Assembly (NCBI GenBank): GCA_009838525.1
Contig: VXRJ01000035.1
Location: 71,462-135,461, forward strand
DNA from: Acidobacteriota bacterium
Lineage (GTDB): Bacteria; Acidobacteriota; Vicinamibacteria; Vicinamibacterales; UBA8438
Direction of reading: 5' to 3'
DNA: 64,000 bases
Shown: positions 1 to 64,000 of the stretch, one piece after another
Position numbering within the stretch: the stretch's first letter is position 1
Layout: each line of letters starts with the position of its first letter
Notes under the pieces: model-generated
Databases searched by the model: none
The model's input: only the letters and a program-made list of their open reading frames with translations
What the model was told of the DNA's origin: nothing
Program-made: the position numbers and the translations under genes

Positions 1-852
1 ACCTGCTTCCCCGACGCGAAACGGGTGCGCGATCCCGAAGTGCGCCGTGCGCAGATGTCCCGTCTGATCGCGCTCGTGCCGGGTATCGCCGCCTGCGCCT
101 GCCGCCGCAGCAGCGGACGGTCGTTCGCCACCCCGGGTGACGGACTTGACTATGTCGGCCGCTTCCTGAGCGTTCTCTACGACGCGGAGGGAAAGCCCTA
201 TACCCCCAATCCCGTGCTCGAACGGGCGCTGGACATCCTCTTCATCCTGCATGCCGACCACGAGCAGAACTGCAGCACCAGCGCGATGCGCGGCATCGGC
301 AGCTCCGAGGCCGACCCCTTCGCCTCGCTCGCCGGCGCGGCGGCGGCCCTTTCCGGGCCGCTGCACGGCGGGGCAAACGAGGCGGTGCTCCGGATGCTGC
401 GCCAGATCGGATCGGTCGACAACATTCCGGACTTCATTCGATCCGTAAAGGACGGCGAGGGGCGCCTCATGGGCTTCGGCCACCGCGTCTACAAGTCGTA
501 CGATCCCCGGGCGACGGTGATCAAGAAGACCGCGTACGAGGTGTTCGAAGTCACCGGACGCAATCCGCTGCTGGACATCGCGATCGAGCTGGAGCGGATC
601 GCGCTGGAAGACGACTACTTCGTGCAGCGCCGGTTGTACCCGAACGTCGACTTCTACTCGGGACTGATCTACGAGGCGATGGACTTCGATCCCGCCATGT
701 TCACCGTTCTCTTCGCCATCGGGCGCACCCCGGGTTGGGTGGCGCAATGGAACGAACTGATGGGTGACAAGGAACAGAGGATCGCCCGTCCCCGGCAGGT
801 CTTCACCGGTCCGGACGCCCGCGACTACGTTTCCCTCGACGCCCGCGGCTGA
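1..852 (+). CDS. gltA: Citrate synthase, C-terminal part (5' end outside window)
   Basis: Citrate synthase condenses oxaloacetate and acetyl-CoA into citrate, the entry step of the TCA cycle, in the cytoplasm. The frame is open through base 1, so the N-terminal part lies outside the window. All three catalytic signatures are visible: LHGGANE with the first catalytic His, GFGHRVYKSYDPRA with the second, and PNVDFYSG with the catalytic Asp. GWVAQWNE and a short basic tail follow, as is usual. The gene converges on a minus-strand gene whose stop is 5 bases away. A 2-methylcitrate synthase cannot be fully excluded from the fragment, but citrate synthase is the better match. Confidence 0.92.
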   Translation, partial: TCFPDAKRVRDPEVRRAQMSRLIALVPGIAACACRRSSGRSFATPGDGLDYVGRFLSVLYDAEGKPYTPNPVLERALDILFILHADHEQNCSTSAMRGIGSSEADPFASLAGAAAALSGPLHGGANEAVLRMLRQIGSVDNIPDFIRSVKDGEGRLMGFGHRVYKSYDPRATVIKKTAYEVFEVTGRNPLLDIAIELERIALEDDYFVQRRLYPNVDFYSGLIYEAMDFDPAMFTVLFAIGRTPGWVAQWNELMGDKEQRIARPRQVFTGPDARDYVSLDARG

Positions 853-857
853 GGACG

Positions 858-3185
858 TCAGTAGCGGAATAGATACTGGAACTTCAGGAACGCCGCGCGG
901 TTCGTCCGCTGCCGTCCGGTCACGTGCCGCCGCCGGACGCCCGTGCCGTACCAGTCCAGCAGGTCACCCTCTATCAGGTCGGCCTGCTGGTAGTGGTCGT
1001 CGTAGCCCGCGTAGAAAACCGTGCCCGCGTTTACGCGGTAGGTGAGCAGGAAGTTCAGGTCGAGCTTCCGGTCCAGAGTGTCGTACTCGCTGATGTTGCG
1101 AAAGAGCAGCCGGTTGGTGAACTGATAGGTCGTCAACGCGCGGAAGATCCGGACATCGAACACCACGTCCCTACCGCCTAGGGGGCCGGTGAACCGGTTG
1201 GTGGTGACGTTGATCGCCGACCGCAGGCGCGAGACGGGGCGGAGGTTGATCGATGCGGAGATCCCCTGCTCGTGCCCCAGGTAGGGGTTGATCGGGTCGA
1301 GCAAGATCTGGTCGCCCCGCCGGTACTCGAGAGTGAAGCCGACCCGCCGGCTCGTATCCACCCGGCCGAAGACGCGCGAGCGGGTCTTGAAGAAGTCGAG
1401 CCCCTCGTAGCGTTCCAGCTCCCGGCGCACGTTTCCGGCCACGAACATGTTCCTGAAGAGCGCCAGGTTGATACCCGCGTCGGCGATCTCGTCCTGCAGC
1501 ACCCCGGTGAAGTCGTAGCTGCGCGTGTAGAGGAACTCCGGACCCCAGTTGCGGAGCCAGTGCTCCGGCCACCAGCGGTACCCGCCGGTGAGGCTCGTGA
1601 GCCGCTGGTCCGTCCGGGGCACGTGCCCGAGATCCGTCCTGAAATCGGGAGACAGCGCGTAGGTGGCCAGGGAGTAGCGCAGGTTCCGCCCGCGCTTGCG
1701 GAACGCGGCGTCGAGCAGGTAGCCCCGGGCCCCGGGGTCCCGTCCGTCCCGATGGTCGGTTCCCATGGCGAGGAACGACACCGAGTGGGTGTCGCCGAGG
1801 CGGAATCGCGCGTCCACGCCGCCGAGCCGGCTGTAGCCTTCGAGCGGCTCCCGGCTGGTAAAGATGGCGCCGACGTGGGATTCGGCGTAGAGGTCGTAGC
1901 GCATTCGGCCGACGAAGGCGTGGCCCGGCGCTCCGGATGCCGGATCCTCGCCGTCGCCCACGTTCCCGGGCTCCGCATCGTTGGCGTAGAGCACGCCGAC
2001 GGTGGTCCGCCCGACTTTGCCGGTCAGCTTGGCGCCGAACGCGGGGTCCACGATCTGGCGCGTGTGGACCGGCGTGATCGCCGTCGGGATATCGAAGATC
2101 TCGGCGCCTTCGAGGAAGAACGGGCGCAGTTCCGGATAGAACAGCGCGAAGCGCTGGTTGACCTCGATCTGCGGAAGGTCCGACTCGACCTGCGAGAAGT
2201 CGGGGTTGAACGTCACGTCCGCGGTGAGGTTGGACGTAACGCCGTACTTGACGTTGACGCCGCTTTCGGGTGACAGGTCCTTGTCCGCGAAGCGGCCGGT
2301 CGCGCGGTTCAGGGAACCGAAGCGGATCGCCGTGAGTGTGGGCAGGATCTCCAGGTTGTGGCTGCGCGACAGGTCGGTCATACCTTCCAGGACGCCCATC
2401 TGCGGCAGGAAGCCGGCGATGTCGCGCGAGGTGGGCGACCAGACGTCGGCTTCGTCCCGGCCGCCGACGATCCGCGCAATCTGCAGCCCCCAGCGGTGCG
2501 GAACCCCGGCCTCGCGCCGCGGATACCGGAGACTCTTGAACGGAATGGCCATCTCGGCGACGAAGCCGTCGTCGACGAGCTCGGCCGCCGTCTCGAACAG
2601 GACGTCCCAGGAGGCGTCGCCGCGGGGGACGCCGAAGCGGCCGCCGCCGATGGCGCCTGCCTGCAGGATGGCGTCGCCCTGCACGCCGTAGCCGTTCACC
2701 GTGAAGACGTACGCCCGCTGCTGATCGAGGAAGGGATCGAGGTAGATCAGAAACAGGTCGTCCTCGATGGTCTGGTCGCGGTCGCGGCGGTTCGCACGGA
2801 GCATGCCGGGGTCGCCGTAGTGCGCATGCAGCCCCACGTAGAGGTTGCTGTCGTCGTAGGCGAGGTAGATGTCGCTCGCTTCGCTGGCCGGTATCCCGTC
2901 GAACGGCCGACGCTGAACGAGCTCCGTGATGCGCGCGGCTTCGCGCCAGACCACCTCGTCGAGCCGCCCGTCGATGGTCGGTGGGCGCGCCAGCCGTGGC
3001 GGGCGGACGGCCGGGCGGCCGGTCAGGACGCCGGCATCGACCGCCCGGGTCGCCCCAGGCTCCTGCCCGGGGACCTGACCGGCCTGCAGCGCAGACGGGC
3101 TGCCCGCGCTGGCCAACCCGATCACAAGGGCCAGGAGTCCGCCGCTCGGCAGCGTCCCGCCCGATGAAGTCCCCGTCACCCTCAC
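858..3185 (-). CDS. CBM9-like / DUF5916 outer-membrane beta-barrel protein
   Basis: Predicted exported protein of 775 residues. The mature N-terminus starts with 'PPTIDGRLDEVVWREA', the typical opening of a carbohydrate-binding family 9-like beta-sandwich. A long DUF5916-type region with alternating beta strands follows and ends in the aromatic 'FQYLFRY', as expected for an outer-membrane barrel. The GTG at 3185 is chosen because an AAGGA ribosome site lies about 8 bases upstream and a signal peptide (roughly residues 10-30) follows at once; a longer frame exists but has no such features. Known relatives are abundant in Acidobacteria and Bacteroidetes and often sit near secreted hydrolases. 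The substrate is unknown. I see no partner gene next to it. Confidence 0.8.
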   Translation of the reverse strand: MRVTGTSSGGTLPSGGLLALVIGLASAGSPSALQAGQVPGQEPGATRAVDAGVLTGRPAVRPPRLARPPTIDGRLDEVVWREAARITELVQRRPFDGIPASEASDIYLAYDDSNLYVGLHAHYGDPGMLRANRRDRDQTIEDDLFLIYLDPFLDQQRAYVFTVNGYGVQGDAILQAGAIGGGRFGVPRGDASWDVLFETAAELVDDGFVAEMAIPFKSLRYPRREAGVPHRWGLQIARIVGGRDEADVWSPTSRDIAGFLPQMGVLEGMTDLSRSHNLEILPTLTAIRFGSLNRATGRFADKDLSPESGVNVKYGVTSNLTADVTFNPDFSQVESDLPQIEVNQRFALFYPELRPFFLEGAEIFDIPTAITPVHTRQIVDPAFGAKLTGKVGRTTVGVLYANDAEPGNVGDGEDPASGAPGHAFVGRMRYDLYAESHVGAIFTSREPLEGYSRLGGVDARFRLGDTHSVSFLAMGTDHRDGRDPGARGYLLDAAFRKRGRNLRYSLATYALSPDFRTDLGHVPRTDQRLTSLTGGYRWWPEHWLRNWGPEFLYTRSYDFTGVLQDEIADAGINLALFRNMFVAGNVRRELERYEGLDFFKTRSRVFGRVDTSRRVGFTLEYRRGDQILLDPINPYLGHEQGISASINLRPVSRLRSAINVTTNRFTGPLGGRDVVFDVRIFRALTTYQFTNRLLFRNISEYDTLDRKLDLNFLLTYRVNAGTVFYAGYDDHYQQADLIEGDLLDWYGTGVRRRHVTGRQRTNRAAFLKFQYLFRY

Positions 3186-3265
3186 CGCCCGTTCCTTCCC
3201 ATGCTCGGCGACCGGATCGGTCCGCACGGGACCGAACGGATCCGGCACTCGCCCGCAAGGGCGCG

Positions 3266-4423
3266 CTAGCCGCCCCGCAGGAGCCAGCCGGCGGCGGCGC
3301 CGGCCAGGATCAGCCAGGTCGAGTTCGGCTGCTTCCACAGCAGCAGGCCGGTGGCGGCCGCCGCAACGGCCGCCGTGGACAGATCGACCACCGTGGTGCG
3401 CGCGAGCACCCAGGCAACCGCGCCCATCAGACCAAGCGAGGCCACCACCACGCCGTCGAGCACGCCGCTCAGCAGGCGCGACGCCCGCAGTTTCGGAATG
3501 AGCGGCTGACTGAGCGCCACGAAGACGAATCCGGGCGCGAAGATCGCCGCCGTCGCGAGCGCCGCGCCGCTCCAGCCGCCCAAGAGGTACCCGATGAACG
3601 TCGCTGTCGTAAAGACCGGCCCCGGTGTCACCTGTCCGACGGTAATCGCGTCAATCAACTGCTGATCGGTCAGCCACCCCCAACGTTCGACCAGGTCGGC
3701 GCGCAGGAAGGCAAGCAGCACATAGCCGCTCCCGAACAGCACCGAGCCCACCTTCGCGAAGAACAGGGCCAGCCGCGTCAGCGTGAACGGCAGCTCTGCC
3801 GCCGCCACGGCGGACGCCTGCGCCGCGACCTGGCCGATGCTGGTGGCTACCGCCGCCAACGCCGCCATCGCGGTTGCCCCGGCGCGTGGCCCGATCGCGA
3901 GGGCCAGCCCCGCCACTGCCCCGGCGGCCAGCAGCACCAGTTCGTTCACGCCGAGGATCGACAGCACCAGAACCGTGCCGCCAATCAATCCGAGCGCCAC
4001 CCCGCGCACGGCGCTCACGCTCAACTTCACGATGGCCTGCGCGACGATGGCGATGACGACCGGACCGATGCCGTACATCAGCCAGCCCACCTGCGGCGTT
4101 TCGCCGTACCGCGCATAGCCCCAGGCGATGATCCCGACGATGAGCGCGGCGGGGAAGATGAACGACGCGCCCGCCACCAGCAACCCGGGGATTCCGCCGT
4201 GCCGGTAGCCAAGATGGATCGCCAGTTCCGTCGAGTTCGGCCCCGGGATCAGGTTGGTGGCGGCGACCAGGTCGAGGAACTCGCGGTCCGTGAGCCAGCG
4301 CCGGCGGTCCACGACTTCGTCGCGCATCATCGCAATGTGCGCGGCGGGTCCCCCGAACGCAGTGACGCCGAGCCGTACGAACAGCCCCGCCAGCTCGGTC
4401 AGGGGTACGCGCGGTGCCGCCAC
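3266..4423 (-). CDS. chrA: Chromate transporter (ChrA family, two-domain)
   Basis: Inner-membrane protein of 385 residues with about 10-12 hydrophobic segments in two homologous halves, the long-chain ChrA layout. Each half carries the family signature: 'GVTAFGGPAAHIAMM' and 'NLIPGPNSTELA' in the first, and the related 'VGSVLFGSGYVLLAFL' and 'VGQVTPGPVFTTATFIGY' in the second. Characterised members export chromate; some family members may carry other oxyanions, so the substrate is inferred. The GTG at 4423 is chosen because conserved sequence ('LTELAGLFVRLGVTAFGG') starts right after it and the upstream gene stops 13 bases before. Co-transcription with the NYN gene upstream is likely from spacing. 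Confidence 0.85.
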   Translation of the reverse strand: MAAPRVPLTELAGLFVRLGVTAFGGPAAHIAMMRDEVVDRRRWLTDREFLDLVAATNLIPGPNSTELAIHLGYRHGGIPGLLVAGASFIFPAALIVGIIAWGYARYGETPQVGWLMYGIGPVVIAIVAQAIVKLSVSAVRGVALGLIGGTVLVLSILGVNELVLLAAGAVAGLALAIGPRAGATAMAALAAVATSIGQVAAQASAVAAAELPFTLTRLALFFAKVGSVLFGSGYVLLAFLRADLVERWGWLTDQQLIDAITVGQVTPGPVFTTATFIGYLLGGWSGAALATAAIFAPGFVFVALSQPLIPKLRASRLLSGVLDGVVVASLGLMGAVAWVLARTTVVDLSTAAVAAAATGLLLWKQPNSTWLILAGAAAGWLLRGG

Positions 4424-4436
4424 GGGTTGCCGTTCG

Positions 4437-5027
4437 CTAGAGGCTGTCCAGCAGGACAGCCGGGTCGAACTCGTCGATCTGCACCGGCCGCATCCTCGGG
4501 AGCGGGCCGTTCTGGAACGCCCGGGCATCCGTCTCGAGATCGAAGATGTCCAGATTCGGCATGTGCGTGTAGTCGGCGGCGAGGTATTCCCTGAACGCGA
4601 GGACGCCGATGTGGCGGTCGTCGTTACTTCCGAGCGCGGCGAGGGCTGAGGAGAAGTCCTTGTCGTGACTCAGCAGCAGGACGTCGCCCTCGCGGGCCTC
4701 GAGGGCGTGGAGCGTTTTCTGGATTCCTTCGTCCACCACCTTGCGGCCGTCCCGGCCGGTGAGCAGGACCGGACGGAAGTGGCAGGCCAGCAGTGCCTGC
4801 ACGAAGGGCCAGGGAACCGTCGCTTCCGGGCGGACGTTGATGAAGAACATCGCCTTGGCAGAGCGTCCTCCCCAGAGGTTTTCGGCGAAGCGAAAGACCG
4901 TCTCCCAACGAGGCCGATCCTCCGATTGCGGCGGCCGGTTCAGGATCGTGCTGAGAGTCCCGTCTACGTTCTCGCCGTCGACCAGAACGTACACGTTGTG
5001 CCGGGAGTTCCCGTTGGTAGAGAGCAT
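4437..5027 (-). CDS. NYN domain protein (PIN-like, LabA/DUF88 family)
   Basis: Cytoplasmic protein of 196 residues. The NYN fold is shown by 'VYVLVDGENVDGTL' near the N-terminus (first acidic metal ligand), 'KVVDEGIQKTLHAL' in the middle and 'DVLLLSHDKDFSSALAAL' (second acidic cluster), the order seen in LabA/DUF88 proteins. The family is related to PIN ribonucleases and usually assigned an RNA-cleaving role; no substrate is known here. ATG at 5027 has a good AGGAAG site 8 bases upstream, so the longer frame start is rejected. A tail of about 60 residues after the fold is unassigned. The short gap to chrA suggests co-transcription, without an obvious functional link. Confidence 0.75.
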   Translation of the reverse strand: MLSTNGNSRHNVYVLVDGENVDGTLSTILNRPPQSEDRPRWETVFRFAENLWGGRSAKAMFFINVRPEATVPWPFVQALLACHFRPVLLTGRDGRKVVDEGIQKTLHALEAREGDVLLLSHDKDFSSALAALGSNDDRHIGVLAFREYLAADYTHMPNLDIFDLETDARAFQNGPLPRMRPVQIDEFDPAVLLDSL

Positions 5028-5132
5028 AAGTTCACTTCCTTTCCGGATATAGCCTGTCGTCGGCCAATCTACCACGCACGTCCAGACGGCGCGGGCGCCA
5101 GCCCCGGGGTGGACGCCGAAGGCGCCAGGCCA

Positions 5133-6401
5133 CTACAGCTCGCGGATGCCGTGACTGCGGACGAGGAAGTAGGCGGCGATCATCACCAGCACTCCGCCGT
5201 TCATTGCGATCACGGTTGGGGTCGGGAGCGCGGTGGTCAGCCAGCCGCTTACGAGGCTGCCGATCGGCATGCCGCCGCGGAAGGCCATCAAGTACACGCT
5301 CATCACCCGTCCGCGCAATTCGTCCGGGACGGTCAGTTGCACCAGCGATGCCGTGAGCGAGAAGACCACCAGGAGGGCCGCTCCCGCCTGCACCAGCAGG
5401 GCGTAGCTCACGAGCGTGATCGGCAGCAGGGCGAACGCCGCGATGGTGGCGCCGAACAGGCCCAGCACCCAGAGCAGCGTCTCTCCCATGCGTTCGAACT
5501 TCCCGAGCCAGGCGACTATGAGGGCGCCGAACACGGCGCCGACGCCGAGGCAGGTCATCATCCGGCTGAGGGTTTCCGGGTCACCGGCGAAGACCGGCAG
5601 GAAGGCGCGGATAGGCAAACCCAGCGACGTCGTGCAGGCGGCAAGGACGGTCAGGGCGAGGAAGACACCGCGGCTGACGAACCGGAGCCCGCCCTTTATC
5701 TCCTCGGTCATCGGTTGGCGGTTGGCGCGGTTGGGCGGCGGCAACTGCATGAGAGCCAGGACGACGATTACCACCAGGAACGAGACGCTGTTCAACCCGA
5801 AGCAGGCGGCGAGGCCGAGGGTCGTGAACACCAGGCCGCCTATGAAGGGACCGACGGACTGCGCCAGGTTGAACTGAATCGAATTGAGCGCCACCGCGTT
5901 CGGCAGCGTGCTCCGCGGCACCAGGGCCGGGATGATGGACTGGAATGCCGGCCCGCCGAACGCCTGGGCCAGCCCGGTAGTGAAGGAGAGCGCGAGAATG
6001 TAGGGAACGCTGACCGCCCCGGTGAGGACCAGGGCGGTCAGCGTGAGGGCGCAGACCATCTGGATCGCCTGCGATGCCATCAGCAGGTGGCGGCGGTCGT
6101 ACCGGTCGGCGGTCACGCCGCCAATCAGCGTGAACAGTAGCAGCGGAACAGCTCCGACAAACATGTCGAGTCCCAGGTAGAACGCCGACCCCGTCAGGTC
6201 GAAGATCAGCCACTGTTGCGCGAAGCGCTGCATCCAGGTGCCGACGGCGGATGTGAACGCGGCGGTCCAGAGGTTGCGGAAGTCCGGGAACGTAAAGGCA
6301 GCGCCCAGGCGGAGGAGGGCGCCGGTCAGACCGCGGCCGGCGGGCCGCGCCTCCTTGATGGGCGCGTCTGGTTCCGTGGCCTCGCCTACCGGTTCGGCCA
6401 C
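5133..6401 (-). CDS. MFS transporter (EntS/MFS_3-like exporter)
   Basis: Major facilitator superfamily permease of 422 residues with about 12 transmembrane segments. The opening 'FRNLWTAAFTSAVGTWMQRFAQQWLIFDLTG' pattern (seen in pieces 'FRNLWTAAF', 'WMQRFAQQWL') and the loop 'GGVTADRYDRRHLL' between helices 2 and 3 are typical of the EntS/MFS_3 group, which exports siderophores, macrolides and other small molecules. The substrate cannot be told. The start is a GTG overlapping the upstream DUF983 gene by 16 bases, which indicates translational coupling. There is no siderophore biosynthesis gene nearby, so general drug or metabolite efflux is the safer reading. Confidence 0.85.
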   Translation of the reverse strand: MAEPVGEATEPDAPIKEARPAGRGLTGALLRLGAAFTFPDFRNLWTAAFTSAVGTWMQRFAQQWLIFDLTGSAFYLGLDMFVGAVPLLLFTLIGGVTADRYDRRHLLMASQAIQMVCALTLTALVLTGAVSVPYILALSFTTGLAQAFGGPAFQSIIPALVPRSTLPNAVALNSIQFNLAQSVGPFIGGLVFTTLGLAACFGLNSVSFLVVIVVLALMQLPPPNRANRQPMTEEIKGGLRFVSRGVFLALTVLAACTTSLGLPIRAFLPVFAGDPETLSRMMTCLGVGAVFGALIVAWLGKFERMGETLLWVLGLFGATIAAFALLPITLVSYALLVQAGAALLVVFSLTASLVQLTVPDELRGRVMSVYLMAFRGGMPIGSLVSGWLTTALPTPTVIAMNGGVLVMIAAYFLVRSHGIREL

Positions 6402-6757
6402 GGAATGTAGAGCCCCTCACCCAGGAAGACGATGCCGGTCCAGAGCGCGGTCGCATGGCGGTGAAGAACGAACGGCCCGATTCCCGCCACCGCCATCCAG
6501 ATGACCATCAACTGCGTTGTCGTAAGTGAGGTGAAGGACCGCATGAGCAGGTAGCCCGCAGCGACGACGCCAAGCGTCAGGCCGAGGTTGATGTAAACGG
6601 CGCCAAGCGACTGCCCCGGTTCACGTTCGAACGCCTCGCCGCATGCCGAACAGCGCTCGTGCAGCCGCGTCGCCGACTTGAAGAGCCGTCCGTAGCCGCA
6701 GCAGGGACATCTCAGCCGGCATGCGCGCAGCAGCATGACGACAACCTCGCGGAACAC
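6386..6757 (-). CDS. DUF983 family protein (zinc-ribbon plus two TM helices)
   Basis: Small inner-membrane protein of 123 residues. It begins with a zinc-ribbon, 'CPCCGYGRLFKSATRLHERCSACG', here split as CPCCG...CSACG with four metal-binding cysteines. Two hydrophobic helices follow ('GAVYINLGLTLGVVAAGYLL' and 'LMVIWMAVAGIGPFVL'). This is the DUF983 layout; no biochemical role is established. The start taken is a GTG; an ATG seven codons later (6736) is also possible. The 3' end overlaps the MFS gene, so the two are probably made together. Confidence 0.78.
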   Translation of the reverse strand: MFREVVVMLLRACRLRCPCCGYGRLFKSATRLHERCSACGEAFEREPGQSLGAVYINLGLTLGVVAAGYLLMRSFTSLTTTQLMVIWMAVAGIGPFVLHRHATALWTGIVFLGEGLYIPWPNR

Positions 6758-6795
6758 GGGCCACCCCCTGTGGCGGGCATGTTAACACCGTGCCG

Positions 6796-7545
6796 TCAGC
6801 GGCCGGCGCTGGCGCCACGCGACGGACGGCGCGCTTCCTCACCGGTCAACGCCTCCTCGAGCAGCGCCTCGGCCGTCGTGAGGGGGCCGTTCAGGTAGCG
6901 GACCACCGGCGCCAGGACCGTGAAGTCGCGCAGGAGCGAGGCGTAGAAGCGGGGATCGGTTGCGAAGGCCGGTTCGTGGGCCCGCCCTGCCAGGTATTGC
7001 TTCAGTCGGAGCAGGTCGGCCGCCGGATGGTCCGCGGCGTACCCGCGAGGCGTTCGCTGCAGACGCTCGCCGGCGAGATCGCCGAAGGTTTCCTGGAACG
7101 GCGGCGCGGCGACTATCGCGCGCAACTGCCGATGGTGGCCCGCGATGTACTCGCGCAGTTTCGCCAGTTGCCGCGGCTGCGGCCGGTACAGTCCGCCGCC
7201 GACGAACACGCCGTCCAGCGCGATGTGCACGTAGAGTCCGGCGCCCTCGTGTTTGGGCAGATCCCGATGCGGGAAAATCGCCGCGACGTGCGTCTTGTAC
7301 GGCGTCTTGTCGGGCGAGAAGCGGGTATCGCGGTAGATTCGGTAGATCGACCGCTTCGGTTCGGCGATGAGATCGGGGGCGATGGCCGGCAGGTCGAGGG
7401 CCAGTTGCTCGACGAGCGCCACCATGGGCGCGCGGACATGTTCCTCGAAGCGGGGGCGGTTGGCATTGAACCACTCGCGGTTGTTGTTCCGCTTGAGGGC
7501 GCGGAGAAACGTGAGCGTCTTCGGTGAGAAGCAGGGTGTCGACAT
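6796..7545 (-). CDS. DUF2461 family protein (TIGR02453)
   Basis: Cytoplasmic protein of 249 residues that matches the DUF2461 family along its length. Visible hallmarks are 'LRALKRNNNREWFNANRPRFEE' near the N-terminus (seen as 'NNNREWFNANRPRFEEHV'), 'RIYRDTRFSPDKTPYKTH' and 'GAGLYVHIALDGVFVGGGLYRP'. The family is widespread but has no proven function. ATG at 7545 is followed directly by conserved sequence. Spacing to the DUF309 gene upstream (stop at 7561) is 15 bases, which suggests one transcript. Confidence 0.85.
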   Translation of the reverse strand: MSTPCFSPKTLTFLRALKRNNNREWFNANRPRFEEHVRAPMVALVEQLALDLPAIAPDLIAEPKRSIYRIYRDTRFSPDKTPYKTHVAAIFPHRDLPKHEGAGLYVHIALDGVFVGGGLYRPQPRQLAKLREYIAGHHRQLRAIVAAPPFQETFGDLAGERLQRTPRGYAADHPAADLLRLKQYLAGRAHEPAFATDPRFYASLLRDFTVLAPVVRYLNGPLTTAEALLEEALTGEEARRPSRGASAGR

Positions 7546-7560
7546 CGATGGTTCCGTTCG

Positions 7561-8013
7561 TCAGCGCGATGATGGGTCCTGGACGCGGGTCGTCCAGCCG
7601 GGTGTCGGCGCCCGCGGAGGCGGGTCGACGAAACGCACGATCGGGGTGAGCGACCAGTCGAACCCGTCGAGCCCATCGGGGCCCAGCCGTTCCACCTCAG
7701 CGCGGATCCGCGCCGCCTGGGCGAGCAGGTCCGACACGTTCACCGTCTGGCACGCCGGTGCGAACGGCCTCAGGTAGTCCGGTCCCCGGGTCAACATGTG
7801 CATCGCCCCGTGATGGTTCAGCCGGCCGATGTGGTACATCGCCACGCCGACCTGCAGGATGCCCTGGTATAGCCGTCGCACGTCGCGCGCCTCTGCGCGC
7901 CACAGGTCTTCAAGCGTCTCATGTTGTTCGAAGAACTCACCCCGGTTGAACTGCGCCACGCCCTCCAGCAGCAGCCGCGGGGGCGGTTCGCCGCACCAGT
8001 CGATGGTTTCCAT
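7561..8013 (-). CDS. DUF309 domain protein
   Basis: Protein of 150 residues with the DUF309 core: 'FNRGEFFEQHETLEDLWR', then 'RRLYQGILQVGVAMYHIGRLNHHGA' (here as 'LYQGILQVGVAMYH' and 'NHHGAMHML'), a helical bundle with conserved His and Glu. No activity is established for the family. ATG at 8013 is preferred over a GTG six codons earlier because the conserved part starts soon after; neither has a clear ribosome site. It is divergent from the esterase gene at 8067, so the roughly 50 bases between them must hold both promoters. Confidence 0.82.
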   Translation of the reverse strand: METIDWCGEPPPRLLLEGVAQFNRGEFFEQHETLEDLWRAEARDVRRLYQGILQVGVAMYHIGRLNHHGAMHMLTRGPDYLRPFAPACQTVNVSDLLAQAARIRAEVERLGPDGLDGFDWSLTPIVRFVDPPPRAPTPGWTTRVQDPSSR

Positions 8014-8066
8014 GGGCGGGAGGATTATCACTCAGGCGCCCGTCATACGCGATACGATGCGCCGCG

Positions 8067-8723
8067 ATGCAGTACGTCTACCTGCACGGATTTGCGTCGT
8101 CGCCGGCGTCGTCCAAGGCCGTGTACCTGGCGGAACGCCTGGCCGGGACGGGCTCGGTGCTCCACCTTCCGGACCTCAACGAACCCGATTTCTCGACCCT
8201 GACGGTTTCACGGGTCATCGCGCAGGTTTCGGCCCTCGTCGCGGAGCTCCCGCCCGATCCCGTCACCCTCTTCGGATCGAGCCTGGGGGCTTTCGCCGCG
8301 CTGCACGCGGCGGAGCGGCAGTGTGGCGGCGACTCCCGCCCGATCAGCCGCCTCGTGCTGCTTGCGCCGGCCCTCGACTTCGGCCGGGCCGCGATCGGTG
8401 AGTTGGGGGCGGAGGGAATGGCCCGGTGGCGCGAGACCGGTTGGTGGGAGCTGACGCACTACGCGTCGGGCGCGACCACGCGCGTTCACTACGAGCTGTA
8501 TGCCGATGCCGCGCGGTACAACTCGTTCGCTGCGCGGCGTCGCATCTCCACCCTCGTGCTACAGGGGGACCGCGACGAGATCGTCGACGCCGCCATGGTG
8601 GCGCGCTGGGCCGAACGACGGCCGCACGTTCGGTTGGTCCACCTGGACGATGACCATCAACTCGCCGCCAGCCACGAACGGATCTGGTGGGAGACCGCCC
8701 GATTCCTGGATCTTCCCGCATGA
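8067..8723 (+). CDS. YqiA/YcfP-like alpha/beta-fold esterase
   Basis: Alpha/beta hydrolase of 218 residues. 'YLHGFASSPASSKA' is the oxyanion-hole loop of the UPF0227/YqiA group. The nucleophile elbow is 'FGSSLGAF' (GxSxG). The acid is probably in 'LQGDRDEIVD' and the histidine in 'HLDDDHQLAAS'. Relatives act on short acyl esters; the natural substrate is unknown. The stop codon overlaps the next start in an ATGA junction, so the esterase and glycosyltransferase are translationally coupled and may serve one glycolipid or cell-surface pathway; that link is inferred from arrangement only. Confidence 0.82.
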   Translation: MQYVYLHGFASSPASSKAVYLAERLAGTGSVLHLPDLNEPDFSTLTVSRVIAQVSALVAELPPDPVTLFGSSLGAFAALHAAERQCGGDSRPISRLVLLAPALDFGRAAIGELGAEGMARWRETGWWELTHYASGATTRVHYELYADAARYNSFAARRRISTLVLQGDRDEIVDAAMVARWAERRPHVRLVHLDDDHQLAASHERIWWETARFLDLPA

Positions 8724-10213
8724 TGTCTGCCGCCCCGGTGGTCTCGATAGTGATCCCGGTGTTGCGGGACTCGGTAGAGCTGGAAGGCCTGCTCGGCAAC
8801 CTTGACGACGCGGCGACGCCCGATGCCGGGGACTCGCCGGAGGTAATCGTCGTCAACAGCGAACCGGCCGATCCGGCGATAGCGGCGTTGCGGCGGCGCT
8901 TCCCGGCTGTGCGCTGGATGGATGGCGCGCGCGGGCGCGGCCGGCAGATGAACGCCGGGGCGGCGGTGGCCGGCGGGCGATGGCTCCTGTTTCTTCATGC
9001 CGACGCACGACTGGAGCCCGGGTGTCTGCGGGCCGTTGCGGGGCTGGATCGGGAAGATGTCGTGGGTGGCGCGTTCCGGCTGGCGATCGCCTCGCCGCAC
9101 TGGTTTGCCCGGACCATCGAAAGGGGAGTGGCGCTTCGCACGAAGTGGCTGCGGTTGCCATACGGCGATCAGGGCATCTTCGTGCGCCGCGAAGCGTTCG
9201 ATGCACTCGGCGGCTATGCGCCCTTGCCGCTGATGGAGGACGTCGATCTGATCCTGCGCCTCTGGAGGGTGGGGCGGTTGCGCTTTCCGCCGGAGCGCGT
9301 GCGCGTATCGGCGCGGCGATGGGAGCGGGATGGCTGGCTGCCCCGCACGATCTCCAATCTCTGGCTGCTGGTGCGCTACGTCGCCGGCGCATCGCCGGCC
9401 CGGCTGGCGCGCGCCTACTACGGCGAGGACCGGGTGCGGGCGGCGACCGAGTCCGCCGGATCAGGCGGCGGAGCCGCCACGAGCGGCGCGGTCTCGGTGA
9501 TTATCCCGGCTCTGAACGAGGAAGCGGCGATCCCCGAGGTACTGGACGAGATCCCGGAGATTGCGGATCGCGTCATCGTTGCCGACAACGGCTCGACCGA
9601 CGAGACCGCAGAGCTCGCACGCGCGGCGGGCGCGACGGTGGTGAGCGAACCGGTGCGTGGCTACGGAAGGGCCTGCCTTGCCGGGCTGCGTGCGTTGCCG
9701 CCCGCCGGAGGTGACGATATCGTCGTCTTCCTCGACGCGGACCGGAGCGACTATCCGGAGGAGATGCCTCTGCTGGTCGAGCCAATCCGCCGCGGCGAGG
9801 CGGACTTCGTGCTGGGTAATCGCGCCGGCGCCGGCCGTCCCTGGTCGGCGCGGTTCGGCACCGCGCTCTGCGTCTGGCTCATCAACCGCCTGTGGGGCAC
9901 CCGCTACCGCGACCTCGGTCCGTTCCGCGCGATCCGCCGCGACGTCCTCGATGACCTCGGGATGAAGGATCTCACTTGGGGTTGGACGATAGAGATGCAG
10001 GTGAAGGCGGCCGAGGCGGCGCTCCGCGTCCGCGAGGTTCCGGTCCGCCAGCGCACCCGCATCGGGCAGTCGAAGATCTCCGGCACCGTCATGGGCACCC
10101 TCCGGGCCGGCGCCCGCATGCTCCATATCATCTGGTCGCTCCACCGCACGCGGCGGGCCCGGCGCGGCCGGCCGGAGGGAGGAGGCGGCGCGGAGTCGCG
10201 CAGCGCGTCATGA
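8720..10213 (+). CDS. Two-domain glycosyltransferase: TIGR04283-type GT2 fused to a dolichol-P-mannose-synthase-like GT2
   Basis: Protein of 497 residues with two GT-A domains in tandem. Residues about 5-235 match the TIGR04283 group: 'GRGRQMNAGAAVAGGRWLLFLHADA', seen as 'GRGRQMNAGA' and 'LLFLHADARLEPG', then 'PYGDQGIFVRREAFDALGG', 'PLMEDVDLILRL' and 'SARRWERDGW'. Residues about 258-485 form a second GT2 domain: 'SVIIPALNEEAAIPEVL', 'VIVADNGSTDET', 'IVVFLDADRSDYPEEM' and 'RIGQSKISGTVMGT', like polyprenyl-phosphate sugar transferases. The usual arrangement is separate neighbouring genes, so this is a fusion. ATG at 8720 overlaps the esterase stop. The C-terminal tail is Arg/Gly-rich and probably unstructured. 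Donor and acceptor sugars are unknown. Confidence 0.85.
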   Translation: MMSAAPVVSIVIPVLRDSVELEGLLGNLDDAATPDAGDSPEVIVVNSEPADPAIAALRRRFPAVRWMDGARGRGRQMNAGAAVAGGRWLLFLHADARLEPGCLRAVAGLDREDVVGGAFRLAIASPHWFARTIERGVALRTKWLRLPYGDQGIFVRREAFDALGGYAPLPLMEDVDLILRLWRVGRLRFPPERVRVSARRWERDGWLPRTISNLWLLVRYVAGASPARLARAYYGEDRVRAATESAGSGGGAATSGAVSVIIPALNEEAAIPEVLDEIPEIADRVIVADNGSTDETAELARAAGATVVSEPVRGYGRACLAGLRALPPAGGDDIVVFLDADRSDYPEEMPLLVEPIRRGEADFVLGNRAGAGRPWSARFGTALCVWLINRLWGTRYRDLGPFRAIRRDVLDDLGMKDLTWGWTIEMQVKAAEAALRVREVPVRQRTRIGQSKISGTVMGTLRAGARMLHIIWSLHRTRRARRGRPEGGGGAESRSAS

Positions 10214-11583
10214 CGGCCCGGATTGTCGCCTGCGGCATCGTCCTCCTGGTCGCCCTCTCCGCCGCCGCCGCGATCGACGCGCGCGCCAACGCCGAAGCGT
10301 TCGTCGCCTTCCTCGCCGTCGCGTCGATTGCCTACCTGACGGCGCTCCACGCGATCACGCGGCAGCCGCCGTCCCTGGACGCTCCGCCGCTCATCCGCCC
10401 CGCGCCGCCGGGGGCGGGAGGGCCCGGGGTGAGCCGGTCCCTGCTCTTCTGCCTTGCGCTCGCCCTGATCTGGCGCATCGTGTTCCTGGCCGCCAGCCCG
10501 CTCGTCTCGGATGATGTCTACCGCTACATCTGGGATGGCCGTGTCCAGCAGATAGGCGTCAGCCCCTACGCCATCGCGCCGGCCGATCCCACCGGAGCGG
10601 TTCTCCACACCGAGGCGACCCGTCGAATCGACCCGACCAGCGCCGTCCTGCCTTCCGTCTACCCGCCGCTGGCGCAGCGCTTCTTCCTGCTCGTCACGCT
10701 GGTAGACGACTCCGCCGTCGCGATGACGCTCGCCGTACTCCTGTGCGACCTGCTCGTTGTCGCCCTGCTCTGGCACTGGTTCACGGCGGCGGGACGCAGC
10801 CGCTGGTGGGTGCTTGCCTACGCCTGGCATCCTCTTGTGGCACTCGAGGGGGCAGGCGGCGCGCACGTCGACCTGCTCGGCACCCTGCTGCTTGTCGCCG
10901 CGGCCTACGCGCTGGCGTGGCGCCGGTCCCTGCTGGCCGCGGTCGCGCTTGCGGGGGCCATAGCGGTCAAGTTCCTGCCGGTCGTCCTGCTGCCGGTCTT
11001 CTGGCGGCGCATCCGGCCGATCGACGCAGTGGCCGGCACAGCGGTTATCCTGCTGCTGTACCTGCCGTTCATTACCGCGACCGGCGACTGGTTGCCGGTC
11101 GGATCGCTCGGAACCTACGTCGCCCAATGGCGTTTCAACGGCCCCGCGTTCCGTTGGCTCGAGGCGGGGCTCGGCGCGCGCGGGGCCGTGGTCGTGGCGG
11201 TCGCGGCGGGACTCGGGGTTGCGGCGTACATGCGCCGGACCCGGCTGCCCTACGATCCGGCGGCGTGGGCATGGCCGCTCGCGGCGACACTCAGCCTGAT
11301 GCCGGCCGTCTACCCCTGGTACCTGGTCTGGCTGGTGCCGTTCCTGGTGCGGCCGGCCGCGTCGCCGCCGGTGATTTGGCCGCTGGGCGCCTGGACGCTC
11401 GCGTCCACCGCAACCTATGTCGTCTGGACACCGTTTCTGGCCGGTGAGGGATGGGTCTTGCCCGCGTGGGTGGAACTGGCGGAGTACGGGTGCGTCGCCG
11501 CGGCCGCCATCTGGGTCTGGCGGCGCCGGACGACCGCCGCCGGTGGACCTGCCCGGCGGCCGTCCCTGTGGGGGCGCGGTTGA
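10210..11583 (+). CDS. Polytopic GT-C glycosyltransferase (GT87/MptB-like)
   Basis: Integral membrane protein of 457 residues with about 10-12 hydrophobic helices. The loop 'SDDVYRYIWDGRVQQIGVSPY' (seen as 'DDVYRYIWDGR' and 'GVSPYAIAP') carries the acidic DD motif and the 'YxWDG' signature of polyprenyl-phosphate-sugar-using GT-C enzymes. 'AYAWHPLVALEGAGGAHVD' and 'KFLPVVLLPVFWRR' are also typical. ATG at 10210 overlaps the preceding stop (ATGA). The upstream gene has a dolichol-P-sugar-synthase-like half, so a plausible pathway is cytoplasmic charging of a lipid carrier followed by transfer here at the outer face of the inner membrane. This is inference from neighbourhood and families. Confidence 0.8.
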   Translation: MTARIVACGIVLLVALSAAAAIDARANAEAFVAFLAVASIAYLTALHAITRQPPSLDAPPLIRPAPPGAGGPGVSRSLLFCLALALIWRIVFLAASPLVSDDVYRYIWDGRVQQIGVSPYAIAPADPTGAVLHTEATRRIDPTSAVLPSVYPPLAQRFFLLVTLVDDSAVAMTLAVLLCDLLVVALLWHWFTAAGRSRWWVLAYAWHPLVALEGAGGAHVDLLGTLLLVAAAYALAWRRSLLAAVALAGAIAVKFLPVVLLPVFWRRIRPIDAVAGTAVILLLYLPFITATGDWLPVGSLGTYVAQWRFNGPAFRWLEAGLGARGAVVVAVAAGLGVAAYMRRTRLPYDPAAWAWPLAATLSLMPAVYPWYLVWLVPFLVRPAASPPVIWPLGAWTLASTATYVVWTPFLAGEGWVLPAWVELAEYGCVAAAAIWVWRRRTTAAGGPARRPSLWGRG

Positions 11584-11678
11584 CAACGCCTCAGTCGTAA
11601 GGGGACCATGAAGCTGATGAGACCAGCCGCGAGGCCGACGCTGGATTACCGCGCGTCCCGACGGGAGAGAACAGACCG

Positions 11679-12629
11679 ATGCTGATAAAGAAGGCGTCCG
11701 ACATCCGCTCATCGGAGATCACCCCCGAGCACCTCTACTGGAACCGCCGCCAGTTCATCCAGACGGCTTCCGGCGCCGCACTGGGCGGCGCGGCGCTGCT
11801 CGGGCATTCCGACTCCGCGCTCCACGCGCAGGAGCCGCTGGGCGACCTCAGCCCCAGCCCATTCAGCACCGACGAGCGAAAGAACTCGTACGACGAGATC
11901 ACGAGCTACAACAACTTCTACGAGTTCGGACTCGACAAGGAAGACCCGAAGCGCTACGCCGACGAGTTGACAGTCGAGCCGTGGTCGGTCCGCGTGGAAG
12001 GGCACATGAATCGCCCGGCGGCCGACTACGCGCTGGAGGATATCCTCAGCCCGCACCCGCTGGAGGAACGGATCTACCGGTTGCGCTGTGTCGAGGCGTG
12101 GTCGATGGTGGTCCCGTGGGTCGGGTTTCCGCTGGCCGACCTCGTCAAGCGATTCGAGCCGACTTCCCGGGCCAAGTACGTCCGGTTCGAGACGCTGTAC
12201 CGCCCGGAGGAGTTCCGTGGCCAGCGCGCCCGCAACCTTGAGTACCCGTACGTCGAGGGGCTCCGGATGGACGAGGCGCTCAATCCGCTGGCGCTGATGG
12301 TGGTCGGCATCTACGGCCGCTCGCTCCTGAACCAGAACGGCGCACCGCTCCGCCTCATGGTTCCCTGGAAGTACGGTTTCAAGAGTCTCAAGTCAATCGT
12401 CAAGATCGAGTTTGTCGAGGATGAGCCGCGCAACACCTGGAACGTGGCCATCCCGCACGAGTACGGCTTCTACGCGAACGTGAACCCGGAAGTGGATCAC
12501 CCGCGCTGGTCGCAGGCGAGCGAGCGCCGGATCGGCGACTTCTTCCGGCGGCCGACCGAGATGTTCAACGGCTACGGCGAGCAGGTGGCCCACATGTACG
12601 CCGGGATGGACCTGCGGGAGAACTACTAG
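11679..12629 (+). CDS. msrP: Protein-methionine-sulfoxide reductase catalytic subunit MsrP
   Basis: Periplasmic molybdoenzyme of 316 residues that repairs oxidised methionines in exported proteins with electrons from MsrQ. A Tat signal 'NRRQFIQTASGAALGGAALL' starts near residue 22. The catalytic Cys that binds molybdenum is in 'YRLRCVEAWSMVVPW', and 'LNQNGAPLRLMVPWKYGFK' is the conserved pterin-binding stretch (seen as 'GAPLRLMVPWKYGFKS'). The length is that of the family. A GGGAGAG ribosome site lies about 9 bases before ATG 11679. The msrQ gene follows 27 bases later. moaA, needed for molybdenum cofactor synthesis, is 4.3 kb downstream, which may be coincidence. Confidence 0.95.
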   Translation: MLIKKASDIRSSEITPEHLYWNRRQFIQTASGAALGGAALLGHSDSALHAQEPLGDLSPSPFSTDERKNSYDEITSYNNFYEFGLDKEDPKRYADELTVEPWSVRVEGHMNRPAADYALEDILSPHPLEERIYRLRCVEAWSMVVPWVGFPLADLVKRFEPTSRAKYVRFETLYRPEEFRGQRARNLEYPYVEGLRMDEALNPLALMVVGIYGRSLLNQNGAPLRLMVPWKYGFKSLKSIVKIEFVEDEPRNTWNVAIPHEYGFYANVNPEVDHPRWSQASERRIGDFFRRPTEMFNGYGEQVAHMYAGMDLRENY

Positions 12630-12656
12630 CAGCCAGGAGGTCGTAGCCACTTAGCC

Positions 12657-13292
12657 ATGGCGCTGTCGTCAGCACAGTGGATACGCCGCGTCAAGCCTGC
12701 TGTTTTTCTTGTCTGCCTCGTTCCCGCGCTGCTGCTCCTCCGGGACGCCTTTACACCCGGCGGGCTGGGCGTCAACCCGATTGAGACCATCACCCATCGC
12801 ACCGGCGACTGGGCGTTGCGTTTCCTCCTGATTTCGCTCGCCGTCACTCCGGTGCGCTGGCTCACCGGCTGGCAGTTGCTCATCCGCTTCCGCCGGATGT
12901 GGGGACTGTTCGCCTTTTTCTATGCATGCCTGCACCTGTCGACGTACGTCGTCTTCGATCACTTCTTCAGCGTGACGGCGATCATCGACGATGTGATCGA
13001 GCGGAAGTACGTCACCGCCGGCATGTTCGGCTTCCTGATGCTGCTCCCGCTCGCGGTGACGTCGACGCAGGGGTGGATCCGGCGGCTCGGCCGCCGCTGG
13101 ACGACGCTGCACCGGCTTGCCTACGTCGCCGCCGCGGCGGGTGTCGTCCACTTCCTCTGGCTGGTGAAGATCTCGATCTTCGAGCCGATGATCTACGGCG
13201 TGATCCTCGCCGTGCTCCTGGGCGCGCGCGTCGCGAAACGGTACAGCTCAGGCGTTGTGGGTGCTGCCCGGGGTCTTACCCCAGGCTCGTAG
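12657..13292 (+). CDS. msrQ: MsrQ haem-binding membrane subunit
   Basis: Inner-membrane haem b protein of 211 residues that passes quinone- or flavin-derived electrons to MsrP. It shows about six hydrophobic helices, with histidines in 'THRTGDWALRFLLISLAVTP', 'FYACLHLSTYVVFDH', 'LHRLAYVAAAAGVVHFLW', the ferric-reductase-like arrangement. 'VTPVRWLTGW' and 'RRMWGLFAFFYA' are typical of MsrQ. An AGGAGG lies 16 bases before the ATG, rather far, so initiation may depend partly on translation of msrP. The end of the frame, with 'GARVAKRYSSGVVGAARG', runs into a hairpin repeat that overlaps the stop codon. Confidence 0.93.
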   Translation: MALSSAQWIRRVKPAVFLVCLVPALLLLRDAFTPGGLGVNPIETITHRTGDWALRFLLISLAVTPVRWLTGWQLLIRFRRMWGLFAFFYACLHLSTYVVFDHFFSVTAIIDDVIERKYVTAGMFGFLMLLPLAVTSTQGWIRRLGRRWTTLHRLAYVAAAAGVVHFLWLVKISIFEPMIYGVILAVLLGARVAKRYSSGVVGAARGLTPGS

Positions 13293-13323
13293 GAGCTTGC
13301 GCTAACGCTCCCGTAAGGGCGCG
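13292..13323 (+). repeat. Interspersed hairpin repeat, copy 1
   Basis: Short inverted repeat GGAGCTTGCGCTAACGCTCC (13292-13311) followed by CGTAAGGGCGCGC. It begins on the last base of the msrQ stop codon. Its layout, a stem with a CGCTRRCG apex next to a GGGCGC stretch, resembles the copies at 16838, 21158 and 48603. It probably acts as a terminator or is a REP-like element; no U-run follows. Confidence 0.5.
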
Positions 13324-13355
13324 CGGTCTCGATACGGCGCCTACCCCCGGCGGTG

Positions 13356-14510
13356 TCAGAACACGTGCCGGTCCGGCTCCGGCCGCTTCGATGCCAGCCC
13401 GACCAACGCCTCCTCGCGGCGCGAACCGTCCATCCGTCCCGTCAGGTAGGCGCCTACCGCCGGACCCAGCTTGAAACCGTGCCCCGATCCGCCGCCGGCG
13501 AGCCAGACGTTCTCCGTTTCCGGGTGCCGGTCGAGCAGGAGGTCGCCGTTCCAGGTATTCGCGTACTGACACACGCGCGCCTCGACGAGCGGCGCGTTCC
13601 GCAACCCCGGCAGCCGCTCGGCGGCCGCGGCGCGGACCGCCTCCATGGCTCTTGCCGTCGGCATCCGATCGCCCGTTTCGGGATCGAAGGCGGGGCCGTG
13701 CTCGTGGAGCGCCACTTTCGCGCCTCGCCCGTCCAGCGCCGGCAGCCCGTATGCCTCCGCCCCCCGATCAATCCACGCCGGCATGGCGGGCGGCGCGAAC
13801 CGTTCGTCTCCGGCTGGCGGACCCAGGAATCCGACCTCCTGGCGCGTCGGTCGGATCAAGGGTCCCAGCAGGCGGGGGAAGAGACGCGGCATCCATGCGC
13901 CGCACGCGAAGACGAATGTTCCCGCCGACAGGCGGCTCCCGTCCGCCAGCGGCAGGCTGGCAAGCCCCGCCGCGCCGCTAGACGGTTCGATGGGGGCGGC
14001 GGCCGCCAGGCGGTACTCCACGCCGTGCCGCCGGGCGTCGCGGGCGGCCAGCGCTACCGCACGCCGCGCCAGCAGCACGCCGCTCTCCGGTTCGAACAGC
14101 CCCCCTGCGTACGGTTCCACGTCGAACTGCGGAAACCGTTCGCGCAGCGCCCGCTGGTCCAGCCGTTCCAGAGGCACGCCGAGCGACTCGACGGTCCGCG
14201 CCGTCACCTCGGTCGCCGAATCATCCGGCCGGGCGAACCAGAGCACGCCGGTCCGCTGGAACAGTGCTTCGCCCGCCTCGTCGAACAGGCGCTGCCACTG
14301 GGGCAAAGCCTCCCGCGCCCACGTGGAGTAGAGCGCGCGGTCGCCGTACCCCACCCGTATGATCCGCGATTCCCCGCCCGACGCCGCCCGGGGGTGTCCC
14401 GACCCGTGCCCGTCGACGAGGACCACGGTTCGGCCGGTGGCACGAAGGTGCCGAGCGGTCCAGACTCCGAAGACGCCCGCCCCAATCACCGCCACGTCCG
14501 GATGCGCCAT
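13356..14510 (-). CDS. FAD-dependent amine oxidase (monomeric sarcosine oxidase / SolA-like)
   Basis: Flavoprotein of 384 residues, the usual length of monomeric sarcosine oxidase and N-methyltryptophan oxidase. The N-terminus carries the Rossmann motif 'DVAVIGAGVFGVWTARHL'. 'SGGESRIIRVGYGDRALY' matches the flavin and substrate region of the MSOX group. Near the C-terminus, 'VCQYANTWNGDLLLD' holds the Cys that covalently binds FAD in MSOX, and 'GGGSGHGFKLGPAVG' is the closing FAD contact. It would oxidise an N-methyl or secondary amino acid to an imine with hydrogen peroxide as by-product. ATG at 14510 starts just before the Rossmann strand. It converges with msrQ; the possible link of peroxide with methionine-sulfoxide repair is only suggestive. 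Confidence 0.85.
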   Translation of the reverse strand: MAHPDVAVIGAGVFGVWTARHLRATGRTVVLVDGHGSGHPRAASGGESRIIRVGYGDRALYSTWAREALPQWQRLFDEAGEALFQRTGVLWFARPDDSATEVTARTVESLGVPLERLDQRALRERFPQFDVEPYAGGLFEPESGVLLARRAVALAARDARRHGVEYRLAAAAPIEPSSGAAGLASLPLADGSRLSAGTFVFACGAWMPRLFPRLLGPLIRPTRQEVGFLGPPAGDERFAPPAMPAWIDRGAEAYGLPALDGRGAKVALHEHGPAFDPETGDRMPTARAMEAVRAAAAERLPGLRNAPLVEARVCQYANTWNGDLLLDRHPETENVWLAGGGSGHGFKLGPAVGAYLTGRMDGSRREEALVGLASKRPEPDRHVF

Positions 14511-14710
14511 CCGGGCATGATAGCCGCGACCGCCCTGCCCGTTCGCCGGGCTGGAGGCCCGTTCAGGCGTCAAAACGGCCACTTCCCCGAAAAACGCTCG
14601 TCTTGTCGCACGGGGCGTGCGATGCTACGCAGGTCCTGGCGGGTGGTGTGTCTGTACGGCCGCCCGTTACTCTGGAGGCTCGGGAATCCCGGCACAAGGG
14701 TGAGACGATA

Positions 14711-16825
14711 ATGCACAAGCCGATCAAGTACGTCGAGAAAGGGCTGTCGGTGGCGGCGAACGGGGCATGGTTCTTCTATGACCGGTTCAATGCGTTCAGC
14801 CAGCGTCCGTCGTTCACGCCGAACTGGTCCGACAAGCCGCTGCTGAAGTCGCACGAGAAGGTGAAGCCGCCCCTCGGATGGCCGCGCGAGACCGACTCGC
14901 TCTGCCCGACGTGCGTCCGCGAAGCGCGGCAGGACATCCTCGACGGAAAGAAGGACTACAAGATTCTCCTCAACGAGAAGGTGGGAGAGATCAAGGCGCA
15001 GATCGTCGAGCGCGACGGGAAGATCCTGATGGTCAAGGAGTGCCCCGTGCACGGGGTCTTCGAGGACGTGATGGCCATCGACACGGAGTTCTTCAAGCAC
15101 CTCGAGGAGTCGTTCCCGGGGAGCGACATCCGCGCCCACAACGACGCGAAACTGCACAACCACGGCAGCAGCACGATCAAGTACGGACGCGGATCGGTCC
15201 TGACGATCGACCTGACCAACCGCTGCAACATGATGTGCGATCCCTGCTTCATGGACGCGAACCAGGTCGGCTTCGTCCATGAACTGTCGTGGGACGACAT
15301 CAAGACGCTGCTCGACAACGCCATTTCCATCAAGCCGAAGCGGCAGATGTCGGTGCAGTTCTCCGGCGGCGAGCCGACCATCTCGCCCTACTTCCTCGAC
15401 GCCGTCCGCTACGCGCGGAAGGTGGGCTACAACAGCGTGCAGGCGGCGACCAACGGCATCGAGTTCGCCAAGAGCTACGATTTCGCTCGCGCGGCGGCGG
15501 ACGCCGGCCTGCGCTACGCCTACCTGCAGTTCGACGGCATCGGCAACGCCGCGAACTCGCACCGTCTCGTCGGCAACCTGTTCGACGTCAAGCTGCGGGC
15601 GATCGAGAACCTGCACAAGGCCGGCGTCGACATCGTGCCGGTCATCACGATCATCAACGGGATCAACAACGAGCAGGTGGGCCGCGTCGTGCAGTTCGCG
15701 CTCGACAACCCGAAGACCATCAGCTTCCTGTCGTTCCAGCCGGTGTCGTTCACCGGCCGCGACGAGGAGATCACCGACGAGCGCCGCAAGGCGCAGCGCT
15801 ACACGCTTTCGCACCTGGCCCACGACGTCAAGGACCAGACCGGCATCGGCGAGCCGGCGCGCGACTGGTTCCCGATCTCCTTCATGGGGACGTTCACCGA
15901 CTGGGCCGACCTGGTGCACGGTCCGGAGGAGAACTGGGGCCAGCTCAATTGCGGCTGCCACCCGAACTGCGGTGTCGGCATGGCCGTGATGATCGACAAG
16001 GAGACGAAGGAGGCGGTGCCCTTCACCAAGTTCGTCCGGGGCGAGCAGCTCGCCAAGGACATTGCCCGGGTCAACGACGCGGCCGGCGGGCGGTTCCGTT
16101 CGGTCCTCGGCATGGGGCTGGCGCTGATGCGGAACTACGACCCGTTCAATGCGCCGACCCACTTCAAGCTGGCCGACCTGCTGAAGAAGTTCGACAAGAC
16201 GTTCGGGGCGACTGGCAAGGACTATGGCAAGGTGTCGGGCGACCGGACCCAGAATGACATCGCGAAGCGCCGCGGTGATCGCTGGAACTTCCTCTTCGTG
16301 GCCGGCATGTGGTTCCAGGACTTGTTCAACTACGACTTCCGGCGCACCGAGCGCTGCATCATTCCGTACGCGACGCAGGAAGGCGAGATCTCGTTCTGCG
16401 CCTACAACACCGGCATCGGCTGGCGGAACATCATCGAGAAGATGCACATGACCGCCACGCTGACGAAGTGGTACGAGGAGCGCGGGAGGCACGAGATCTT
16501 CGCCGGCGGGAAGCACGTGCAGCTCAATACCACCGAGCACTCGCTGGTGCTCGATCCGGAGGCGGTCGCGGCCGGCGAGCAGCATGACCTCGACGATGCG
16601 GGGATCGCCAAGAACGCCCGGCAGGAAAAGCTTGCCGCCCGCGCCGCGGCCAAGGCGGCGGCGAACGGCGGCAACGGCAAGCCGGCGGATCCGCAGCAGG
16701 CGGCGCACGACGCGCAGATGGCCGCCCTCTACCGCCAGCACGTCCTGAAAGAGCAGCAGGAGCCCCTGGTCCAGATCCAGGGCCTGAAGACCGCCAAGAA
16801 GGACGAGCCGGTCAGCGTCGGCTAG
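14711..16825 (+). CDS. Radical SAM protein, Tes/Mss (MJ0619)-like superfamily
   Basis: Large radical SAM enzyme of 704 residues. An N-terminal metal-binding module has 'SLCPTCVREA' and 'KECPVHGVFEDVM', the CxxC...CPxHG arrangement found in the MJ0619/Tes group. The SAM/4Fe-4S motif is 'TNRCNMMCDPCFMDANQ' (Cx3Cx2C), then 'FSGGEPTISPYF'. Further cysteines in 'LNCGCHPNCGVGM' and 'ERCIIPY...ISFCAYN' may hold auxiliary clusters. The tail from about residue 610 is Ala/Lys/Gln-rich and probably disordered. Tes joins lipid tails carbon-to-carbon in archaea, and Mss-type relatives make membrane-spanning lipids in bacteria, some of them Acidobacteria. Function here is inferred. ATG 14711 has AAGGGTGAG upstream. 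Confidence 0.65.
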   Translation: MHKPIKYVEKGLSVAANGAWFFYDRFNAFSQRPSFTPNWSDKPLLKSHEKVKPPLGWPRETDSLCPTCVREARQDILDGKKDYKILLNEKVGEIKAQIVERDGKILMVKECPVHGVFEDVMAIDTEFFKHLEESFPGSDIRAHNDAKLHNHGSSTIKYGRGSVLTIDLTNRCNMMCDPCFMDANQVGFVHELSWDDIKTLLDNAISIKPKRQMSVQFSGGEPTISPYFLDAVRYARKVGYNSVQAATNGIEFAKSYDFARAAADAGLRYAYLQFDGIGNAANSHRLVGNLFDVKLRAIENLHKAGVDIVPVITIINGINNEQVGRVVQFALDNPKTISFLSFQPVSFTGRDEEITDERRKAQRYTLSHLAHDVKDQTGIGEPARDWFPISFMGTFTDWADLVHGPEENWGQLNCGCHPNCGVGMAVMIDKETKEAVPFTKFVRGEQLAKDIARVNDAAGGRFRSVLGMGLALMRNYDPFNAPTHFKLADLLKKFDKTFGATGKDYGKVSGDRTQNDIAKRRGDRWNFLFVAGMWFQDLFNYDFRRTERCIIPYATQEGEISFCAYNTGIGWRNIIEKMHMTATLTKWYEERGRHEIFAGGKHVQLNTTEHSLVLDPEAVAAGEQHDLDDAGIAKNARQEKLAARAAAKAAANGGNGKPADPQQAAHDAQMAALYRQHVLKEQQEPLVQIQGLKTAKKDEPVSVG

Positions 16826-16837
16826 GCATTCTTGGCC

Positions 16838-16913
16838 GTAGAAGCTGCGCGCCAGCGGAACTTCTACGCGGCCGTGAGACTTCCAACGGGCCACACAGGG
16901 CGCGTACGCGCCC
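16838..16913 (-). repeat. Interspersed hairpin repeat, copy 2
   Basis: Between the radical SAM gene and moaA. It consists of GTAGAAG...CTTCTAC arms (16838-16844 and 16861-16867) around a GCGCGCCAGCG apex, then CTTCCAACGGG, then the perfect palindrome GGGCGCGTACGCGCCC (16898-16913). Read on the minus strand, the order and sequence match the copy upstream of phoH. Confidence 0.6.
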
Positions 16914-16946
16914 CGTCGTGCGAAGCCAGGTGCGATAATTGGGCCG

Positions 16947-17972
16947 ATGCCGGTGCGTGACACGCTCGATCGGCCGCTGCGCAGCCTGCGGATCTCGGTT
17001 ACCGACCGGTGCAATCTCCGGTGCCAGTACTGCATGCCGGAGATGGACTACGTCTGGCTCCCGCGTGAGAACATCCTCACCTTCGAGGAGACCCAGTCGA
17101 TAGTCGAGGCGTTCACCGATGCCGGCGTCGACCGGGTCCGTCTGACGGGCGGCGAGCCGCTCCTCCGCAAGGACCTGCCGGAACTGATTGCACGGCTGGC
17201 GGCCCGACCAGGCATCCGCGACCTGGCGCTGACGACGAACGGGATGCTGCTGGCCGAGCAGGCGCAGGCGCTCCACGAGGCTGGCCTGCACCGCCTGACC
17301 GTCAGTCTCGATACCCTGCGCGCCGATCGGTTCCGGGCGTTGACCCGTTTCGACGGCGTCGACCGCGTCCGGGCGGGGCTCGCCGCGGCGCGGGATGCGG
17401 GGTTCACCGGGCTGAAGATCGACACGGTGGTGATCCGCGGCGTGAACGACGACGAGTTGATCGACCTGCTCGCTTATGCGAGGGAGGCGGACGCGGAGTT
17501 GCGCTTCATCGAGTACATGGATGTCGGCGGCGCGACCCATTGGTCGATCGCCGACGTCGTGTCGCGCGCCGAGATGCTTCGGGTAATCGGTGACGCACTC
17601 GGATCGGCCGACGCTATCGACGAGCCGGGGTCTACCGCGCCGGCGGATCGCTTCCGCCTGCCGAGCGGGCAGACTTTCGGGATTATTTCGTCGACGACCG
17701 AGCCGTTCTGCCGGTCGTGCGACCGGAGCCGGCTGACCGCGGACGGACTGTGGTACCGCTGCCTCTATGCGAGCGCCGGGACCGACCTGCGCAAGCGGCT
17801 GCGCGACGGGGCGACGCGGGAGGAGTTGCGCGCGCTGATAGAAGCGATCTGGAGACAGCGGACGGACCGCGGCGCGGAAGTGCGTCTGTCGGCCGAGCGC
17901 CGGGAGGCGCTCGTGCCGGTGGAGGTCCTTCGGCGCGAACCGCATCTGGAGATGCACACGCGCGGCGGTTAG
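16947..17972 (+). CDS. moaA: GTP 3',8-cyclase MoaA
   Basis: First enzyme of molybdenum-cofactor synthesis, turning GTP into 3',8-cyclo-GTP in the cytoplasm. Length 341. The N-terminal radical SAM cluster is 'VTDRCNLRCQYCMPE'. 'LTGGEPLLRKDL' is the SAM-binding GGE loop. The second cluster is 'CRSCDRSRLTADG...YRC' (Cx2C and a third Cys 13 residues on), which binds GTP. The protein ends in GG, a feature needed for MoaA activity. ATG 16947 lies just upstream of conserved sequence. It stands apart from other moa genes in this window. MsrP upstream is a likely consumer of the cofactor. Confidence 0.95.
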   Translation: MPVRDTLDRPLRSLRISVTDRCNLRCQYCMPEMDYVWLPRENILTFEETQSIVEAFTDAGVDRVRLTGGEPLLRKDLPELIARLAARPGIRDLALTTNGMLLAEQAQALHEAGLHRLTVSLDTLRADRFRALTRFDGVDRVRAGLAAARDAGFTGLKIDTVVIRGVNDDELIDLLAYAREADAELRFIEYMDVGGATHWSIADVVSRAEMLRVIGDALGSADAIDEPGSTAPADRFRLPSGQTFGIISSTTEPFCRSCDRSRLTADGLWYRCLYASAGTDLRKRLRDGATREELRALIEAIWRQRTDRGAEVRLSAERREALVPVEVLRREPHLEMHTRGG

Positions 17973-18024
17973 CGCCGCCGCCCGTTGGGCATCCGCCGTC
18001 ACTGTTGTCCCATCCGAGCATTCC

Positions 18025-19278
18025 ATGATTCCTGCGGTTCGCGGTACGCACGACATTCTGCCGGGAGAGACCGAACGCTGGCAGCGGCTCGAGTCGGTCG
18101 TACGGGACACGTGCGCGCGCTATGGCTACCGTGAAATCCGGACGCCGGTCATCGAGCGGCAGGAGCTGTTCGAGAAGGGGACCGGCGAGACGACCGACAT
18201 CGTGCAGAAGGAGATGTACAGCTTCGAGGACAAAGGCGGCGAACGCGTCACGCTCCGGCCTGAGGCTACTCCCAGCATGGTGCGGGCGTTCGTCGAGCAT
18301 GCGCTGGAGCAGGAGTTCCCGGTCACCAAGCTCTTCAGCTTCGGGCCGATGTTCCGCTACGAGCGGCCGCAGAAGGGGCGCTATCGGCAGTTCCACCAGC
18401 TCGATGTCGAAGTGTTCGGGGTAGCCCACGCATCGCTCGACGCCGAAGTCATCGAGATGGCCGTGTCGATGGTCCAGGCGCTCGGCATCGACGATGCGAC
18501 GCTCGTGATCAACTCGGTCGGTTGCCGCGAGTGCCGCCCGGGATTCAGCCGTGCGCTGACCGACGCGCTGGCCGACCGGCGCGGCGCGCTGTGCGGTGAC
18601 TGTCAGCGCCGGGCGGAAACCAACCCGCTCCGCATCTTCGACTGCAAGGTGGAGAAGTGCCAGGCGAACATCGATACGCTGCCGCATACGATCGATAACC
18701 TGTGCGACGGCTGCTGCGCGCACTTCGAGCAGGTGACGGAACTGCTGACCGCTCTCGGTCTGGACTTCACGGTGTCGCACCGGCTCGTACGCGGTCTCGA
18801 CTACTACATGCGCACCACCTTCGAGGTGGTGGGCGGGAGTCTCGGCGCGCAGAACGCGCTCCTCGGAGGCGGGCGCTACGACGGCCTCGTGGCGCAACTC
18901 GGCGGTCCCGACCGTCCCGGCATCGGATTCGCCGCCGGCCTCGAGCGCCTGCTGCTGGCGATGCCGGCGGGGACGGGGCCGCGACGGCCCGATGCGTTCG
19001 TGGTGGCGGCGGGAGACTCGGCGCGGGAGCCGGCCCACCTGCTGGCGCGCGAGCTGCGGCAGGCCGGACTGGTCGCGCTGGTGGACTACGAACCACGTTC
19101 GCTCAAGGCGCAGATGAAGCGGGCGAACCGCACCGGCGCGCGGCGGGCGCTGATACTGGGGGAAGACGAACTGGCGAGAGGCGAGGTGACGGTCCGGGAG
19201 ATGGAGACGAGTGAACAGACGACGGTGCCGCGGGACGAGATCGTGCGGCGGTTCGTTGCGGAACGGAAGCAGGCATGA
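18025..19278 (+). CDS. hisS: Histidyl-tRNA synthetase
   Basis: Class II aminoacyl-tRNA synthetase of 417 residues. Motif 1 region starts 'VRGTHDILPGE'; motif 2 is 'FRYERPQKGRYRQFHQLDVE'; the histidine-specific signatures are 'LVRGLDYYMRTTFEV' and 'LGGGRYDGLVAQLGG'; motif 3 is 'GIGFAAGLERLLLAM'. A C-terminal anticodon-binding domain follows ('ARELRQAGLVALVDY', 'LILGEDELARGEVTVREM'). The cytoplasmic role is to charge tRNA-His. The stop overlaps the aspS start by four bases, so the two synthetases are coupled, a common bacterial pairing. Confidence 0.96.
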   Translation: MIPAVRGTHDILPGETERWQRLESVVRDTCARYGYREIRTPVIERQELFEKGTGETTDIVQKEMYSFEDKGGERVTLRPEATPSMVRAFVEHALEQEFPVTKLFSFGPMFRYERPQKGRYRQFHQLDVEVFGVAHASLDAEVIEMAVSMVQALGIDDATLVINSVGCRECRPGFSRALTDALADRRGALCGDCQRRAETNPLRIFDCKVEKCQANIDTLPHTIDNLCDGCCAHFEQVTELLTALGLDFTVSHRLVRGLDYYMRTTFEVVGGSLGAQNALLGGGRYDGLVAQLGGPDRPGIGFAAGLERLLLAMPAGTGPRRPDAFVVAAGDSAREPAHLLARELRQAGLVALVDYEPRSLKAQMKRANRTGARRALILGEDELARGEVTVREMETSEQTTVPRDEIVRRFVAERKQA

Positions 19279-21065
19279 CGACTGACTCGACAGCCACGCG
19301 CGAAACCGGCGCATTCCCCATCCGGACGCACACCTGCGGCGAACTGCGGCCGGTGGACGTCGGAACCGACGTAGTGCTGAACGGCTGGGTCCACAAGGTG
19401 CGCGATCTCGGGGGCGTCACGTTCCTCGACATTCGCGACCGGTACGGCATCACGCAGGTGGTGGCGCGTGACGGAGCAGAGGTGATCGCCGCGGCGAAGC
19501 GGGTTCGCCCGGAGTTCGTCGTTGCCGTCCGCGGTCCCGTGGAACGCCGCTCGGAGGAGACCCTCAACCCGAAGCTGGAAACCGGCGAGGTGGAGGTCGC
19601 GGCCCGCGAGATTCGTGTGCTAAACGAGTCACCTACGCCGCCGTTCCAAATCGACGAGGAGACGCCGGTTTCCGAGGAAGTGCGTCTTCGCTACCGTTAC
19701 CTCGATCTGCGCCGCGCCCGGATGCGCGGGAACATTGGCCTGCGCCACCGGATCGCGCAGGCGATCCGCCAGAGCCTCGACTCCGACCGCTTCTGGGAGA
19801 TTGAAACGCCGCTGCTGACGAAGTCGACGCCGGAGGGAGCGCGCGACTTCCTCGTCCCGAGCCGGCTGCACGCGGGCAAGTTCTACGCACTGCCGCAGTC
19901 GCCGCAGATCTTCAAACAGATTCTGATGATCAGCGGCATGGACCGCTACTTCCAGATCGTCAAGTGCTTCCGCGACGAGGACCTGCGCGCGGACCGGCAG
20001 CCGGAGTTCACGCAGGTCGACATCGAGATGAGCTTCGCTGACCGGGAGCTCGTCTTCGGCGTGGTGGAGCGTCTGATGCAGGCGGTCTTCCGGGTTGTCG
20101 GCCGCGACGTCCAGGCGCCCTTCCCGCGGCTTACCTACGACGAGGCTATGTCGCGCTACGGGAGCGACAAGCCGGACCTGCGTTTCGAACTGCCGTTGCG
20201 CGACGTGTCGGACGCGTTCCGCGCCGGGCAGTTCAAGGTCTTCCGCGGGATCGTGGAGGCGGGTGGGTCGGTCCGGGCGCTCGTCGTTCCGGGCGCGGGC
20301 GGCCAGGCGCGCGCCCAGTTGGATCAGATTGTCGATGGCGCGATCGCGGCCGGCGCGAAGGGCCTGGTCTGGGCTCGGCGGTCGGAGGACGGCGCGATGC
20401 AGAGTTCCATCCTGAAGGCGGCCGGGCCGGAGTCGCTGGAGCAGGCGGTCGCGCTGGCCGGCGCGGGAGCCGCCGACTTGACGTTGATGGCGGCGGGGGA
20501 GGGACACGAGGCGTCCGAAGTGCTCGGGCGGATCCGCCTGCAGCAGGCGGAGCGACATGGGTTGATCGACACCGGAAAGGTCGCCCTGAGCTGGGTGGTC
20601 GACTTTCCGCTGCTCGAATGGAGTGAGACGGAGCAGCGCCTTGTGTCCATGCACCATCCGTTCACGTCGCCTCGACCGGAGGACGTCGAACGCCTCGAGG
20701 ATGATCCCGCCGGTGTGCGGGCGCGGGCTTACGACCTGGTGCTGAACGGGAGCGAAATCGGCGGTGGCAGCATCCGAATCCACGACGCGGCGCTGCAGGC
20801 GCGGATCTTCCGGCTTCTGAAGATCAGCGACGAGGAAGCCAAGGCGCGGTTCGGCTTTTTTCTCGACGCGCTGGGGTACGGCACGCCGCCCCATGGCGGC
20901 ATCGCGCTCGGTCTCGACCGTATCGTGGCGCTGGTCGCCGGCGAGTCGTCCATCCGCGACGTGATGGCGTTCCCCAAGACCGCCGCCGCGGTCGACTTGA
21001 TGGCTGGTTCGCCGTCCGCAGTCGACCGCCGACAGCTTCGGGATCTCCACTTGGACGACGGATGA
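19275..21065 (+). CDS. aspS: Aspartyl-tRNA synthetase (bacterial type)
   Basis: Class II synthetase of 596 residues with the bacterial layout: N-terminal OB-fold ('LNGWVHKVRDLGGVTFLDIRD' in pieces 'GWVHKVRDLGG' and 'VTFLDIRDRYG'), catalytic core with motif 2 'IVKCFRDEDLRADRQPEFTQ', an inserted GAD domain at about residues 285-420, and motif 3 'GGIALGLDRIVALVAGESS'. At the position that helps separate discriminating from non-discriminating enzymes (His in Pseudomonas, Leu in E. coli) this protein has Leu, which weakly favours the discriminating type. It is translationally coupled to hisS. Confidence 0.95.
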   Translation: MTTDSTATRETGAFPIRTHTCGELRPVDVGTDVVLNGWVHKVRDLGGVTFLDIRDRYGITQVVARDGAEVIAAAKRVRPEFVVAVRGPVERRSEETLNPKLETGEVEVAAREIRVLNESPTPPFQIDEETPVSEEVRLRYRYLDLRRARMRGNIGLRHRIAQAIRQSLDSDRFWEIETPLLTKSTPEGARDFLVPSRLHAGKFYALPQSPQIFKQILMISGMDRYFQIVKCFRDEDLRADRQPEFTQVDIEMSFADRELVFGVVERLMQAVFRVVGRDVQAPFPRLTYDEAMSRYGSDKPDLRFELPLRDVSDAFRAGQFKVFRGIVEAGGSVRALVVPGAGGQARAQLDQIVDGAIAAGAKGLVWARRSEDGAMQSSILKAAGPESLEQAVALAGAGAADLTLMAAGEGHEASEVLGRIRLQQAERHGLIDTGKVALSWVVDFPLLEWSETEQRLVSMHHPFTSPRPEDVERLEDDPAGVRARAYDLVLNGSEIGGGSIRIHDAALQARIFRLLKISDEEAKARFGFFLDALGYGTPPHGGIALGLDRIVALVAGESSIRDVMAFPKTAAAVDLMAGSPSAVDRRQLRDLHLDDG

Positions 21066-21075
21066 CGGGCGTACT

Positions 21076-21099
21076 GGTGCGCCGGCCTCCAGGCCGGCA
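21076..21099 (+). repeat. GC-rich palindromic element (copy A of two)
   Basis: The 24-base unit GGTGCGCCGGCCTCCAGGCCGGCA, with the stem GCCGGCCT/AGGCCGGC, begins 10 bases after the aspS stop. The same unit with one base changed occurs at 63550-63573 just after mutL. The position after stop codons suggests a terminator or REP-like role; there is no U-tract. Confidence 0.6.
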
Positions 21100-21120
21100 G
21101 AACACGCTGCGCGCGCGTCC

Positions 21121-22299
21121 TTGACCCCTGCGCGGGGGCGTGCTACTCATTGTGCAGGCGCGCCCTTGCGGGCGCGTTGGAAGTTTCGCCGGCGCAAGAG
21201 CGCGCCGCGGGCGGCGCGTTGGAGGTTTCGCTGGCGCGAAACTTCTGCGGCGCAAGCTCCCAGGGGACAAAGACCGATACCTACGTCTGCCGCGACAGCA
21301 TCCGTCAAGATCCCCATTCCCGACGAGGGGCTCGAAACCCTTTTCGGCGCCCGGGACGAGAACCTCCGCCAGATTGAAGATCAGTTCGACGTCGAGATCT
21401 CGACCGCTGGCGCCGAGCTGGTGGTGATCGGCGACGCGAAGGACCTCGCCAGGACCGAACGGGTCATCGACCATTTCACCGGGCTCCTGCGCGAGGGACA
21501 CACCTTCTCGCGCGAGGACGTCCGGCGCGCCTCCGAGCTGGTGAACGACGACGTGCAGATCGACCTGCGCGACGTGTTCGTACGAACACCGGTGCAGGTG
21601 TCGAGCCAGCGGCACGTCAAGCCACGCAATCTGGGACAGCGGCGCTACCTCGACGCGATCGAGCGTCACGACCTGGTCTTCGGCATCGGTCCGGCCGGCA
21701 CCGGAAAGACCTACCTCGCCATGGCGCAGGCGGTCGCCTACCTGGTGGCGAAGCGCGTGAGCCGGATCGTCCTTGCCCGCCCGGCCGTCGAGGCGGGAGA
21801 GAAGCTGGGGTTCCTGCCGGGTGATCTGCAGGAAAAAGTGAATCCCTACCTGCGTCCCCTGTACGACGCGCTGTACGACATGCTGCCCGCCGAGCGGGTG
21901 GAGCGCCTGCTCGAGCAGGGCGTCATCGAGATCGCGCCGCTCGCCTTCATGCGGGGGCGGACGCTGAACGATGCGTTCGTCATCCTGGATGAAGCGCAGA
22001 ACACCACCGCCGAGCAGATGAAGATGTTCCTGACGCGGCTCGGCTACGGCTCGAAAGCGGTGGTGACCGGCGACATCACCCAGATCGACCTGCCGCCCGG
22101 CTGCACGTCGGGGGTCAAGCAGGCGCTGCGGGTGCTGCGCAATGTCAACGGCGTGTCGATGATCTACTTCACCGAACGGGACGTGGTGCGGCACAAGCTC
22201 GTCCAGGCCATCGTCAGGGCATACGATGCGCTGGCGCCGGCCGACGGCGACGGTGACGGAGCCGACGCCGCTTCTGCCGCCCCGCCCGAGACAAAATGA
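21121..22299 (+). CDS. phoH: PhoH family ATPase (start uncertain)
   Basis: PhoH/YbeZ-type cytoplasmic P-loop ATPase, linked to YbeY in ribosome and RNA metabolism. The conserved part begins near 21304 ('[20 protein letters not shown]'). Walker A is '[14 protein letters not shown]', Walker B '[12 protein letters not shown]'; '[19 protein letters not shown]' and '[12 protein letters not shown]' are family signatures. No ATG or GTG lies between an upstream stop and the conserved part. The only usual candidates are TTG at 21121 and 21166, both of which place hairpin-repeat DNA in the protein. An ATA at 21277 has AGGGGA 9 bases upstream. The gene is therefore certain but its start is not. It overlaps ybeY (ATGA). 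Confidence 0.85.
21158..21250 (+). repeat. Interspersed hairpin repeat, copy 3 (tandem)
   Basis: It holds GCGCGCCCTTGCGGGCGCG (21159-21177), GGAAGTTTCGCCGGCGCAAG (21179-21198), then a second related unit ending in GGAGGTTTCGCTGGCGCGAAACTTC (21221-21245). It sits directly upstream of, and in the open frame of, phoH. The same modules occur at 16838 and 48603. Confidence 0.6.
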
Positions 22300-22772
22300 A
22301 CGACGCTGACCCCGACGCCGACACGGACCCCGACGCGGGTCCGGACCAACCTCCGCCAGGCACTTCCCGGCTCCACGTTACCGTCACCGACGGCCGTGGC
22401 CGGGTTCGGCGCGACGTCGGTCTCCGGCGCTGGCTCGAGGACATCGCGCCGCGCGCCGCGCGGGGCGAGGTGGCCGTCGCCCTGGTGGGCGACGCGAAGA
22501 TGCGATCCCTCAACCGTCAGTTCCGCGGCATCGATCGTCCGACCGACGTCCTGTCGTTTCCCGCGGAGACGAACGGTCATCTCGGCGACATCGTGATCGC
22601 GACGGGAGTCGCGCGGCGTCAGGCGCGCTCGGCCGGGCACCCGCTCGCGACCGAGTTCCGCTGCCTGGCGCTCCACGGTCTGCTGCACCTGCTCGGCTAC
22701 GACCACGAGCGCGACAACGGACGCATGGCGCGCGTCGAGCGGCGGCTGCGGCGGCGTGGGGGGATTGCATGA
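22296..22772 (+). CDS. ybeY: Endoribonuclease YbeY
   Basis: Zinc-dependent rRNA maturation and ribosome quality-control RNase of 158 residues. The metal site is 'LHGLLHLLGYDHERD', the H-x3-H-x5-H motif with all three His present. 'GDAKMRSLNRQFRGIDRPTDVLSFP' (in pieces 'MRSLNRQFRGID' and 'PTDVLSFPAE') is the conserved N-terminal region. The first 25 residues are Asp/Pro-rich and look unstructured. ATGA overlaps at both ends place it in a phoH-ybeY-corC-era operon, the order found in many bacteria. Confidence 0.95.
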   Translation: MNDADPDADTDPDAGPDQPPPGTSRLHVTVTDGRGRVRRDVGLRRWLEDIAPRAARGEVAVALVGDAKMRSLNRQFRGIDRPTDVLSFPAETNGHLGDIVIATGVARRQARSAGHPLATEFRCLALHGLLHLLGYDHERDNGRMARVERRLRRRGGIA

Positions 22773-24055
22773 TCCCCGCCGCGTTCGCCTTCGTGCCGCT
22801 TCTGCTTTTCCTGCTCGCCTGTGCTTCCATCTACGTCGGCACGGTCGAGGCCGCGTTCGCCACGCTGATGCGCCTGCCGCTCCGTCTGGGCGCGGAACGG
22901 CGCGGACGGCTCGATCGCCTGGGTTATCTCGACGATCCGCTGCGCCTGTTCGTGCCCGCCCGCCTGTTGCAGGGGCTGGTGATCGTCGCCGTCGCGCTCC
23001 TGGCCCTGGCCAGCACGCCGCGCAACGTCCTTCCGGTAGTCGTCGTGGCGCCGGCCCTCGCCGCCTTCGTCGTGGTCTGCGGCCATCTGCTGCCGATGTT
23101 GATCGTGCGGCGCAACCCGGAGGGCGTGATCGAGGTCCTGCTGCCGTCCTTCCACGTCGTCGTCGTGCTGCTCCGTCCGGTGACCCGGCCCTTGCTTCGC
23201 CTGCTGCGGGGGGCCGGGCATAGGGGCAATGGCGCGGCGCCGCGGGCGAACGGCGCCGCGGCGGCGGACGAGACCCGGGAGACGGCCGCCGATCCGCACG
23301 ACGGGAGCACGCCGCTCGACGACGAGGAAGAGGCGGAGCGGGAACTGTTGCAGTCGGTGGTCGACTTCGGTGACACGCTGGTGCGCGAGGTCATGACGCC
23401 AAGGCCCGATATCGTCGCGGTGCGGACGGACACGACGCTCGACCAACTGCGCCGGGTCTTCGTCGAGGAACGCTATTCCCGCCTTCCCGTATACGAGGAG
23501 AGCCTGGACCGGGTGCTCGGCTTCGTCTTCGTGAAGGACCTCGTCGCCCTCACCGACACTCCGGGCAGTGAGCAGGTTGTGAGCCGGCTGCTTCGCCCCG
23601 CGTACTCCGTTCCCGAGACCAAGCGCGTGGCCGATCTGCTGCGGGAGCTCCAGCGCGCCCAGGCGCAGATGGCGATCGTGCATGACGAATTCGGCGGCAC
23701 CGCGGGCCTGGTGACGGTGGAGGATCTGCTGGAGGAGATCGTCGGCGAAATCCGCGACGAGTACGACATCGAAACGGAGCCGATCGTCGATGAGGGGGAG
23801 GGCAGCTTCGTCTTCGACGGGCGCGTCGGCTTCGACGATCTGTGCGAGCGGCTAGATGTCGCGATCGAAGCCGAAGGCTGCGACACGGTCGCCGCCTATC
23901 TGCTCGCCAGGCTCGGCCGCGTGCCCCAGGTCGGCGAGTCGTTTGATCTCGACGGTCTGGTCGTCGACGTGCTGGATGGCGAGCGCCGACGCGTCCACCG
24001 CGTGCGGCTGCGCCGGCAGGACCGCGCCGCGCCCGATGCCCGCGCTGACGTATGA
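22769..24055 (+). CDS. CorC/HlyC family transporter-associated protein (CNNM-CBS-CorC)
   Basis: Membrane protein of 428 residues. The N-terminal ~150 residues form a CNNM/DUF21-like region with three to four helices ('LLLFLLACASIYVGTVEAAF'). A linker rich in Ala/Gly/Asp follows. Two CBS motifs come next ('VREVMTPRPDIVAVRTD', 'YSRLPVYEESLDRVLGFVF'), and a C-terminal CorC_HlyC domain ('MAIVHDEFGGTAGLVTVEDL'). Family members take part in magnesium or cobalt efflux and adenine-nucleotide sensing. It lies between ybeY and era with ATGA overlaps, the standard operon position of this gene. Confidence 0.88.
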   Translation: MIPAAFAFVPLLLFLLACASIYVGTVEAAFATLMRLPLRLGAERRGRLDRLGYLDDPLRLFVPARLLQGLVIVAVALLALASTPRNVLPVVVVAPALAAFVVVCGHLLPMLIVRRNPEGVIEVLLPSFHVVVVLLRPVTRPLLRLLRGAGHRGNGAAPRANGAAAADETRETAADPHDGSTPLDDEEEAERELLQSVVDFGDTLVREVMTPRPDIVAVRTDTTLDQLRRVFVEERYSRLPVYEESLDRVLGFVFVKDLVALTDTPGSEQVVSRLLRPAYSVPETKRVADLLRELQRAQAQMAIVHDEFGGTAGLVTVEDLLEEIVGEIRDEYDIETEPIVDEGEGSFVFDGRVGFDDLCERLDVAIEAEGCDTVAAYLLARLGRVPQVGESFDLDGLVVDVLDGERRRVHRVRLRRQDRAAPDARADV

Positions 24056-25002
24056 AGGCCGGTTTCGTTTCGCTCATCGGCCGGCCCAACGCCGGGAAGT
24101 CGACGCTGCTGAACCGGCTGGTCGGGGCTAAGGTGGCGATCGTCTCTGACAAGCCCCAGACGACCCGGACACGGATCCTCGGCGTCAGTCATCGTGCCGG
24201 CGATCCGGACCCTGCCCGCAGGGGCCAGATTGTCTTTGTCGACACGCCCGGCATCCACCGGCCGATGCACCGGCTCAACGTCCGGATGGTCGATCAGGCG
24301 GTCGACACGATCGGCTGGGTGGACCTGCTGGTTGTCGTGCACGACGCCGCGACGCGTACCGGCGCCGGGGACCGGTTCGTCCTGGAGCTTCTCGATCGGG
24401 CCGAGGCGCCGGTGATTCTGGCCCTCAACAAGATCGACCGCATCGCGAAGCCGACCCTGCTTCCGCTGATCGACTGGTTCCGGCGACAGCGGGAGTTCGA
24501 TGCCATCGTGCCGATCTCCGCCCTTACGGGAGACGGCGTCGACGGCCTGGAGAAGCTGCTCTGGGAGCGGCTGCCGGAAGGGGAGCCCCTTTACCCGGAC
24601 GACATGGTTACCGATCAACCGGAACGGGTGATTGTCGCCGAGACGGTGCGCGAGAAGCTGTTGCGTCATACGCGCGCCGAGCTGCCTTTCTCGACCGCCG
24701 TGCTGGTGGACGGCTTCGAGGAGGTGTCCGCGGAAGCGGCCGGCGAAGCCGGCGCGGACGACCGGGCGGGCGATGCGGGCGGCCTGCTGCGCCTCTACTG
24801 TTCGATCGTCGTCGACCGGACGACGCACAAACCGATCGTTCTGGGTCGCAGGGGCGCCCGCATAAAGCAGATCGGGACGGAGGCCAGGCACGAGCTGGAG
24901 CGGTTCTTCGGAACGCGCGTCTTCCTCGATCTCCACGTCCGCGTCCGGACTGGCTGGCGCGAGAACGACCGCATCCTGCGCGAGCTCGGCCTCGAGCGCT
25001 AG
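24052..25002 (+). CDS. era: GTPase Era
   Basis: Ribosome-assembly GTPase of 316 residues that binds 16S rRNA near its 3' end. G1 is 'GRPNAGKSTLLNRL', G2 'KPQTTRTRILG', G3 'DTPGIH', G4 'NKID', G5 'ISALTGDGVD'. The C-terminal KH domain is seen in 'LGRRGARIKQIGTEARHELE'. A small insert rich in Ala/Gly/Asp ('SAEAAGEAGADDRAGDAGG') lies between the domains and accounts for the slightly greater length. It is the last gene of the phoH-ybeY-corC-era run. Confidence 0.96.
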   Translation: MKAGFVSLIGRPNAGKSTLLNRLVGAKVAIVSDKPQTTRTRILGVSHRAGDPDPARRGQIVFVDTPGIHRPMHRLNVRMVDQAVDTIGWVDLLVVVHDAATRTGAGDRFVLELLDRAEAPVILALNKIDRIAKPTLLPLIDWFRRQREFDAIVPISALTGDGVDGLEKLLWERLPEGEPLYPDDMVTDQPERVIVAETVREKLLRHTRAELPFSTAVLVDGFEEVSAEAAGEAGADDRAGDAGGLLRLYCSIVVDRTTHKPIVLGRRGARIKQIGTEARHELERFFGTRVFLDLHVRVRTGWRENDRILRELGLER

Positions 25003-25164
25003 CAGCCCGGCTGGGCCACGGCGGTTCGCGTGACGCTCGGCGGGTGCTTCGGGCGAATGCCCGTGCTATCATCAAAGGCTCTGTGAACGACCCAGTGGGA
25101 CAACGATCCGGGATCGGAATACTCGTAACCGTCGTGGGGCCTTGCCGCTCCGCGGAACAGTGTC

Positions 25165-26538
25165 ATGCCGCCGCTCCGTCGCCTCGACGTCGTGCTCGAC
25201 TCAGTCAAGCGACTGCAGCGGATTGGTGCGACTGCTAACCTCCTCAACCTCCTTCAGAAGCAGCATCCGGCCGACCTGGCCGAAGTGCTGACCGCGCTGT
25301 CGGACGCCAACCGCAGCGACGCCTTCAACACGCTCGTCGAGCACAACCCCCGCCTCGCGATGGAGGCCCTCAGTGAGGTCGAGGTGGAGGTGAGCGCCAC
25401 GCTCCTCGTCGGCCGGACGCCGACGGAGCTGGTGTCGCTGTTCGAGGAGCTGCCGAGCGACGACGCCGCGGCCCTCATCAATCAGCTCCCCGAGCCGGTG
25501 TCCTCGGAGGTGATCGAGCTGATGCGGCGCGCCGACGCCGGCGAGGCGCCCGACCTGCTGGCCTACCAGGATCAGACGGCCGGCCGGATCATGAACCCGG
25601 AGGTCTTCGCGCTGACCGAGGACCTGACCGCGGGAGAGGCCATCGAGGCGCTGCAGCAGTCGCGCGAGGTGGAGATGGTCTTCTATCTCTACGTGGTCGA
25701 CGAGCGCCGCCACCTGGTCGGCGTCGTTTCGCTCCGCCGCCTGCTGCTGGTCGCCCCCGAGACTCCCCTCAAGCGGATCATGACGTCGGAACTGGTCAGC
25801 GCCCGGGTCGATACGGACCAGGAAGAGGTGGCCCTGGAGGTCGCCAACTACAACCTGCTCGCCATCCCGGTCGTGGACGACGAGAACAAGCTGGTGGGGA
25901 TCATCACCGTGGATGACGTCATCGACGTCATCAAGGACGAGGCGACCGAGGACATCCTGCGTCTTGCCGGCGTGTCGGCTGACGAGCACATCGCGACCTC
26001 GCCCTGGGAAGCATGGCGGAAGCGGCTGCCCTGGCTCGGCGTCAACCTGGTGGCGGCCACCCTCGGGGCCCTCGTGATCCGCCAGTTCCAGGCGACGATC
26101 GAGCAGGTGGTGGCCCTGGCGGCGTTGATGACGGTGGTGGCGAGCGTCAGCGGCAACGCCGCGACCCAGACCCTGACCGTGATTGTCCGCGGCCTCGCCA
26201 TCGGCGAGCTCGCCTGGAGCAATGCCCGCCGCGTGCTGGGCAAGGAAGTGGTGGTGGGACTGGCCAACGGGCTGCTGCTCGGCCTCGCCGGCTCGGTCAT
26301 CGCCTGGCTGGTGTTCGGCAACCCCTACGTCGGCGCGATCCTGGCCGGCGCCATGGTGATCAACCTGCTGATCGCCGCCATCGCGGCAACGCTGATCCCG
26401 CTCAGCCTGCGCGCGCTGAAGTTCGATCCGGCGCTGGCGTCGGCGGTCTTCATCACGACGATGACGGACATGTTCGGGTTCTTCGCGTTCCTCGGTCTCG
26501 CCACCGCGTTCCTCCCGTATCTGCAGCGCGGCCTCTGA
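25165..26538 (+). CDS. mgtE: Magnesium transporter MgtE
   Basis: Mg2+ channel/transporter of 457 residues in the inner membrane. It has the N-terminal superhelical domain (about 1-130), two CBS domains (about 131-260; 'FYLYVVDERRHLVGVVSL', 'LLAIPVVDDENKLVGIITVDD') and five transmembrane helices. The pore region keeps 'SVSGNAATQTLTV' and 'PALASAVFITTMTDMFGF', with the selectivity Asp in the latter. A TGCTATCAT sequence near 25064-25073 could be the -10 region. I did not recognise a magnesium riboswitch in the 162 bases upstream. It may be functionally paired with the CorC-like protein three genes up, but is transcribed separately. Confidence 0.93.
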   Translation: MPPLRRLDVVLDSVKRLQRIGATANLLNLLQKQHPADLAEVLTALSDANRSDAFNTLVEHNPRLAMEALSEVEVEVSATLLVGRTPTELVSLFEELPSDDAAALINQLPEPVSSEVIELMRRADAGEAPDLLAYQDQTAGRIMNPEVFALTEDLTAGEAIEALQQSREVEMVFYLYVVDERRHLVGVVSLRRLLLVAPETPLKRIMTSELVSARVDTDQEEVALEVANYNLLAIPVVDDENKLVGIITVDDVIDVIKDEATEDILRLAGVSADEHIATSPWEAWRKRLPWLGVNLVAATLGALVIRQFQATIEQVVALAALMTVVASVSGNAATQTLTVIVRGLAIGELAWSNARRVLGKEVVVGLANGLLLGLAGSVIAWLVFGNPYVGAILAGAMVINLLIAAIAATLIPLSLRALKFDPALASAVFITTMTDMFGFFAFLGLATAFLPYLQRGL

Positions 26539-26589
26539 CCTGGGCTGGACAGGCCGTGTGCTATTCTCGACCTCCAAGTGGAGGTGCCC

Positions 26590-27609
26590 ATGTCACGCCG
26601 GAAGATCACCGTCTGGACGTCGCTGTTCGCCTTCTTCCTCCTCGTCCCGGCTGCCGCTCTCGCGCAGGATGAGGCTCCCCGGACATCGTGGGGCGCTCCG
26701 GATCTGCAGGGGGTCTGGGACTTCCGCACCATCACGCCGATGGAGCGGCCGGAGGATCGCGCCGATCAGGAGTTCCTCACTGACGAGGAGGCGGCAGACC
26801 TGAACCAGGAGGCGCTCGACCGGAACGCCGAGCTGGCCGCCCGACCTGCCCGGCGCACCGCGTCAGACCCGTCCGGGAACGTCGATCGGGGCGTTGACGG
26901 GGCGCCCGGCTCGTACAACAACTTCTGGTTCGACCGTGGCACCGAAGTCATCGCGACCGGCCGAACCTCGCTCGTGATAGATCCGCCGAGCGGCCGGATC
27001 CCGCCGCTCACGCCGGAGGCGGAGCAGAAGCGCGCGGACCTGACCGAGGCGCGCGAAGGGGTCGGCCCCCACACGCCGACGCCAGGCGGCTGGGTGGACG
27101 ACCTGGGCGCCAATGGCCTGCAGGTGCGTTGCATCACCGGCTTCAATGCCGGTCCGCCGATGACGCCGGGCGGCTACAACAACAACATGCAGTTGTTCCA
27201 GACGCGGGACGAAGTGGTGATCTACAACGAGATGAACCACAACCCGCGGTTCATTCCGCTCGACGGCCGCCCTTACACGGGGCTGAAGCAGTGGGCCGGC
27301 GAGTCGCGCGGCGAGTGGGACGGCGACACGCTCGTCGTCAAGACGAAGAATTTCCTGCGCGAGACCAGCTTCATGCGCGGCGGAGCGAGCGCCGACCTGA
27401 ATCTGACGGAGCGCTTCACGCGTGCGGGCCCAGACGTGCTGCTCTACGAGGTGACGGTGGACGATTCCACCACCTGGACCGCGACGTGGAAGTACGAAGT
27501 CCCCATGAAGCTCAACCCGGAGCCCGTCTTCGAGTACGCCTGTCACGAGGGGAACTACTCGATGGCGGTCATTCTCGCCGGGGCGCTGGAAGAACAGGAC
27601 GGGCAGTAG
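26590..27609 (+). CDS. Secreted protein of unknown function ('DLQGVW' family), member 1
   Basis: Exported protein of 339 residues with a clear signal peptide ending 'AAALAQD'. The mature N-terminus is 'APDLQGVWDFRTITPMERP', a signature I also see in the gene at 33697 and know as common in Acidobacteria genomes. Later blocks shared by the two are 'SLVIDPPSGRIPPLTPEAE', 'RGEWDGDTLVVKTKNF', 'LTERFTRAGPDVLLYEVTV' and 'FEYACHEGNYSM'. The fold looks beta-rich; no catalytic motif is evident. ATG 26590 has GGAGG six bases upstream, better than the ATG four codons earlier. Function is unknown; it occurs near periplasmic quinoprotein-type dehydrogenases here. Confidence 0.7.
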   Translation: MSRRKITVWTSLFAFFLLVPAAALAQDEAPRTSWGAPDLQGVWDFRTITPMERPEDRADQEFLTDEEAADLNQEALDRNAELAARPARRTASDPSGNVDRGVDGAPGSYNNFWFDRGTEVIATGRTSLVIDPPSGRIPPLTPEAEQKRADLTEAREGVGPHTPTPGGWVDDLGANGLQVRCITGFNAGPPMTPGGYNNNMQLFQTRDEVVIYNEMNHNPRFIPLDGRPYTGLKQWAGESRGEWDGDTLVVKTKNFLRETSFMRGGASADLNLTERFTRAGPDVLLYEVTVDDSTTWTATWKYEVPMKLNPEPVFEYACHEGNYSMAVILAGALEEQDGQ

Positions 27610-27659
27610 TCGCCCGGCGGGGCTGCCCGGGAACTTCGCGGGAACCATGCCCCGAAACA

Positions 27660-27687
27660 GTCAAGTTTTTCTGCTTAAAAACTTGAC
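27660..27687. promoter_or_regulatory. Perfect 11-bp inverted repeat, probable operator of the DUF6088 antitoxin gene
   Basis: GTCAAGTTTTT (27660-27670), a 6-base loop, and AAAAACTTGAC (27677-27687) form a perfect inverted repeat, AT-rich in a GC-rich genome. The right arm overlaps a consensus -35 (TTGACA, 27683-27688) about 30 bases before the antitoxin ATG. AbiEi-type antitoxins are known to repress their own promoter through inverted repeats, so an operator is likely. Use as a terminator of the upstream gene is the alternative. Confidence 0.55.
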
Positions 27688-27711
27688 ATTTCTTCTTGCC
27701 GTGTCCAGAGT
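27683..27711 (+). promoter_or_regulatory. Probable sigma-70 promoter
   Basis: TTGACA at 27683-27688, a spacer of 17 bases, and CAGAGT at 27706-27711 as a weak -10. The antitoxin ATG is at 27718, so the transcript would be nearly leaderless. Confidence 0.4.
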
Positions 27712-27717
27712 GGAGAC

Positions 27718-28473
27718 ATGGCAAGGCGCACGGAACCTCCCGCTTCACCACGATCGGCGGCCCACCGGGTTCGGCAGCGGATCGAAAGGGGCAGGGAGCG
27801 TCTCTGGCGCTTCGACGATTTCCCCGGTCTCCCGCCCGCGGCGCTGGCGCAGGCACTGTCCCGTCTGGTCCGCGAGGGAAAACTGGAACGATTGAGCAAG
27901 GGCGTCTACTACCGTCCTCGGCAAACCGTTCTGGGTACGAGCCGGCCCAACCCGGCCGCCATCCGCAAGCTCGCAACTACGCGGGGCAAGCCCGTTTTCC
28001 CCGCCGGCATTGCAGCCGCGAATCTCCTGGGGTTTACAACGCAAAGCGCCGGCCGCAGTGAAGTGTCAACGAGCGGCTATCGGCTGCCCCGAAAGCTCCT
28101 GGGTAGCGATACGGTGGTCCATACCCGTCGACCCGAAGCCTGGAAGAAGCTGGCCGAAACCGACGCTGCCCTGCTCGATTTCCTGCGCCGGGCCGGAAGG
28201 TCGAGCGAACTCTCGCCCGACGACACGGTCCAGCGCACGCTGAGTCTCTGTCGCCAGGGCGGGCGCTTCCGGAGGCTCCTCGGAGTCGCGGCCAGCGAGC
28301 CGCCGCGCGTGCGTGGCATGCTCGGCGCGATCGGTGCCGAACTTGGCGAGCGGCCTACGGCCCTCAAGCAGCTGCGTGACTCACTCAACCCCCTTTCCCG
28401 GTTTGACTTCGGGATGTTGCGTGGTCTTGCTCACGCGAAGGACTGGCAGGCGAAACGGCACACGACCCTATGA
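27718..28473 (+). CDS. DUF6088 / AbiEi-type antitoxin (type IV TA), apparently without its toxin
   Basis: Protein of 251 residues. The N-terminus is a winged helix ('WRFDDFPGLPPAALAQALSR', then 'LVREGKLERLSKGVYYRP'), the DNA-binding part of AbiEi-like antitoxins. The following 'FPAGIAAANLLGFTTQ' and 'RSEVSTSGYRLPRKLLG' belong to the DUF6088 core. The C-terminal part ends 'PLSRFDFGMLRGLAHAKDW'. In intact loci an AbiEii nucleotidyltransferase toxin overlaps the 3' end; here only a start-like remnant is found. It would repress its own promoter through the palindrome just upstream. Whether the antitoxin still serves a function, for example against a related toxin elsewhere, cannot be told. Confidence 0.72.
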   Translation: MARRTEPPASPRSAAHRVRQRIERGRERLWRFDDFPGLPPAALAQALSRLVREGKLERLSKGVYYRPRQTVLGTSRPNPAAIRKLATTRGKPVFPAGIAAANLLGFTTQSAGRSEVSTSGYRLPRKLLGSDTVVHTRRPEAWKKLAETDAALLDFLRRAGRSSELSPDDTVQRTLSLCRQGGRFRRLLGVAASEPPRVRGMLGAIGAELGERPTALKQLRDSLNPLSRFDFGMLRGLAHAKDWQAKRHTTL

Positions 28474-28610
28474 AGCTGTTCGAGCATCGGAAAGCCGCTC
28501 GCCGTCCCAGTGGGGAATCGATGTATTCGAGTCGATCTCGATGCCATCCTCGGCGAGCTTCCGTCCCGTCAAGGCCGCCTGCGCGTCGTGATGCTGTGGG
28601 CGGCGAGTAA
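28470..28610 (+). pseudogene. Possible remnant of an AbiEii-type toxin start
   Basis: An ATGA junction with the antitoxin stop opens a frame whose first residues, MKLFEH, look like the usual start of AbiEii toxins as I recall them. After six codons the frame turns into Arg/Ser/Pro-rich shadow-like sequence and stops at 28608-28610. No nucleotidyltransferase motif (GxxS or DxD) follows. A deletion that removed the toxin body best explains this. The identification rests on the position and six residues only. Confidence 0.35.
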
Positions 28611-28766
28611 CGCAGCGGTGAGGAGTGTGGCGCCGGCGCCGAACGCCATCGAGGCCTCGTCACTCCTCGGATGCCCAAACGACCGCCATGGCAAGCGCGC
28701 CGACGGCGATTAGCGACTTCGCCCGAGGTTCCGGCTTCGGATGTGGCAATTGGGCAACCGTGAGAC
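28611..28766. other. Non-coding stretch after the toxin remnant
   Basis: No convincing gene is seen in this gap. On the minus strand about 28494-28620 a frame reads like a protein fragment ('GRKLAEDGIEIDSNTSIPHW'), but it is short and lacks a start. Confidence 0.4.
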
Positions 28767-29123
28767 CTACGGGATCTCGTTCGCTGGCAGCGCAGGCGTG
28801 ACCCACCACGTGTAGCCCTCCGCCAGGCGTGCGAACTCCGACCAGAGGTCGGACCCCGACCAGATGTCGGGAAACTGGGTCACGTCGTTGGCCTGATCGG
28901 GGACTAGTCCTGCGAGTGAGTCGGGGAAGGTCTCAAAGTAGATGATGAAGATCACGCGCCGAATCTCTCCGTAGTCCGTCACGGAGTAGAAGTGCAGTCG
29001 GCCACCCAAGAGCTGGGCGGCGCCCTGCACCTGCAGTTCGATATTCTGGAAGATCGCGTCGTAGTGCTCCCGGCGCACATCCACCAGATTCACGCCGTAG
29101 TAAGGTGGCTCCAGCGTCGGCAT
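28767..29123 (-). CDS. Hypothetical protein, 118 aa
   Basis: Small protein with no recognised family. Its composition, with normal aromatic and hydrophobic content and little Arg/Pro bias, differs from the shadow frames around it and supports a real gene. Features are 'YYGVNLVDVRREHYDAIFQN' at the N-terminus, a middle 'FYSVTDYGEIRRVIFIIYFE' that looks like two beta strands, and a Trp-rich end ('YTWWVTPALPANEIP'). There is no signal peptide or membrane helix. It lies 54 bases upstream of the dehydrogenase gene on the same strand order, so the two may be unrelated. Function unknown. Confidence 0.5.
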   Translation of the reverse strand: MPTLEPPYYGVNLVDVRREHYDAIFQNIELQVQGAAQLLGGRLHFYSVTDYGEIRRVIFIIYFETFPDSLAGLVPDQANDVTQFPDIWSGSDLWSEFARLAEGYTWWVTPALPANEIP

Positions 29124-29177
29124 CTCCTGAGCAAAACGCTCGCCCCGCCGAGGCCCGTCAGGCGCGGTGCCCGATGG

Positions 29178-30923
29178 TCATTCAGGCAGAGCGAAAACGA
29201 AGAGGTTGTTCCCCGCGCTCGGGCTCAACTCCGGCGTCAGACCCGATCGCCGCGTGCCAGTGCTGGCCACGACGTACTGCCGTCCGTCGACGGCATAGGT
29301 GATCGGAAAACCGGTGACCGGCGACCCGAGGTTGACCTCCCACAGCACCTCACCCGATTCGTCATCGAACGCCCGGAACCGCCCGTTACCGTCGCCGCCG
29401 AAGACGAGCCCGCCGCCGGTCGCGACCAGCGCAAACGTGGCGGCCCGCTGCTCGTGCAGCCAGGCGCTCTCACCGGTCTCCACGTTGATCGCGTGCACGG
29501 TGCCGAGGTTCTCCGTGCCCGGCGCAAGCTGGAACCGGGCGGCCAGGCGGTAGATGGCAAGCCCGCCCTCCATCGTCGACAGCACGCGCGCGCAGGTGTT
29601 CTGCAGCGGAAAGTACATGGTGTTGGTCAGCGGGCTGTAGGCGCCCGCCGGCCAGTTCTTGCCGCCGCCCCAGGACGGGCATGACAGCACCTCCTGCCCC
29701 AGGGCGGTGAAGATCAACTCGGCGTTCTCGGTGACCTCGCCGGTGGCGCCGTCGATGTCGCTGATGACGTTCTGGGCGATGGTCGGGGTCGCCCAGAGGA
29801 ACTCCCCGGTCTCGCGGTCGAGCGTGTACACGACGCCGGTCTTGCCGGGAATGCCCGTCACGACCCGGCGCTCCTCGCCGCGCCGCAGCCGCGGATTCAT
29901 CCAGGAAACCGCGTCCGGGTCCGGAGCGACCGCCGTGTCCACGAGGATGCGCTCGTAGGGATGATCGAGGTCCCAGTGGTCGTTCAGGTGCTGGTAGTAC
30001 CAGCGGATCTCGCCCGTCTGGCCGTCGAGCGCAAGCGTCGAGTTGTGGTAGAGGTGCTGGTTGTCGACGCCGCCGAGCATGAACTTCGGCGCCGGGGACG
30101 TGACCGAGGTGCCGACGTAGACCAGGTCCAGCTCGGCGTCGTAGCTCGGCACCATCCACGAGCCGACGTGCATGCGCTCCTCGTACGGCACGCCGCCCCA
30201 CGTCTCGTCGCCCGGCTCCCCGGGCCGCGGCACCAGGCGCGTCCGCCACAGCTCCGCGCCGGTGGCGGCGTCGTGGGCGACGATGACGCACGAGACGGGC
30301 CCCGCCCGCGGGCGGCAGCTCCGCCCCGATACGACCTTGCCCCCGGCGATGATCGGGCCGGCGGAATGCCGGGCCGGATGCACCCGGTAGTCGAAGATCT
30401 GCGTCTCCCAGACGAGCTCGCCGGTCACCGCGTCTAGGGCATACACGTAGTCGTCGTTGCTGGTGTCGATGATCGTCCTGCCGTAGATCGCCACGTTCCG
30501 GTTGTTATCGGTCAGGCCGCCCATGATCTCGGGGACGTCCTCGGGAATGTCGCGCCGGTACTCCCACCGGAGGTCGCCGGTCACCGCGTCGATGGCCTGC
30601 AGGTGGTCCTTCGGGTTCGGCATGAACAGCGTGCCGCCGTAGGCCAGCGGCGTTCCCTCCTGGGCGCCCTCCGCGAGGGCCCGAGTCCACACCAGGCGCA
30701 GGTCGGCGACGTTGTCGCGATTCACCTGGTCGAGCGGGCTGTAGCCCCAGCCGTTCTGCGTGCGGCGCCACATGAGCCAGTCGCCCGGCGCCGGATCCTC
30801 GAGGATGGCGTCGGTGACGGGAACGAAGCCGGCATCTTCATCGGACTGTGCCGCCGCGACGAGCACGGTCAATGAAGCGATGGCAAGCAGAGGCAGGAAA
30901 CGGCCGAAACGCTGTCGCAGCAT
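29178..30923 (-). CDS. PQQ-type beta-propeller dehydrogenase (quinoprotein alcohol-dehydrogenase-like), paralogue 1
   Basis: Periplasmic eight-bladed propeller of 581 residues. A signal peptide ('FLPLLAIASLTVLVAAAQ') follows ATG 30923. The mature start is 'DWLMWRRTQNGWGYSPLDQV'. Propeller docking repeats of the 'AxDxxTGxxxW' type are visible: 'AIDAVTGDLRWEYRR', 'ALDAVTGELVWETQ', 'AHDAATGAELWRTR', 'LDRETGEFLWATP', 'NVETGESAWLHE'. It is closest in sequence to the gene at 38027. Members with PQQ oxidise alcohols or sugars; Acidobacteria also carry related proteins thought to lack the cofactor ('acido-empty' quinoproteins), so cofactor and substrate are open. No haem motif is present. A cytochrome-like gene starts divergently at 31092. 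Confidence 0.8.
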   Translation of the reverse strand: MLRQRFGRFLPLLAIASLTVLVAAAQSDEDAGFVPVTDAILEDPAPGDWLMWRRTQNGWGYSPLDQVNRDNVADLRLVWTRALAEGAQEGTPLAYGGTLFMPNPKDHLQAIDAVTGDLRWEYRRDIPEDVPEIMGGLTDNNRNVAIYGRTIIDTSNDDYVYALDAVTGELVWETQIFDYRVHPARHSAGPIIAGGKVVSGRSCRPRAGPVSCVIVAHDAATGAELWRTRLVPRPGEPGDETWGGVPYEERMHVGSWMVPSYDAELDLVYVGTSVTSPAPKFMLGGVDNQHLYHNSTLALDGQTGEIRWYYQHLNDHWDLDHPYERILVDTAVAPDPDAVSWMNPRLRRGEERRVVTGIPGKTGVVYTLDRETGEFLWATPTIAQNVISDIDGATGEVTENAELIFTALGQEVLSCPSWGGGKNWPAGAYSPLTNTMYFPLQNTCARVLSTMEGGLAIYRLAARFQLAPGTENLGTVHAINVETGESAWLHEQRAATFALVATGGGLVFGGDGNGRFRAFDDESGEVLWEVNLGSPVTGFPITYAVDGRQYVVASTGTRRSGLTPELSPSAGNNLFVFALPE

Positions 30924-31091
30924 CGCATGCTCCCCGGGAATCCGACATCCCGTGTTCCACAATCCCGAGTCGGCTGTCGCGCGCCATTGTAGATGGGAAT
31001 CGGCACGTGACGACACCCGGCGGAGGGTGTAACATTATGCGGACGACTTACGTCTGTCGGCCTTCCGCGCGGCCGGCGAGGAGATTCACGA

Positions 31092-32399
31092 ATGACCACC
31101 TTTCTGCGCACCGTGTCGGTTGTTGCGGCGCTCGGCGTCGTGTTCGCGTCGGCGGGTCCGGCGGCGGCGGCCAACGAGGACGGGGCGACGTTCTACAAGG
31201 ACGTGCTTCCCATCGTTCAGGAGAACTGCCAGACGTGCCACCGGCCGTCGGGACTCAACATCAGCGGCCTCGTGGCCCCGATGTCCTTCATGAGTTACGA
31301 GGAGACGCGTCCCTGGGCCCGCGCCATCGCCCGCAAGGTGGAGTCGCGCGAGATGCCGCCCTGGTTCGCGTCCGAGCCCAAGGGCGTCTTCGAAAACGAG
31401 CGCGGCCTGACCGACGCGGAGATCGAGACGATTCTGGGCTGGGTCGACGCGGGCGCGCCCGCCGGCAGCCCGGCCGATGCGCCGCCGGCGCCGGTCTGGG
31501 CGGAGGAGTTGCATGACGGGTGGTCCCACGGGACGCCGGATTTCGTCGTCCGCATGGAAGAGCCGTTCGTGGTGCCGGACGACGCCTTCGACATCAACAT
31601 CTCGTTCGACGTGCGGATCCCGGAGGATGTGGTGCCGGAGGACGTCTGGGTGCGCGGCTGGGAGCTGCGCACGGGCGCCGAAGGCCCGGGCGTGCACCAC
31701 ATGTGCGCGTTCGTGCGGCCCGAGGATGGCGAGGTCCTCACCGGCGCTAACAAGTCGGCGGTGGCGCTCGGCGGCCTGCTTAGTTGCGTGGCGGAGGGCG
31801 CCGAGTCGGGAATGCTGCCCGACGGCTATGGCCTGCTGATCGAGAAGGGCTCGGTCCTCAACTTCAACATGCACTTCAACAAGGAGCCGGGGCCGGGTAC
31901 GTCGTTCACGAGCCAGGCCGAGGTCGGGTTCTTCGTCGAGGAGCGGCCGGTGGCCCACCAGGTCCTCACCGACACCCTGGGCAACAACGGGTTCGAGATT
32001 CCGCCGAACCATCCGCGCTATCGGGTCGGGATGGCCCGCACGCTCGAGAAGGACATCCTGGTGCTCAATCTGTGGCCGCACGCGCACCTGCGCGCGATCG
32101 CGTCCCGCTACACCGCCTTCTACCCGGACGGCCGCGAGGAGCTGCTGCTCGACGTCCCGCACTACGACCAGAGCTGGCAGGTGACCTACAAGTACAAGGA
32201 GCCGAAGCTGCTGCCGAAGGGTACGCGCATCGAGGCGAGCTTCTGGTACGACAGCACGGAGGAGCGCGGCGTGCGCCGCGGCTTCGACGGCGACCTCAGC
32301 GTCGGGTTCGGCCAGCGGACCAACGACGAGATGGCTCTGGCGTTCATCAGCTACACCGAGCTCGGCGACGACGGATCGACGACGAACGATCAGGACTGA
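31092..32399 (+). CDS. Secreted haem c protein with copper-monooxygenase-like (PHM-type) domains
   Basis: Exported protein of 435 residues with a signal peptide ending 'GPAAAANED'. The mature N-terminus holds one c-type haem motif, 'QENCQTCHRPSGL'. 'ARAIARKVESREMPPWFA' and 'LTDAEIETILGWVDAGAP' complete a small cytochrome domain. The remaining ~280 residues resemble the two jelly-roll domains of ascorbate-dependent copper monooxygenases: 'GPGVHHMCAFVRP', 'LNFNMHFNKEPG', 'LNLWPHAHLRAIASRY' give candidate His ligands. A hydroxylation role with electrons through the haem is possible but inferred. ATG 31092 has a GAGGAG site. It is divergent from a PQQ-type dehydrogenase and likely part of the same periplasmic redox set. 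Confidence 0.65.
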   Translation: MTTFLRTVSVVAALGVVFASAGPAAAANEDGATFYKDVLPIVQENCQTCHRPSGLNISGLVAPMSFMSYEETRPWARAIARKVESREMPPWFASEPKGVFENERGLTDAEIETILGWVDAGAPAGSPADAPPAPVWAEELHDGWSHGTPDFVVRMEEPFVVPDDAFDINISFDVRIPEDVVPEDVWVRGWELRTGAEGPGVHHMCAFVRPEDGEVLTGANKSAVALGGLLSCVAEGAESGMLPDGYGLLIEKGSVLNFNMHFNKEPGPGTSFTSQAEVGFFVEERPVAHQVLTDTLGNNGFEIPPNHPRYRVGMARTLEKDILVLNLWPHAHLRAIASRYTAFYPDGREELLLDVPHYDQSWQVTYKYKEPKLLPKGTRIEASFWYDSTEERGVRRGFDGDLSVGFGQRTNDEMALAFISYTELGDDGSTTNDQD

Positions 32400-32426
32400 C
32401 GGGCGACGGCCTTGCAGTCGCAGCCG

Positions 32427-33668
32427 ATGTCTTGCGCGAAGTCCGGGCTGTCGGCGCTGGTTCTGGGCGCCTGCCTGCTGGTCCCGGCGAGCGCCGGGGC
32501 CGGGCAGGGCGCAGAGTCCGAGCCGGCGGACGTCGTCCGCACGGAACTCACACTGAACCTGCGTCCGGTCGCGGTTTCCTTCGAGACGGGACTCCGCGCG
32601 GCGGATCCCGCGCATCGTGAACTGCTGGCGGCGACCGAGTCCGCGTCGGGCACGCGGGTCCGCGTCGGCACGATCGAGGCCCTGCCGCGGCTGCGCATCG
32701 GTACGCTCGACGGCTCGCAACCCGGCGGCAGCGAGTCGCCGAACCCGGCGAGGACGACCCTGGAGCTCTGGCTGGCGCGCACCGCCGGCGGCTGGTCGCT
32801 CGATCTGCGGGGAGAGCCGGACTCCGGTCCGGACGAGGCGGACGGCGACGAAGCGGAGGAGAGCGAAACGGGGCAGAACGCAGCCGCCGCCGGGAGGGAT
32901 AGCGCGGTGATCGGTCAGGTCCCGCTGACCCGGGACGCCGACGGGGCGCAGGAGACGCTTGCGGCGGCGCTGGTTCCCACCGGCGAGGCCGCCGGGCAGT
33001 TGGTGCTGCGCTGGAGCGACCACCGCTGGACGGCCGACTTCCACCTTGCCGAACCCCCGGAATCGGACGAAGACGACGAGACGCCCGAGCCGGATGAAGA
33101 GGAGGAGGAGGGTCCCCGCGTCGCGAACGAAAGGGAGTCGCTGCCGTTCGACGCCGACACCAGCGCCCTCTACCGCCTGGCGCGGCTCGCCGAGAGGCAC
33201 GCGTCGACCATCGAGATTCCGGGCGGCAAGCGTCTGGAGGTGCTCTTCTGGCAGGAGCAGAGCGTGGATCTGGCGGACTTCGCAGCGGTCGCGGCGCTGG
33301 CTGACGGCGAGGTCCTGCGCCTGACGCAGGCGGCGGTGCTCCGCCTCCGGAACGAGGTTCCGCTGAGTTTCGGCGACGCGGCGGTTCCGACCGGCAATCT
33401 GGCGCCGGGCTTCGCCGGCTCCTACGGTTTGTGGCTGAAGCGGCATGGGAACGGCTGGCGGCTGGTGTTCAACCACGAGGCCGACTCGTGGGGCACGCAG
33501 CACGATCCGGCGTTCGATGCCTTCGAGGTCGATCTGGCCTACTCGCAGGGCGGGCTTGCCTCGCGTCCGCTCGGCGCCGCCCTCACGCCGGTCGCGGCGG
33601 GTGCGGGCCGGCTGGTCATCCACTGGGGCCCCCACGAGTGGGTGGCGGACTACACTGTCACGGAGTAA
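32427..33668 (+). CDS. Secreted protein with a DUF2911 domain (possibly two)
   Basis: Exported protein of 413 residues with a signal peptide ('SALVLGACLLVPASAGAG'). The C-terminal half has the DUF2911 signature 'WRLVFNHEADSWGTQHDP', followed by a strand region ending 'LVIHWGPHEWVADYTV'. The N-terminal half ends with the parallel 'LVLRWSDHRWTADFHLAEP', so the protein looks like a duplication. An acidic linker (about residues 215-235, 'ESDEDDETPEPDEEEEEG') separates the halves. The frame opens with a TTG at 32412, but ATG 32427 directly before the signal peptide is preferred. DUF2911 has no known activity. The gene follows the haem protein by 27 bases, so co-transcription is likely. Confidence 0.6.
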   Translation: MSCAKSGLSALVLGACLLVPASAGAGQGAESEPADVVRTELTLNLRPVAVSFETGLRAADPAHRELLAATESASGTRVRVGTIEALPRLRIGTLDGSQPGGSESPNPARTTLELWLARTAGGWSLDLRGEPDSGPDEADGDEAEESETGQNAAAAGRDSAVIGQVPLTRDADGAQETLAAALVPTGEAAGQLVLRWSDHRWTADFHLAEPPESDEDDETPEPDEEEEEGPRVANERESLPFDADTSALYRLARLAERHASTIEIPGGKRLEVLFWQEQSVDLADFAAVAALADGEVLRLTQAAVLRLRNEVPLSFGDAAVPTGNLAPGFAGSYGLWLKRHGNGWRLVFNHEADSWGTQHDPAFDAFEVDLAYSQGGLASRPLGAALTPVAAGAGRLVIHWGPHEWVADYTVTE

Positions 33669-33696
33669 TCCGGCAGCGTCGGAGCGGAGGAATCCC

Positions 33697-34704
33697 ATGG
33701 CTGGACGTTACGTTGCCGTCTTCGTCGTCGTCCTGGCGTCGGTTGCGATAGCGTCCGGGGCGGCGGCTCAACCGGCCGGGGAGTGGAGCGTCCCGCGCAC
33801 GCCGGATGGCCACCCGGACCTGCAGGGCGTGTGGGCGAACAACAACGCCACGCCGCTCGAGCGCCCGGCGGCGTGGGCCGGCAAGAGCAGCCTGACCGAC
33901 GAGGAGCTCGCCGCGTTCAGGGCCGCCGCGGCCGACGTGACAGCGAGCGGCCAGGACGCCGTCTTCGGCGATCAGTTGGCGCTGGCGGCCCTGGCCGGCG
34001 TCACCGACGTCGATTCCTACGACCCGGCGACCGGCAACTACAACCAGTTCTGGCTCGTCGAGCGCGACTTCGACAACCGGACCTCCCTGATCGTCGATCC
34101 TCCCGACGGGCGGATTCCGCCGCGGACGCCGGACGCCGAGCGCGCCGGTCGGGGGCAGCCGCCGCCCCCCATCGCCGAGAAGGCCGACTCGTGGGCCGAC
34201 CGGCCGCTGAGCGAGCGCTGCATAACGTACGGCGTGCCGTCCCTGTTCGCCGGCTACAACAGCTACTACCAGATCTTCCAGAGCCGCGACCACGTTGTGG
34301 TCCTGATGGAGATGATTCACGACGCGCGCGTGATCCCGATCGACGGAACGCCCCACCCGAACGGCGGGATTCGCCAGTTGCACGGCGACTCGCGCGGCCG
34401 GTGGGAGGGAGACACGCTGGTGGTGGAGACGCGCAACTACTCTCGCCTCGGGGCGTTCTGGGGAGCGTCCGAGGACCTCGTTGTCGTGGAGCGGTTCACG
34501 CGCGCCGCGCCGGATACGATCCACTACGAGGTCACGTTCCACGACGAGACCACGTGGACGCGCCCCTGGACGGTGATGATCCCGCTCCGGCGGAGCCCGG
34601 ATCCGCTGTTCGAGTATGCCTGCCACGAGGGCAATCTCGGCATGGAGGGCATTCTCGCCGGCTACCGCGCCGAGGAGCGGGCTGCCACGGGGGAAGCCCG
34701 GTAG
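33697..34704 (+). CDS. Secreted protein of unknown function ('DLQGVW' family), member 2
   Basis: Exported protein of 335 residues, paralogous to the gene at 26590. Signal peptide ends 'SGAAAQPAGEW'. Shared blocks: 'PDLQGVWANNNATPLERP', 'SLIVDPPDGRIPPRTPDAE', 'RGRWEGDTLVVETRNYSR', 'VERFTRAAPDTIHYEVTF', 'FEYACHEGNLGMEGIL'. A GGAGG site lies six bases before ATG 33697, which settles the start over a much longer upstream frame. It is 28 bases after the DUF2911 gene and ends at a hairpin. The repeated neighbourhood with quinoprotein-type dehydrogenases points to a shared periplasmic role, perhaps substrate or product binding, but this is a guess. Confidence 0.7.
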   Translation: MAGRYVAVFVVVLASVAIASGAAAQPAGEWSVPRTPDGHPDLQGVWANNNATPLERPAAWAGKSSLTDEELAAFRAAAADVTASGQDAVFGDQLALAALAGVTDVDSYDPATGNYNQFWLVERDFDNRTSLIVDPPDGRIPPRTPDAERAGRGQPPPPIAEKADSWADRPLSERCITYGVPSLFAGYNSYYQIFQSRDHVVVLMEMIHDARVIPIDGTPHPNGGIRQLHGDSRGRWEGDTLVVETRNYSRLGAFWGASEDLVVVERFTRAAPDTIHYEVTFHDETTWTRPWTVMIPLRRSPDPLFEYACHEGNLGMEGILAGYRAEERAATGEAR

Positions 34705-34705
34705 A

Positions 34706-34722
34706 CGGGGCGTGAAGCCCCG
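34706..34722. terminator. Hairpin between convergent genes
   Basis: CGGGGC, a GTGAA loop and GCCCCG form a strong 6-bp stem two bases after the stop at 34704. A second hairpin, GGTCCG-CGCTAA-CGGACC (34731-34748), overlaps the 3' end of the converging gene. There is no U-run, so intrinsic termination is only probable. Confidence 0.45.
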
Positions 34723-34738
34723 CACTCAGCGGTCCGCG

Positions 34739-35272
34739 CTAACGGACCTCAAATGACTCGACCTGCAGTCGTCCGGCGCCTTCCGGCGGCGGGTGCCAGC
34801 GTCCCGACACACTTACCGGTTGATCACCCACCCCCGTCGCCAGGGCCGTGAGGCCGTCGCTTTCGACGAGCGGGAGGGCGAAGTCGGGTGCGAGGGCGAG
34901 GGCGGGCGCACCGTTCATCTCGGTAACGTGCCCGATGGCGATGACTGCCAGGCCGTCGGGAATGAACCCGGCGTTGCGCACCGTGTCCCACACCGCGGCA
35001 AGGTCCAGGTGGCGGCCGGGCTCGACGGCGAGGACGATCTGCGCGTCGGGGGCGCTGACCTCGACATCAGCGACGTAGTCCAGGCGGCGCAGCCGCCGTT
35101 CAAGCCCGACGGCGCAAGAAGGGCACGACAGCTCCACCTCGATCGTCACCCGCACCATGCCCGGCACGCTTGACGACTGCGGGGCTCCCGCGCCCGCGCT
35201 GGTGGACGCCGAACCGATCAGGAGTAGGGCCAAACCGCGGCGCAACGCGCCGGTTGCGGCTCTGGGACTCAT
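34739..35272 (-). CDS. Exported heavy-metal-associated (HMA-like) domain protein
   Basis: Protein of 177 residues with an N-terminal signal-like segment ('RRGLALLLIGSASTSAGAGA'). Residues about 45-110 form an HMA-like ferredoxin fold: 'VTIEVELSCPSCAVGLERRL' with the metal-binding CxxC, then 'RLDYVADVEVSAPDAQIVLA' and 'TVRNAGFIPDG'. The C-terminal part, 'VSVSGRWHPPPEGAGRLQVE', is beta-like and unassigned. A periplasmic metal carrier or sensor is the likely role; relatives occur with mercury or copper handling genes, none of which are adjacent. ATG 35272 is chosen because the signal segment follows; no clear ribosome site is seen. Confidence 0.6.
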   Translation of the reverse strand: MSPRAATGALRRGLALLLIGSASTSAGAGAPQSSSVPGMVRVTIEVELSCPSCAVGLERRLRRLDYVADVEVSAPDAQIVLAVEPGRHLDLAAVWDTVRNAGFIPDGLAVIAIGHVTEMNGAPALALAPDFALPLVESDGLTALATGVGDQPVSVSGRWHPPPEGAGRLQVESFEVR

Positions 35273-35313
35273 TCGCGCAACGTTAGCGACACCAACGCCA
35301 GGAATGCCCGACC

Positions 35314-35451
35314 TCATACCGACGTGTGCGGCTGGTATCGCTCGACGTTGATCCGGTGTTCGTCCTTGCGCGCCTGAACGAGATCCCAAGTCGTCTGTCG
35401 GCGCAACCAGAACTCGGCATTGGAAGTCGAGGTCCGAGGGCTTCCGAGCAT
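35314..35451 (-). pseudogene. C-terminal remnant of a HigA-like antitoxin
   Basis: A 45-codon frame reads '...SNAEFWLRRQTTWDLVQARK...' and stops with TGA at 35314-35316. This resembles the conserved C-terminal helix of HigA/XRE antitoxins (pattern 'xFWLxxQxxxDLxxAR'). The helix-turn-helix that should precede it is missing; an in-frame stop lies a short way upstream. No HigB toxin is seen. It is either a decayed antitoxin or, less likely, a small truncated gene expressed from the promoter just upstream. Confidence 0.45.
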
Positions 35452-35459
35452 CGTCAATA

Positions 35460-35488
35460 TCTGTACCGCGTGCCGGTACACATGTCAA
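35460..35488 (-). promoter_or_regulatory. Probable sigma-70 promoter with internal inverted repeat
   Basis: On the minus strand: TTGACA (35483-35488), 17-base spacer, TACAGA (35460-35465). The spacer contains GTACC-GGCACGC-GGTAC, an inverted repeat that could bind a repressor. It points at the HigA-like remnant and, farther on, the HMA-domain gene. The rest of the 347-base gap 35273-35619 holds nothing I recognise. Confidence 0.45.
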
Positions 35489-35619
35489 TTGGTGATCCTG
35501 CCTGACCGCAGCTCGAACCCTCGCCCCGCACGGGGCCTTCGTCGCGGTCTGGCCAAACTACAGCGCACCGATTGCAGCACTGGTATGCTTCCGGCGTCAC
35601 GACAGTCTGGAGGTGCGCC

Positions 35620-36621
35620 ATGTTGCGAGTGCTCGTGTTCCTCGCGTCGGTGTTGGGTGTTGTCAGCGGGCACTCTCTGGGCGCCCAGACGGCCCCGACC
35701 TGCGATCCCGCCGGAGATGTGAACTTCGTCTGCGGCACGACCAATCCGGAAGATCTTTACGCGGTTCCGGGCGCCCCCTGGGTAATCGCGTCGGGACGCT
35801 ACTCCGATTCGGAGGGTCCCGTCTACGCGGTGAGCCTTCGTGATCACCGCGTCCAGGAGATATTTCCCGCGGGAGCGTTGCCGCCGGAGCACGACCGGGA
35901 CACCTATCGCGCCTGCCCCGGTCCCAACGACGTGTTCCAGCCGCACGGACTGACCCTGCGGGAGGGCCGCGACGATGTGCATACGCTCTACGTGGTCGGT
36001 CATGGCGCGCGCGAGGCCATCGAAGTCTTTGCCCTGGACGTCGGCGGCGCCGTGCCCACGATGAAGTGGATCGGATGCATCCCGGCGCCGGCAGGCACTG
36101 CCCGCATCAACTCCATTACGGCGCTGCCGGACGGCTATCTTGGCGCGACGAACTTCGACCGCGCAGGTGGGGAGCTCTGGGAATGGCATCCCACGACGGA
36201 CTGGGTCGAAGTGCCCGGTAGCCAGATGCCCGGTCCCAATGGTCTCGTGTCCTCGGATGATGGGCAGTGGTTCTACATTGGGGGCTGGAGCGATCGGGCG
36301 CTGGTGCGGCTGTCACGCGGCCAGAGCCCGGTGCGCGTCGACAGGATTCCGGTTGGCTTCAACGTCGACAACGTGCGCTGGGGACCCGCCGGCCAAGTCA
36401 TCGTCGCCGGCCACGTGACCCAGTGTGAAGACGTTGATCCTTGTGAGCTGTCGGCGGCTCGCGTGGCCGAGGTCGATCCGACGACGTTTGAAGTCCGGCA
36501 GTTGGTGGACTACAAGGGAAACGAGTTCTTCAGGCTCGGCACCGTGGCCATCGAGGCGAATGACGAGATCTGGATTGGCGGGATCAGGGGCAGCTATGGG
36601 ATCGCGCGATTCCCGCGCTAG
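35620..36621 (+). CDS. Secreted SMP-30/PON-like six-bladed beta-propeller
   Basis: Exported protein of 333 residues. Signal peptide 'LVFLASVLGVVSGHSLGAQ' follows ATG 35620, which has GGAGG seven bases upstream. The propeller is suggested by 'PHGLTLREGRDDVHTLYVVG', 'INSITALPDGYLGATNF', 'PGPNGLVSSDDGQWFYIGGW', 'VDNVRWGPAGQVIVAGHV', the N/D-containing turn pattern of gluconolactonase, arylesterase (paraoxonase) and strictosidine-synthase-like proteins. Calcium-dependent lactone or ester hydrolysis is a common activity of the group; residues for it are plausible but not proven here. It has six Cys, which may form disulfides in the periplasm. No operon partner is evident. Confidence 0.65.
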   Translation: MLRVLVFLASVLGVVSGHSLGAQTAPTCDPAGDVNFVCGTTNPEDLYAVPGAPWVIASGRYSDSEGPVYAVSLRDHRVQEIFPAGALPPEHDRDTYRACPGPNDVFQPHGLTLREGRDDVHTLYVVGHGAREAIEVFALDVGGAVPTMKWIGCIPAPAGTARINSITALPDGYLGATNFDRAGGELWEWHPTTDWVEVPGSQMPGPNGLVSSDDGQWFYIGGWSDRALVRLSRGQSPVRVDRIPVGFNVDNVRWGPAGQVIVAGHVTQCEDVDPCELSAARVAEVDPTTFEVRQLVDYKGNEFFRLGTVAIEANDEIWIGGIRGSYGIARFPR

Positions 36622-36717
36622 ACGGCTCGAAGCCGCGTCCGGACCGCGCAGGTCGTCGTATGGGCGTCCAACCGCCGATGGCCGGCCGGGCCGGCAGCTT
36701 CGAACGCTCCCTCCCGT

Positions 36718-37512
36718 TCAGGATGGGCGCCCTTCCAGCGCGTCGATCTCCTTCTCGCGCCGCCACTCGCCCCGGACGTACTTCCACAGCGGCGCCAGTT
36801 GGATCACGAACGGGTTGTGCCCGACGAAACCGGTCGTCACCCCGTAGCGCACCGGCTCGACCTCCGCCTGATAGGTCCCGAACAGCCGATCCCAGACGAT
36901 GAGCGCCCCCGCGTAGTTCCGGTCGATGTACACCGAGTTCGACCCGTGGTGCACACGGTGGGCGGAGGGCGTGTTGAGCAGCTTCCCTTCGAGCCAACCC
37001 AACGGCGGCACCGCGTCCGTGTGCAGGAAGAACTGGTAGAACAGGCCCAGTGCCAGCGAGGCCGTCATCCACTCCGCCGAGACGCCCAGCAGGATGAACG
37101 GCGCGAAGAAGAACGGGCTGACGAAGTTCGCGACCCAGTTCAGCCGCACCGCCGTCGTCAGGTTCATCCACGGGCTGGAGTGGTGCGTGTGGTGCATCGT
37201 CCACAGCACCGGAACCTCGTGGCTCAGCCGGTGGTACCAGTAGTAGGCGCAGTCGGCGACCAGGAACGTCACGACGAACGCCCACGGCGTGAAGGGCAGC
37301 GCGTAGACCTGGAACGGCTCGACCCACGAGAAGACCACGTACTTCCAGGCCAGCGACAGCGGCCGGAGCAGGTTGTTCCCGACCGAGATCGCGACGTTCG
37401 CCAGCGAGTCGCGCAGGTTGTAGGTGCGGCGCTTGCGCAGGGCCGACCACGTCGACTCCGCCGCCACGAAGACCAGCAGGAAGGCGAGCAGCCGGAGTCC
37501 GATCCCGTCCAT
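36718..37512 (-). CDS. Sterol desaturase / fatty acid hydroxylase superfamily protein
   Basis: Integral membrane di-iron enzyme of 264 residues. The eight-histidine signature is complete: 'YHRLSHE', 'MHHTHHSS' and 'HRVHHGSN', with another His in 'FFLHTD'. About four to five membrane helices surround these motifs. Members hydroxylate or desaturate lipid-like substrates with oxygen; the substrate here is unknown, although acyl-lipid hydroxylation is the most common bacterial case. ATG 37512 is two bases after the stop of the upstream LTXXQ-like gene, so both are on one transcript. Confidence 0.85.
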   Translation of the reverse strand: MDGIGLRLLAFLLVFVAAESTWSALRKRRTYNLRDSLANVAISVGNNLLRPLSLAWKYVVFSWVEPFQVYALPFTPWAFVVTFLVADCAYYWYHRLSHEVPVLWTMHHTHHSSPWMNLTTAVRLNWVANFVSPFFFAPFILLGVSAEWMTASLALGLFYQFFLHTDAVPPLGWLEGKLLNTPSAHRVHHGSNSVYIDRNYAGALIVWDRLFGTYQAEVEPVRYGVTTGFVGHNPFVIQLAPLWKYVRGEWRREKEIDALEGRPS

Positions 37513-37514
37513 CG

Positions 37515-37967
37515 TCAGCGGCGTTGGCGCAGGCGTTCCCGCATCGCCTCCCGGTTCTCCTCCTGGATCTCCTTGTAGGTCTCGAGCTGCTCGGCGGTCA
37601 GCACCGCTTCAAGGTCCTCGAGCGTCTGCTCCCGCACGGCGTTGAGATCCCGCTGGAGGCGGCGAAGCTGACGGAACCGGAGTCGATTGGTGCCGCCCGA
37701 GCGGTCCCGAAGATCGATCCCGTGCTCCTGGAGTACCCCGGCCAAGGCTTCGGAGCCCGCCCGGAGGATAGGTCTGACCTGCTCGACCTGCTCGTCGGTC
37801 AGGTCGAGCCGGGTGCGGGCTTCTTCGAGGCGTTGCCGAAGCTCTTCAAGCTGCTCGGCCCGCGCCTCTTCCTGCCCAGGGGCGGTCGAGACGTTGCTGG
37901 CCGCGGGTGACGCGCACCAGACGACGGCCGCGATGGCGATGGCGACGATCCGATAATCACGAGTCAT
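37515..37967 (-). CDS. Periplasmic Spy/LTXXQ-like helical protein
   Basis: Exported protein of 150 residues. A signal peptide ('IVAIAIAAVVWCASPAAS') follows ATG 37967. The mature part is almost entirely charged helix: 'EQLEELRQRLEEARTRL' leads into 'LDLTDEQVEQVRPILRAG', an 'LTxxQ'-type motif, and a second 'VLTAEQLETYKEIQEENRE'. This two-motif helical layout is that of the Spy/CpxP and zinc-resistance-associated group, which act as periplasmic chaperones or stress sensors. The resemblance is at motif level. It is followed two bases later by the fatty acid hydroxylase-like gene. Confidence 0.6.
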   Translation of the reverse strand: MTRDYRIVAIAIAAVVWCASPAASNVSTAPGQEEARAEQLEELRQRLEEARTRLDLTDEQVEQVRPILRAGSEALAGVLQEHGIDLRDRSGGTNRLRFRQLRRLQRDLNAVREQTLEDLEAVLTAEQLETYKEIQEENREAMRERLRQRR

Positions 37968-38026
37968 CCTTGTAGCGTAGCGCACTGGGGTCCTGTCAAC
38001 CAGGGCCGAACGCCCGTCACGCGAAG

Positions 38027-39817
38027 TCAAGGAAGCGCGAAGACGAACAGGTTGCTGCCGCTGCTCGGCCGCAACTCCGGCGTCAGCCGCATGTTGACCC
38101 CGGCGCCGGCGCCGGTATTGACGGCAACGTACTGCCGACCGTCGACGGCGTAGCTGATCGGATAGCCGACCACCGGCGATCCGAGGTTGATTTCCCACAG
38201 GACCTCGCCGGTCTCCTGATCGAAGGCGCGGAAGCGCCCGTTGGTGTCGCCGCCGAAGACGAGGCCGCCGCCGGTCGTGACGAGCGACATGGTGCCGGCC
38301 CGCTGCTCATGCAGCCAGAGGGTCCGCCCGGTCTCCGCCGACACCGCGTGGATGGTGCCGAGCTGGTCGGTACCCGGCGTGATCTGGTGGCGGGCGGCGA
38401 GCGCGTAGATCTCCAGGCCGCCCTGCCCGCCCGCGGTGAGGGCCAGCGCGCGTTCGCTTCGGACGTTGTCCGTCGCCAGCATCCGCGCGCACGTGTTGCG
38501 CAGCGGCATGTACATCGTGTTGGTGAGGGGCGAGTAAGCGCCCGCCTCCCAGTCCTTGCCCCCCGCCCACGTCGGGCAGGCGAGCACCTCCTGCCCGAGC
38601 GCGGTGAAGGTCACCTCGGCGTTCTCGGTCACCTGGCCCGTCGCGCCGTCGATGCTCGTGATGACGTTCTGGGAGATCGTGGGAGTCGCCCAGAGGAACT
38701 CGCCGGTCTCGCGATCGAGCGTGTAGACGACACCCGTCTTGCCCGGTACCCCGGTCACCACCTTGCGAACCTCGCCGCTTTGGATGCGCGGGTTGATCCA
38801 GCTCACCGCGTCGGGGTCGGGCGCCACCGCGGTGTCGACGAGCAGCCGCTCGAACGGGTGGTCCAGATCCCAGTGGTCGTTCAGGTGCTGGTAGTACCAC
38901 CGGATCTCGCCCGTCTCGACGTCAATCGCCAGCGTCGAGTTGTGGTAGAGGTGCGTGTTCTCGACCCCGCCGAGCAGGAACTTCGGGGCCGGCGAGGTGA
39001 CCGAGGTGCCCTGGATGATCAGTCGCAGCTCCGGGTCGTAGCTGGCCGGCATCCAGGTGCCGACGTGGATGCGCTCTTCGTAGGGCACGCCGCCCCACGT
39101 CTCGTCTCCCGGCTCGCCCGGGGCGGGGACCGTCCGCCGACGCCACAATTCCTCGCCGGTGCGCGCGTCGTGGGCGACGATGACGCACGATTCCGGTCCG
39201 CCGAGCGGCCGGCAGCTCCGGCCGGAAATGACCCGGCCGTCGGCGATGATGGGCCCGGAGCTGTGGCCCGCCGGGATCTCCCGGTAGTCGAAGATCAGGG
39301 TTTCCCACGCGATCTCGCCGGTCGTCGCGTCGAGGGCGAAAGCATAGTCGTCGTCGCTCGTGTTGATGATGTACCGGTCGTAGATCGCGATGTTGCGGCT
39401 GTTCCGCGCGTTCCCGCCGACGTACTCGTAGACGTCCTCCGGCAGGTCGCGCCGGTACTCCCACCGCAGATCGCCGGTCGCGCCGTCGATGGCCTGAATC
39501 ACGTCGCCCGTGTTCGGGACGTAGAGCATGCCGTTGTAGGCGAGCGGTGTCGATTCACCGGTCCCCCGTTCCATCGCCCGCACCCAGGCCAGGCGCAGCC
39601 GTCCGACGTTGCTCCGGTCGATCTGATCGAGCGGGCTGTAGCCCCATCCGTTCAGCGTCCGCCGCCACATCAGCCAGTCGCCATCATCCGGATCCTGGAG
39701 GATGGCGTCGGTCACCGGGACGAAGTCATCCGACTGCGCCAGCAGGCCGGCCGCGCCCACCGCCAGTCCCGTCGCCATGACAATGGACGCCGACTTCTGC
39801 CGCAAGTTCGCTCTCAT
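38027..39817 (-). CDS. PQQ-type beta-propeller dehydrogenase, paralogue 2
   Basis: Periplasmic propeller protein of 596 residues, a close paralogue of the gene at 29178. Signal peptide 'SIVMATGLAVGAAGLLAQ'. The mature start 'DWLMWRRTLNGWGYSPLDQI' is nearly identical to paralogue 1. Docking repeats: 'AIDGATGDLRWEYRR', 'ALDATTGEIAWETL', 'AHDARTGEELWRR', 'DVETGEIRWYYQHL', 'AETGRTLWLHE'. ATG 39817 has GGGGGA four bases upstream, better placed than the GTG one codon earlier. It differs by an insertion near 'MLATDNVRSERALALTAGG'. Electron acceptor, cofactor and substrate are not evident; no haem motif is present. Confidence 0.8.
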   Translation of the reverse strand: MRANLRQKSASIVMATGLAVGAAGLLAQSDDFVPVTDAILQDPDDGDWLMWRRTLNGWGYSPLDQIDRSNVGRLRLAWVRAMERGTGESTPLAYNGMLYVPNTGDVIQAIDGATGDLRWEYRRDLPEDVYEYVGGNARNSRNIAIYDRYIINTSDDDYAFALDATTGEIAWETLIFDYREIPAGHSSGPIIADGRVISGRSCRPLGGPESCVIVAHDARTGEELWRRRTVPAPGEPGDETWGGVPYEERIHVGTWMPASYDPELRLIIQGTSVTSPAPKFLLGGVENTHLYHNSTLAIDVETGEIRWYYQHLNDHWDLDHPFERLLVDTAVAPDPDAVSWINPRIQSGEVRKVVTGVPGKTGVVYTLDRETGEFLWATPTISQNVITSIDGATGQVTENAEVTFTALGQEVLACPTWAGGKDWEAGAYSPLTNTMYMPLRNTCARMLATDNVRSERALALTAGGQGGLEIYALAARHQITPGTDQLGTIHAVSAETGRTLWLHEQRAGTMSLVTTGGGLVFGGDTNGRFRAFDQETGEVLWEINLGSPVVGYPISYAVDGRQYVAVNTGAGAGVNMRLTPELRPSSGSNLFVFALP

Positions 39818-39922
39818 CACGTCCCCCTGTCATCGGCGACGCTCCCCTGAGCCCGCGCCGGTTCAGGAGAGCCGAATCGTCTATCTTGTCCGGTCAAGTC
39901 ACCAACGCGCTAACATCCCGCC

Positions 39923-40481
39923 GTGGCGGGCGACAATCCCGATAGGGTAGCACCGGACCCAAGCATGCCCGGGAACGGTTTCGGGATGCCGGCCGGACTG
40001 TGGGCGTTGCTCGCGATTGCGCTCCTGGCCCTTCCCGGCATCGGCGCCCGCTACCACCTCAACGGGGATTTCCATGTCCTCCACGTTGTGTTCAGCCTGT
40101 TTTTCTCCGTCAACCTGCTGATCTGCTATTGGGAGGCGTGCCTGTTCTTTCGGCGGGATTAAATCGAAGCGCGCCGGGTGTCCTGGCGCGACCGGGCACG
40201 GGACACCGGCCGAAGACCGGTCCGGGAGTTTCTGTCCACCAGCGTGCCGCCGGGACGGGTATTGTCCCCGACGATCTGAGCGGATGTCTGGGCGACCTGC
40301 TCCCAGTTCGATGAGTCGTATTCGGATCGCCGAACGTATGGTTTCAACGTCGACATCGCCAACGGCTTCGTTACGCCGGCGCCGACGCTGGAACTCCCCC
40401 TGGGTGCTGTGCGCGCTGGTGGGCCTGTACGTCTCCGTTCGCCTGATCCTGGACGGCGACTACGGCGTTCTGGGCTACTGA
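39923..40481 (+). pseudogene. Broken membrane-protein gene (two in-frame stops, one frameshift)
   Basis: The first 79 codons read as a real membrane protein ('AGLWALLAIALLALPGIGAR', 'VFSLFFSVNLLICYWEACLFF') and end at TAA 40160. The same frame then continues with protein-like sequence ('RRPVREFLSTSVPPGR'), a TGA at 40277-40279 where Trp would fit, and 'ADVWATCSQFDESYSDRRTY', 'GFNVDIANGFVTPAPTL'. Near 40385-40400 the sense shifts to another frame, ending 'WVLCALVGLYVSVRLILDGD' at 40481. One ancestral polytopic protein disrupted by three lesions explains all parts. Family not recognised. The first segment might still be expressed alone. Confidence 0.6.
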
Positions 40482-40542
40482 CGGACCCGTCTCTCGCGGG
40501 GGGATGAACCGGGTTCCGCTCCGCCGGCATTATCATGCGGCC

Positions 40543-42573
40543 ATGCGAAGACTGCTTCTGGCGGCAACGACGTTCGTCGTGGCAGGTGTGCTGGTGGCGC
40601 GGGCGGGTCAGCCGGCGGAAACGGTGACCGTCTCACCCGCGTTCGGGATCGCCGGCCACTACGGCACCTGGACCGTCACCTACACGGTCGGACCGGGCGG
40701 CCTCGACCCGGGCGGCGCGCTGCGCGTGCAGTTGCCCGACACCTGGCACGCGGGGGAGCGCAACTCGGGAAACCGGCTGCAGGCGTCCGATCCGACCGAC
40801 GACCACTACATCGCGGCGTACGGTTCCGGGACCGACGTCCGGGTCGAGGCGGAGGTGGAATCGGAAACGTCCGACTTTCTCGTGAAGACGGGGCGGCCGG
40901 GCCTCGATGGGCGAATGGAACGCTACGTCTTTGTCGTCCGCGCGGACGTCGTATCCGGATCGCTGCGCGAGGGAGAAACCATAGAAGTCGTGTACGGCGA
41001 CACCTCGCAGGGTAGCCGCGGGATGCGCGCGGCGATCATCTCGACGGACCCGGAGCCGATACTGGTGAGCGTCGACCGCGACGGCAGCGGCAACTTCGAG
41101 CCGGTCGCGCACGAGGCGACCCTCACGTCGCGCAGCGGCATCGCGACCGAGCTGCTCGTCGCCGGGCCGTCCGCCCTGGTCGTGGGCGAAGCGGCGGAGC
41201 TGCATCTCTCGGCGGTCGACCTCCACTCGAATCCGGCCGTTCCCTTCCACGACACGGTGACGCTGCGGGTGCTGCAGGGGGACGTCGATCTGCCGGCGAC
41301 GGTGGAGTTTCCGGAGGGCCAGGGCTGGACCACGGTGCCGTTTACGCCGCGAAGCGAGGGAATCGTACGCCTGGAGGCGGTGGCCCGGGTCGACCTGCTG
41401 CGCGCCCGGAGCAACCCGATGGAGGTGTTCGCGGACCGGCCGGCCGAGCAGACCTACTGGGGCGATCTCCATTCGCATACCGAACACAGCTTCGACGGGG
41501 TCGGCAGCAACGTCTTCGACTACGCGCGGTGGGTGTCGGGGCTCGACTTCCACGCGATGACGGATCACAGCAACGGGCCGGAGCGCGAGGATTTCACGCG
41601 CGGTCTCGGACCGCATGTCTGGGAGGAGTACACGGCGGCGACCGACGCCCACCACGCGCCGGGCGAGTTCGTCACGCTGCACGCTTACGAGGCGTCGTTC
41701 CAGGCGCCCTGGGGTCACCACAACGTCTACTTCCGCAGCGCGCCGGGGCCGCTGCTGTCGCCCAGCCAGGTGGCGCTGCCGGAGTTGTGGGCGGCTTTGG
41801 CGGCGGGCGAGGCGCTGACGATTCCGCACCATACGAACAAGTTTCCGCAGCCGCTGGACTGGAATGAGGACGATCCGGAACTGCGGCGCAACTTCGAGAT
41901 CTACTCGGCGCATGGATTGAGCGAAGCGTACGACCCGAGCCATCCCCTTGCCTTCGAGCACAGCGAGTTCACGAACCGGTCGACGTCGGCGCGAACCGGC
42001 ATATCGGCCCAGGACGCCTGGGTGCGTGGGATGCGTCTCAGCACCATCGCCGCCTCGGACGATCATCGCTCGCAGCCAGGCAAGCCGCACTGGGGATTGG
42101 CGGCGGTGCGGGCGCCGGAGCTGACCCGCGAGGCGATCTTCGACGCGCTGCACGCCCGGCGGACGTACGGCACGACCGGCCAGCGCATCCTGCTGGACTT
42201 CCGGGTGAACGATGCGCCGATGGGGAGCGAGATCACGCTCGCCGCACCCCTGCCCGAGCCGTGCGCCGGCACGTCGCCAGAGTGCGGCGAACGCGCCGCC
42301 GCCACCGCCGCCCTGGCGCCGCATTTCGACGTCACGGCGCATGGGACCGACGTCATCGAATCGGTCGAGATTCTCCGCTACTCCGAGCCGGATGGCGGAT
42401 TCCGCGTCATCCACGACCTGCGACCGGACGCGCTGGACTTCGCCTGGTCGGGGCGCGACGCGGGCTTCCGCGACGATGCGATCTACTACCTCCGCCTGCG
42501 CCAGCGCAGCCAGGTCCGGGGGCGGGTCGTCATGGCCTGGTCGAGTCCGGTGTGGGTCAACGCCCGCGATTAG
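40543..42573 (+). CDS. DUF3604 family protein (PHP-like metal-dependent domain), exported
   Basis: Protein of 676 residues with a signal peptide ('LLLAATTFVVAGVLVARAG'). An N-terminal beta-rich region (about 25-300) precedes the DUF3604 core. The metal-ligand motifs are 'YWGDLHSHTEHSFDG', 'LDFHAMTDHSNGPE', 'ALTIPHHTNKFPQPLDW' and 'ASDDHRSQPGKPHWG', the H-x-H, D-H, HH and DDH arrangement seen in PHP-type phosphoesterases. Activity of DUF3604 is not established. The C-terminal beta-sandwich ends 'VVMAWSSPVWVNARD'. ATG 40543 before the signal peptide is preferred over ATG 40504. It is followed by a 240-base gap with a partial repeat of the next gene's leader. Confidence 0.75.
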   Translation: MRRLLLAATTFVVAGVLVARAGQPAETVTVSPAFGIAGHYGTWTVTYTVGPGGLDPGGALRVQLPDTWHAGERNSGNRLQASDPTDDHYIAAYGSGTDVRVEAEVESETSDFLVKTGRPGLDGRMERYVFVVRADVVSGSLREGETIEVVYGDTSQGSRGMRAAIISTDPEPILVSVDRDGSGNFEPVAHEATLTSRSGIATELLVAGPSALVVGEAAELHLSAVDLHSNPAVPFHDTVTLRVLQGDVDLPATVEFPEGQGWTTVPFTPRSEGIVRLEAVARVDLLRARSNPMEVFADRPAEQTYWGDLHSHTEHSFDGVGSNVFDYARWVSGLDFHAMTDHSNGPEREDFTRGLGPHVWEEYTAATDAHHAPGEFVTLHAYEASFQAPWGHHNVYFRSAPGPLLSPSQVALPELWAALAAGEALTIPHHTNKFPQPLDWNEDDPELRRNFEIYSAHGLSEAYDPSHPLAFEHSEFTNRSTSARTGISAQDAWVRGMRLSTIAASDDHRSQPGKPHWGLAAVRAPELTREAIFDALHARRTYGTTGQRILLDFRVNDAPMGSEITLAAPLPEPCAGTSPECGERAAATAALAPHFDVTAHGTDVIESVEILRYSEPDGGFRVIHDLRPDALDFAWSGRDAGFRDDAIYYLRLRQRSQVRGRVVMAWSSPVWVNARD

Positions 42574-42600
42574 GGCAACCGCGGGGCCTGATTCGCATAC

Positions 42601-42813
42601 TTAAAGAATACGGCCAAGGAGTTAACATGGCGGATGCGTTGGAACCTGCCATACTTACACTTCAGCCATTACATTTAGTATGCGTAGCACGTAAGTCAAT
42701 CGTGCCGGGAACCCTGAGGTCGGCATCGACCCGTACGGTGCGGGATCCGGCGGGGCAAACTCCCGGGAACGGCATGGTTATAGAATACGGCCCTCCAAAG
42801 GGAGTTACGCACG
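42601..42813 (+). other. AT-richer leader with a duplicated 15-base start-site block
   Basis: TTAAAGAATACGGCC (42601-42615) recurs with one change at 42778-42792. Both are followed by a ribosome-site-like AAGGAG/AAGGGAG, GTTA and an ATGGC. The first ATG (42627) opens a 69-codon frame ending inside the next gene; its sequence resembles no known protein. The block may be a duplicated promoter/leader or a small leader peptide. The segment is richer in A/T than its surroundings. Confidence 0.35.
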
Positions 42814-43683
42814 ATGGCAGACCGCAACGTAGCTAGAGACCCTTGGCAGGCGCTACGCTGCGTCGCGCTGACAATCGCGTTCGTAACCTGCATCGCCGGA
42901 GTGGGCCTCCTGGCGGCCGAGCTGCACGAGGAAACGATCGCCGCCTGGGACCGCTATATCGCGGCCACGGAGCAACGCGTGACGGCCGAGCTTGAAGATG
43001 GCGAACGTTTCCTCGTCCTCGATTTCCAAGAGGACGGCGCCAGGCTTCGACGGGAGGCGCTGGCCGGCAGCCTGGTCGTGGAACGGCTGCACTCGGTCGA
43101 CGAGCGAGGCGACCGGTTCGACGTGCCGAGGGGTACCGTCCAGCACTGGCTGGGCGCCGTGCTGGTACCGAACGCGGAACTGGACGACGTGCTCAACGGC
43201 CTGCAGTACGACATTCCGCCGCACGAGCTGCAGGAGGATGTCCTCGAATCGCGCGTCCTTTCGCGCGACGGCGACAGGCTCGAGCTGTATACGCGGGTGC
43301 AGCTCGACGCCCCGATGGCGTCGGCGGAGTACAACCTCGAGCAGATGGTCGAATACGTGCGTCTAGGCGGCGGTCGGGCCTGGAGCTGGGTCGAGGGGAC
43401 GCGGATCGCCGAACTCGACGATCCCGGTTCCTCGAACGAGCGCGAGAAGCCGATCGGAAACGACAGTGGCTTCCTGTGGCGGTTGAAGCTCTGGTGGCGT
43501 TACGAGCAGGTCGACGGCGGCGTGCTGATTGAGTGTGAGCAGGTGACGCTGAGCCGGGGCATTCCCCGTCTTGCACGCTGGTTCCTGGCGCCGATCATCA
43601 ACGGGGCGCCGCGCTCCGCCATGGAGAAAACGCTGCAGGGGATGGTCGACCACCTGCGACCGCCAGCACCGTCCGGCGGGTAG
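42814..43683 (+). CDS. Membrane-anchored hypothetical protein, possibly SRPBCC/START-like
   Basis: Protein of 289 residues with one N-terminal transmembrane or signal segment ('CVALTIAFVTCIAGVGLLAA'). The rest is soluble and beta/alpha in character: 'EDGERFLVLDFQEDGARLRR', 'GTVQHWLGAVLVPNAELDD', 'VDGGVLIECEQVTLSRGIPR' and a final amphipathic helix 'SAMEKTLQGMVDHLRP'. This order, with a long C-terminal helix after a curved sheet, is reminiscent of SRPBCC lipid- or ligand-binding folds, but I do not recognise a named family. AAGGGAG lies 10 bases before ATG 42814. No functional partner is obvious. Confidence 0.6.
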   Translation: MADRNVARDPWQALRCVALTIAFVTCIAGVGLLAAELHEETIAAWDRYIAATEQRVTAELEDGERFLVLDFQEDGARLRREALAGSLVVERLHSVDERGDRFDVPRGTVQHWLGAVLVPNAELDDVLNGLQYDIPPHELQEDVLESRVLSRDGDRLELYTRVQLDAPMASAEYNLEQMVEYVRLGGGRAWSWVEGTRIAELDDPGSSNEREKPIGNDSGFLWRLKLWWRYEQVDGGVLIECEQVTLSRGIPRLARWFLAPIINGAPRSAMEKTLQGMVDHLRPPAPSGG

Positions 43684-43746
43684 GGACCCTGCATAGGCGC
43701 TAGCGGCAGCCCGCGGCTTGCATCAGGCGTCTTGGGAGGGCCAGAT

Positions 43747-43768
43747 TCCGCCTGAGTGAAGAGGCGGA
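43747..43768. terminator. Hairpin in convergent intergenic region
   Basis: TCCGCCT (43747-43753) and AGGCGGA (43762-43768) form a perfect 7-bp stem with an 8-base loop, between the converging genes that end at 43683 and 43848. No U-tract follows. It may terminate either transcript. Confidence 0.35.
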
Positions 43769-43847
43769 GGCGGTGGGGCTCGCTCGCGCTTGCGCCGAGG
43801 GGCTACCGGCCTGGCAAGACTCGGAGGGCCATTGCCATCAATCGCGT

Positions 43848-44513
43848 TCATGCGCTCGCCACCGCGTGGAGGACCTTCAGCGACTTGAGGTGCTTCTCGA
43901 GGTGGTTGGTGATGAGGGTCTGGTGGGCGGAGGCCAGCTCGCGTTCGGCGGGCGGCGGTAGCGACGCCTCGTCCAATCTGGCGGGCGGCAGCTCGCGCGC
44001 GGACTGCAGGAACGCAACTGCGGCCGGTGACAGATCCAGGCCGCGCTCCGAGGGGTACACACCCTGCAGGCGGAGGAGCCAGTACTCGAAGTAGCGCGCC
44101 AGGCGTTCAACCGAGACACCGGCGGCAAGCGCCTGGACGACCGCCGCCCCGAGGCGGAACAGGCGCTCGTTCGGGTCCGCCTCGGGCGCCCACTCGTCGA
44201 TCAGCTCGGCGAAGTAGCCGACGTGCGCCAGTCCCTCCGCGCTCGGCGCGGCAAGCGGCGAGCAGACCGGCTCGACGTACCGGAGCCGCACCAGCTCGCG
44301 CTGCTCCCGTTCGAAATAGGCGACCCGTCCGAGCGTCAACGGCTCCAGCGCGCCCAGGTAGCGCGACCGCGGCCGGCGTGCGCCACGCGCCACGCCGCGG
44401 CGCTTTCCCCGGTCGGCGGTCAGGAAGACCACTATCCGATCCGTCTCGCCCAGCTTGTAGGTCCGGAGCACCAGTGCGTCCGAGGCGTGGAGCGGCATGC
44501 GGTCGTCCGGCAT
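43848..44513 (-). CDS. recO: DNA repair protein RecO
   Basis: RecFOR-pathway protein of 221 residues that helps load RecA on gapped DNA. The N-terminal OB-fold is seen in 'LHASDALVLRTYKLGETDRI', 'FLTADRGKRRGVARGARRPR' and 'RYLGALEPLTLGRVAYFERE'. The helical C-terminal part follows ('VGYFAELIDEWAPEADPNER', 'ERLARYFEYWLLRLQGVYPS'). The four-Cys zinc site present in some RecO proteins is absent. Start is ATG 44513 or ATG 44498; the conserved part begins right after the second. The gene is divergent from a PQQ-type dehydrogenase whose start is 42 bases away, and it is the only information-processing gene in this accessory stretch. Confidence 0.88.
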   Translation of the reverse strand: MPDDRMPLHASDALVLRTYKLGETDRIVVFLTADRGKRRGVARGARRPRSRYLGALEPLTLGRVAYFEREQRELVRLRYVEPVCSPLAAPSAEGLAHVGYFAELIDEWAPEADPNERLFRLGAAVVQALAAGVSVERLARYFEYWLLRLQGVYPSERGLDLSPAAVAFLQSARELPPARLDEASLPPPAERELASAHQTLITNHLEKHLKSLKVLHAVASA

Positions 44514-44555
44514 GGTAGCGTAATGGCGTCCCGAATGCCGGCAAGAGGTGCAGCG

Positions 44556-46520
44556 ATGAGCATGTGGCGACAGCGGCGGACGGCGGCGTTTGTGGCGATT
44601 ACCGCGGCGGCGGGTCTGCTGGCGACAGCGGCGCCGCTGGCGGCCCAGGTGCCCGACGGCGAATGGCACGCGTTCGGGCGGGACGGGGCCAACACGAAGT
44701 ACTCGCCGCTCGATCAGATCACGGCGGACAACTTCCTCGATCTGGAGGTGGCGTGGCGCTGGACGTCGCTCGCCCGGACGGTCGCGGAAGCGAACGACCG
44801 CATTCAGCCGAGCGGCTACAAGGGCACCCCCCTTGTCGTGGACGGGATGATCTACGCGATCACCGCCCTCGGCCAGGTGGCGGCGCTCGATGCGGGCACC
44901 GGCGAGGAGATCTGGACCTACGATCCCCGGATTTACGACCGGATGGAACGGCCTCCCAACATGGGCTGGCGTCACCGGGGCGTGGCGTACTGGAAGGATT
45001 CGGACAGCGGCGACGCGCGGATCATCTTCTCGAATCACGATTTGCGCCTGGTCGCGCTGAATGCGAAGACGGGGGAGATGTACCCCGATTTCGGCGCCGG
45101 CGGCTTCGTCGATCTCCGGGAGGGGCTGGGACGCGAGATCGACCAGACGCGGATGACCTACTCGTCCCCGGTCGCCATCGCGGGCGACACGGTGATCGTG
45201 GGCAGCATCGTGCAGGACACGTACATCACGCGGCGCGAGGCGTCGCCGGGGCACGTCCGCGCCTACGACGCCCGCACCGGCGAGATGAAGTGGATTTTCC
45301 ACACGATCCCCCAGGGAGACGAGTTCGGGGCCGACTCATGGCAGAACGAGTCGTGGCGCTACAGCGGGCACTCGAACGTCTGGTCCTACATGGCGGTCGA
45401 CGAGGAGCTGGGACTCGTGTACCTCCCCACCGGCACGCCGTCGAACGACTGGTACGGCGGGATGCGTCCCGGCGACAATCTCTTCGCCGAGAGCATCGTC
45501 GCCGTCAGTATCGAGACCGGCCAGCGCGAGTGGCACTTTCAGGCGGTCCACCACGGACTCTGGGACTGGGACTTCCCGACCGGGCCGAACCTCATCGACA
45601 TCACCGTCGACGGCCGTCCCATCAAGGCGCTCGCCCAGGTGAGCAAGCAGGCGTTCACCTACGTCTTCGACCGGGCGACCGGCGAGCCGGTCTGGCCGAT
45701 AGAGGAGCGGCCGGTGCCGCAGGGCAACGTGCCGGGAGAGTGGTATTCGCCGACGCAGCCGTTCCCGACGAAGCCGCCTCCCTTCGACCGGCAGGGGATC
45801 TCGATCGACGACGTCATCGATTTCACGCCGGAGTTGCGCGAGGAGGCGCTGAGGATCATCAACTCGCGCGCCCGCTTCGGACCCATCTTCTCGCCGCCCG
45901 TTCTGCGCGGCGCCGAGACTCCGTTCATCCAGGTGCCGGGCGCCGGGGGCGGCGCCAACTGGCAGGGTGCGGCGGTCGATCCCGAGACCGGGATGCTGTA
46001 CGTGTCGTCGTCGTCGACCCTGATCGTCGTCGAGGTGATCGCCTACGACCCGCCGGCTACCGTCGGCTACTTCACGGATCCGTGGGGCTACGGGTTGTCC
46101 GGCCCGCGGGGGTTGCCCATCTTCAAGCCGCCCTACAAGCGGGTGACGGCGATCGACCTGAACACCGGCGACCATGCCTGGCAGGTGCCTCACGGGGACG
46201 GCCCGCGCAATCACCCGGCCATCGCGCACCTGGATCCGGGTCCGCTCGGCGGCGGCGGCGGGATCAGCTCCGGGCTCCTGGTGACGCCGACGCTGCTCAT
46301 CATGAACCACGGCGCGCGGGACGTCGCGGAAGAGGCGGACAGCTCGCGCGCCATCAGCGCGTATGACAAGGCGACCGGGGAGCATCTGGGCTCGATCCCG
46401 CTCCCGTCATCGCCCGGCGCGAATCCGGTGACCTATCTCCACGACGGGAAGCAGTACCTGCTGGTCGGCGTCGGCACCGGCGGCGACGATTCGGAGCTGA
46501 TCGCACTGACCCTGCCGTAG
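44556..46520 (+). CDS. PQQ-type dehydrogenase, tandem copy A (glucose-dehydrogenase-like propeller)
   Basis: Exported propeller protein of 654 residues. Signal peptide 'AFVAITAAAGLLATAAPLAA'. Mature start '[20 protein letters not shown]'. Propeller motifs: '[16 protein letters not shown]', '[14 protein letters not shown]', '[20 protein letters not shown]', '[18 protein letters not shown]', and '[20 protein letters not shown]'. The layout is that of the soluble domain of membrane-bound glucose/quinate dehydrogenases without their N-terminal membrane anchor. GAGG lies seven bases before ATG 44556. Copy B follows 92 bases after the stop and shares a 552-bp identical tract. PQQ binding and substrate are inferred only. 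Confidence 0.82.
   Translation: MSMWRQRRTAAFVAITAAAGLLATAAPLAAQVPDGEWHAFGRDGANTKYSPLDQITADNFLDLEVAWRWTSLARTVAEANDRIQPSGYKGTPLVVDGMIYAITALGQVAALDAGTGEEIWTYDPRIYDRMERPPNMGWRHRGVAYWKDSDSGDARIIFSNHDLRLVALNAKTGEMYPDFGAGGFVDLREGLGREIDQTRMTYSSPVAIAGDTVIVGSIVQDTYITRREASPGHVRAYDARTGEMKWIFHTIPQGDEFGADSWQNESWRYSGHSNVWSYMAVDEELGLVYLPTGTPSNDWYGGMRPGDNLFAESIVAVSIETGQREWHFQAVHHGLWDWDFPTGPNLIDITVDGRPIKALAQVSKQAFTYVFDRATGEPVWPIEERPVPQGNVPGEWYSPTQPFPTKPPPFDRQGISIDDVIDFTPELREEALRIINSRARFGPIFSPPVLRGAETPFIQVPGAGGGANWQGAAVDPETGMLYVSSSSTLIVVEVIAYDPPATVGYFTDPWGYGLSGPRGLPIFKPPYKRVTAIDLNTGDHAWQVPHGDGPRNHPAIAHLDPGPLGGGGGISSGLLVTPTLLIMNHGARDVAEEADSSRAISAYDKATGEHLGSIPLPSSPGANPVTYLHDGKQYLLVGVGTGGDDSELIALTLP
45339..45890 (+). 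repeat. 552-bp perfect repeat within dehydrogenase copy A
   Basis: Identical base for base to 47408-47959 in copy B (offset 2069) by direct reading. It starts at TGGCAGAACGAG and ends at CCCATCTTC; differences appear at once on both sides. The flanking parts of the two genes differ at many positions. Confidence 0.85.
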
Positions 46521-46612
46521 CCGCCCGTACGGCGTTCGGGGTGGACGGGGCGTTACGCGCCGAGCCGCCACAACCGTTCGTTCGGATCAGGTGCCGATTG
46601 GGGAGGACAGCG

Positions 46613-48589
46613 ATGAGCAAGCGGCGACAGCGGTGTCCGGCGGCGATGGTGACGCTTGCGGCGGCGGCGGTCGTGCTGGCGGTCGCGGCGCCGGTCGCGG
46701 CGCCGGTCGCGGCCCAGGTGCCCGATGGCGAATGGCATGCTTTCGGCCGGGATGGGGCGAATACGAAGTACTCGCCGCTCGACCAGATAACCGCCGACAA
46801 CTTTCTGGACCTGGAGGTGGCGTGGCGCTGGACGTCGCTCTCCCGGGCCGTTGCGGAGGCGGACGACCGGATTCGGCCGACCGGCTACAAGGGAACGCCG
46901 CTCGTGGTGGACGGGATGATCTATGCGATCACCGCCCTCGGCCAGGTGGCGGCGCTCGATGCAGGCACCGGCGAGGAGATCTGGACCTACGACCCGCGGA
47001 TATACGACCGGATGGAACAGCCTCCCAACACGGGCTGGCGTCACCGCGGCGTGTCCTACTGGAAGGATCCCGCTAGTGACGATGCGCGGATTGTCTTCGC
47101 GAATCACGACCTCCGCCTCGTCGCGCTGAACGCGAAGACGGGGGAGATGTACCCCGACTTCGGCGCCGGCGGCTGGGTCGATCTCCGGGAGGGGCTAGGG
47201 CGCGAGATCGATCAGACGCGGATGACCTACTCGTCCCCGGTCGCCATCGCGGGCGACACCGTGATCGTCGGCAGCATCGTGCAGGACACCTTCATCAGCC
47301 GGCGCGAGGCGAACCCGGGGCATGTACGTGCTTACGACGTGCGAACCGGCGAAATGAAGTGGATATTCCACACTATCCCGCAGGGAGACGAGTTCGGTGT
47401 CGACTCGTGGCAGAACGAGTCGTGGCGCTACAGCGGGCACTCGAACGTCTGGTCCTACATGGCGGTCGACGAGGAGCTGGGACTCGTGTACCTCCCCACC
47501 GGCACGCCGTCGAACGACTGGTACGGCGGGATGCGTCCCGGCGACAATCTCTTCGCCGAGAGCATCGTCGCCGTCAGTATCGAGACCGGCCAGCGCGAGT
47601 GGCACTTTCAGGCGGTCCACCACGGACTCTGGGACTGGGACTTCCCGACCGGGCCGAACCTCATCGACATCACCGTCGACGGCCGTCCCATCAAGGCGCT
47701 CGCCCAGGTGAGCAAGCAGGCGTTCACCTACGTCTTCGACCGGGCGACCGGCGAGCCGGTCTGGCCGATAGAGGAGCGGCCGGTGCCGCAGGGCAACGTG
47801 CCGGGAGAGTGGTATTCGCCGACGCAGCCGTTCCCGACGAAGCCGCCTCCCTTCGACCGGCAGGGGATCTCGATCGACGACGTCATCGATTTCACGCCGG
47901 AGTTGCGCGAGGAGGCGCTGAGGATCATCAACTCGCGCGCCCGCTTCGGACCCATCTTCGCGCCGCCGGTGCTGCGCGGCGCCGAGACGCCGTTCATCCA
48001 GGTGCCGGGCGCCGGCGGCGGCGCGAACTGGCAGGGCGCGGCGGTCGACCCGGAAACCGGGATGCTGTACGTGTCGTCGTCGTCGACCCTGATCGTCGTC
48101 GAGGTGGTCCCGTACGACCCGCCGGCGACCATCGGCTACTTCACCGACCCGTGGGGCTACGGCTTGTCCGGCCCCCGGGGGCTGCCGCTCTTCAAGCCGC
48201 CCTACAAGCGGGTGACGGCCATCGACCTGAACACCGGCGAGCATGCCTGGCAGGTGCCGCACGGCGACGGACCGCGCAACCACCCGGCGATCGCGCACCT
48301 CGATCCGGGGCCTCTCGGCGGCGGTGGGGGGCTCAGTTCCGGCCCACTGGTGACGCCGACGCTGCTCATCATGAACCACGGTGCACGCGATGTCGTCGAG
48401 GAAGCGGACAGTTCAAATGCCATCAGCGCCTATGACAAGGCGACCGGGAGGCACCTCGGATCGGTCCCGCTGCCGACGTCGCCCGGGGCGAATCCGGTGA
48501 CCTATCTGCACGACGGGAAGCAGTACCTGCTGGTTGGCGTCGGCACCGGCGGCGACGATTCGGAGCTGGTTGCGCTGACCCTGCCCTAG
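46613..48589 (+). CDS. PQQ-type dehydrogenase, tandem copy B
   Basis: Exported propeller protein of 658 residues, tandem paralogue of copy A. Signal peptide is Ala/Val-rich ('[19 protein letters not shown]') and longer than in copy A through a small GCGCCGGTCGCG duplication. The mature protein differs from A at scattered residues (for example '[19 protein letters not shown]'), with a central stretch identical at DNA level. GGGGAGGA six bases before ATG 46613 fixes the start. Both copies keep the same propeller motifs, so both look intact. Possible roles are the same as for A; divergence outside the conserved core may reflect different substrates or simply drift between conversion events. Confidence 0.82.
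47408..47959 (+). repeat. 552-bp perfect repeat within dehydrogenase copy B
   Basis: Partner of 45339-45890. Perfect identity between diverged flanks is the mark of recent gene conversion or unequal exchange between the tandem genes. Confidence 0.85.
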
Positions 48590-48602
48590 AAGCCGTCGCC
48601 CC

Positions 48603-48647
48603 GGAAGTCTCGCGCTGGCGGGACTTCCTATGCGCCCGCACGGGCGC
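48603..48647 (-). repeat. Interspersed hairpin repeat, copy 4
   Basis: GGAAGTCTCGCGCTGGCGGGACTTCC (48603-48628) next to GCGCCCGCACGGGCGC (48632-48647), between dehydrogenase copy B and glyQ. On the minus strand the two modules are in the same order as at 21158. It may end the dehydrogenase transcript. Confidence 0.6.
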
Positions 48648-48731
48648 GCGCGGCCGGCGCGGGCTTTCGTGTATTCGAGACCTGCGAGTGACCGATGGGC
48701 GTTACGCTACAATGCGCCTCGCGCCCCCGCC

Positions 48732-49655
48732 ATGACCCTTCAGGACCTTATTCTCAGGCTGTCCGGCTTCTGGTCCGAGCGCGGCTGCCTGATCCAACAG
48801 CCTCTCGACATCGAGGTGGGTGCGGGCACCATGCACCCGGAGACCTTCCTGCGCGTCATCGGTCCCCGCCACTGGAACGTCGCCTACGTGCAGCCGTCCC
48901 GCCGGCCGGCCGACGGCCGTTTTGGCGAGAACCCGAACCGGCTCTTCAAGCACCACCAGTTCCAGGTGATCCTGAAGCCGTCGCCGGACGCCGCGCAGCG
49001 GCTCTATCTGGACAGCCTGGAGGCGTGCGGCATCGATCCGGCCCGCCACGACGTACGCTTCGAGGAGGACAACTGGGAATCGCCGACGCTGGGCGCGTGG
49101 GGCATCGGCTGGCAGGTGCTGCTCGACGGACTGGAGATCACGCAGTTCACCTACTTCCAGCAGGCGGGTGGCATCGATCTCGCCCCGATCTCGGTCGAGC
49201 TGACTTACGGGCTGGAACGCATCGCCATGCACCTGCAGGGTGTGGACGACGTCTACGACCTGGAATGGGCGCCCGGCGTCTCCTACCGCGAGGTGCGGCA
49301 CCGCGAGGAAGTGGAGCAGTCGAAGTACGCCTTCGGCCGGGTCGACTTGCCCGCCGGCGAGTTCGGACGCATGCACCGCGACCTGTTCGATCGCTACTAC
49401 GACCTGGGCGAGCGGCTGCTCGCATCGGGCCTGACCCTGCCGGCGCTCGACCACTGCCTGAAGTGCTCGCACGCCTTCAACCTGCTCGACGCCAGTGGCA
49501 GCATCGGCGTGACCGAACGCGCGGCGTACATCCTGCGGGTCCGGAAGCTGGCTGTCGCCATTGCCGAGGCGCATGCGGAATGGGAGCGCGGCGAGATGGC
49601 GGCCGGCGCTCCGGAGGCGGACCGCCCCGCGCTGGCGGAGGCGGCCGACGGATGA
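48732..49655 (+). CDS. glyQ: Glycyl-tRNA synthetase alpha subunit
   Basis: Catalytic subunit of the tetrameric (alpha2beta2) bacterial glycyl-tRNA synthetase, 307 residues. It begins '[19 protein letters not shown]', with the class II motifs in '[16 protein letters not shown]', '[17 protein letters not shown]' and '[20 protein letters not shown]' (read in parts). Together with GlyS it charges tRNA-Gly. A TACAAT at 48708-48713 may be the -10 region. The stop overlaps the glyS start (ATGA), the standard arrangement. The last 20 residues are Ala/Glu-rich. Confidence 0.95.
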
Positions 49656-52051
49656 GCATCGAGTACCGCGAGCTCCTCTTCGAAATCGGCTGCGAGGAGA
49701 TGCCCGCGAGCTGGATTCCCGGCATCGAGGCGCAGCTTGCGGACCGGTTGGCGGCGCGGCTGGACGAAGTTCGCATCGACCGCCGGACGCCGGTTCGCGC
49801 GTTCGTCGCTCCCCGCCGGCTCGTGGCCACGGTGGCGGAGCTGGCCGACCAGCAGGCCGATCTGGAAGAAACGGTGACGGGCCCGCCCGTTCGCGCCGCC
49901 TTCGACGCCGAGGGCGAGCCGACGCCGGCGGCCCTGGGCTTTGCCCGCAAGCAGGGGGTCGACGTGGCTGCGCTGGAGCGGGTGCAGACCCCGAAGGGCG
50001 AGTACCTCGCCTGCCGGCGCACGCAGGCGGGTGACGCGACGGCTTCCGTGCTCGGCGGCGTCCTGGCCGCCACCCTGCGGGACCTGGCGTTTCCGAAGGC
50101 GATGCGCTGGGACGCCATGATCGACGATGGCCGCGGCGAGTTCCTTTTCGGCAGACCGGTGCGCTGGCTCGTCTTCCTGTACGCGTCCCGCGTCGTGCCG
50201 TTCGAGATTGGCCGGACCCCTGGCGCGGAGGCGCCGGGCGTGGCGGCGGTCCGGGCCGGCGCCGTCACCTATGGACACCGGTTCTTTGCCCGGGAGGGGG
50301 CGCCGGGAGCACCGATCGAGGTGGCGTCGTTCGCCGACTACCGGGCGCGTCTGGCCGACGGCTGCGTGCTGATCGACCGGGAGGAGCGGCGTGCGCGCGT
50401 CACTTCCGGGCTCGAGGCGGGCGCCGCCGCGGTCGGCGGACGGGTGGCGACGCTCGACGAACAGTCGGCCCTTCACGCCGAGGTGCCCGATCTCGTCGAG
50501 CATCCCGCCGTGGTGACCGGGACGTTTCCCCGAGAGTTCCTCGCGCTGCCGGACGAGGTGCTGGCGACCACCATGGTGCACCACCAGCACTACTTCCCGG
50601 TCGTCGACGGGGAAGGGCGGCTGTTCGCCCACTTCCTCGCCGTGACTAATACGCCGGGCGACGATGCGGCTCGTAACCGGCGGATTGCCCGCAACGCCGA
50701 GCGCGTGCTCGTGGCGCGGCTGCGCGACGCGCGGTTCTTCTGGGACGCGGATCGGGCGCAGCGCCTCGAGGATCGGCTGGAGCGGCTCGACACCCTGCTG
50801 TTTCACAAGGCGCTCGGCAGCTATCGGGCCAAGTCGGAGCGGGTGGCGAAGCTGGCAGAGCGGATCGCAGGGAACGTGCTCGGCCGGCCGGACATGGCGG
50901 GCGCGGCGCGGCGGGCCGCCACGCTCTGCAAGGCTGACCTGGCCACCGACATGGTGGGCGAGTTCCCGGAACTGCAGGGCGTCATGGGAGGCGTCTACGC
51001 GCGCGAACAGGGCGAACCGGAGACGGTCTGGAAGGCCGTCTACCATCACTACCTGCCGATCGGCACCGGCGCCGGCGACCCGCCGTCACGCGACGATCTG
51101 GGCGAGGCGGCGGTGACGTGGGCGGCGGTTGCACTCGCCGACAAGCTGGATACCGTCGTCGGCCTGTTCGGCGCCGGCGAGAAGCCGACCGGGTCGCGCG
51201 ACCCCCTCGGGATCCGGCGTCAGGCGCAGGGAATGCTGCGGATTCTGATCGATCTTCCCGAGCTGACGGGCCTCGACGCCCGCGTTTCGGTTGGAGAGGT
51301 CCTCAAACTCGCCCGAGAAATGCACACACGGGACGACTGGTCCAGGGTGTATTGGGCTCTCGACCAGGATTGGGAAGGAAGGGATTTCAGGACCATAGGG
51401 GGCATCGGCAAGGAAATCAGCCTGGATCGGAAGCGCGTGGAGCAATTGATCGAGGAGCATCCATCCGAAGTACGCAAGGCCACGGCAACGAAACAACGTC
51501 TGTACACGCTGCGACTCAAGCCGGTGAGCTTTCTTCGCGAACGACTCCGCTACCTTCTCGAGGAGCGGGGATTCGACCGGCGGAACGTGCGCGCCGTGAC
51601 TCACCTGCCGCTAGACCAGATTCGGCCGCTAGACGCCCGCCGCAAACTGGAAGTGTTACCTGAATTCACCGACACGGCCGACTTCCGGACGCTGGCGACT
51701 CTCTTCAAGCGCGTCAGGAACATTGCCCGGGAACTAGAGAGGGACGAAGCGGAAGCGGAATCCACCGAGACGATCGAGAGCATGCTCAAGGAGCCGGCCG
51801 AACGGGCGTTGGTCGCGGAACTGACCGCTCGGCGCGCCGTGATCGAGGCTGCGGTGGCGACCGGCGCCGGCTTCCGCGGGGCGTTCGCCGAGGCTGCGCG
51901 GATCGGTCCTGCCGTCGATCGTTTCTTCACCGACGTGTTCGTCATGGCCGATGACCCGACGCTGCGGCGCGCGCGGCTGCGCCTCATGTACGAGGTCGAG
52001 CAGGTCATCCTCCAGCTCGCCGACGTGTCGGAGATTGTGCAGGAGACCTAG
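49652..52051 (+). CDS. glyS: Glycyl-tRNA synthetase beta subunit with an inserted winged-helix-like segment
   Basis: tRNA-binding partner of GlyQ, 799 residues against about 690 in E. coli. Family signatures are '[15 protein letters not shown]', '[20 protein letters not shown]' (in parts 'FPKAMRW' and '[12 protein letters not shown]'), '[18 protein letters not shown]', '[20 protein letters not shown]' (as '[15 protein letters not shown]'), '[15 protein letters not shown]' and the DALR-like end '[15 protein letters not shown]'. Between 'EVLKLARE' and '[11 protein letters not shown]', residues about 557-623 (51320-51520) carry extra sequence including '[20 protein letters not shown]' and 'QRLYTLRLK' that reads like a winged helix and is poorer in GC. 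The remaining core continues normally. Confidence 0.92.
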
Positions 52052-52069
52052 CTGTTACGAGTGGACACC

Positions 52070-52486
52070 TCAGGCGCCGCCGAGGTTCTCGACCCACCGC
52101 TTCCAGGGCGAGCGGGCGACGCGCTTGAGGAAGACGCGGTCGGCAGTGACCATTCGCGTCCGTTCACGCTCGGCGAGGGCCAGGTACAGACAGTCGTAGA
52201 CGGGGTGGTTCAGCGCGACTGCCATCGCGAAGGCCGCTTCATGCAACCGTTCCGATGGCGCCAGCGAATCGAACCAGTGCGGCAGCGTTTTCAGGAACGC
52301 CTGCGCCTGGGCTTGCGGCACCGCCCGACTTCGAACCCGTCGCCACGCCACGTTCGCGCACTCGGCGAGAATCATGTCGGGGGCAGTGAAGATGGTGTCT
52401 GAAGTTGCCAGGCTGCGCGCTTCGGACGAGAGCGGTTCCTCGAAGAACCACTTGCAGGCGACGCTTGCGTCGATCACGAGCGCCAC
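52070..52486 (-). CDS. PIN-domain toxin (VapC/FitB-like)
   Basis: Ribonuclease toxin of 138 residues. The PIN acidic residues are in 'LVIDASVACKWFFEE' (first Asp), 'APDMILAECANVAWR' (Glu), 'HPVYDCLYLALAERERTRM' (Asp; in part 'VYDCLYLALAERER') and 'VTADRVFLKRV' (Asp). The start is a GTG at 52486 that overlaps the end of the antitoxin gene by 13 bases, the normal layout of vapBC/fitAB operons. Targets of VapC are usually tRNA or rRNA; none is known here. It lies 18 bases after glyS on the opposite strand. Confidence 0.85.
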   Translation of the reverse strand: MALVIDASVACKWFFEEPLSSEARSLATSDTIFTAPDMILAECANVAWRRVRSRAVPQAQAQAFLKTLPHWFDSLAPSERLHEAAFAMAVALNHPVYDCLYLALAERERTRMVTADRVFLKRVARSPWKRWVENLGGA

Positions 52487-53001
52487 CGGCGCTCGCGATC
52501 CTCACGCAGCAGCGACACGCTGTCTTCCAATGGACCGCCGCTCATGGCTCGGATTCGGTCGGCCTCGGCCACCAGTTCGGCACGGCCGGGCTTCGCCGCG
52601 CGCGTCAGGAGCAGTCGAAGCTCGCCTTCCAGCGACCGGTTGTTTCGCCGGGCTCTCTGCTTCAGTGCTGCTACGACTTCGTCGTCCAGGTTTCGTACGA
52701 TCACCTGTGAATTCCCACGGACGCCGGATTGCGTGCGCCGGCTCGCGTCGCCGACCCTGACGAAGCGCACCTGCTTGTTGACAAGATCGGGTTTTCCGTC
52801 CGCCGCCCAGCCCGCCCGCAGCCAACTCAAAGCCTGGGTATGGGTCTTGTCGTTAGCCCACCACTGCGCGTAGCGCTTGGGGTTGCTCGCCGTAGACGGC
52901 AGCGATGCGCCGATGATTCCTTCGACTTCCGAAAACGCAAGCAGGCAGAATCCCGCTTGCCGGTCCTCCAGATATCGGGTGAGTGGTTGGTACTTACCCA
53001 A
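52474..53001 (-). CDS. Fusion of a DUF7662-like domain and a FitA-type RHH antitoxin
   Basis: Protein of 175 residues. The C-terminal part from about residue 97, 'QVIVRNLDDEVVAALKQRAR', 'NNRSLEGELRLLLTRAA' and 'MSGGPLEDSVSLLREDRERR', is a FitA-like ribbon-helix-helix antitoxin with its toxin-binding tail. Residues 1-85 are a different domain, 'YQPLTRYLEDR', 'LLAFSEVEGIIGASLP', 'RYAQWWANDKTHTQALSWLR', 'VNKQVRFVRVG', matching the DUF7662 pattern as I know it. The start is TTG 53001 with an AGAGG site. An internal GTG at 52704 would give a free antitoxin, so the two parts may also be made separately. It overlaps the toxin gene. Confidence 0.7.
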   Translation of the reverse strand: MGKYQPLTRYLEDRQAGFCLLAFSEVEGIIGASLPSTASNPKRYAQWWANDKTHTQALSWLRAGWAADGKPDLVNKQVRFVRVGDASRRTQSGVRGNSQVIVRNLDDEVVAALKQRARRNNRSLEGELRLLLTRAAKPGRAELVAEADRIRAMSGGPLEDSVSLLREDRERRWRS

Positions 53002-53080
53002 TGGATGCCTCTTTGGATAGGGATTCTTGATACGGGAATGATATCACCATGTCTCCCAGTTCGCACGACGCGATCCCGCC

Positions 53081-54466
53081 TCACATGAAGCCGAACAGCA
53101 GCGGGAACGCGACGACGACGAACCCGGCCCAGACCGCGTAGACAGGCAGGTAGTCCGTCTGCCAGCGTTCGAGGGCGGAGAACGGCGCCCGACCGGTCAG
53201 GAAGCGTGCGTATAGCCAGGCCGACCAGGCCAGGTTGACGAGCAGGACGATGTTCTCGCCCAGGGCCGCCACGCGGTTCGGGCTCAGGCCGAACTCGGAA
53301 ATGCGTCCCGCGATGGCGGCGAGCGCCACTCCGTCGACTACGAGGGCGCTCACCACGAGCAGGAGTTGCAGCGCATCGAACGCGTCGGGTGGCGCCTGCG
53401 CGTCCCGCGCCGAGACCGCGTAGAGGAGCAGGCCGAGGACGAGCGCCAGCAGCAGGTCGAAGCCGATGAGCACCTCCCGCTCCATGTCGATGCCGCGCCC
53501 GGTCCAGACCATGGTGGCGAGGAAGACCAGCAGGACGGCCGCGAACAGCGGGGTGAACAGGCGCGTCAGCACGGGCGCCATGTTCTCGACGACGCTCTGC
53601 TTCGCCTCGACCAGCCAGGCGCCGACGATGACCGCGCCCATCGCGCCGCACGGAAGCATCCATTGCGTTGCGAACCACGCGATGTCCGCCCCGATGGCGC
53701 GGAAGGTCACCGCGGTGAAGCCGGTGAGGACGCCACCGCCCAGAGCCATCAACACGTAGTAGATGAACAGTTCGCCCGAGAAGCGGACGAAGTCCATGCG
53801 CCGGCGGCTGTCGCGCCAATGCCCGCCGGTGTAGGCAATGCCGACGGCGAGCCAGAGCGCGATGGGGAGATGCAGCGCGGCGAGCGTCCACGTATGACCG
53901 GCTGGCGCGAAGGGATAGATGTTGATGACGAGCGCGGCCGCGGCGAACGCTACGGCCAGGCGGACGCACCCCCGGCGATCCAGGCGACGCTTCCACGCGA
54001 AGTAGCCGGCGAGGAACGGGAACACGAAGAGGCTGAGGTTCGGGAAGTAAAGGTCGCCGGAGTCGCCCACGCCCTCTCCCGATCCGATATGCGGGTAGCC
54101 GAACAGCTCGGGCACCTTGACCGCCGCCGCCGCGGCTACGGCCAGGGCCAGCACGACAACGGTCTCGCGGTTGGTGCCAGCGCCCGCCGCGCCGTCCGAC
54201 TCCGGGGAGACGACGAGCTGTTTCCAGAGCCGTTCGGAGTGCTCGCGCGCGAACTCGCGTGACACCGCGTCGAGGTTGCCCATCCGTTTGACAGCGACCA
54301 GAAACGCCTCGTCCGGGGCGAGACCGGCATCGACGAGCTCGGCCACCTGATCCCGGAGGTGGGCTTCCAGCTCGTCCACGTCGGACGCGCTGATCGCCGG
54401 CCGCTGGCGCAGCCAGTTGCGCCATTGCGTGAACTGTCCTTCGAGCGTGCCGTCGTCTGTCACCAT
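53081..54466 (-). CDS. Polytopic membrane protein with HAAS (permease-prefix) domain
   Basis: Protein of 461 residues. Residues about 10-80 are a helical HAAS-type prefix ('WRNWLRQRPAISASDVDELE', 'LVDAGLAPDEAFLVAVKRMG', 'LDAVSREFAREHSERLW'). About 11-12 hydrophobic helices follow ('LYFPNLSLFVFPFLAGYFAW', 'FATQWMLPCGAMGAVIVGAW', 'VLIGFDLLLALVLGLLLYAV'). The membrane part is DUF4153-like by impression only. HAAS domains are known to couple with PadR regulators, and here the start overlaps the padR gene by 7 bases. The pair probably forms a stress- or envelope-responsive unit. No transport motif is seen. Confidence 0.65.
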   Translation of the reverse strand: MVTDDGTLEGQFTQWRNWLRQRPAISASDVDELEAHLRDQVAELVDAGLAPDEAFLVAVKRMGNLDAVSREFAREHSERLWKQLVVSPESDGAAGAGTNRETVVVLALAVAAAAAVKVPELFGYPHIGSGEGVGDSGDLYFPNLSLFVFPFLAGYFAWKRRLDRRGCVRLAVAFAAAALVINIYPFAPAGHTWTLAALHLPIALWLAVGIAYTGGHWRDSRRRMDFVRFSGELFIYYVLMALGGGVLTGFTAVTFRAIGADIAWFATQWMLPCGAMGAVIVGAWLVEAKQSVVENMAPVLTRLFTPLFAAVLLVFLATMVWTGRGIDMEREVLIGFDLLLALVLGLLLYAVSARDAQAPPDAFDALQLLLVVSALVVDGVALAAIAGRISEFGLSPNRVAALGENIVLLVNLAWSAWLYARFLTGRAPFSALERWQTDYLPVYAVWAGFVVVAFPLLFGFM

Positions 54467-54846
54467 GTCGGCTCCAGTCCCCACCCGGGCGGCGTCAGTC
54501 CGGCGTCGGGCGCTGCACGGAACTCCATCCAAACCCCGCGCAGCGTCGAGTCCACCACCTGCCACTGCCGTCGCTGGGTCGCCAGGTGCGCCCGCCCGGC
54601 CTCGGTGATGCGATAGTAGCGGCGGCGTCGGCCGCTATCGGCGGTCGCCCAGCGCGCCTCGACGTAGTCGAGCCGCTCCAGGCGGTGCAGGACGGGATAC
54701 AGCATCCCGTCAGTCCATCGGAGCTGTCCGCCGGAGAGTTCGCCGACCCGCTTGATGATCGCGTAGCCGTAGCTGTCCCCGTCGGCCAGTATGGACAGCA
54801 CAAGCGGCGCCGCCGACGCGGCTACCAGGTCCTTGCTGATGTTCAT
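54460..54846 (-). CDS. PadR family transcriptional regulator
   Basis: Winged-helix repressor of 128 residues. PadR hallmarks: 'APLVLSILADGDSYGYAIIK', 'SGGQLRWTDGMLYPVLHRLE' and 'ARWATADSGRRRRYYRITEAG'. ATG 54846 starts just before the conserved part and removes 16 unlikely residues of a longer frame. It overlaps the membrane gene downstream, which it likely controls along with itself. An AT-rich region with TATG/CATA repeats lies upstream. Effector unknown. Confidence 0.9.
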   Translation of the reverse strand: MNISKDLVAASAAPLVLSILADGDSYGYAIIKRVGELSGGQLRWTDGMLYPVLHRLERLDYVEARWATADSGRRRRYYRITEAGRAHLATQRRQWQVVDSTLRGVWMEFRAAPDAGLTPPGWGLEPTW

Positions 54847-54874
54847 GGTCGAGTTCGTGACGGTTAGGTGAATA

Positions 54875-54904
54875 TACATAGCATAGCAATGCATAGTGTT
54901 TCAA
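54875..54904 (-). promoter_or_regulatory. Possible padR promoter and PadR site
   Basis: On the minus strand TTGAAA (54899-54904), 18 bases, TATGTA (54875-54880). The spacer holds repeated TATGCAT/CTATGCT/CTATGTA sequences, AT-rich in this genome and similar in character to PadR operators. Autoregulation is inferred. Confidence 0.4.
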
Positions 54905-54998
54905 GGCGTTAAGTCTCTCAGTTGCCGAAGCGCCGCCCTTTTCTGCGGTTCCCTGCCCCACCCGGGAAGGAAAAGGCGTGATCAAAATATGAGTGCGT

Positions 54999-55031
54999 GA
55001 TATCGTATTAGGATATTTCTAGAGGATATCC
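54999..55031 (+). promoter_or_regulatory. Three 13-base-spaced GATAT repeats before the MazEF-like operon
   Basis: GATAT occurs at 54999, 55012 and 55025, exactly 13 bases apart, within GATATCGTATTAG-GATATTTCTAGAG-GATATCC, ending one base before the ATG. The block also holds the GAGG ribosome site. Direct repeats of this kind fit an operator for the RHH antitoxin that follows. Confidence 0.45.
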
Positions 55032-55268
55032 ATGAATGCAATCTCTCTCAAGCTTCCGGAACAACTGCTGGTGGCAGCGGGTGAGTGCGCCGCAGCTCTG
55101 CAACTGTCGCGCGCCGAGTACATCCGGCGGGCGCTCGAGGTGATGAACCGTGACACTCGCGCGCGCCTGCGGGCGGACCGGTTGCGGGCGGTTTCCCATC
55201 GTGTCCGGCGGGACAGCATGCGCATCAATGCCGAGTTCGATGCCATCGAAAGGGATGTCGATGCCTGA
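55032..55268 (+). CDS. Ribbon-helix-helix antitoxin (MazE-like)
   Basis: Antitoxin of 78 residues. The N-terminal 'NAISLKLPEQLLVAAGECAA' and 'LQLSRAEYIRRALEVMNRDT' form the beta strand and two helices of an RHH DNA-binding domain. The charged C-terminal tail ('SMRINAEFDAIERDVDA') would bind and block the toxin. It overlaps the toxin gene by 8 bases. The ribosome site GAGG lies seven bases before the ATG. Autoregulation through the upstream GATAT repeats is likely. Confidence 0.82.
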   Translation: MNAISLKLPEQLLVAAGECAAALQLSRAEYIRRALEVMNRDTRARLRADRLRAVSHRVRRDSMRINAEFDAIERDVDA

Positions 55269-55608
55269 TCGCGGCGAGATCTGGATCGCAGATCTGAATC
55301 CGCCGCGCGGCACGGAACCTGGCAAGACCCGGCCGGTCCTCGTTGTGCAGGCGCAGGCACTACTCGACGCCGAGCATCCTTCAACTCTTGTCGCTCCGCT
55401 GACTACACGGCTGCTGGACGATGCCGAACCGCTCCGGATCAGGATCCCGGCTGCAGGAGAGCTGCGACGGGAAGCGGACGCGCTGATCGATCAACTCCGG
55501 GCCATCGACAACCGGCGGCTGGTCCGGGGACCTCTTGCACGCGCGGGTCCGCACGTGATGGGAAGGCTGGGCGAAGCGCTGCTGGAGGTTCTGGGCCTCG
55601 CCGAGTAG
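55261..55608 (+). CDS. MazF/PemK-family endoribonuclease toxin
   Basis: Toxin of 115 residues that would cut mRNA at short sequence sites. 'RGEIWIADLNPPRGTEPGKT' is the opening of the family, followed by 'RPVLVVQAQALLD', 'STLVAPLTTRL' and 'DALIDQLRAIDNRRLV', which contain the conserved Arg and Thr/Ser active residues in the right order. The length is typical. It overlaps the antitoxin gene, and the pair stands alone between padR and the ABC exporter. Confidence 0.88.
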   Translation: MPDRGEIWIADLNPPRGTEPGKTRPVLVVQAQALLDAEHPSTLVAPLTTRLLDDAEPLRIRIPAAGELRREADALIDQLRAIDNRRLVRGPLARAGPHVMGRLGEALLEVLGLAE

Positions 55609-55631
55609 CCAGATTTCTCAGAGGGCGGGCC

Positions 55632-57002
55632 TCAGGCGGCCCTGACCCAGCGGATCAGCGTCCTGACGTCGGGCGGCTTGCCGTACATCAGCAGGCCGAT
55701 CCGAAACACCTTGGCGGCGACCCAGACCGCCGCGACCACCGAGGCGAGCCCGGTGCCGATGGAGATCCACACCTCCCACCACGGCGGCGGCTGGGTCGAC
55801 GCCATGCGGAAGAGCATGGTGAAGGTGTTGAGGGGCGGCAGATGGCTGGTCACGACGGCGAGCGTCGAACCGGGATCGCGGGAGATGGCCGGCCAGAGGA
55901 ACCAGGGGACCATCATGACCATCATCAGCGGCATCTGCAGCGACTGCGCTTCCGTCATGTCGTTGACCGCCGCGCCCACCGCCAGCATCAGGGACCCGAG
56001 GACGAAGAAGCCGATCAGGAAGAAGATCAGCAGGTAGAGAATCAGCCACGGATCGAGCAGGCCGAACATCGAGAAGGACCAGAGCGCGACGAGGCCCAAT
56101 CCGACGTAGACGCCGATCATGACCAGGCTGATCGCGACCGCGCCGAGCAACTTGCCGGCCATCAGCTCCATGGGTGATACGGCCGACAGAAGCACCTCCA
56201 CCACCCGGGTCGACTTCTCCTCGATGGTCGACGTCAACATGGTCTGACCGCCGGCCATGATCCCCATGAACAGCAGGATCATGAAGGCCATCGGGAGCAG
56301 CGAGTTGAATCCGCGGACGGTTTCTCGCTCGTTCTCGGGGCCGACGGTCGTCGCCGTTTGCCGCGGTACGTCGAACAGGGTGTCGAGCGCGGCCCGGTCC
56401 AGCGCGCGGGACGCGGCGCGCGCGTCCGCGATGGCGTCCCGGACGTTGCGGTGGATGAACGACAGGTCGCGGTCGTCGAGACCGGGCGGCACGTAGAGGT
56501 CGTACGTGCCGAGTTCGTCCCCGGGCGCCGCCGCTTCCACCGCGTCGGCGTGAATCACGATGAGCGCCGTGTGGCGCGGCCCGTCCGTGGTCTCGTTGAG
56601 CCAGTCTTTAGCCGCTTCAACGTCCGTGTCCGCGGGAAGCGGCGACAGGCGGACTTCCGGCGCGGGGCCGAGCGCTTCTTCCATTGCTCCCTGTGCGGCC
56701 GCCTCGGCCATGTCCTGCACTACCTGCGGGGCCTGGTCGAGAGTCCGCCGGAATTCCTCCATCCTGCGCCGGGCGACGGAGTCCGGATCCAGCGCGTCGG
56801 CCATTTCCGCGTAGACGGCGCCGGTCGGGTCGATGACGGCGTATTCGCCTTCTATCTGGTAGCCCCCGTCGCTGAAGAGGCTGGGCGCCAGCAACGCCAC
56901 CGCCACGCCGATGGCGGGCGTAATGAACAGCCCGATAATGAAGCCCTTGGTGGCCACGGTCGCCAGGAAGTCCCGGATCGCGACGCGCAGGATGCGCCTC
57001 AT
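55632..57002 (-). CDS. ABC-2 type transporter permease (NatB-like)
   Basis: Membrane subunit of 456 residues. One N-terminal helix ('GFIIGLFITPAIGVAVALLA') is followed by a ~200-residue extracytoplasmic domain and then about five to six helices ('LLPMAFMILLFMGIMAGGQT', 'AVAISLVMIGVYVGLGLVAL', 'LILYLLIFFLIGFFVLGSLM'), the layout of NatB/YhaP-like permeases. 'STIEEKSTRVVEVLLSAVSP' is the typical coupling motif. Transport of sodium, drugs or peptides is possible. The start overlaps the ATPase stop by 4 bases, so both are made in concert. Confidence 0.87.
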   Translation of the reverse strand: MRRILRVAIRDFLATVATKGFIIGLFITPAIGVAVALLAPSLFSDGGYQIEGEYAVIDPTGAVYAEMADALDPDSVARRRMEEFRRTLDQAPQVVQDMAEAAAQGAMEEALGPAPEVRLSPLPADTDVEAAKDWLNETTDGPRHTALIVIHADAVEAAAPGDELGTYDLYVPPGLDDRDLSFIHRNVRDAIADARAASRALDRAALDTLFDVPRQTATTVGPENERETVRGFNSLLPMAFMILLFMGIMAGGQTMLTSTIEEKSTRVVEVLLSAVSPMELMAGKLLGAVAISLVMIGVYVGLGLVALWSFSMFGLLDPWLILYLLIFFLIGFFVLGSLMLAVGAAVNDMTEAQSLQMPLMMVMMVPWFLWPAISRDPGSTLAVVTSHLPPLNTFTMLFRMASTQPPPWWEVWISIGTGLASVVAAVWVAAKVFRIGLLMYGKPPDVRTLIRWVRAA

Positions 57003-57976
57003 GGGGACACCTCGTCCGCCGCGGTCTCGCGAAGCGCCGCGCGCAGCCGTTCCGCTTCGGTCGCGGCGCCGCCGCCCGCCACCAACTCGATGAACACGTC
57101 TTCGAGCCGCGGACGGGACAGCTCGATGCGGGCGGCCGGGGTCGTTTCCATGAAGCGGCGCATCGCGGCGGCCGGATCGGTGCCGGCGCGCAGCAGGATT
57201 TCCAGTTCACCGCCCTCGGTCATCACCCGTTCCACGCCGGGAATGGAGGCAAGCCCGGTCGTGTCGGCTTCGGAATGGAGCGGCTCGAACCGGATCGTGC
57301 GCGGATCGTAGCGGCTCCGGACCTCGCTCAGGTCGGCGTCCAGTACCTTGCGGCCCTCGTGCACCATGATGACGTGCTCGCAGATTTCCTCGGCCTGCGG
57401 CATGACGTGCGTCGAAAAGAGCACGGTGGCGCCCCGGGCGTGCTCCTCGAGAATCAGGTCGCGCAGCAACCGCATGCTGACAGGATCGAGTCCGCTGAAG
57501 GGCTCGTCCAGGATCAGCAGGTCCGGCTTGTGGATCGTCGCGCCGACGAACTGCACCTTCTGGGACATGCCCTTGGACAGCTCGTCGCAGCGTTTCGACT
57601 CGACGCCTTTCAGGCCGACCCGTTCCAATGCCCCGGCGACCCGCCCGTCGAGGTCGGGACCGTCGGCGCCCTTGAGGCGCGCGAGGTAGCGCAGGAACGG
57701 TCCCACCTTCATTCGTTTATACAGGCCGCGCTCCTCCGGCAGGTAGCCGATGCGGTCCTTCGCCTCCAGTGCGGAGGCGTGACCCAGGATGGAGAGGTCG
57801 CCGGCGTCCGGGAACAGGATCGACATGATCATCCGGATGGTGGTCGTCTTGCCGGCCCCGTTCGGTCCGATGAAGCCGTAGAGGCCGCCTCGCGGCACCT
57901 CCAGATCGAGATCGGAAACCGCGGTCATATGGCCGAACGTCTTCCGGACGCCGGTCAGCCGGATGGCGGGTTTCAT
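56999..57976 (-). CDS. ABC transporter ATP-binding protein (NatA-like)
   Basis: ATPase of 325 residues. Walker A 'GFIGPNGAGKTTTIRM', Q-loop 'IGYLPEERGLYKRM', signature 'DELSKGMSQKVQFVGATIHK' (LSKGM in place of LSGGQ, usual for this subgroup), Walker B 'PDLLILDEPFSGLDP', and H-loop 'ATVLFSTHVM'. A C-terminal DUF4162-like domain follows ('YDPRTIRFEPLHSEADTTGL'). ATG 57976 is preceded by AGGAG at very short distance. It energises the permease coded next. The substrate is unknown. Confidence 0.9.
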   Translation of the reverse strand: MKPAIRLTGVRKTFGHMTAVSDLDLEVPRGGLYGFIGPNGAGKTTTIRMIMSILFPDAGDLSILGHASALEAKDRIGYLPEERGLYKRMKVGPFLRYLARLKGADGPDLDGRVAGALERVGLKGVESKRCDELSKGMSQKVQFVGATIHKPDLLILDEPFSGLDPVSMRLLRDLILEEHARGATVLFSTHVMPQAEEICEHVIMVHEGRKVLDADLSEVRSRYDPRTIRFEPLHSEADTTGLASIPGVERVMTEGGELEILLRAGTDPAAAMRRFMETTPAARIELSRPRLEDVFIELVAGGGAATEAERLRAALRETAADEVSP

Positions 57977-57987
57977 GCTCCTCAAGG

Positions 57988-58440
57988 TCAGGACGCCGGT
58001 TCGCTTCCGGGGGTTACGTGTGACACCTCGCACCCTTCCGCGCGCGCGGCGTGCGATAGGTCTTCGTCCCAGCAGGCGAATATCACCGACTCGCCGATCC
58101 GTCGAGCCAGCTCGAGACATGACGCGAGATGCACGCAATCCGCGCCCCGCAGGGCGTACCGCTCCGCGAGGCGTCGGATCGAGGGTTCGAGCACGGGCGT
58201 CAGCTCCACGATCGCCAACGTCGACCAGTCGCGCTCGAAGTCGGCCAGGGCCTTGTCCAGGCTTGCCCGTGTGCGTGGTTCGGTGCGCGCCTTGCGCCGG
58301 AAGGCGCATACGGTCTCCGCGTAAGTGAGTCGCGACGTCGCGAGGTGATCCGCTCCCTCCCAGAGTGCCAGCATCCGCACCGTGCCCGGCTCGCGTACGT
58401 AGCGCTTTACCAGCGCGCTCGTGTCCAGATAGACGGTCAT
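57988..58440 (-). CDS. PIN-domain toxin (VapC-like)
   Basis: Ribonuclease toxin of 150 residues. PIN residues: 'VYLDTSALVKRYVREPG' (first Asp), 'SRLTYAETVCAFRRK' (Glu), 'LRGADCVHLASCLELA' (Asp) and 'FACWDEDLSHAARAEG' (Asp). The start overlaps the stop of the Phd-like antitoxin gene in an ATGA junction. The gene is 11 bases upstream of the ABC ATPase gene on the same strand, so readthrough could link the two units. Target RNA unknown. Confidence 0.87.
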   Translation of the reverse strand: MTVYLDTSALVKRYVREPGTVRMLALWEGADHLATSRLTYAETVCAFRRKARTEPRTRASLDKALADFERDWSTLAIVELTPVLEPSIRRLAERYALRGADCVHLASCLELARRIGESVIFACWDEDLSHAARAEGCEVSHVTPGSEPAS

Positions 58441-58715
58441 CGCCGGTCTTCGGAGACGATCAGCGAAAGCGGTTTGCCGGCGAGCCGGTAGGTTGTCAGG
58501 CCGGCGCGCCGATGCGGCTTGTCGCGTAGCGTCAGAAAGCCCGTATCCGCCAGTTCCTTGAAGCGTTCTTCGATCGGTCGGGCGCGCGCCGACTCTCTGA
58601 CGATACGCGCCACCGGCCGGCCCCGGTCGGTAATCAACACCTCTTCACCGGAGCGAACGGCGGCGAGAAGACTGCTGAGGCGAGACTTCACCTCACGGAT
58701 TCCCGCGGTAATCAT
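58437..58715 (-). CDS. Phd/YefM-type antitoxin
   Basis: Antitoxin of 92 residues. 'TAGIREVKSRLSSLLAAVRS' and 'GEEVLITDRGRPVARIVRES' are the standard Phd/YefM DNA-binding fold; the C-terminal part ('EERFKELADTGFLTLRDKPH') would mask the toxin. ATG 58715 begins the conserved part directly. It is coupled by ATGA overlap to the VapC-like toxin and probably binds the inverted repeat upstream. Confidence 0.87.
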   Translation of the reverse strand: MITAGIREVKSRLSSLLAAVRSGEEVLITDRGRPVARIVRESARARPIEERFKELADTGFLTLRDKPHRRAGLTTYRLAGKPLSLIVSEDRR

Positions 58716-58736
58716 GATCCGGATGTCCTTGAAAGA

Positions 58737-58758
58737 ACTACGTTTCCATCAATGTAGT
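58737..58758. promoter_or_regulatory. Inverted repeat upstream of the Phd/VapC pair
   Basis: ACTACGTT...AATGTAGT, arms with one mismatch, lies about 22 bases before the antitoxin start in an AT-richer stretch. The position fits an autoregulatory operator. Confidence 0.35.
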
Positions 58759-58919
58759 CACATGCCGGTTGGTTGGTCAACCCCGCGGGCGGGGATCGTG
58801 GTTGCCGGCGCGCGCCAGTCGCCGATCCCTGCGCCACGGGGGAAGCCGGCTGCTAGAATAGCCGCGCGGATCCCGCCGTCCACCGTCAGGGAACCACCGC
58901 AGGAGACGGACCTACAAGG

Positions 58920-61685
58920 ATGCCCAGGAAGCAGTCGGCGCCGAAGCGCAAGCCCACCACACGCACTCGCCAACAGGCCGCTCCGAAGAAGAAGTACGTC
59001 CATTTCTTCGGCGGCGGATCCGCCGAGGGGGATCGGACCATGCGCGACCTGCTGGGCGGCAAGGGCGCGAACCTGGCCGAGATGACCAACGCCGGGCTGC
59101 CGGTGCCGCCCGGATTCACGATTTCGACCGATGCGTGCACCGCTTACTACGAGCAGCGGCGTCGCGTGCCGGCCGCCATCGACACCGAGATGGATCGGCA
59201 TCTCGCCCGGCTGGAAGAACTGGCGGGAGCGCAGTTGGGGTCGGCGGAGCAGCCGTTGCTGGTGTCGGTCCGGTCGGGGTCCAAGTTCTCGATGCCGGGG
59301 ATGATGGACACCATCCTGAACCTGGGTCTCAACGATCGGGCCGTAGAAGGCCTCAAGGCGCGCACGTCCAACGGCCGGTTCGCGTTCGACAGCTACCGGC
59401 GCTTCATTCAGATGTTCGGCAACGTCGTCCTGGAGATACCGAAGGAGGCGTTCGAGGAGGAGTTCGATGGCGTGAAGGCGAACCGCGGCGTCGAGCTGGA
59501 CACCGAGCTGGACGAAATCGCCCTGCGCGAAGTGGTCGACCGCTTCAAGGCGGTGGTGATCCGCGAGAGCGGCGAGCCGTTTCCGCTCGACCCGCGACGG
59601 CAGCTCCGGATGGCGCGCGACGCGGTCTTCCGTTCGTGGCAGAACCCGCGCGCGAAGGAGTACCGCCGCATCTACGACATCCCGGACGCTATTGGCACGG
59701 CCGTGAACGTGCAGGCGATGGTGTTCGGCAATACCGGCGAGCGCTCCGGCACCGGCGTCGGATTCACTCGCAACCCGTCGACGGGGGCCAATGAGTTCTA
59801 CGGCGAATTCCTGATCAACGCCCAGGGTGAGGACGTCGTGGCAGGCATTCGCACGCCGCAGCCGATCCACGAGCTGGAGCACGTGATGCCGCGCGCCTAC
59901 GACGAGTTGCGGACGATCACGAAACGCCTGGAGCAGCACTACCGGGACGTGCAGGACTTCGAGTTCACGATCGAGAACGAGAAGCTGTACATGCTGCAGA
60001 CCCGGAACGGGAAGCGCACGGGACACGCCGCCGTGGTGATTGCCACCGATCTGGTGGACGAGGGAGTGATCGAGCCGGCTGACGCGGTCCGCATGGTGGA
60101 TCCGGACGCGCTGACCCAATTGCTGGCGCCGGTCTTCGAACCGGCCGCTTGGCGGGCGTTGCCGACGGTGACCCGCGGTCTGCCCGCCTCGCCCGGTGCG
60201 GCATGCGGCGAGGTGGTCTTCACCGCCGACGAAGCGGTGCGCTGGGCCGGCCAGGGCCGCGACGTCCTGCTGGTGCGCAAGGAGACGGTGCCGGACGACA
60301 TCCATGGCATGCACGTGGCGCGGGGCGTCCTGACGGCAACCGGCGGCATGACGTCGCACGCGGCGGTGGTCGGCCGTCAGATGGGCAAGCCGTCGGTGGT
60401 AGGGGCGGGTGAACTGCACGTTTCCGAGACGCAGCGGATCGTGACCGTCAATGGAGAGCGTTTCGAGCAGGGCGACTACGTGTCGTTTGATGGACTGACC
60501 GGCGAGGTGAAAATTGGCCGCGTCCCGACGAAGCCCAGCGAGATTCTGCAGGTGCTCTCCGGCGAGTTGAGCCAGCGCAAATCCGACATCTACCGGCGAT
60601 TCTCGAAGCTGTTGAAGTGGGCCGACAAGATTCGCCGCCTCGGCATCCGCGCCAACGCGGACCAGCCGGACCAGGCGGCGACGGCCTATGCGTTCGGCGC
60701 GCGCGGCATCGGTCTCTGCCGGACCGAGCACATGTTCTTCGGCGAGGAACGCATCCCGATTGTGCAGCGGATGATCCTGGCGGAGACGGAGGCGGAGCGG
60801 CGGATGGCGCTGGACGAGCTGCTGCCGATGCAGCGCGAGGACTTCTACGGCGTCTTCCAGGCGATGCGCGGCCAACCCGTCACCATCCGGCTGATAGACC
60901 CGCCGCTACACGAGTTCCTCCCCAAGCGCGAGGAGTTGATGGTCGAGATCGCGCGGGACGAAGCTCACGGACGCACGGACGGGCTTGAGGCCAAGCGGGC
61001 TCTTCTGCGGCGGGTCGAACAGCTCCACGAGTTCAACCCGATGATGGGTCACCGGGGGGTCCGGCTCGCCATCAGCTACCCGGAGATAGCCGAGATGCAG
61101 GCGCGGGCCATCATGGAGGCGGCCTGCCGCCTGGCGAAGGAGGGCGCGAAGGTCATTCCGGAGATCATGATCCCGCTGGTTGGCCATGTCGGCGAGTTCC
61201 AGGATCAGAAGGCCGTAATCGACCGGGTCGCGGCGGAGACGATCACCACCGCCGGCGTGAAGGTGAAGTACCTGGTCGGGACGATGATAGAAATCCCGCG
61301 CAGCGTGCTGGTGGCCGACGCGATCGCGGCCGACGCGGACTTCTTCTCGTTCGGCACCAACGATCTGACCCAGATGGCCTTCGGGTTCTCGCGGGACGAT
61401 ATCGCCAAGTTCCTGAAGGACTACCAGGAGCGTGGGATCCTGACCCGCGACCCGTTCGAGACCATAGACACCGAAGGCGTCGGCGCGCTGATCCGTATCG
61501 GGGCCGACCGGGGGCGCGCCGCGAAGCCGAAGCTCAAGCTCGGAGTCTGCGGCGAGCATGGAGGCGACCCCGCCTCGATCTACTTCTTCGACGACGTGGG
61601 GCTCGACTACGTCAGCGCGTCCCCCTTCCGTGTGCCGACGGCCCGGCTGGCGGCGGCGCAGGCCACGCTTGCCGCAAAGGACTGA
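58920..61685 (+). CDS. ppdK: Pyruvate, phosphate dikinase
   Basis: Cytoplasmic enzyme of 921 residues that interconverts pyruvate + ATP + Pi and PEP + AMP + PPi. The ATP-grasp part starts 'VHFFGGGSAEG' and 'GGKGANLAEMTNAGLPVPPG', continues with 'RSGSKFSMPGMMDTILNLG' and 'GVGFTRNPSTGANEFYGE'. The swivelling phosphohistidine domain has 'ATGGMTSHAAVVGRQMGKP' with the catalytic His. The PEP/pyruvate barrel has 'GIGLCRTEHMFF', 'PEIMIPLVG' and the catalytic Cys in 'LGVCGEHGGDPAS'. The first 25 residues are basic and dispensable-looking ('KRKPTTRTRQQAAPKKK'). It suggests gluconeogenic or PPi-based flexibility. Independent of the mutL gene 7 bases downstream except by position. Confidence 0.95.
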   Translation: MPRKQSAPKRKPTTRTRQQAAPKKKYVHFFGGGSAEGDRTMRDLLGGKGANLAEMTNAGLPVPPGFTISTDACTAYYEQRRRVPAAIDTEMDRHLARLEELAGAQLGSAEQPLLVSVRSGSKFSMPGMMDTILNLGLNDRAVEGLKARTSNGRFAFDSYRRFIQMFGNVVLEIPKEAFEEEFDGVKANRGVELDTELDEIALREVVDRFKAVVIRESGEPFPLDPRRQLRMARDAVFRSWQNPRAKEYRRIYDIPDAIGTAVNVQAMVFGNTGERSGTGVGFTRNPSTGANEFYGEFLINAQGEDVVAGIRTPQPIHELEHVMPRAYDELRTITKRLEQHYRDVQDFEFTIENEKLYMLQTRNGKRTGHAAVVIATDLVDEGVIEPADAVRMVDPDALTQLLAPVFEPAAWRALPTVTRGLPASPGAACGEVVFTADEAVRWAGQGRDVLLVRKETVPDDIHGMHVARGVLTATGGMTSHAAVVGRQMGKPSVVGAGELHVSETQRIVTVNGERFEQGDYVSFDGLTGEVKIGRVPTKPSEILQVLSGELSQRKSDIYRRFSKLLKWADKIRRLGIRANADQPDQAATAYAFGARGIGLCRTEHMFFGEERIPIVQRMILAETEAERRMALDELLPMQREDFYGVFQAMRGQPVTIRLIDPPLHEFLPKREELMVEIARDEAHGRTDGLEAKRALLRRVEQLHEFNPMMGHRGVRLAISYPEIAEMQARAIMEAACRLAKEGAKVIPEIMIPLVGHVGEFQDQKAVIDRVAAETITTAGVKVKYLVGTMIEIPRSVLVADAIAADADFFSFGTNDLTQMAFGFSRDDIAKFLKDYQERGILTRDPFETIDTEGVGALIRIGADRGRAAKPKLKLGVCGEHGGDPASIYFFDDVGLDYVSASPFRVPTARLAAAQATLAAKD

Positions 61686-61691
61686 GAACCC

Positions 61692-63536
61692 GTGGCGCAG
61701 GCCACCCGCATCAGGCAGCTTCCCGCCGGGCTGGCGAATCAGATCGCGGCGGGCGAAGTGGTCGAGCGGCCGGCGTCGGCCGTCAAGGAACTGGTCGAGA
61801 ACGCGCTCGACGCGGGCGCGACCCGCATTGCCGTCGCCATCGAGTTCGGCGGCAAGCGGCTGATCCGGGTCGAGGACGACGGCGAGGGGATGACCTCGGC
61901 GGACGCCGTACTGGCCGTCGAGCGGCACGCCACGAGCAAGATTCGGACGCCGGACGACCTGGCCGCCATCGCGACGCTCGGTTTCCGGGGGGAGGCGCTC
62001 CCGAGCATCGCGTCGGTCTCCCACTTCCGGTTGCGGACGCGCGCGCGAGGCGAAGCAAGCGGCACCGAGGTGCGCGTGGACGGCGGCGGGAAACCGGAGG
62101 CGACCGAGACCGGCGCGCCCGAGGGCACGCTGGTCGAGGTGCGCGACCTTTTCTACAACGTTCCCGCACGGCGGAAGTTCCTGAAGTCGGACGGCGCGGA
62201 AACGACGCACATCTCGCGGGCGATGACCCAGGTCGCGCTCGGCTACGTCGGCGTCGGGTTTCTCCTGAAGAGCGGCAACCGAACCCTGATCGACTGCCCG
62301 CCGGCGTCTGACTTCGACGAGCGTTTCTTCCAGATCTACGGCGAGCGGCCCGATCTCGTGCCGGTCAGGAAGCAGGCCGGAGGCGTTCGCCTCACCGGTC
62401 TCGCCGCGGCCCTCGCCGAGGAGGGATCGACGCGCGGCCCGCAGCACCTGTGGGTGAACCGCCGCGCGGTGAAGGACAAGACGATCCTGCACGCGGTGAA
62501 CGAAGGCTACCGGCGCGCCACGATCAAGCCGCGCAGCCCGGAGGTGCATCTGTTCATCGAGCTGCCGCCCGACCGGGTCGACGTCAACGTCCATCCCGCG
62601 AAGGCGGAGGTCCGCTTTCTGGAGCAGTCGCTGGTGCACGAGGTGGTGCGCCGCGGGATGCTGGAAGCGCTCGGCGGGGACGCGGTGCCGACCCTGTCGC
62701 TCGAACCGCCGGGCGCGCCGGCGCCCGAACCGCGCGACCGGTCGATACCCGGTATCGTCAGCACCCTTGGCGCCGGGGGCGGCTGGAAGCCGGCGGCTGG
62801 CGGTTCGCGCGGGCCGGGTGGCGCATCCGTGGCGCATGACCGCGCGGACGCCGCGAGCGGGGCGCCGGGCGGACGCCGGCAGGACGCCGTGGAGTCGGCG
62901 GCGGTCTCGCCGACGGTCACCTGGAGGCCGGCCGGCATGGAGGCGGGAGGCGCCGAGACGGCGCCGCTCATCCCGCTCGGCCAGTTCCGCGACACCTTCA
63001 TCGTGGCGGTGGACAACGATGGAGTCGTCCTGATCGATCAGCATGTGGCCCATGAGCGGATCCTTTACGAGCAGGTGAAGGAGCGGCTGACGTCGGGCCG
63101 CCTCGAGTCGCAGCGCCTGCTCGAGCCGCTGCTGATGGATCTTCCCCCCGGCGCGCGCGAGGCGCTCGCCGCCCACGCCGCCGAGCTGGACCGCCTCGGC
63201 TTCGAGATCGAGCCGTTCGGCGGTGACAGTATCCGGGTCGCGGCGGTTCCGGCGCTCTTCGACCGTGCCGCCTGCGAGGCGACGGTCCGTGCCCTGGCGA
63301 ACGACCTGGAAGGGTTCGAACGGGGCGCCAACGTCGAGGACGCGATCAGCCGGATAGCCGCCACGACTGCCTGTCACGCCGCCGTGAAGGCGCATGACAC
63401 GCTGACTCGCGAGAAAATGACCTGGATCCTGCAGGAGCTCCGCCGGACGTCGTACTCCACCGTCTGCCCCCACGGACGCCCGGTGCTCCTTCGTATTCCC
63501 CGGCTGGAGATCGAACGCCGCTTCGAGCGCATCTAG
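61692..63536 (+). CDS. mutL: DNA mismatch repair protein MutL
   Basis: MutL of 614 residues, starting at GTG 61692. The GHKL ATPase is shown by 'LANQIAAGEVVERPASAVKE', 'ELVENALDAGATRI', 'VEDDGEGMTSADA', 'ERHATSKI', 'LGFRGEALPSIASVS' and 'VNVHPAKAEVRF'. A Gly/Ala/Pro-rich linker spans about residues 345-425. The C-terminal part keeps 'LIDQHVAHERILYEQ', the endonuclease metal motif with Val in place of the usual Ala, and 'TVCPHGRPVLLRIP'. That fits an endonuclease-competent MutL of organisms without MutH. It follows ppdK by 7 bases and ends at a GC-rich palindrome. Confidence 0.95.
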   Translation: MAQATRIRQLPAGLANQIAAGEVVERPASAVKELVENALDAGATRIAVAIEFGGKRLIRVEDDGEGMTSADAVLAVERHATSKIRTPDDLAAIATLGFRGEALPSIASVSHFRLRTRARGEASGTEVRVDGGGKPEATETGAPEGTLVEVRDLFYNVPARRKFLKSDGAETTHISRAMTQVALGYVGVGFLLKSGNRTLIDCPPASDFDERFFQIYGERPDLVPVRKQAGGVRLTGLAAALAEEGSTRGPQHLWVNRRAVKDKTILHAVNEGYRRATIKPRSPEVHLFIELPPDRVDVNVHPAKAEVRFLEQSLVHEVVRRGMLEALGGDAVPTLSLEPPGAPAPEPRDRSIPGIVSTLGAGGGWKPAAGGSRGPGGASVAHDRADAASGAPGGRRQDAVESAAVSPTVTWRPAGMEAGGAETAPLIPLGQFRDTFIVAVDNDGVVLIDQHVAHERILYEQVKERLTSGRLESQRLLEPLLMDLPPGAREALAAHAAELDRLGFEIEPFGGDSIRVAAVPALFDRAACEATVRALANDLEGFERGANVEDAISRIAATTACHAAVKAHDTLTREKMTWILQELRRTSYSTVCPHGRPVLLRIPRLEIERRFERI

Positions 63537-63549
63537 GGCGCCGACGCCC

Positions 63550-63573
63550 GGTGCGCCGGCCTCCTGGCCGGCA
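63550..63573 (+). repeat. GC-rich palindromic element (copy B of two)
   Basis: GGTGCGCCGGCCTCCTGGCCGGCA, 13 bases after the mutL stop; differs from the copy at 21076 by one base. The stem GCCGGCC/GGCCGGC could terminate transcription. Confidence 0.6.
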
Positions 63574-63650
63574 CAATCACGCGGGTTGTGGTCAGGTCAA
63601 CTCGCTACAATAGGAGCCGCCATACGCTGCGAGGCTCCAGGAGTTTCATC

Positions 63651-64000
63651 ATGCAGACAACTCGGCTCGCCCTGGCGCCAGGGCTGCTAGCGGTTCTCGC
63701 CGTTCTCGCGGCGCCCGCGATGGCGCAGACCGACAACGGCGAGTGGCGGAGCTACGGGGGCGACATCGCCAATACGCGGTACGCGCCGCTCGATCTGATT
63801 GACGGCTCCAACTTCAACGACCTCGAGGAGGTGTGGCGCCTCCAGACCCGCAACTTCGGACCCGAGCCGGAGTTCAACTTCCAGGCGACGCCGCTGATGG
63901 TGGACGGCGTCGTCTACTCGACGGCCGGTCTGCGCCGGGCGGCCATCGCGGCCGATGCCGGCACCGGCGAACTGCTCTGGATGCACCGGCTGGACGAGGG
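63651..64000 (+). CDS. PQQ-type beta-propeller dehydrogenase, N-terminal part (3' end outside window)
   Basis: Start of a fifth exported quinoprotein-type dehydrogenase; 116 complete codons are visible. Signal peptide 'ALAPGLLAVLAVLAAPAMAQ', then 'NGEWRSYGGDIANTRYAPLD', 'LEEVWRLQTRNFGPEPEFN', 'QATPLMVDGVVYSTAGLRRA' and 'AADAGTGELLWMHRLDEG', the first propeller blade and docking motif. CAGGAG lies 8 bases before ATG 63651. A TACAAT at 63606-63611 could be the -10 region. It is more distant from the other four copies. Cofactor use is not determined. Confidence 0.8.
   Translation, partial: MQTTRLALAPGLLAVLAVLAAPAMAQTDNGEWRSYGGDIANTRYAPLDLIDGSNFNDLEEVWRLQTRNFGPEPEFNFQATPLMVDGVVYSTAGLRRAAIAADAGTGELLWMHRLDE

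Follow-up and report, generated by a model that had tools for sequence, protein, structure and literature searches.

Soil temperature and pH proxies in wide use build on branched tetraethers and iso-diabolic acid, and to our knowledge a chain-coupling enzyme has not been demonstrated in Acidobacteriota in the open literature covered here. A gene in the acidobacterial window analysed (a stretch of DNA of 64,000 nucleotides) raises the question of whether such an enzyme is encoded there, as its product had originally been predicted to be a Tes/Mss-like radical SAM protein and a candidate membrane-spanning lipid synthase. We propose that this protein and its closer relatives, here called the long form, act as an iso-C15 tail-to-tail coupling enzyme, that is, an iso-diabolic acid synthase, and on sequence and modelled structure we give this reading a probability of about 0.7. 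Judged from its sequence, the enzyme very probably joins two membrane-lipid tails into one membrane-spanning chain, as in archaea, and its product may include lipids that serve as a soil-temperature record. With a clear active site, and as the predominant gene of Tes type across most genomes of the culturable Acidobacteriaceae, the long form makes the question of the coupling enzyme directly testable.

The gene is a frame of 704 codons on the forward strand (14711 to 16825; ATG at 14711, stop codon ending at 16825). Its assignment as a Tes-family radical SAM gene of the long form, encoding 704 aa, draws on the frame itself, the NCBIfam match, and structural and homologue evidence. An in-frame TTG further 5' (14603) was rejected as the start because homologues begin with the same M-H/P-K-P, which makes 14711 the right start. 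This is a real, conserved gene under selection, present in 46 of 60 related genomes, mostly as a copy that is 76-92% identical along almost its entire length, and carried by 70 of 99 genomes within the class. Codon-by-codon comparison with each of the two nearest copies gave a dN/dS of approximately 0.12-0.15; values for more distant copies are less reliable, with synonymous sites near saturation. Whole-genome protein comparison found one full-length copy (the self-match) in the source genome, with the adjacent moaA as the sole further match. Some Vicinamibacterales genomes (loci L083, L084, L085, and L097) contain a divergent second long-form paralogue, which is 52-62% identical and also lacks the N-terminal cluster. 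No relative of the protein was found on viral contigs, and plasmids yielded only remote matches (22-29% identity), chiefly to haloarchaeal and actinobacterial radical SAM proteins.

The protein is a member of the MJ0619/Tes superfamily in the broad sense. Pfam matches are to a radical SAM domain and to PF23545, the HMPTM ribbon, the latter with 53.4 bits against a cut-off of 27. The top NCBIfam match is tetraether lipid synthase Tes (NF045702, E 9e-93, residues 61-580), and its score of 311.4 bits lies below the curated cut-off of 450, which places the protein under the Tes equivalog threshold. Among solved structures, MJ0619 (Tes/GDGT-MAS, 7TOL) is the sole whole-length relative (E 8e-63), followed by MoaA (E 4e-5). 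AlphaFold modelling with 81 homologues gave a structure (mean pLDDT 75, pTM 0.81) that matched the Tes crystal structure 7TOM over 461 residues spanning residues 57-592 (Z 29.8, rmsd 3.5), and the next fold match was again MoaA (Z 16.6 over 261 residues). Model confidence is low at residues 171-189, which hold the radical-SAM motif, and at 566-599, after the C-terminal cluster, so fine geometry is not readable. Sequence, fold, and active-site residues all give good support to the predicted likeness to Tes, with Tes rather than an unrelated radical SAM family as the best match. The cysteine motifs quoted in the original prediction were likewise all found, namely CPTC (C65, C68), CPVHG (C111, H114), TNRCNMMCDPCF (C172, C176, C179), and CGCHPNCG (C414-C420).

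Comparison with the crystallized enzyme maps the rubredoxin, radical-SAM, and C-terminal cluster sites onto the protein, but not the N-terminal cluster site. Residue numbers of MJ0619 follow PMC9433317, and the residues named in the available passages of that paper landed on the right letters. Residues 3-29 (14717 to 14797, +), outside the archaeal Tes match, form a predicted, weakly amphipathic N-terminal helix (block pLDDT 92-97). Across the 81 homologues, its hydrophobic moment exceeded that of shuffled sequences (median p 0.017) and no stretch of transmembrane strength was found; contact of the modelled helix with the membrane surface is possible. The rubredoxin/Zn-ribbon domain (PF23545; residues 58-122, 14882 to 15076, +) has the ligands C65, C68, C111, and H114, corresponding to MJ0619 C9, C12, C33, and H36, of which C33 and H36 were aligned and C9 and C12 were matched by motif outside the mapped fragment. 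Its loop has 42 residues, compared with 20 in MJ0619. Alignment to MJ0619 places a degenerated N-terminal [4Fe-4S] site at residues 147-157 (15149 to 15181, +). All four ligands are gone: C73, C77, C80, and H83, the last taken in this analysis as the 'conserved histidine' of that cluster, align with K147, H151, S154, and K157. As its ligands fall on these residues, the N-terminal cluster, to judge from the alignment, cannot form as it does in MJ0619.

In the 81 homologues the catalytic residues vary little or not at all. The radical-SAM cluster motif C172-x3-C176-x2-C179 (residues 172-179, 15224 to 15247, +) corresponds to MJ0619 C98, C102, and C105. Ten of the 11 reported SAM-pocket residues are identical to those of MJ0619 (F106, G145, Y195, D199, V236, T238, Q268, S271, T273, and R275); the exception is R210, which aligns with L286, with an arginine at the neighbouring position 285. 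In the CGCHPNCG block (residues 414-420, 15950 to 15970, +), C420 aligns with the single cysteine (C338) of the MJ0619 motif SHQHCG, and is a likely ligand of the [Fe4S4]C cluster. The C-terminal cluster site (residues 533-563, 16307 to 16399, +) contains M533, C549, Y553, and C563 as equivalents of the labile Met439 and of C455, Y459, and C470. C420, M533, C549, Y553, and C563 are invariant. Conservation suggests that C338, C455, and C470 are the cysteine ligands of the C-terminal cluster in MJ0619; the text of the paper, in the passages available, names only Met439. The least conserved part is a helical insert at residues 440-525 (16028 to 16285, +), a putative counterpart of the lipid-pocket helices of MJ0619 that is only 14% identical to the archaeal protein.

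The original prediction had also described extra Cys-rich segments and a long low-complexity tail. The cysteine motifs are present, but to call them extra is misleading, since cluster ligands are fewer here than in MJ0619 after loss of the N-terminal [4Fe-4S] site. The long tail is likewise real (residues 593-704, 16487 to 16822, +) and mostly of low model confidence, but it is not merely of low complexity: it closes with a recurring LYR..VLKE..VQIQG motif, found across Vicinamibacteria and Terriglobia in the form M..LYR..VLKE....(V/L)(V/I)QI.

Two types of Tes-family protein can be distinguished in Acidobacteriota. Short bacterial Tes proteins (approximately 530-580 aa) score above the Tes cut-off, belong to the same superfamily, and mostly have C416 and C420 in common with the long form. 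Between the CPxHG and TNRC motifs there are 0-2 cysteines in 156/156 long forms, a set that includes a few repeat retrievals of one gene, and 3-4 in 27/27 short forms. The N-terminal cluster cysteines are kept in all 27 short forms and in none of the 156 long ones. A branch with a support of 100 splits long from short forms in a tree of 73 rows, where the MJ0619 branch is very long and its exact position unsure. Identity to MJ0619 is 28-35% for long forms and 37-43% for short forms. Further long-form traits are an N-terminal extension of 55 residues that includes the helix, the longer ribbon loop, and the C-terminal tail with its end motif. From sequence comparison, the long form is thus a distinct clade, recognizable by the missing N-terminal cluster and by extensions at both termini. 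The distinct subfamily suggested by the original prediction does exist, and the tail is one of its markers; the CGCHPNCG block is ruled out as another, as C416 and C420 also occur in most short bacterial Tes.

Relative to archaeal Tes/GDGT-MAS (MJ0619, 7TOL/7TOM), the window protein retains the fold, the radical-SAM cluster, the rubredoxin site, the C-terminal [4Fe-4S] cluster with its labile Met, and most SAM-binding residues. It differs in its missing N-terminal cluster, an identity of 28%, a score under the Tes model cut-off, and three additions: the N-terminal extension, the enlarged ribbon loop, and a tail of approximately 110 residues at the C terminus. The bacterial Tes homologues reported by Zeng et al. 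in 2022 (PMC8941075), including that of Edaphobacter aggregans, very probably fall in the same long-form group. That paper pools bacterial homologues, and the passages of its main text available to us separate no form without the N-terminal cluster. Bacterial Tes homologues have been listed since 2022; what appears new, relative to the parts of the open literature that we cite, is the definition of a clade through its missing cluster and the finding that the long type prevails in Acidobacteriaceae.

The named loci of the long form are all from Acidobacteriota, except for a MAG with the label Acidimicrobiia and another labelled simply 'bacterium'. The copy in the former (L108) is 78% identical, and the MAG is probably mislabelled or a mixed bin. 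Copies in Acidipila rosea, Acidicapsa dinghuensis, and Granulicella aggregans show 72-74% identity. The nearest named relative of the window protein is from a Vicinamibacteria MAG, in a clade that includes Luteitalea and represents subdivision 6, and the acidobacterial link suggested beforehand was hence correct. The core long-form clade holds Acidobacteriaceae, Bryobacterales, probable Chloracidobacterium, and Vicinamibacteria. It covers subdivisions 1, 3, and 6 and probably 4, the last represented by a named Chloracidobacterium sp. MAG and by genomes read as Chloracidobacterium. A survey of 46 strains reported iso-diabolic acid in acidobacterial subdivisions 1, 3, 4, and 6 (2026 paper, PMC13274423), and members of Chloracidobacterium have it among their primary fatty acids (PMC12816986). 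The match between gene and lipid phenotype rests on these positive lineages only.

Iso-diabolic acid accounts for 12-30% in Edaphobacter strains and for 26% in E. aggregans (PMC11354219). E. aggregans has a single Tes homologue, with 32% identity to the M. acetivorans Tes used as query, according to the relevant part of PMC8941075. This gene is probably of the long type, because 32% fits the long range and not the short one, both ranges being measured against MJ0619. Of 70 Acidobacteriaceae genomes sampled, with family assigned from a tree, 65 contained a Tes-family gene and 11 contained one above the Tes cut-off; in the other 54 all Tes-family genes fell below it and were chiefly long forms. 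Six of the 11 genomes with a standard tes, from different genera, have a long-form gene on the same contig at a distance of 0.8-11.4 kb. This proximity is far above chance, in a comparison uncorrected for genome relatedness. Pairs approximately 1-11 kb apart were seen at L184, L185, L186, L187, L188, L062, and L063, where the other neighbours vary.

Under the proposed mechanism, the enzyme would bind two membrane lipids, each with iso-C15 acyl (or alkyl) chains. A first SAM would remove hydrogen from the terminal methyl group of one chain, and the resulting carbon radical would be held on the C-terminal [4Fe-4S] cluster. A second SAM would then activate the other chain, and coupling of the two ends would give a 13,16-dimethyl-C28 (iso-diabolic acid) chain across the membrane. 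We infer the substrate, the product, and the order of steps alike. According to the passages available from PMC9433317, MJ0619 couples terminal methyl carbons, uses two SAM per bond, and proceeds via a substrate-sulfur bond to the C-terminal cluster, on which the radical is stored. The isopropyl end of an iso-C15 chain is the same as a phytanyl end (PMC8941075, in the part cited). Unlike archaeal Tes, the long form lacks the N-terminal [4Fe-4S] cluster, has the added helix and tail, and would use bacterial iso-fatty-acid lipids. Because a domain search of the source genome found no PlsA/Ger-type reductase domain (PF09989), the iso-diabolic product is probably ester-bound in this organism.

Retention of the radical-SAM cysteines, of 10/11 SAM-pocket residues, and of the equivalents of C338, C455, C470, Met439, and Tyr459 counts in favour of coupling. 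Against it count the sub-threshold Tes score, the loss of a metal site where Tes has four, the low identity of the insert, and a gene context that is housekeeping in the source genome and not conserved. A tentative extension, to which we give somewhat less than even odds, is that aerobic soil Acidobacteriota of subdivisions 1, 3, 4, and 6 rely on the long form as their main iso-diabolic acid synthase, a three-cofactor, oxygen-hardened Tes without the surface-exposed N-terminal cluster. Loss of this exposed cluster might make oxygen easier to tolerate, and among the members of these lineages are aerobes with a high content of iso-diabolic acid that failed to grow without oxygen (PMC11354219). 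If the extension holds, the long form would supply the coupling step behind the branched tetraether climate-proxy lipids, and the N-terminal cluster would be dispensable for sp3-sp3 coupling. The missing cluster offers a natural experiment on the role of Tes auxiliary clusters.

The alternative that fares best, although we consider it rather unlikely, is that the long form alters lipid tails by radical chemistry without a tail-to-tail bond (for example by cross-linking, C5/C6 methylation, or macrocycle closure), with iso-diabolic acid coming from an Mss-type enzyme or a standard Tes. The divergence of the helical insert and the lost metal site would suit such a role, and the occurrence of the long form beside a standard tes in some Acidobacteriaceae suggests division of labour. 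Mss homologues were reported in 11/97 acidobacterial MAGs (PMC11868695), and genomes with the long form might also carry an Mss-type gene that accounts for their iso-diabolic acid. However, 54 of the 70 Acidobacteriaceae genomes have the long form as main type without an above-cut-off Tes, in a family with members rich in iso-diabolic acid (PMC11354219), and the C-terminal cluster with its labile Met, which is used in radical coupling, is invariant.

The Mss-like part of the original prediction was not supported. The mss gene of Thermotoga maritima has been cloned and used in E. coli (PMC11604127), and the T. maritima genome gave no match to NF045702 at E 1e-26 and none to PF23545 at E 0.01. 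At 1e-12 it matches the Tes model alongside E. coli and others, a level at which MoaA-type proteins also match. Judged indirectly, from this genome search rather than the Mss sequence, Mss appears to lie outside the Tes profile family. Both enzymes are radical SAM proteins from which a similar product is expected, namely fatty-acid lipids coupled at their tails, and Mss models are reported to superpose on Tes (2026 paper, PMC13274423), but they seem to belong to different sequence families at the profile level.

It is very improbable that the protein is a class D radical SAM methylase with a pterin or some other small polar molecule as its substrate, in line with the former annotation of MJ0619. 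The PF23545 match, whose name comes from the HMPTM annotation, and the moaA adjoining the gene in the window speak for it, but moaA lies near the gene in 8 of 120 homologous loci, always in opposite orientation, and PMC9433317, in the passages cited, describes the pterin activity of MJ0619 as uncorroborated and its structure as having a hydrophobic tunnel with lipids. Just as improbable is a TrsS-like maturation protein or other SPASM-type peptide maturase with no lipid role: TrsS is the second NCBIfam match (E 5e-60), but it scores 203.2 bits against a cut-off of 490, and its best stretch covers residues 93-378, whereas the Tes match and the 7TOM fold match extend over residues 61-580 and 57-592. 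Further acidobacterial matches to the Tes model carry a single TGA in frame, which fits TrsS-type selenoproteins (G240:C25:25787-26722, G201:C121:10574-11482, and G232:C336:10849-11760).

Across the 120 homologous loci no partner gene is conserved, with msrP/msrQ upstream in 10-11, moaA in 8, and hisS in 7, and for this reason we draw no operon-based inference. The largest other shared neighbour 'families' were set aside, as they look like shadow ORFs of the long-form gene itself. Upstream in the window, at 11679 to 13292, lie two msrP/msrQ-like genes, one with a molybdopterin oxidoreductase domain and one for a ferric-reductase-like membrane protein, and they recur upstream of the homologue in approximately 10 loci. 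Elsewhere in the window, positions 27718 to 28473 encode a protein of 251 residues with a weak AbiEi-type antitoxin domain, and positions 44223 to 48589 hold two tandem beta-propeller genes of the PQQ-dependent dehydrogenase type.
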